Shown here one piece after another: positions 1 to 16,296 of a DNA stretch of 16,296 nt. A program made the translations under genes and the position numbers. The stretch's first letter is position 1, and each line of letters starts with the position of its first letter. Origin of the DNA: Spirochaetaceae bacterium (lineage in GTDB: Bacteria > Spirochaetota > Spirochaetia > Treponematales > Breznakiellaceae); assembly GCA_031280115.1 (NCBI GenBank), contig JAITHF010000014.1, positions 1 through 16,296 on the forward strand. The letters are read 5' to 3'. The notes beneath the pieces are model-generated. The model saw nothing but the letters and a program-made list of their open reading frames with translations, ran no database searches and was not told the origin of the DNA.

Positions 1-1295
1 ATGAGGTCAACAGAAATACTTACGCCGGCATACCTTACGTTATCATTAACCATTATAACCGCGCCGCCGGGCGAAAGAACGCGATAAAGTTCATAAATAA
101 CGCAAGACATCTCATAAAAATAGCCTTTCACCATTCGTGGAATACCATTATTATTTAAGGTTTTATTTTCTTTTTTTAAGTAAAGGTATTCAAGTATTTT
201 TTTCAGCAACTCGTGATTTTTGCATATTGATAAGGGAAATATCCACGCTGGATTTAAACCAAGTAAATCTTTTTCACGATTTTCAACTGTACAGCTCAAC
301 ATTTCCTGCCGCAGTTTCAAAAGCTGTATTTCATCAACGCCAAGCATAGCCAGTTCAAGGGCATAAGTCCTTGTGTAATCGTAACGGTTACAATACGGTG
401 GGGAAGTTATCACTAGGTCGATACTGTTTTCGGGAAGGCGCGGCAATTCCTGCAAGCAGGAACCGCCAATAATAGATAATCGTCCTTTTTTTATTGATGG
501 TGTTAAAAAATCAAATAAATCATGTGCGCTTTCTCCTTTTACATCTTGAATTATTACTTCAAGTTTTTCCGTTATTGCGTCATTGAAGTTTTTTATTTCA
601 TCTTTGTTAAAAGGCAATGCGCCCCAGCAACGGCCTGAACGCTGATCCCAACGCAAATATTGACCGTCTTTACGGGTAAAACTAATGCTTTCAAGGATAC
701 AAAGCAACGCAAGTAATAATACTGTTTGAACATTCTCATTTTCTTTTTGCATACAGGAAAGATATTTTTTTATTAAATCATTATTTTCTGGTGAATATGC
801 GCCTTCAGTAATTTTAAGAACCGTAAAGTCAATTTTTCCACGGTGTTCTATCCAAGGCTTTTTATTTTTCCATTGTATAAGCGTTTCAAAATCATCATTG
901 GAAAAATAATACAATAAGTTACGCGCTTTTATAATATGCTGTCCTATTGGTAACAATTCAATACCGATCGCGTCAATTCCTGAATCGCTTGCACAAAAAA
1001 GTGTCGCGCCGCTTCCGGCGAAAGGATCTAACAATTTTTTTGTGGTATCAATATCATGCTTGCGTATATAATACTCAACTAGATGCGCGGAAAACCCCTC
1101 TTTATATTTATACCAGCGGTAAAACGGAACGGTCTTATTTGCCTGAAAACTTACAATCTTTCTGTTTAATATATGGTCAATCCGTATATACGGCTGATAC
1201 GTCCCTTCAAGAGCCGAATCCAGCGCTGTTATTTTATCAATGAAAATAGCGTCTCCCGTTACGGGTTCAGCACTATCAAAAGCCGCTTTGCTCAT
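1..1295 (-). CDS. DNA methyltransferase (N4-cytosine/N6-adenine type), 3' part beyond window
   Basis: I translated 431 codons with no stop from ATG 1295-1293; the gene runs off at base 1, so its C-terminus is missing. It has the SAM-binding motif DPFAGSGATL at residues 90-99 and the catalytic TSPPY motif at 297-301, followed by CNRYDYTRTYALELAML. A segment GGAVIMVNDNVRYAG lies near the edge. This motif set and order (SAM site first, TSPPY about 200 residues later) identify an amino-methyltransferase; target base and recognition sequence cannot be read. An in-frame TAA lies eight codons upstream, supporting the start; the ribosome site is weak (AGGGA about 13 bases away). Composition is much AT-richer than the neighbours (many AAA, AAT, TTA codons), which suggests horizontal transfer. 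It may be the modification half of a restriction system or a solitary enzyme; the deciding neighbour lies outside. Confidence 0.88.
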   Translation of the reverse strand, partial: MSKAAFDSAEPVTGDAIFIDKITALDSALEGTYQPYIRIDHILNRKIVSFQANKTVPFYRWYKYKEGFSAHLVEYYIRKHDIDTTKKLLDPFAGSGATLFCASDSGIDAIGIELLPIGQHIIKARNLLYYFSNDDFETLIQWKNKKPWIEHRGKIDFTVLKITEGAYSPENNDLIKKYLSCMQKENENVQTVLLLALLCILESISFTRKDGQYLRWDQRSGRCWGALPFNKDEIKNFNDAITEKLEVIIQDVKGESAHDLFDFLTPSIKKGRLSIIGGSCLQELPRLPENSIDLVITSPPYCNRYDYTRTYALELAMLGVDEIQLLKLRQEMLSCTVENREKDLLGLNPAWIFPLSICKNHELLKKILEYLYLKKENKTLNNNGIPRMVKGYFYEMSCVIYELYRVLSPGGAVIMVNDNVRYAGVSISVDL

Positions 1296-1300
1296 ATTCG

Positions 1301-1366
1301 CTATCTTATCCCTGTCTTACGCTCCCGCTCTCCAAGAGCCAAAATCGAGTCCTTTAGTCCTGACAC
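1301..1366 (-). other. Very short open frame ending 5 nt before the methyltransferase start
   Basis: In the 111-base gap between the NHL gene stop and the methyltransferase ATG, a frame reads VSGLKDSILALGERERKTG and ends at TAG 1303-1301, five bases before the ATG. It could begin at GTG 1366; the frame stays open a dozen codons further back without a start. It may be a leader peptide coupled to the methyltransferase, the tail of a lost gene, or chance. I know no family that matches. Confidence 0.2.
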
Positions 1367-1406
1367 GTTCTCTGAGCCGCCGCTTCTATTTTGACCGCGC
1401 GACCTG

Positions 1407-3473
1407 CTACTCTAGGGGCGGGTAATAGCCGGTGCTGTCTCTGCCTGAGCGCTCCATAAGGTATACTTCCGCTTCTACCGGCAGGTAAGCCCTGCCGAAA
1501 TCTGTAGGGAGCTGGGATCGGTAACTGAGGATATAGGAACCGTTGGGACGGGAAGCGATGCTTTTAACGGCCCGGCCTATGCCGGAAGGCCGGTACAGGG
1601 GCATGACCTCTCCGCCGGTCTGGCCGCAGAGATACCGGATTTTCTCGTCCGCCGCCTGGCCCCCCACAATCACCGCGTGGAAAACAATGCCGTTATTCGC
1701 GAGATACGCCCCAAGCTCCGCTAGGCTGTACTGCTCAAACGCCAGCTCTCCCAGATCGCCGGCGCCCACGAACAACACCGCCCGCTTTTTCTCGCCTGCA
1801 AGAAGGTCAGTGGCGGCCAGGCGCAGGGCCAGATCAAAGCGCCACCGCGGAGTATAGGACGCGGCGTTTCCCCGGGCCGCGGCGGACACCCCGTTGGCTA
1901 TCCGTTCTTTAACCGGCTGTTCACCGGCTGAAACCAAGGAAACCACGCTGCCTGAGAAATTGTCCACAATGTCCCGCATGGCCCTGACAAGGTCTTCCTG
2001 TAAGGCTGCGGTGCGTTCTGAGCGCTCCATAAGAACCGCTATATCAGCGGTTTCCGACCGGTAGCCTGCGCCCAGAAAATTCTGCTCTAAAACAGCCCGC
2101 CCCTTCTCGCTTAACAGAAAGTTCCCGCTGTCAAGGCCCACAATGGGGCGGCGGAGCCGGTCTTCCACTGAAATCTCTACAGTAACCAGCGGGAAGCGCT
2201 CGGAAACGACCCGGTCTATCTGCACGAACAGCCCCGAAGCCATATCGGTAAAACGGGTCATCACTGAAACCTCGTGCCCCTGAAAATTGGCCGCCACGAT
2301 ATTGCCGTTCCGGTCGATTTCGGCGCTGACGATCCGCACGCCCGCATTACCCGCCACGCCCAGCTCCCGAATGACCGCCGAGTTCACGTCAATAGCCATA
2401 ATCCGGTTGGTGTCCGCCACAAGGAGCCTGCCGTCAGAGAGAAATTTAAGGCTTTCCGGCCCGGCCAGCCCCTCTTTGACCAAAACGCCCAGATACGCCC
2501 CGTTGCCGTCAAACATATAAATCTGTTTGGCTGCCCCGTCAGCCGCATACACCCGCCCGTCTTTGGCAGCGATGCCTGTGGGGGAAAGAAATCCCTGAAA
2601 GCCCGGGCTTTTAACGCCGAAGGAAAGGATAAAGGCCCCGTCTGGATCGAATTTGGAAATCCGCCGGTTCCCGTAATCCACCACATAGAGATACCCCGCC
2701 TCGTCTACCGCAAGGTTTTGGGGCCCCACAAACTTCCCGTCTTCCCGCCCCTTGGACCCGATGTAATACTGCCAGTCCCCGTTACGATTAAGCACGCTCA
2801 CCCGTCCGCCCCGGTATTCTGAGAGGAACATCCTGCCGTCGTTTCCCCGCACGAGATCATAGGGGCGGTCGAAGCCGTTAAGGGGCCCCCGCTGGCGCTG
2901 GCGGATGACGCCGTTGACATCGACCCGCACCAGCTCATTGCTTCCGTAGGCCACGATCCAGGCGCTCCCGTCTTCCACCGGCAAAACCGCCGTGGGGTGC
3001 TGGTAATAAATCATGCCGTCAGACCTGCCCGGATACCTGCCTGATTCCACATACCGGACCCCGTCTTCCACAATGGGAAGGAGGCTGCGCCGGTTCCGCA
3101 CGGTTTCGATACGGCTGTTAAGGAGCAGCACTTCTCCTGATGAGGGGGTATATCCGGCCACTGCCGAGCGCCATTGCCTTAGAGCGGTTTCTTCCAGACC
3201 GGACCGGTAATAGGCCCTGCCAAGCCAGTCGAGAATAAGGGGCTTTCCCGGGCTGAAAGAAAGCGCCCGCTCAAACGAGAGGACCGCCTCGTTAAAAGAA
3301 AAGCGGTTGTAGGCTTGGACTCCCACGCGGAATTCTTCTTGGGCGTACAGGGCGTTTATATCAGTACCGCTGTAAGGCTGCTGGGCTTGGAGAAATCCTG
3401 AGGCTAGAAAAAAGCACCCGCATATCACCCGCCGCAGGAGGGATCCCCGGCGGATGACATCTAAACGGCTCAT
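1407..3473 (-). CDS. Secreted TPR / NHL-propeller protein with C-terminal VWA-like domain
   Basis: This is a 688-residue protein. The start ATG 3473 overlaps the stop of the upstream TPR gene (ATGA), and the reading from there opens with basic residues and a hydrophobic stretch (about 11-30, ending LQAQQ), a signal peptide. A longer in-frame start exists but would overlap the TPR gene by over 100 bases and hide the signal. Residues about 45-110 form one or two TPR-like units (FNEAVLSFERALSFSPGKP). Residues about 155-410 carry repeated NHL blades such as NLAVDEAGYLYVVDYGNRRI at 253-272. The tail, about 430-665, resembles a VWA fold, but the metal site is degenerate (IAVLMERSER in place of DxSxS). 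It probably acts outside the inner membrane as a binding scaffold. The ligand is unknown. Confidence 0.85.
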   Translation of the reverse strand: MSRLDVIRRGSLLRRVICGCFFLASGFLQAQQPYSGTDINALYAQEEFRVGVQAYNRFSFNEAVLSFERALSFSPGKPLILDWLGRAYYRSGLEETALRQWRSAVAGYTPSSGEVLLLNSRIETVRNRRSLLPIVEDGVRYVESGRYPGRSDGMIYYQHPTAVLPVEDGSAWIVAYGSNELVRVDVNGVIRQRQRGPLNGFDRPYDLVRGNDGRMFLSEYRGGRVSVLNRNGDWQYYIGSKGREDGKFVGPQNLAVDEAGYLYVVDYGNRRISKFDPDGAFILSFGVKSPGFQGFLSPTGIAAKDGRVYAADGAAKQIYMFDGNGAYLGVLVKEGLAGPESLKFLSDGRLLVADTNRIMAIDVNSAVIRELGVAGNAGVRIVSAEIDRNGNIVAANFQGHEVSVMTRFTDMASGLFVQIDRVVSERFPLVTVEISVEDRLRRPIVGLDSGNFLLSEKGRAVLEQNFLGAGYRSETADIAVLMERSERTAALQEDLVRAMRDIVDNFSGSVVSLVSAGEQPVKERIANGVSAAARGNAASYTPRWRFDLALRLAATDLLAGEKKRAVLFVGAGDLGELAFEQYSLAELGAYLANNGIVFHAVIVGGQAADEKIRYLCGQTGGEVMPLYRPSGIGRAVKSIASRPNGSYILSYRSQLPTDFGRAYLPVEAEVYLMERSGRDSTGYYPPLE

Positions 3474-4156
3474 CCAGCCTCTCCTGCGACAATTTTGATG
3501 TGGTTCCTGATTTCTTTTTGCTGGGGCGCCAGGTCCAAAGCCCGCCTGAGCCAGTTGACCGCTTCGGTAGCGTTGCCGTTTTTGAAATAGGCCCATCCGA
3601 GGGAATCAAGGTAGGACGGGTTCTTGGGATTCATATCCACCGCTTTTTTGCAAAACAAAAGCCCCTTCTGCACGTCCATAGCCGTATCCACCAGAATATA
3701 GCCCAGGCCGTTTATGGCGGTGGCGTTGCTGTTATCCATCTGGAGCGCCTTTTTATAGAGATCAACCGCTTTTTGGTACTGCCGCTCGGACCAGGCGGTA
3801 TACGCCAGAATAGTGTAGAGCTGTACGGACTCAAAGCCTGTTTCCCCCAGGCGCGCAAGCTCGGACTCCGCCATCTTCACCCGCTTGGTAATAACGTAAA
3901 TATATGCCAGCGTTATCCGGCACTGATAGACCCGCAGGGTGTCATGCGAGCCGGTTACCACCTGTTCCAGATAGAGGAGCGCGTCGTCAAACTGCTCCAG
4001 TTTCGTATAGCATAATCCCATATAATATGCCAGTTCCTCGTTCAGCGTTTCTTCTTCGGGCTTTGCCTTCTCAAGCGCCGAAAGAAACTCTTGAAGCGCC
4101 ATGTCCCAGCGCTTTAGATTAAAAAGCCGTATGCCTTCCTGTATTGTTCCTATCAC
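3470..4156 (-). CDS. TPR-repeat protein
   Basis: This is a 228-residue protein built almost wholly of tetratricopeptide repeats. Units can be seen at about 18-66, 76-105, 114-143, 144-177 and 180-213, for example YQKAVDLYKKALQMDNSN and SYLDSLGWAYFKNGNATEAV. There is no signal peptide or membrane segment, so it is probably a cytoplasmic adaptor. The start is GTG 4156 with a strong ribosome site (GGGAGGA, 4163-4169 complement) about six bases upstream. Its TGA overlaps the ATG of the secreted NHL protein, so the two are translationally coupled and probably work together, perhaps in assembly or export. It follows surE by 63 bases and may share its transcript. The repeat fold is clear; a specific function is not. 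Confidence 0.88.
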   Translation of the reverse strand: MIGTIQEGIRLFNLKRWDMALQEFLSALEKAKPEEETLNEELAYYMGLCYTKLEQFDDALLYLEQVVTGSHDTLRVYQCRITLAYIYVITKRVKMAESELARLGETGFESVQLYTILAYTAWSERQYQKAVDLYKKALQMDNSNATAINGLGYILVDTAMDVQKGLLFCKKAVDMNPKNPSYLDSLGWAYFKNGNATEAVNWLRRALDLAPQQKEIRNHIKIVAGEAG

Positions 4157-4161
4157 GGTAA

Positions 4162-4170
4162 TCCTCCCTC
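4162..4170 (-). promoter_or_regulatory. Strong ribosome binding site for the TPR gene
   Basis: The complement reads GAGGGAGGA about six bases before GTG 4156. This is the best Shine-Dalgarno match in the window and it decides the GTG start. Confidence 0.7.
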
Positions 4171-4219
4171 TTTATAGATTAAAAAATATGGCCCGCCTTA
4201 TCAGTATGGCCAGGTATCC

Positions 4220-4978
4220 TCAAGGCCGGGGGGACACGCCCGCATATTCAGGCGCGCACGGGCACTGGTCATGGCGCACCACCGGATGAATAAACACAGG
4301 GCTTACGGATACGAGGTTGCGCGCCACCGCGTCCCCGTCCGAGCCTGCCTCCGGCTTCGTGATAATATCCCCGAAATTAACCAAACCGTATTTCCGCCCG
4401 TCCCGGGACTGAAACAGTTCAAGGCTGTCCTCGTACCGCCGTAACGACGGAAAGGTGGTGGCTACCCCGCCGGTTTTCGGGGCATTGGGGATATTCACGT
4501 TGATAAACGTGTCCGCCCTCCAGAGCCCTGCGAGCCACCCAAGGCGCTCCACCGCGAAATCCACGGTTTCTTTCCAGTAAAAAGGCGGCTTTCCCACAAG
4601 GGAGAGGGCTATTGCCGGAATACCGTACAATGCCGCTTGGCGGGCCGCGGCGGCGGTGCCGGAATAGAGAATGTCCGTGCCGATATTCGCCCCGGCGTTG
4701 ATGCCTGAAACCACCAGGTCCGGCTTAACCGGCAAGGCGCCAAGCACCGCCAGCATCACGCAGTCCGCCGGCGTTCCCGAACACGCCCATGAGCGCTCCC
4801 CCCGCTCGCTAAGGCGCAGGGGGCCCGCCAGAAACGAGATGGCCTGGGACACGCCGGAGCGGTTTGTGTCCGGCGCAAGCACGTACACCTTATGTTCCGC
4901 GCGCCTCCGCAGGCCCTCGGCAAAAGAAACCAAGCCTTCGCCGTCTATTCCGTCGTCATTTGTCAGTAGTATATTCAT
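4220..4978 (-). CDS. surE: 5'/3'-nucleotidase SurE
   Basis: This 252-residue protein belongs to the SurE survival protein family, which removes phosphate from nucleoside 5'- and 3'-monophosphates using a divalent metal. The N-terminus MNILLTNDDGIDGEGL is the family signature, with metal-binding D8 and D9. It is followed by APDTNRSGVSQAI (about 35-47), GTPADCV, and DLVVSGINAGANIGTDILYS with the conserved asparagine and the YSGT substrate loop. Length is typical. I chose ATG 4978 because it gives the canonical N-terminus and has an AGG five bases upstream; a GTG three codons earlier (4987) is possible. The gene stands first in a cluster with the TPR and NHL genes, 63 bases before the TPR start. 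Confidence 0.96.
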   Translation of the reverse strand: MNILLTNDDGIDGEGLVSFAEGLRRRAEHKVYVLAPDTNRSGVSQAISFLAGPLRLSERGERSWACSGTPADCVMLAVLGALPVKPDLVVSGINAGANIGTDILYSGTAAAARQAALYGIPAIALSLVGKPPFYWKETVDFAVERLGWLAGLWRADTFINVNIPNAPKTGGVATTFPSLRRYEDSLELFQSRDGRKYGLVNFGDIITKPEAGSDGDAVARNLVSVSPVFIHPVVRHDQCPCAPEYAGVSPRP

Positions 4979-5015
4979 AAACCTCACGCGCTCCGCCCAG
5001 CCCCGGAGCCGCGGC

Positions 5016-5033
5016 GGATTTCCTGTGAAATCC
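5016..5033. repeat. Perfect inverted repeat in the surE leader
   Basis: GGATTTC and GAAATCC form a seven-base stem around a four-base loop (CTGT), 38-55 bases ahead of the surE start codon. It could be an mRNA hairpin or an operator. The region 4979-5167 otherwise holds no gene; its 5100-5167 part is very AT-rich and probably contains the surE promoter, though I cannot place -35 and -10 boxes with confidence. Confidence 0.4.
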
Positions 5034-5167
5034 AGCGCTTCCGCCGCAGCCTGCGGGGCTCCTCTTAATAATTATCTACATAATTACGATTTACTTTAGA
5101 TCTTACCTCGCGATAATCATCTCAAGAAGCGCGGGTATTTTTGAAGTTGTTATTATTTTATTATATT

Positions 5168-6361
5168 TTATATTTCAGCGCTTTCAACAGGGTCTTCTTC
5201 GTCCAAGATAAGGCGGGCGGGCGGTCCAAGGCAGGCTTCGTACACGACGGGATGAAAGCCGAATATCCGCTCGTAATCGTCAAGGCGGCGCCGGTATTCA
5301 TCTTGGGCGCGTTCCTGTAGGAATGTGTAGGTGCAGCCGCCGAACCCGCGGCCTGTCATGCGGGAGCATAAGACCCCGTCGATTTCTTGGGCGCGTTTAA
5401 TCAGCCAGTCAATCTCCGGGCAGGAGACTTCGTAGAGGTCCCGCAGATTTTCTTGGGAATGGGTAACCGCTCTGGCAAACGACAGGGGGTCGTTTCGCGC
5501 AAGAGCTTCTGCGGCTTCCCGGACTCTCTTCGCCTCATTGATAATATGGGCGCTCCGGCGCCGGATGTTTTCAGAGAGGCCGCCTCTGAAGCCTGTAAGT
5601 TCCGGCGCCTCCACTTCCCGCAGGCTTGAGCGGGGCTTTTTCCTGTTCAGGATCTCAAGCCCTTTTTTTATGTCCCGCCTTCGTTCACGCAGCTCCTCTT
5701 CCACGCCGGCCCGGGGAACCCGGGAATCCGTAAGCAGCAGCGTATATTCAGAGAGGGCCGAGGCGACCGGCGTGAGCGACATGGTTGTTTCATCGCTGAG
5801 GATAAACGTGTCTTTTTCAGCGTTCAGGGCGATAAGATAATCCATAGGGGGCGGGGCTTTGCCGAAAAACATTTCTTGAGCCCCGGCGAGTTCGATGAGG
5901 AGTTCGTTATTATCAAGGGGGACGCCCAGAAACTCCCGCAGCGCCAGGGCCGCGGCGATCTCGACGGCTTGGGAAGAGCCGAGCCCCACGTGCTGGGGAA
6001 TATCGCCCCACAGGGTGAAGTTAAGCCCTTTTACGGGGCAGCCCAGTTCCACGAACAGAGAGACCGCGGCTTTGATATAATTTGCCCACCGGTCTTCCCG
6101 TTTATATTTGAGATTAACAAGGGAGGCGCGTTTGCGTTCCTGGGCGTTGGCGGCGTAAAAGCGCAGGGAGGCATCTTTGCGGGAACTGACGGCCACGCGG
6201 ACGCGCCGGTTGATAGTTGAAGAGAGGAACAGCCCGGCTTTGGGTTCGCCGTGTTCTCCCAGGAAGTGTATTCTGCCGGGGGCTTCGGCGATAACTACCG
6301 TTTCGGATCGGTCGGCGTCTAAGTCGTACTCTTTACGATGGATGGAACCGACATACAACAT
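5168..6361 (-). CDS. galK: GalK-family GHMP sugar kinase (galactokinase-like, atypical sugar site)
   Basis: This 397-residue protein has all three GHMP kinase motifs. They are APGRIHFLGEHGE at 27-39, the phosphate loop PQHVGLGSSQAVEI at 122-135, and SRMTGRGFGGCTYTF at 333-347. The stretch LRDLYEVSCPEIDWLI near 306-321 is a GalK hallmark, so it belongs to the galactokinase branch, which phosphorylates C1 of a sugar with ATP. The usual GEHTDYNxG sugar loop is changed to GEHGEPKAG, and the expected MDQ at the catalytic base is MDY (D174). Substrate may therefore differ from galactose. It has a good ribosome site (GAGGAG, seven bases before ATG) and its own promoter. No other galactose-pathway gene is adjacent. 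Family is sure; the gene symbol is provisional. Confidence 0.85.
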   Translation of the reverse strand: MLYVGSIHRKEYDLDADRSETVVIAEAPGRIHFLGEHGEPKAGLFLSSTINRRVRVAVSSRKDASLRFYAANAQERKRASLVNLKYKREDRWANYIKAAVSLFVELGCPVKGLNFTLWGDIPQHVGLGSSQAVEIAAALALREFLGVPLDNNELLIELAGAQEMFFGKAPPPMDYLIALNAEKDTFILSDETTMSLTPVASALSEYTLLLTDSRVPRAGVEEELRERRRDIKKGLEILNRKKPRSSLREVEAPELTGFRGGLSENIRRRSAHIINEAKRVREAAEALARNDPLSFARAVTHSQENLRDLYEVSCPEIDWLIKRAQEIDGVLCSRMTGRGFGGCTYTFLQERAQDEYRRRLDDYERIFGFHPVVYEACLGPPARLILDEEDPVESAEI

Positions 6362-6367
6362 TATTAA

Positions 6368-6373
6368 CTCCTC
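6368..6373 (-). promoter_or_regulatory. Ribosome binding site of the GalK-like gene
   Basis: The complement is GAGGAG with seven bases to ATG 6361, which fixes the start. Confidence 0.6.
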
Positions 6374-6429
6374 GCTGCGAACTGTGATATTACCACACGA
6401 TTACCAACCTTTTACTTTTTACTTTCTTT

Positions 6430-6459
6430 ACTATACCACCAATCATCCTCTACGGTCAA
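6430..6459 (-). promoter_or_regulatory. Sigma-70-type promoter for the GalK-like gene
   Basis: On the minus strand, TTGACC (6459-6454) and TATAGT (6435-6430) are separated by 18 bases. Transcription would start near 6423, about 60 bases before ATG 6361. The -35 box lies four bases from the hairpin that begins repeat element A. Confidence 0.55.
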
Positions 6460-6584
6460 GAAACCCCCTGCGGGGGGTTCACGTGCTTCTTGCGGCGGGA
6501 GGGTTTGCAATTTTAGTACAACCCAGAAGCGGCGCCTCATCGCGCTTCGATAGCGTGAGCAGCGCAGGAAGCCTTGAGTGGGGG

Positions 6585-6608
6585 TTTGGGGGAACTGGTT
6601 CCCCCAAA
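6585..6608. repeat. 24-bp inverted repeat inside element A
   Basis: Arms TTTGGGGGAAC and GTTCCCCCAAA surround two bases (TG). The identical sequence occurs at 16273-16296 in copy D, so it is a standard part of the left arm. In copy C the matching place holds the CAGCC-NNN-GGCTG hairpin instead. Confidence 0.75.
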
Positions 6609-6651
6609 TTCTCTTTAAGAGGCGCGAAGCGCCGATAATTCGTTATAACAT

Positions 6652-6696
6652 AATGATTTATACGGGGACAGGATAGTTTATTTTGCTGGCAAACAA
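6652..6696. repeat. 45-base block identical, in reverse, to 11203-11247
   Basis: The block starts AATGATTTATACGGGGACAG and runs through the first palindromic unit of the core. The reverse complement of 11203-11247 is the same over all 45 bases, although the surrounding arms differ. This fixes the cores of copies A and C as opposite in orientation. Confidence 0.8.
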
Positions 6697-6756
6697 ACTT
6701 ATTTTGCTAGCAAATAAACTCACTTTGCTAGCAAAGAAACTTGTTTTGCGTGCAAA
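6682..6756. repeat. Array of 21-bp-period palindromes, core of element A
   Basis: Four 12-bp palindromes of the form TTTGC-NN-GCAAA lie at 6682, 6703, 6724 and 6745, exactly 21 bases apart; two contain the perfect palindrome TTTGCTAGCAAA. A degraded fifth follows at about 6766. Linkers are A/T-rich (ACAAACTTA type). The even two-helical-turn spacing would place every unit on the same face of the DNA. Confidence 0.85.
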
Positions 6757-7115
6757 AAAACCGGTTTTCCTGCCGTGCTTTGTTGGTATGTTAAAAATTA
6801 TCGGCGCTTTCGCGCCTCTTAAAGAGAATTTGGAGGGCTTTTTTACCGGCGCTTCATGGTTTGCGGCTCATAGTGCAAACGACGGCTACTGAAACAGCCG
6901 GAGGCTGCCCCCAAACCACCCCTAAAGGCGACGTGTGCAGCGCCGCTAACGTTATCAAAGCGCGCTGAGGCGCCGCTTCGGGGTTGTGACTAAACGTCCG
7001 AACCCTCCCGCCGCAAGAAGCACGTGAATCACCCGCAGGGTGTGAAACAGCCTCCGGCTGCCCGCAGGGGGCGCAGGGTGTTTGATTTTGATAAGCCAGC
7101 TCGTAAAATGGAAGT

Positions 7116-7805
7116 ATGGGAAAGAAAAAAGTCACGGCCCTTGCCGCGGCAATGCTCTCCGCCGCCGCGCTCCTTGCCGCCGAAAGTACGGCCAACGGCT
7201 TCTTTTATGCCATCAACAACGGGCAAACCATCACCATCACCGGCTATTTCGGGGATCTTGCCAGCCTTGTTATCCCTGAACGCATACAAGATATGCCGGT
7301 AACAGCCATCGGTAACAGCGCGTTTATCCGGTGTGCGCGCCTCACCAGCATTACTATCCATGCCTCTATAGATACCATCGGGGAATAGGCGTTTATGGGA
7401 TGTGAAAACCTTACGACTATCATCGTGGACAAACAAAACCCCGCCTACGCCAGCGTTGGCGGCGCGCTTTTTGACAAAGCCCTTGAGACCCTTATAGCCT
7501 GCCCCGGAGGAAAAACCGGCGCCTACGCCATTCCCACGTCGGTCATTGCCCTGGGCGCCGAATCCCTTGCATAGTGCGGTAAACTGACCGGCGTTGCCAT
7601 CCCCAACTCGGTTATTACTATAGGAAGGCGGGCGTTTGCCGGATGCAGGAACCTTGCCAGCGTGGCAATCCCTCCGTCGGTCATTGTCATCGGCCAGGCC
7701 GCCTTCTTCCGCTGCGACGGCTTTGCGCTTGCCGCCCTCTCAAACCGTACCGCCATAGGGGAGCGGGCGTTTCCCTCACAGACGCGCCTTGCCTGCCGCG
7801 ACTAG
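7116..7805 (+). pseudogene. BspA-type leucine-rich-repeat protein, broken by two in-frame TAG codons
   Basis: From ATG 7116 the frame reads a signal peptide (MGKKKVTALAAAMLSAAALLA) and then LRR_5/BspA units such as VTAIGNSAFIRCARLTSITI and ITIGRRAFAGCRNLASVAIP. TAG interrupts the frame at 7386-7388 (after 90 codons) and again at 7572-7574; the same frame resumes each time with perfect repeat register and ends at TAG 7803-7805 (229 codons). There is no frameshift. Intact relatives are secreted or surface proteins used in adhesion. The ribosome site is poor. It is the only plus-strand gene here, lies just downstream of element A, and its end overlaps the convergent radical SAM stop by four bases (7802-7805). 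Decay is the simplest reading; amber readthrough is the alternative. Confidence 0.8.
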
Positions 7806-8749
7806 GGGGATGAGGGGGCGGCAAAATGCCAGACCGGCGTTGAAAGGGCCGGCGGGAAGGGGTTTTCCCGCCTGAAGTCTGGAAGCGCGCCCGGGTCCGG
7901 CGCCAAGTCCTGGCAAAAGCCCTCGTCTATAGCAAATTCCCGCAGCCAGCCAACCAGCCGCTCGTATTCCCGCCCGTTTAGGGGGCGTTTAAGCGGCGCG
8001 TTCCCTGCCGGCGTGTACTGGGACATCACCGAGAGGAGCGCCCGCCCCTGCCAGCGGTCCGCGAAACAGCGGAGCACCGCCCTGCTTGCGGCAAGCAGCC
8101 CCGGGAGCGCAAGGTGGCGTATGATCACCCCTGAAACCAGCAGGTTGTTCTTAAACCTAAGAGGGCTTGCCTGTATCATCCGCTCGATTGCCTGCGGCGC
8201 CCTTTCAGGGTAGTCAGGCGCGTTGAACAGGCGCCGGCTCACGGCGCTGTCAAGGGTTTTAAGGTCCGGCAGATACCCGTCTACGGCGCCTTCCAGCAGG
8301 GACAGGGTTTCGGCCCGCTCATAGGCGGATGAGTTCCACAGGGCCGGGATGGCCAGCCCTTGGGCCCGGGCGCAGGCGATTCCCGCGGCCAGCGCCGGCG
8401 CCGCGTGGCTTCCGGTTACGATGTTGATATTCTCCGCGCCCCGGGCCTGCAATTCGAGGCATATACGGGCAAAGGTTTCGGTTGATACCTCCCGCCCCAT
8501 GCGCTCCCGGGAGATCTGGGCGTTCTGGCAGAAGGGGCAGCGCAGGTTGCAGCCTGTCACAAAGACGGCGCCGGAGCCGCCTGCGCCGGTAACAGGCGGC
8601 TCTTCCCCGCGGTGGATAACCGCGGCGCCGAGGCGGAGCGCGCTGGTTTCCCCGCAGTACCCCTGTTCCCCTGCGGCGCGGTTTACCCCGCAGTTTCGGG
8701 GGCAGAGCCGGCACCGCGCATATTCTTCTTGTTCTTGTTCTTGTTTCAT
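7802..8749 (-). CDS. Radical SAM protein, PflX-like (pyruvate formate-lyase activating enzyme-related)
   Basis: This 315-residue protein has the radical SAM cluster CNLRCPFC (C67, C71, C74), which binds a 4Fe-4S centre and cleaves S-adenosylmethionine. Four more cysteines (C13, C16, C20, C32) in CRLCPRNCG...YCGE precede it, as in the COG1313/PflX group. The segments WNSSAYERAETLSLLEGAVDGYLPDLKTLD, NAPDYPERAPQAIERM, the HLALPGLL stretch and LSVMSQYTPAG also fit that group. Its substrate is unknown, and no glycyl-radical enzyme is adjacent. I chose ATG 8749, preceded by GGGGGC; a TTG at 8818 would add a low-complexity GAGGAGGA extension made from tandem repeats. The N-terminus EQEQEQEE is also a repeat. 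It probably has its own transcript. Confidence 0.85.
   Translation of the reverse strand: MKQEQEQEEYARCRLCPRNCGVNRAAGEQGYCGETSALRLGAAVIHRGEEPPVTGAGGSGAVFVTGCNLRCPFCQNAQISRERMGREVSTETFARICLELQARGAENINIVTGSHAAPALAAGIACARAQGLAIPALWNSSAYERAETLSLLEGAVDGYLPDLKTLDSAVSRRLFNAPDYPERAPQAIERMIQASPLRFKNNLLVSGVIIRHLALPGLLAASRAVLRCFADRWQGRALLSVMSQYTPAGNAPLKRPLNGREYERLVGWLREFAIDEGFCQDLAPDPGALPDFRRENPFPPALSTPVWHFAAPSSP
8719..8746. repeat. 6-bp tandem repeat at the start of the radical SAM gene
   Basis: On the coding strand CAAGAA units repeat about four times directly after ATG AAA and encode Gln-Glu repeats. The unit is a multiple of three, so copy changes would alter length without shifting the frame. Confidence 0.6.
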
Positions 8750-8750
8750 A

Positions 8751-8783
8751 GCGCCCCCTGCGCCCCCTGCGCCCCCTGCGCCC
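8751..8783. repeat. 9-bp tandem repeat just upstream of the radical SAM start
   Basis: GCGCCCCCT is present 3.7 times in perfect tandem. On the coding strand each unit holds AGGGGGC, so the array overlaps the likely ribosome binding site. Confidence 0.75.
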
Positions 8784-8884
8784 AGCCGGGGGAATACGAT
8801 GCCCTTGTCCCCAGACAACCCATTTCGTATAACGAATTATCGGCGCTTTCGCGCCTCTTTGAAGAGTTTATGAGGGCTTTTTTA

Positions 8885-9194
8885 CCGGCGCTTCATGGGT
8901 TGCGTATTCTTTTGCGAACTTCCCGTAAGGAAACAGCCTTCGGCTGCCGGCGCTTCATGGTTTGCGTATTCTTTTGCGAACTTCCCGTAAGGGAACAGCC
9001 TCCGGCTGCCGGCGCTTCATGGTTTGCGTATTCTTTTGCGAACTTCCCGTAAGGGAACAGCCTCCGGCTGCCGGCGCTTCATGGTTCGCGTATTCTTTTG
9101 CGAACTTCCCGTAAGGAAACAGCCTCCGGCTGCCGGCGCTTCATGGGTTGCGTATTCTTTTGCGAACTTCCCGTAAGGAAACAGCCTTCGGCTG
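8885..9194. repeat. Five tandem 62-bp repeats
   Basis: Units start at 8885, 8947, 9009, 9071 and 9133, each with CCGGCGCTTCATGG, then GCGTATTCTTTTGCGAAC, TTCCCGTAAGGGAA (hairpin) and CAGCC-NNN-GGCTG (hairpin). They differ at only a few bases. The period is not a multiple of three, so open frames crossing the array are accidental. A single related unit lies near 11394-11447 in copy C. Confidence 0.9.
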
Positions 9195-9286
9195 CCCTCC
9201 AAACCACCCCCTAAAGGCTTCGTGTGCAGCGCCGCTAACGCCTGCGAAGCGCGATGAGGCGCCGCTTCTGGGTTGTGACTAAAATT

Positions 9287-9356
9287 GCGAACCCTCTCGC
9301 TACTAGAAGCACCTGAATCCCCCGCAGGGGGCGAACCCTCTCGCTACTAGAAGCAC
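9287..9356. repeat. 26-bp direct repeat pair
   Basis: GCGAACCCTCTCGCTACTAG followed by AAGCAC occurs at 9287-9312 and again at 9331-9356, 44 bases apart, with a CCCCCGCAGGGGG hairpin between. This is a duplicated tip of the repeat arm. Confidence 0.75.
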
Positions 9357-9377
9357 GTAAAACCCCCTTCGGGGGGC
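9357..9377 (-). terminator. Rho-independent-type terminator after deoC
   Basis: On the minus strand CCCCC-GAA-GGGGG is followed by TTTT, beginning one base after the deoC TAG. The hairpin is the tip of repeat element B. The T run is short. Confidence 0.5.
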
Positions 9378-10031
9378 CTACGGCTGGGGGGCTAAGAGGG
9401 CAATCGCAGAACTGGTTCCTATCCGGTCGCATCCGGCGTTGATAAACGCCTCAAGAGCGTCTCTGGTTTTTATGCCCCCAGAACCTTTTATCTTAACCCC
9501 CGGCCCAAGGCGGGATTTGAACAGCCGGACGTCCTCAAGGGCCGCGCCGGCAGGGCCAAAGCCTGTGGAGGTCTTGATGTAGTCCGCGCCGCCGGCGCTG
9601 ACAATTTCGCAGAGCAGCCCCTTCTCCTCAAGGGTAAGATAGCAGGCCTCCACAATAACTTTGAGCACCCGCTTTCCTACGGCCTCTTTAAGCAGGGTGA
9701 TTTCCCGCTCAACAGCGGCAAAGTTCCGGTTCTTTACGTCCCCCAGATTGATAACCATGTCGATTTCAGAGGCTCCCGCGATAAGGGCTTCTTCGGCTTC
9801 GCTGATCTTCACCCGGGCCGTGCTGTACCCCAAGGGAAAACCGATAACCGTGCCGATAACAAGGCCCCCCCCAAAGCGGTCATGGGCGCGCTTGATATAT
9901 GACGGGGGGATGCAGGCCGACGCAGTCCGGTACGCAGCCGCTTCGCCGCACAGCGCCTTCACCGCCTCCCAGTCCGCGTCGGCCTTGAGCAAGGTGTGGT
10001 CAACCCTGCTCAGGATTTCTTCGTCAGTCAT
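9378..10031 (-). CDS. deoC: Deoxyribose-phosphate aldolase
   Basis: This 217-residue class I aldolase splits 2-deoxyribose-5-phosphate into glyceraldehyde-3-phosphate and acetaldehyde in deoxynucleoside salvage. Family signatures are VDHTLLKADA (10-19), GFPLGYSTARVK (64-75), EIDMVINLG with catalytic D91, KVIVEAC, YIKTSTGF with Schiff-base K153, and VKIKGSGGI with the relay lysine K182. Length is normal. ATG 10031 overlaps the TGA of the DinB-like gene (ATGA), so the pair is co-translated. No deoA, deoB or nucleoside transporter is beside it. The stop codon lies one base from a repeat-derived terminator hairpin. Confidence 0.97.
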   Translation of the reverse strand: MTDEEILSRVDHTLLKADADWEAVKALCGEAAAYRTASACIPPSYIKRAHDRFGGGLVIGTVIGFPLGYSTARVKISEAEEALIAGASEIDMVINLGDVKNRNFAAVEREITLLKEAVGKRVLKVIVEACYLTLEEKGLLCEIVSAGGADYIKTSTGFGPAGAALEDVRLFKSRLGPGVKIKGSGGIKTRDALEAFINAGCDRIGTSSAIALLAPQP

Positions 10032-10558
10032 CCCAGAAGTTCCGGTTTAAGCGACGAATAGGTATGCTCTATTTTAAGCTCGTCCAGTATTTGGGAGATC
10101 TGCCCCCGGTGGTGGACGCCGTGGGTAAAGAGGTTCTGCAAGACGAAATACAGGGGAACCGCCTCAGGATTGCCCTTGTAAAAAGGCACCTTCACCGGCG
10201 CCCGCAGGTCTTCTTCTTTAAGCGCCGCGGTAAAACTGATAAGCGCCTCATCAGCGGCCTTGCATGAAGCCGTAAAGGTTTTCCATTGCTCTTCGGTTAA
10301 AGGGCCCTTGGGAACGGAAACCCCCTCAATAACCCCCAGGGCTTTAAGCGCCTCCTGATTGCGGGGCACAGCCGGCTTCAGCAGGCTTTGAAAGAACACC
10401 GGCCCCTCAAGCAGGTGCCGCGCAAGACCGGAGAGGCTTTTATAATAACTCTCCCGATCCTTTTCCCGGGCCTCGTTGGAAAGGGTGTTGAGCAGGGACA
10501 GCGCCGCGCAGTCTGCGCCGCTGTTGTATTTCGCGCTTATAAGCAGCAGGTTTTTCAT
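10028..10558 (-). CDS. DinB-family putative metal-dependent four-helix protein
   Basis: The product is 176 residues from ATG 10558, chosen because GAGGAG sits seven bases upstream; a longer in-frame reading to 10684 runs into repeat element C. The helical pattern with H48 (LARHLLEGPVFF) and HGVHHRGQ (H146, H149/H150) matches the DinB/YfiT-type three-histidine metal site. This fold covers varied enzymes, including thiol transferases, so a precise activity cannot be given; it is unrelated to DNA polymerase IV. It is translationally coupled to deoC. Confidence 0.8.
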   Translation of the reverse strand: MKNLLLISAKYNSGADCAALSLLNTLSNEAREKDRESYYKSLSGLARHLLEGPVFFQSLLKPAVPRNQEALKALGVIEGVSVPKGPLTEEQWKTFTASCKAADEALISFTAALKEEDLRAPVKVPFYKGNPEAVPLYFVLQNLFTHGVHHRGQISQILDELKIEHTYSSLKPELLG

Positions 10559-10589
10559 GTATATACTCCTCGTAAAAGTCGTTACTTTA

Positions 10590-10618
10590 AACCTAGCGGA
10601 TATTTTTCCCTGCCGCAA
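10590..10618 (-). promoter_or_regulatory. Possible promoter for the dinB-like/deoC pair
   Basis: TTGCGG (10618-10613) and TAGGTT (10595-10590) are 17 bases apart on the minus strand, about 32 bases before the start codon. The match to consensus is weak, especially at -10. Confidence 0.3.
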
Positions 10619-10660
10619 TACGGTTTGCCCGGGGCTTTCTAAGATAGTACCAGAGCGGTG

Positions 10661-11580
10661 AATCCCCCCCTGCGGGGGTTTCACGTGCTTCTTGCGGCGA
10701 GCGGGTTTGTGGGTTTAGTCACAACCCAGAAGATGGGCCTCAGCGGAATTCGCAAGCGTTAGCGGCGCGAAGCAGGACGCCGTTGGTTGGGGGTTTGGGG
10801 GCAGCCTCCGGCTGTTTCAGCAGTCGTCGTTTGCGCTATGAGCCGCAAAACAGGAAGCGCTGATAAAAAAGCCCCCCAAATTCTTCCCAAAGAGGCGCAA
10901 AGCGCCGATAATTTATGCTATCCCAACAGAGCGCGATGGAAAAATCGGTTTTTTTGCCAGCAAAATAAGATTTTTTGCTAACAAATAAAAGTTATTTGCC
11001 AGCAAAATAAAGTTATTTGCCAGCAAATAAAAGTTGTTTGCCAGCAAAATAAAGTTTTTTTGCTAACAAATAAAAGTTGTTTGCCAGCAAATAAAAGTTA
11101 TTTGCCAGCAAAATAAAGTTATTTGCCAGCAAAATAAGTTTTTTTGCTAACAAATAAAAATTGTTTGGCGGCAAAATAAAGTTGTTTGCCGGCAAAATAA
11201 AGTTGTTTGCCAGCAAAATAAACTATCCTGTCCCCGTATAAATCATTGTTTTATACCGGATTATCGGCGCTGCGCGCCTCTTTGAAGAGAATTTGGAGGG
11301 CTCTTTTACATGCGCTTCATGTTTTGCGGCTCATAGTGCAAACGACGACTGCTGAAACAGCCGGAGGCTGCCCCCAAACCCCCCATAAAGGCTTCATGGT
11401 TCGCGTATTCTTTTGCGAACTTCCCGTAAGGGAACAGCCTTCGGCTGCCTCCAAACCCCCCATAAAGGCTTCCTGCTTCGCGCCCATGCGTTATCGAAGC
11501 CCGCTGAGGCGTTACGTCATGCGATCCCTGCACCTGAAACCCGCCCGCCGCAGGATGCGCCTGAATCCCCGGGCGCAGGC
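10661..11580. repeat. Composite foldback repeat element, copy C (largest)
   Basis: This copy is about 920 bases between dinB and ftsH. The left arm (10661 to about 10915) has a CCCCC-TGC-GGGGG hairpin, CACGTGCTTCTTGCGGCG, TTTAGTCACAACCCAGAAG, a CAGCC-NNN-GGCTG hairpin (10802-10814) and GAGGCGCAAAGCGCCGATAA. The right arm (about 11261-11580) is the reverse complement: TTATCGGCGCTGCGCGCCTC near 11261, a second hairpin (11358-11370), one 62-bp-type unit ending with a third hairpin (11435-11447), and CCCGCCCGCCGCAGGATGCG. The core holds 13 palindromic units. The right arm extends into the 3' end of ftsH. No transposase is present and no credible gene lies within. Confidence 0.82.
10953..11217. 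repeat. Array of thirteen 21-bp-period palindromes, core of element C
   Basis: Units start at 10953, 10974, 10995, 11016, 11037, 11059, 11080, 11101, 11122, 11143, 11164, 11185 and 11206: spacing is 21 bases except one 22. Most are TTTGCCAGCAAA; every fourth unit (2, 6, 10) is TTTGCTAACAAA preceded by a T run, giving a higher-order repeat of about 84 bases. Unit 12 is the perfect palindrome TTTGCCGGCAAA. Units abut with 9-base linkers, so this is not a CRISPR array. Confidence 0.92.
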
Positions 11581-13490
11581 TGGGCGGTTATGGCCTTAAA
11601 CTCGCGCTCGTCTAACGTTTCCTTGTCCAAGAGCGCCTGCGCCACCTGGTCGAGCATATTCCGGCGCTGTTCCAGCATAACCTTGGTTCTCCCGTACTCC
11701 TCCTCAAGGATACGGGCAATCTCCTCGTCAACATACTGCTGGGTGCTTTCCGCGTATTCCCGCTGAAAAAGCGGCTCCTGCCGGTCAGCGCCGGCGCCGC
11801 GGGAGGTGAGCGCCACATTGCGGAACCTGTCGCTCATGCCATAGTCGGTTATCATCTTGCGGGCGATGTCCGTGGCTTTGGTAAGGTCGTTTGCCGCGCC
11901 GGTGGAATACTCGCCTGAAACCATCTCCTCCGCCGCGCGCCCGCCTAACAGCATGGCTATCTTGCCCAAAAGATAAGAACGGGTTATCGTATACCGGTCC
12001 TCAACCGGCATTTGTATCGTATAGCCCAGAGAAACCCCCCGGGGGATGATGGATATTTTCTGCACCGGATCGGCATGAGGCGTAAACGCCGCCACCAGCG
12101 CGTGCCCGGCCTCGTGGTACGCCGTAAGCCGGCGCTCCTCAGGGGGGATAACCCGCGTCTTTTTCTGTAATCCCGCCACGATTTTCTCGATAGCCTCGCT
12201 GAAATCCTGCTGTTCCACGGCTTTCCTGCCGGAACGTACCGCCAAGAGCGCCGCCTCATTGACGATATTGGCTAAATCAGCGCCGGAAAAGCCCGAAGTA
12301 ATCCGCGCCACCGCGTCAAGGCGCACCCCGCCGCTCAGTTTCACGGCCCTGGTGTGGATATGCAGGATCGCTTCCCGGCCCTTGAGGTCGGGCCGGTCAA
12401 CCAGCACCTGCCGGTCAAAGCGCCCGGGGCGCAGGAGCGCAGGATCAAGCACGTCAGGGCGGTTCGTGGCGCCCAGAACAATAAGGCCCCCGGCAGCGTC
12501 AAAGCCGTCCATCTCTACCAAAAGCTGGTTAAGGGTCTGCTCCCGCTCGTCGTTCCCGCTGGCGGCGCTGTTCATCCTGCTCTTGCCGATAGCGTCAAGC
12601 TCGTCAATAAAGATGATGCACGGCGCTTTGTCCCGGGCCTGCTTAAATAAATCCCGCACCCGCGCCGCGCCGACCCCCACAAACATCTCTACAAAGTCAG
12701 CGCCGCTCATGCGGAAGAAAGACACCCCGGCTTCGCCTGCCACGGCGCGGGCCAGAAGGGTCTTCCCCGTGCCCGGGGGCCCCACCAAAAGCACGCCTTT
12801 GGGTATCTTGCCGCCGATGTCCGTGTATTTCCGCGGGTTTCTGAGAAAGTCCACCACCTCCACAAGCTCGTCTTTGGCCTCGTCAACCCCGGCCACGTCG
12901 TTGAAACGGGTGGCAATGTCCCCTTCGGCCACAATCACCGCCCGGTTCTGCCCCACTGAAAGCACGTTCCCCCCCATGTTCCGCAGGCGTTTAAGGATAA
13001 AGCGCCAGATTAAAAATAAAACCCCGATGGGAAGCACCCAGCTAAAGAGAATATTGAGCAGCATATTCCCCTCCCGGGAAGCGGCGTAATAAGAAACCCG
13101 TTTTTCATCCATGAGCCGTATGATTTCAGGGTCGTTTATGGGGACCGTGCGGTAAACCGGCTCCCGGGGCGGGGCGGGGAAGGTTCTCAAGCCGCCCCTG
13201 CCGGCAGCCTCCCGTTTCGCCGCGGTATAGCCGGTAAAGTACGAATCCGTAAGCTCCACCCGCTTTATCTCGCCTGAGGCAATTTTGGCTTTGAACTCTG
13301 AAAAATCAACCGTAGGGTTTACTTTTTTCATAAAGGCATAGTTAAAAAGGCTCATCCCCGCAACCAGAATAAGCACATACACAAGGGAAAACTTCCAGTC
13401 CTTAAACGGTTTGAGATCCGGAAGGCGCGGGCCGCCGGAGCGGTCTTCCGGGGGCTTTTTTTTCTGGGAATCAGACCCGTCGCTATTCAC
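11517..13490 (-). CDS. ftsH: ATP-dependent zinc metalloprotease FtsH
   Basis: This 657-residue membrane-anchored AAA+ protease degrades misfolded membrane and some soluble proteins. Two membrane segments (about 34-53 and 143-164) flank a periplasmic domain. The AAA module has Walker A GPPGTGKT (237-244), pore loop FVGVG (270-274), Walker [10 protein letters not shown] (292-300) and arginine fingers in RPGRFDR (354-360). The zinc site is HEAGH (459-463) with D535 as probable third ligand. The start is GTG 13490, overlapping the MscS stop (GTGA). The conserved body ends near residue 635 (LDEREFKAI); the last 17 or so residues, [17 protein letters not shown], are translated from the arm of repeat element C. 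The active-site residues are intact, so the enzyme should be functional. Confidence 0.97.
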
Positions 13491-14320
13491 GTCAAACGCT
13501 CCTCGCTAACTTTAATATCTATCTTTTGATAGGGCAATTCAATATGCTCCTGGTCAAAACGTTTCTTTATGCCCATAAACATCGCGGTTTTTGTCTCTAA
13601 AATATAATTCCGGTCAAACCAGACATTAAAAATAACCGCCGCGCCGGCGCGGTCGAACTGGTCAACCCGGAAAAGCGGCGCCGGGTTCTCAAGCACATAG
13701 GGTTCCTTTGCCGCCACGTCCAGCGCCGCGTCGCGCACCCGCTCAAGATCCTCCGCGTAGCTCACGGTAAACGCCACGTCCAGCCTTCGTATGGGAAAGC
13801 GGGTCAGGTTCGTGACGCTGCTCTTAAACAGCGTCTCGTTAGGGATACGCACATAGAGGTTGTCGAAGGTACGCAGTTTCACGGATAAAAGGTCTATTGA
13901 CAGCACTTCCCCCATAAGATTATCCACGACAATCGCGTCCCCCGCCTCAAAGGGCTTTTCCGACAGGAGGAAGAGGCCGGAGATGATGCTTGACACCGAC
14001 GTCTGCGCCGCAAAGCCCAGGGCGATGCCCGCAACGCCGGCAGCGCCCAGAAGCGCGGAGGTGTCTATGCCCATGCTCTTAAAAAGAAAAAGCATCCCCA
14101 TCACAAAGCCGGTATACCGGATGCCCTTGCGTATCATAAAGGTCCGCCGGGGGTTGGCGCGGTTTTTAAGCAGCCGCCCGGCGATAAACTGGAGCAGGTT
14201 AAACAGGATGATAATAACCGCCGCCATGAGGACCGCGCAGACAATACGCACCAAAAGGTCAAAGGGGCCGGCGCTGTCAAGGCGGGCCAGCACCGCGGCT
14301 ATAAACTCGCTGACGCTCAT
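13487..14320 (-). CDS. Small-conductance mechanosensitive channel (MscS family)
   Basis: This 277-residue inner-membrane channel opens under membrane tension to release solutes during hypo-osmotic shock. Predicted membrane helices are about 22-46, 65-83 and the pore-lining helix 88-119. The last is the conserved Gly/Ala-rich [18 protein letters not shown], followed by [19 protein letters not shown] into the beta domain ([18 protein letters not shown]). Size is that of the minimal MscS architecture. ATG 14320 has GAGG eight bases upstream. Its TGA overlaps the ftsH GTG, so the two are coupled, and it follows the upstream gene by 12 bases. Confidence 0.95.
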
Positions 14321-14332
14321 AGAAGTACCTCG

Positions 14333-15109
14333 CTAGAATTGGGTAATGTGTTTAATAATATCCATGCTTTGGCGGGCGAAGGTTTCGCCGGCGCCGGTTT
14401 TGACCCCGGCGCTGACCAGCCTGTATGAGGCGTCCCCAAGGTCCCGGACAATGGTTTTCTCGTCCATATCCGGGCCGTAGAACTCAATGTCCACCGGGTC
14501 CGCCGCAAGAAGCCCGCCCTTGGCGTACACGCTAAGCGGCGGCGGGTAGAGGACGAACCGCTCAAGGGCGAAGGGGGTTTTGGAACGGTTTCTGACACGC
14601 AGGCCGCCGCGGATGCAGCAGGAAGGCGCCGGCGGTTCTGCTTCCGCTGTTTCCGGCGCCAGCCCCCCTGTAACCAAGTGGCAGAAATGGCCGGACATGG
14701 TGTCCGGCCCGAACCAGGTCTGTTTAGGGGCAAGGGGCATGGCTTCCCCCAGGGTGAAAGGCCCGTCGGTTTCGAGCCGTACCGCAGGGGGCAGGAGCAG
14801 GGTAAAGGCCGCCTCCTGTTCAGGCGCTATTTTCACGGACTCCCGGGGCGCGAGTTTAAGAAGGTACGGCGTCCCGCTCAGGCAGGGGCGCAGCACGGCG
14901 GTTTCCCCGCTTCCCCATACCCGGGTAAGGGGGATGTCCGGCGGCGCTGCTTCTTCAGGCCCCCCGCAGTCATCCGTGCGGGCGCAGAGCGGCGCCGCGC
15001 TGAAGCCGGTTTCCCAGTTCTTGCTTCCTGTTTTCCGCAGGTACGCGGCGCCGCCGTTTAAGCGCCAGCGGTACCAGGTCATAATTTTCGGCTTAAAAGG
15101 ATACCACAT
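14333..15109 (-). CDS. Uncharacterised protein, possibly DUF432
   Basis: This 258-residue soluble protein starts at ATG 15109 with GGGAG seven bases upstream; the longer reading frame further upstream only shadows argF. It begins MWYPFKPKIMTWYRWRLNGG and shows TRVWGSGETAVLRPCLSGTP, a Pro-rich beta-type middle (FTLLLPPAVRLETDGPF) and FALERFVLYPPPLSVYAKGG, with PVDIEFYGPDMDEKTIVRDL near the end. No signal or membrane helix is visible. The pattern (sugar-like W-G start, LPP strand, then LYPPPLSVYAK) recalls DUF432 proteins that occur beside MscS channels, but I judge this by eye. The 12-base gap to mscS suggests a partner or regulator of the channel. There is a 46-base gap from argF. Confidence 0.7.
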   Translation of the reverse strand: MWYPFKPKIMTWYRWRLNGGAAYLRKTGSKNWETGFSAAPLCARTDDCGGPEEAAPPDIPLTRVWGSGETAVLRPCLSGTPYLLKLAPRESVKIAPEQEAAFTLLLPPAVRLETDGPFTLGEAMPLAPKQTWFGPDTMSGHFCHLVTGGLAPETAEAEPPAPSCCIRGGLRVRNRSKTPFALERFVLYPPPLSVYAKGGLLAADPVDIEFYGPDMDEKTIVRDLGDASYRLVSAGVKTGAGETFARQSMDIIKHITQF

Positions 15110-15155
15110 AATCTGTCTCCCGCTCTGCCGCGGCGCCTGCCGGCATAAAAGGGCC

Positions 15156-16097
15156 TTACGGCAAGGTGGCCAGCATGACGGCCTTAATCGTGTGTTTCCG
15201 GTTCTCCGCTTCGTCCCAAACGCGGCTTTGGGGCCCGTCAATGACCTCGGCGGCGACCTCTTCGCCTTTAACCGCCGGAAGGCAATGGAGGAATACCGCG
15301 TCTTCCCGCCCGGTACGGTCCATAAGCGCCTGATTGACCTGATAGGGGCGAAGGAGGGCGGCCCGTTCCTCCCGTTTGGCTTCCTCCCCCATAGAGGCCC
15401 ACACGTCGGTATAGAGCGCGTCCGCGCCGGCAACCCCGCCCAAGTCCGGGGTTATACGCAGTTCCGCGCCGGCGCGCTCCGCCATATCCGTACATAGAGC
15501 GGTGAGGCCCGGGTCCGGGTTAAGCGCCGGCGGGGTGATAATCGTGAAATGCACGCCCATCTTGGCGCATATCACCATAAGCGAGCGGGCCACGTTGTTT
15601 CTGCCGTCCCCTACGAAGCACAGGGTTTTGCCCCGGGCGGTTCCGAAGTTTTCTTCGATAGTCATAAGATCCGCCAGAACCTGGGTGGGATGGAAACTAT
15701 CGGTAAGCCCGTTATACACGGGCACCCCCGAATAGACCGCCAGGGTTTCAAGGGTGGTATGTTTGAAACCCCGGAACTGGATGGCGTCGAACATCCTGCC
15801 CAGCACAACGGCAGTATCCTCAACCGATTCTTTTGCCCCGAGCTGTATATCGTCTATCGAAAGAAATACCGGATGCCCCCCTTCCTCTCCAAACGCGGTT
15901 TCAAACGCGCAGCGGGTACGGGTGGAGCGTTTTTCAAAGAGGAGGGCAAGGGATTTTCCCTTGAACCGCTGGCGGGCCTCTCCGCCGCGCCGTTCTTTTT
16001 TGAGTTCTTTTGCCGTATTCAGAATAAAGCGGATTTCTTCTTCCCCGTAATCAAGCCAGGTAAGCAGGGAGCGGCCTTTTAATTTTGTCGTATCCAT
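15156..16097 (-). CDS. argF: Ornithine carbamoyltransferase
   Basis: This 313-residue transferase joins carbamoyl phosphate and ornithine to form citrulline. It has the carbamoyl-phosphate loop FEKRSTRTRCAFE (54-66), HPTQVLADLMT (136-146), FVGDGRNNVARSL (161-173), the ornithine loop DVWASMGEE (231-239) and HCLPA (271-275). Residue order and length are normal. In this position it could serve arginine synthesis (argF) or the arginine deiminase route (arcB); no other arginine gene is present to decide. No ribosome site precedes ATG 16097, and a predicted promoter lies so close that the message may be nearly leaderless. It is first in a four-gene cluster ending with ftsH. Confidence 0.96.
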   Translation of the reverse strand: MDTTKLKGRSLLTWLDYGEEEIRFILNTAKELKKERRGGEARQRFKGKSLALLFEKRSTRTRCAFETAFGEEGGHPVFLSIDDIQLGAKESVEDTAVVLGRMFDAIQFRGFKHTTLETLAVYSGVPVYNGLTDSFHPTQVLADLMTIEENFGTARGKTLCFVGDGRNNVARSLMVICAKMGVHFTIITPPALNPDPGLTALCTDMAERAGAELRITPDLGGVAGADALYTDVWASMGEEAKREERAALLRPYQVNQALMDRTGREDAVFLHCLPAVKGEEVAAEVIDGPQSRVWDEAENRKHTIKAVMLATLP

Positions 16098-16106
16098 AAT
16101 AGCGCT

Positions 16107-16135
16107 ATCATACTGATCTTCTTTTTCAATAGCAA
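16107..16135 (-). promoter_or_regulatory. Promoter for the argF-mscS-ftsH cluster, probably near-leaderless
   Basis: TTGCTA (16135-16130) and TATGAT (16112-16107) are 17 bases apart. A start about seven bases beyond -10 falls near 16100, only a few bases before ATG 16097. The -35 box touches the GGGGG end of repeat element D. Confidence 0.5.
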
Positions 16136-16296
16136 CCCCCTGCGGGCAGCCGGAGGCTGTTTAAAGTGCTTCTCGCGGCGAGCGGGTTTGCAATTTTAGT
16201 CACAACCCAGAAGCGGCGCCTCACCGCGCTTTGATAACGCACGGGCGCAGCGCAGGAAGCCTTTAGCGGGGGTTTGGGGGAACTGGTTCCCCCAAA
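16135..16296. repeat. Composite repeat element, copy D (left arm, cut by window end)
   Basis: The stretch holds CCCCCTGCGGG, a CAGCC-NNN-GGCTG hairpin (16147-16159), GTGCTTCTCGCGGCGAGCGG, TTTAGTCACAACCCAGAAGC and GGCGCCTCACCGCGCTTTGA, then GCGGGGGTTTGGGGG. It closely matches the left arm of copy A at 6481-6608, and ends in the same 24-bp inverted repeat (16273-16296). The core and right arm, if any, lie beyond the window. Confidence 0.8.

What the first reader, a model, noticed from the sequence alone, without database searches (positions are those of the whole stretch)
6461..16296. A family of large composite foldback elements fills four intergenic regions
Seen: copies at 6461-7080, 8827-9377, 10661-11580 and 16135 to the end share long arm sequences, and two copies carry the arms in inverted orientation around a palindrome core. 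All have GC hairpin tips and mosaic internal modules (24-bp inverted repeat, 13-bp hairpin, 62-bp unit). There is no transposase. Inference: a non-autonomous, recombining element family, perhaps moved in trans or maintained as a regulatory or chromosome-organising repeat.
Basis: partly seen in the sequence, partly recalled or inferred. Interest (0 to 1): 0.78.

Follow-up and report, generated by a model that had tools for sequence, protein, structure and literature searches.

The report
Mini-hairpin repeats crowding a bacterial genome
The spaces between genes of an uncultured spirochaete, probably from a termite gut, hold hundreds of patchwork repeats built from tiny DNA hairpins and 21-base tandem arrays; some relatives carry the same design written in other letters, which suggests that DNA shape is what is being kept.

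Summary
The window is one contig of a 1.84-Mb draft genome (62% complete) of a Treponema relative. The arm recurs about once per 3.8 kb: 29 regions in 110.5 kb, on 17 of 20 contigs taken in order. (1) Element ends are 13-nt hairpins, 5-bp stem and 3-nt loop: a perfect one precedes 82 of 89 arm starts, and 81 of these 82 have a GNA loop or its complement TNC, closed by C-G. Inside elements 180 of 216 such hairpins follow this rule, outside 37 of 173. It is the published rule for extraordinarily stable DNA mini-hairpins (passages of PMC4686876). (2) The core is a tandem array of period 21 whose sequence differs between loci while self-complementarity is kept. (3) The design recurs, partly with other letters, in scattered members of the family. 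Best reading: a non-autonomous, REP/BIME-like intergenic repeat system kept and copied at the level of DNA hairpins. The mover is unknown; a RAYT transposase does not track the repeats. Mobility is not shown.

The parts
6461..7080 (+). Element E1: inverted arms around a 21-bp array
6464..6476 (+). Left terminal mini-hairpin CCCCC-TGC-GGGGG
   Evidence: a perfect 5-bp/3-nt hairpin precedes 82 of 89 arm starts
6463..6640 (+). Left arm of E1 (query of the genome searches)
6588..6605 (+). Arm tip GGGGGAACTGGTTCCCCC (other copies have GGAGGGTC/GACCCTCC)
6621..6633 (+). Mini-hairpin GGCGC-GAA-GCGCC
6664..6676 (-). Array flank R (GGGGACAGGATAG), here on the left of the array: core inverted relative to E3
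6678..6761 (+). 21-bp tandem array, 4.0 units, palindrome TTTGCTAGCAAA plus linker
6908..7043 (-). Right (inverted) arm of E1
7030..7060 (.). Right-end mini-hairpins CACCC-GCA-GGGTG and CAGCC-TCC-GGCTG
8827..9377 (+). Element E2: one-sided copy
8885..9196 (+). Five 62-bp units, each with a CAGCC-TYC-GGCTG mini-hairpin
9319..9375 (.). Mini-hairpins CCCCC-GCA-GGGGG and CCCCC-TTC-GGGGG at the end of E2, in two copies of a 44-bp arm start
10661..11580 (+). Element E3: inverted arms around a long 21-bp array; right end overlaps the 3' end of ftsH
10666..10678 (+). Left terminal mini-hairpin CCCCC-TGC-GGGGG
10924..10934 (+). Array flank L (CAACAGAGCGC)
10953..11222 (+). 21-bp tandem array, 12.8 units
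11223..11235 (+). Array flank R (CTATCCTGTCCCC)
11260..11579 (-). Right arm of E3 with mini-hairpins at 11266, 11358, 11435; its outer end is degenerate
16135..16296 (+). Element E4: left arm, cut by the contig end; mini-hairpin CAGCC-GGA-GGCTG at 16147-16159

Best explanation
These are copies of a high-copy, non-autonomous intergenic repeat system whose basic unit is a DNA mini-hairpin: 5-bp stem, GNA triloop closed by C-G, then a short linker. Hairpins with a tail form the ends of the arms. Palindromic units repeated head to tail every 21 bp form the cores. Recombination between the hundreds of copies shuffles arms, tips and cores into mosaics. Shown: the copy number, the hairpin termini, the loop rule, the constant period with changing sequence, and recurrence of the design in other genera. 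Inferred: that units are copied and kept because of the shape they take as single-stranded or extruded DNA, for instance at replication or as a hairpin-ended intermediate protected from exonucleases. So it works like REP/BIME repeats, but with a loop-and-spacing rule in place of a fixed sequence tag, and with an unidentified enzyme or none.
For: Copy number. Termini: a perfect 5-bp/3-nt hairpin just before 82 of 89 arm starts, 81 of the 82 with a GNA/TNC loop, on four different stems. Loop rule: 180 of 216 inside elements v 37 of 173 outside; 18 of 19 inside the four window elements v 1 of 7 elsewhere in the window; whole genomes, CAGCCNNNGGCTG 603 of which 562 GNA/TNC in G000, 754/740 in G003, 63/57 in G021. 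G021: 40 of 49 triloop hairpins with 7-bp stems follow it on many unrelated stems, in loci chosen by one stem. Control samples from seven other sets show 17 to 27 per cent GNA/TNC, against 52 per cent in G000 and 53 in G003 over whole contigs (my division). Arrays: 63 of 177 tandem-repeat rows have period 21, next commonest 9 with 27. Units form longer stems than shuffles: G000 22 clusters 4.73 v 3.45, G003 17 clusters 4.71 v 3.33, p <= 0.0005 each (the G003 set is partly chosen by arm hits). In G062 a 21-bp unit is exactly a 13-nt hairpin plus 8 nt (L296 1180-1244). GNA loops as exceptionally stable, nuclease-resistant DNA hairpins: passages of PMC4686876.
Against: No movement, empty site or target duplication was seen or looked for by alignment. 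Hairpins are related by descent, so counts are not independent; among distinct hairpin sequences inside elements 26 of 40 follow the rule. The tip GGGTC-TAT-GACCC breaks it (22 cases). In G062 and G077 hairpins other than CAGCC show no enrichment, 5 of 26 and 0 of 3. 21 of 54 arrays lack both flank motifs. By a crude ORF caller 27% of element bases overlap an ORF of 120 aa or more, v 82% of all bases, so 'intergenic' is not strict. The energy models at hand give no preference for GNA in DNA or RNA and neither support nor refute the stability argument.
Confidence: 0.5

Rival explanations
1. A true REPIN-RAYT system: the single Y1 (RAYT-like) transposase of this genome copies the hairpin repeats through single-stranded intermediates.
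For: G000 and G003 each have one Y1 match in the drafts, 80% identical. The array flank GGGGACAG resembles the motif GGGACAGAGC found in 9 of 30 Y1 loci of the order, mostly upstream (read by eye).
Against: Hairpin-rich G021 and G155 have no Y1 match; sister species with 8 to 97 Y1 matches (nine in genera g22 and g26) have at most 3 CAGCC hairpins. One Y1 locus per genome was checked in G000, G003, G062, G077 and G139: no C-GNA-G hairpin in four, one in G139's. Drafts are incomplete, several loci end near the gene, and G062 and G077 have 34 and 13 Y1 matches of which one each was checked.
Confidence: 0.15
2. Transcribed structural RNA: the elements act in untranslated regions as terminators, processing sites or regulators.
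For: Compensatory changes in the GGGGGAAC/GTTCCCCC tip. In the window each of the four copies lies upstream of a gene. Convergent gene pairs are somewhat frequent, 8 of 22 classifiable regions v 23 of 134 background pairs.
Against: RNAalifold finds both-sided changes in 5 of 32 pairs, four in that tip and one in the terminal hairpin. No Rfam match in the window. GNA triloops have no advantage in the RNA energy model. 49 of 71 regions touch a contig edge and could not be classified.
Confidence: 0.13
3. DNA-binding arrays: 21 bp is two helical turns, so palindromic units lie on one face and bind a nucleoid or chromosome-organising protein.
For: Strict 21-bp period with self-complementary units.
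Against: Unit sequence differs widely between arrays (22 clusters among 52 units), hard to square with one sequence-specific protein; a shape-reading protein remains possible. Samples of G002 and G006 held no such array (small samples).
Confidence: 0.12
4. Neutral accumulation: the genus lost the hairpin nuclease SbcCD, so palindromes and slippage arrays pile up without function.
For: SbcD over cut-off in 0 of 6 genus members, against 20 of 35 genomes overall. SbcC: no genus member better than E = 4e-7, with 16 candidates scored in each.
Against: Four of the six genus members lack both SbcD and the hairpin expansion, and hairpin-rich G021 has SbcCD. Loss of a nuclease does not explain the loop rule. 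Drafts are 62-81% complete.
Confidence: 0.1

Closest known systems
REP / REPIN / BIME repeats (REP-associated tyrosine transposase systems; abstract and outline of PMC3116915)
   Same: Short palindromes in hundreds of mostly intergenic copies, some in inverted pairs, mosaic with other modules.
   Different: No GTAG tag among the commonest hairpin neighbours, no RAYT seen among the repeats, one loop rule with changing stems, and 21-bp arrays in the core.
CGTC-tagged REPs (PMC3733652, passages read), which include Neisseria dRS3 and Rickettsia RPE-4 and RPE-6
   Same: High-copy palindromes without a dedicated transposase.
   Different: Those have 8-9-bp stems and 4-5-nt loops; here 5-bp stems and 3-nt loops, and no CGTC among the 8 commonest following 4-mers in G000.
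Extraordinarily stable d(GCGAAGC)-type DNA mini-hairpins (PMC4686876, passages read)
   Same: GNA loop on a stem closed by C-G.
   Different: Described there as a physical motif and aptamer part; here the design rule of a natural repeat family.
MITEs and foldback elements (recalled)
   Same: Non-coding, dispersed, inverted arms in some copies.
   Different: No target duplication shown; ends are mini-hairpins; some copies one-sided.

Membership tests
REPIN-RAYT system | High-copy extragenic palindromes | tested here: met
   no element region wholly inside an ORF, 27% of element bases overlap crude ORFs
REPIN-RAYT system | Inverted doublets forming a larger hairpin | tested here: inconclusive
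   E1 and E3 yes, E2 no, E4 cut
REPIN-RAYT system | Cognate RAYT flanked by the repeats | tested here: not met
   one Y1 locus in each of five genomes; G000's locus ends at a contig end just after the gene, so its 3' side is unseen
REPIN-RAYT system | Repeat number follows presence of the RAYT | tested here: not met
GTAG/CGTC REP superfamilies | GTAG or CGTC at the foot of the hairpin | tested here: not met
   not among the 8 commonest following 4-mers, both sides, of 60 CAGCC hairpins in G000
MITE | Target-site duplication | not tested
   no empty site was aligned
MITE | Defined termini | tested here: met
   82 of 89 arm starts
C-GNA-G DNA mini-hairpin | GNA triloop closed by C-G | tested here: met
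C-GNA-G DNA mini-hairpin | Exceptional melting temperature and nuclease resistance | not testable with these tools
   the energy files gave all triloops the same DNA energy

The most novel reading that the evidence does not exclude
A repeat system defined by DNA shape and spacing, not by sequence: any stem will do so long as the tip is C-GNA-G, and any self-complementary unit so long as the period is 21 bp. It has expanded separately in several genera of treponeme relatives, and would be copied by an unknown enzyme that reads single-stranded DNA hairpins, or as a hairpin-ended, nuclease-protected single-stranded intermediate.
Probability: 0.25. Interest if true: 0.82.

Novelty: new variant of a known kind. 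Interest (0 to 1): 0.6.

Why it matters
How bacterial palindromic repeats without a dedicated transposase arise and spread is an open question (raised in the passages read of PMC3733652). Here the conserved thing seems to be a DNA hairpin shape with a known physical basis, while letters turn over. That makes the question testable with short oligonucleotides and close strains. The repeats take up about 6% of the contigs sampled in order and 49 of 71 element regions in 41 contigs, half of them chosen for hits, have no callable gene on one side because a contig ends there, so such repeats may often be lost from short-read assemblies (inference).

Tried and rejected
RAYT as the mover: rejected as a predictor, although the GGGGACAG array flank resembles a motif near Y1 genes (9 of 30 loci, no formal enrichment test). 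SbcCD loss as the cause: absence is genus-wide in these drafts, but neither necessary nor sufficient. Arms evolving in concert within an element: not supported. A first palindrome score on circular units was weak for single arrays, 8 of 52 at p < 0.05, mean 6.60 v 5.66; the stem score on clustered units was clear. Whole-arm RNA fold: little covariation. Long inverted repeats are not strikingly commoner in G000, 6.3 per 100 kb against 0 to 6.2 in eight other sets and 22.5 in G003. Energy models for the loops: uninformative. Tetraloops GNNA/TNNC: 33 of 65 inside v 31 of 200 outside with 5-bp stems, but 1 of 12 inside v 11 of 65 outside with 6-bp stems. With 6-bp and longer stems the triloop rule fails in G000 samples: 10 of 48, 3 of 28 and 1 of 9 for 6, 7 and 8 bp. 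Plasmid collection: no match. Viral contigs: no exact match to one arm string or one flank string. Paper searches gave nothing on such repeats in termite-gut treponemes in their listings; most subscription papers are not held.

Rows dropped before counts: hairpins whose loop ends could pair; stems with fewer than three G or C; arrays under 2.5 units; element regions under 100 bp.
Full report
WHERE IT IS. The window is contig C218 of a draft genome, 1,844,453 bases in 301 contigs, 62.05% complete. The best named relatives by the ornithine carbamoyltransferase gene are Treponema/Spirochaetaceae MAGs, 79% identical at best. That their isolate codes are termite samples is recalled, from no call; gene names in the window are my reading of the ORFs.

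THE REPEAT IS GENOME-WIDE. The left arm of E1 has 63 matches in its own genome, with 40 of 550 candidates scored. In the first 20 contigs, taken in order, the four window copies match 29 merged regions on 17 contigs, 6,674 of 110,534 bp; scaled up this is roughly 480 regions in the assembly (inference). Among 57 other genomes the arm is found in G003 (17 matches) and G005 (3) of the same genus, and by one weak match each in G002 and G049.

ANATOMY. In 41 contigs, 89 arm starts were found; 82 have a perfect 5-bp/3-nt hairpin just before the arm body, 81 of them with a GNA/TNC loop, on the stems CCCCC, CAGCC, CACCC and CCCTC; the other seven have imperfect versions or a loop whose ends can pair. 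Start units are repeated in tandem in several copies, with periods from 44 to 115 bp. The core is a 21-bp array. Its flanks are recognisable in some copies (L, CAACAGAG; R, CTATCCTGTCCCC), and E1's core is inverted relative to E3's. Of 54 arrays, 23 have at least one recognised flank, 21 have neither motif on either side, and 10 have none and touch a contig edge on one side. By a crude ORF caller no element region lies wholly inside an ORF, though 27% of element bases overlap one.

LOOP RULE. Among 5-bp-stem triloop hairpins whose loop ends cannot pair, 180 of 216 inside elements have a GNA or TNC loop, against 37 of 173 outside. By stem: CAGCC 72 of 75, CCCCC 64 of 66, GGCGC 33 of 35 (added up from the listing). 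The middle position takes all four bases in CAGCC and three in each of the other two, and the hairpin occurs in both orientations relative to the arm, while the outer loop bases stay. Copy number alone would not spare just the outer two positions. Distinct sequences give 26 of 40. In the window 18 of 19 hairpins inside the elements follow the rule and 1 of 7 elsewhere. Genome-wide, CAGCCNNNGGCTG occurs 603 times in G000, of which 562 are GNA/TNC; 754 and 740 in G003; 63 and 57 in G021; 6 and 2 in G005; 3 and 0 in G001. The rule belongs to the 5-bp modules: in the G000 contigs sampled in order, triloops with stems of 6, 7 or 8 bp do not show it (10 of 48, 3 of 28, 1 of 9).

OTHER LETTERS, SAME DESIGN. 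G003 uses CCGTC-GGA-GACGG as well as CAGCC. G021, another genus, carries a different dispersed repeat with 7-bp stems of many sequences: 40 of 49 triloops follow the rule, 36 of 45 if the two stems ending in CAGCC, by which the loci were chosen, are left out. Over the family, 195 genomes, the CAGCC form is abundant only in G003 (740), G000 (562), G062 (171), G021 (57), G155 (29), G139 (19), G077 (17) and G072 (16); all others have at most 10. The commonest 4-mer next to the hairpin is TTTC in G000 (36, among 60 hairpins), G003 (21 of 47) and G062 (17 of 21), TTTA in G077 (8 of 12) and G072 (3 of 4), but TATA in G021 (10 of 20). Other stems in G062 and G077 do not follow the rule, 5 of 26 and 0 of 3.

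ARRAYS. Of 177 non-overlapping tandem-repeat rows in 41 contigs, 63 have period 21; the next commonest is 9, with 27. In samples taken in contig order there are 21 arrays in 110.5 kb of G000, 13 in 53.4 kb of G003, 2 in 102.6 kb of G005, 3 in 72.0 kb of G001, 3 in 57.1 kb of G004, none in 32.2 kb of G002 and none in 76.4 kb of G006; some in G001 and G004 look coding (by eye). Unit types change along one array in phase (L080 60-600). After clustering, units form longer stems than their shuffles in both G000 and G003. In G062, G077 and G072 21-bp arrays occur in the loci fetched for hairpins, and in G062 one unit is a 13-nt hairpin plus 8 nt. This suggests that the array is a string of hairpin units (inference).

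WHO MOVES IT. Y1 transposase matches in hairpin-rich genomes: G000 1, G003 1, G062 34, G077 13, G072 14, G139 1, G155 0, G021 0; in the 16 other genomes of that search 0 to 97. The one Y1 locus examined in each of G000, G003, G062 and G077 holds no such hairpin, G139's holds one. The genus lacks SbcD over cut-off in all six drafts, which may make long inverted arms tolerable (inference), but G021 has SbcCD.

HOW IT MAY WORK. Passages of PMC4686876 describe GNA and GNNA loops on G-C stems as unusually stable DNA hairpins, Tm 78 C for GCGAAGC, resistant to nucleases and protecting 3' ends from exonucleases. An element with such hairpins at its ends would be protected if it passed through a linear single-stranded stage. 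This is the mechanism I think most likely to explain the loop rule; no step of it was observed.

WHAT IS KNOWN. I read the abstract and outline of PMC3116915 and passages of PMC3733652, PMC6006769, PMC4686876 and PMC13155455. None of what I saw describes a GNA rule in natural repeats or 21-bp hairpin arrays.

Noticed in passing
11517-11580: The ftsH reading frame runs about 60 bp into element E3, so its last ~20 residues appear to be encoded by the repeat.
   Followed up: partly
7116-7805: A leucine-rich-repeat-like gene (type recalled) beside E1 has in-frame TAG codons at 7386 and 7572 before a third at 7803, and looks like a pseudogene.
   Followed up: no
8751-8783: 3.7 perfect copies of the 9-mer GCGCCCCCT near the start of a gene that reads like a radical-SAM activase (recalled).
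   Followed up: no
L088, L177, L178, L180, L184, L185, L186, L196, L197: The motif GGGACAGAGC occurs, in some several times, near Y1 transposase genes of the order, mostly upstream (9 of 30 loci).
   Followed up: partly
genomes G000-G005: SbcD not found over cut-off in any of six genus members.
   Followed up: partly
genomes G030, G060, G061, G062: Very many Y1 transposase matches in one genus: 97, 46, 33, 34.
   Followed up: no
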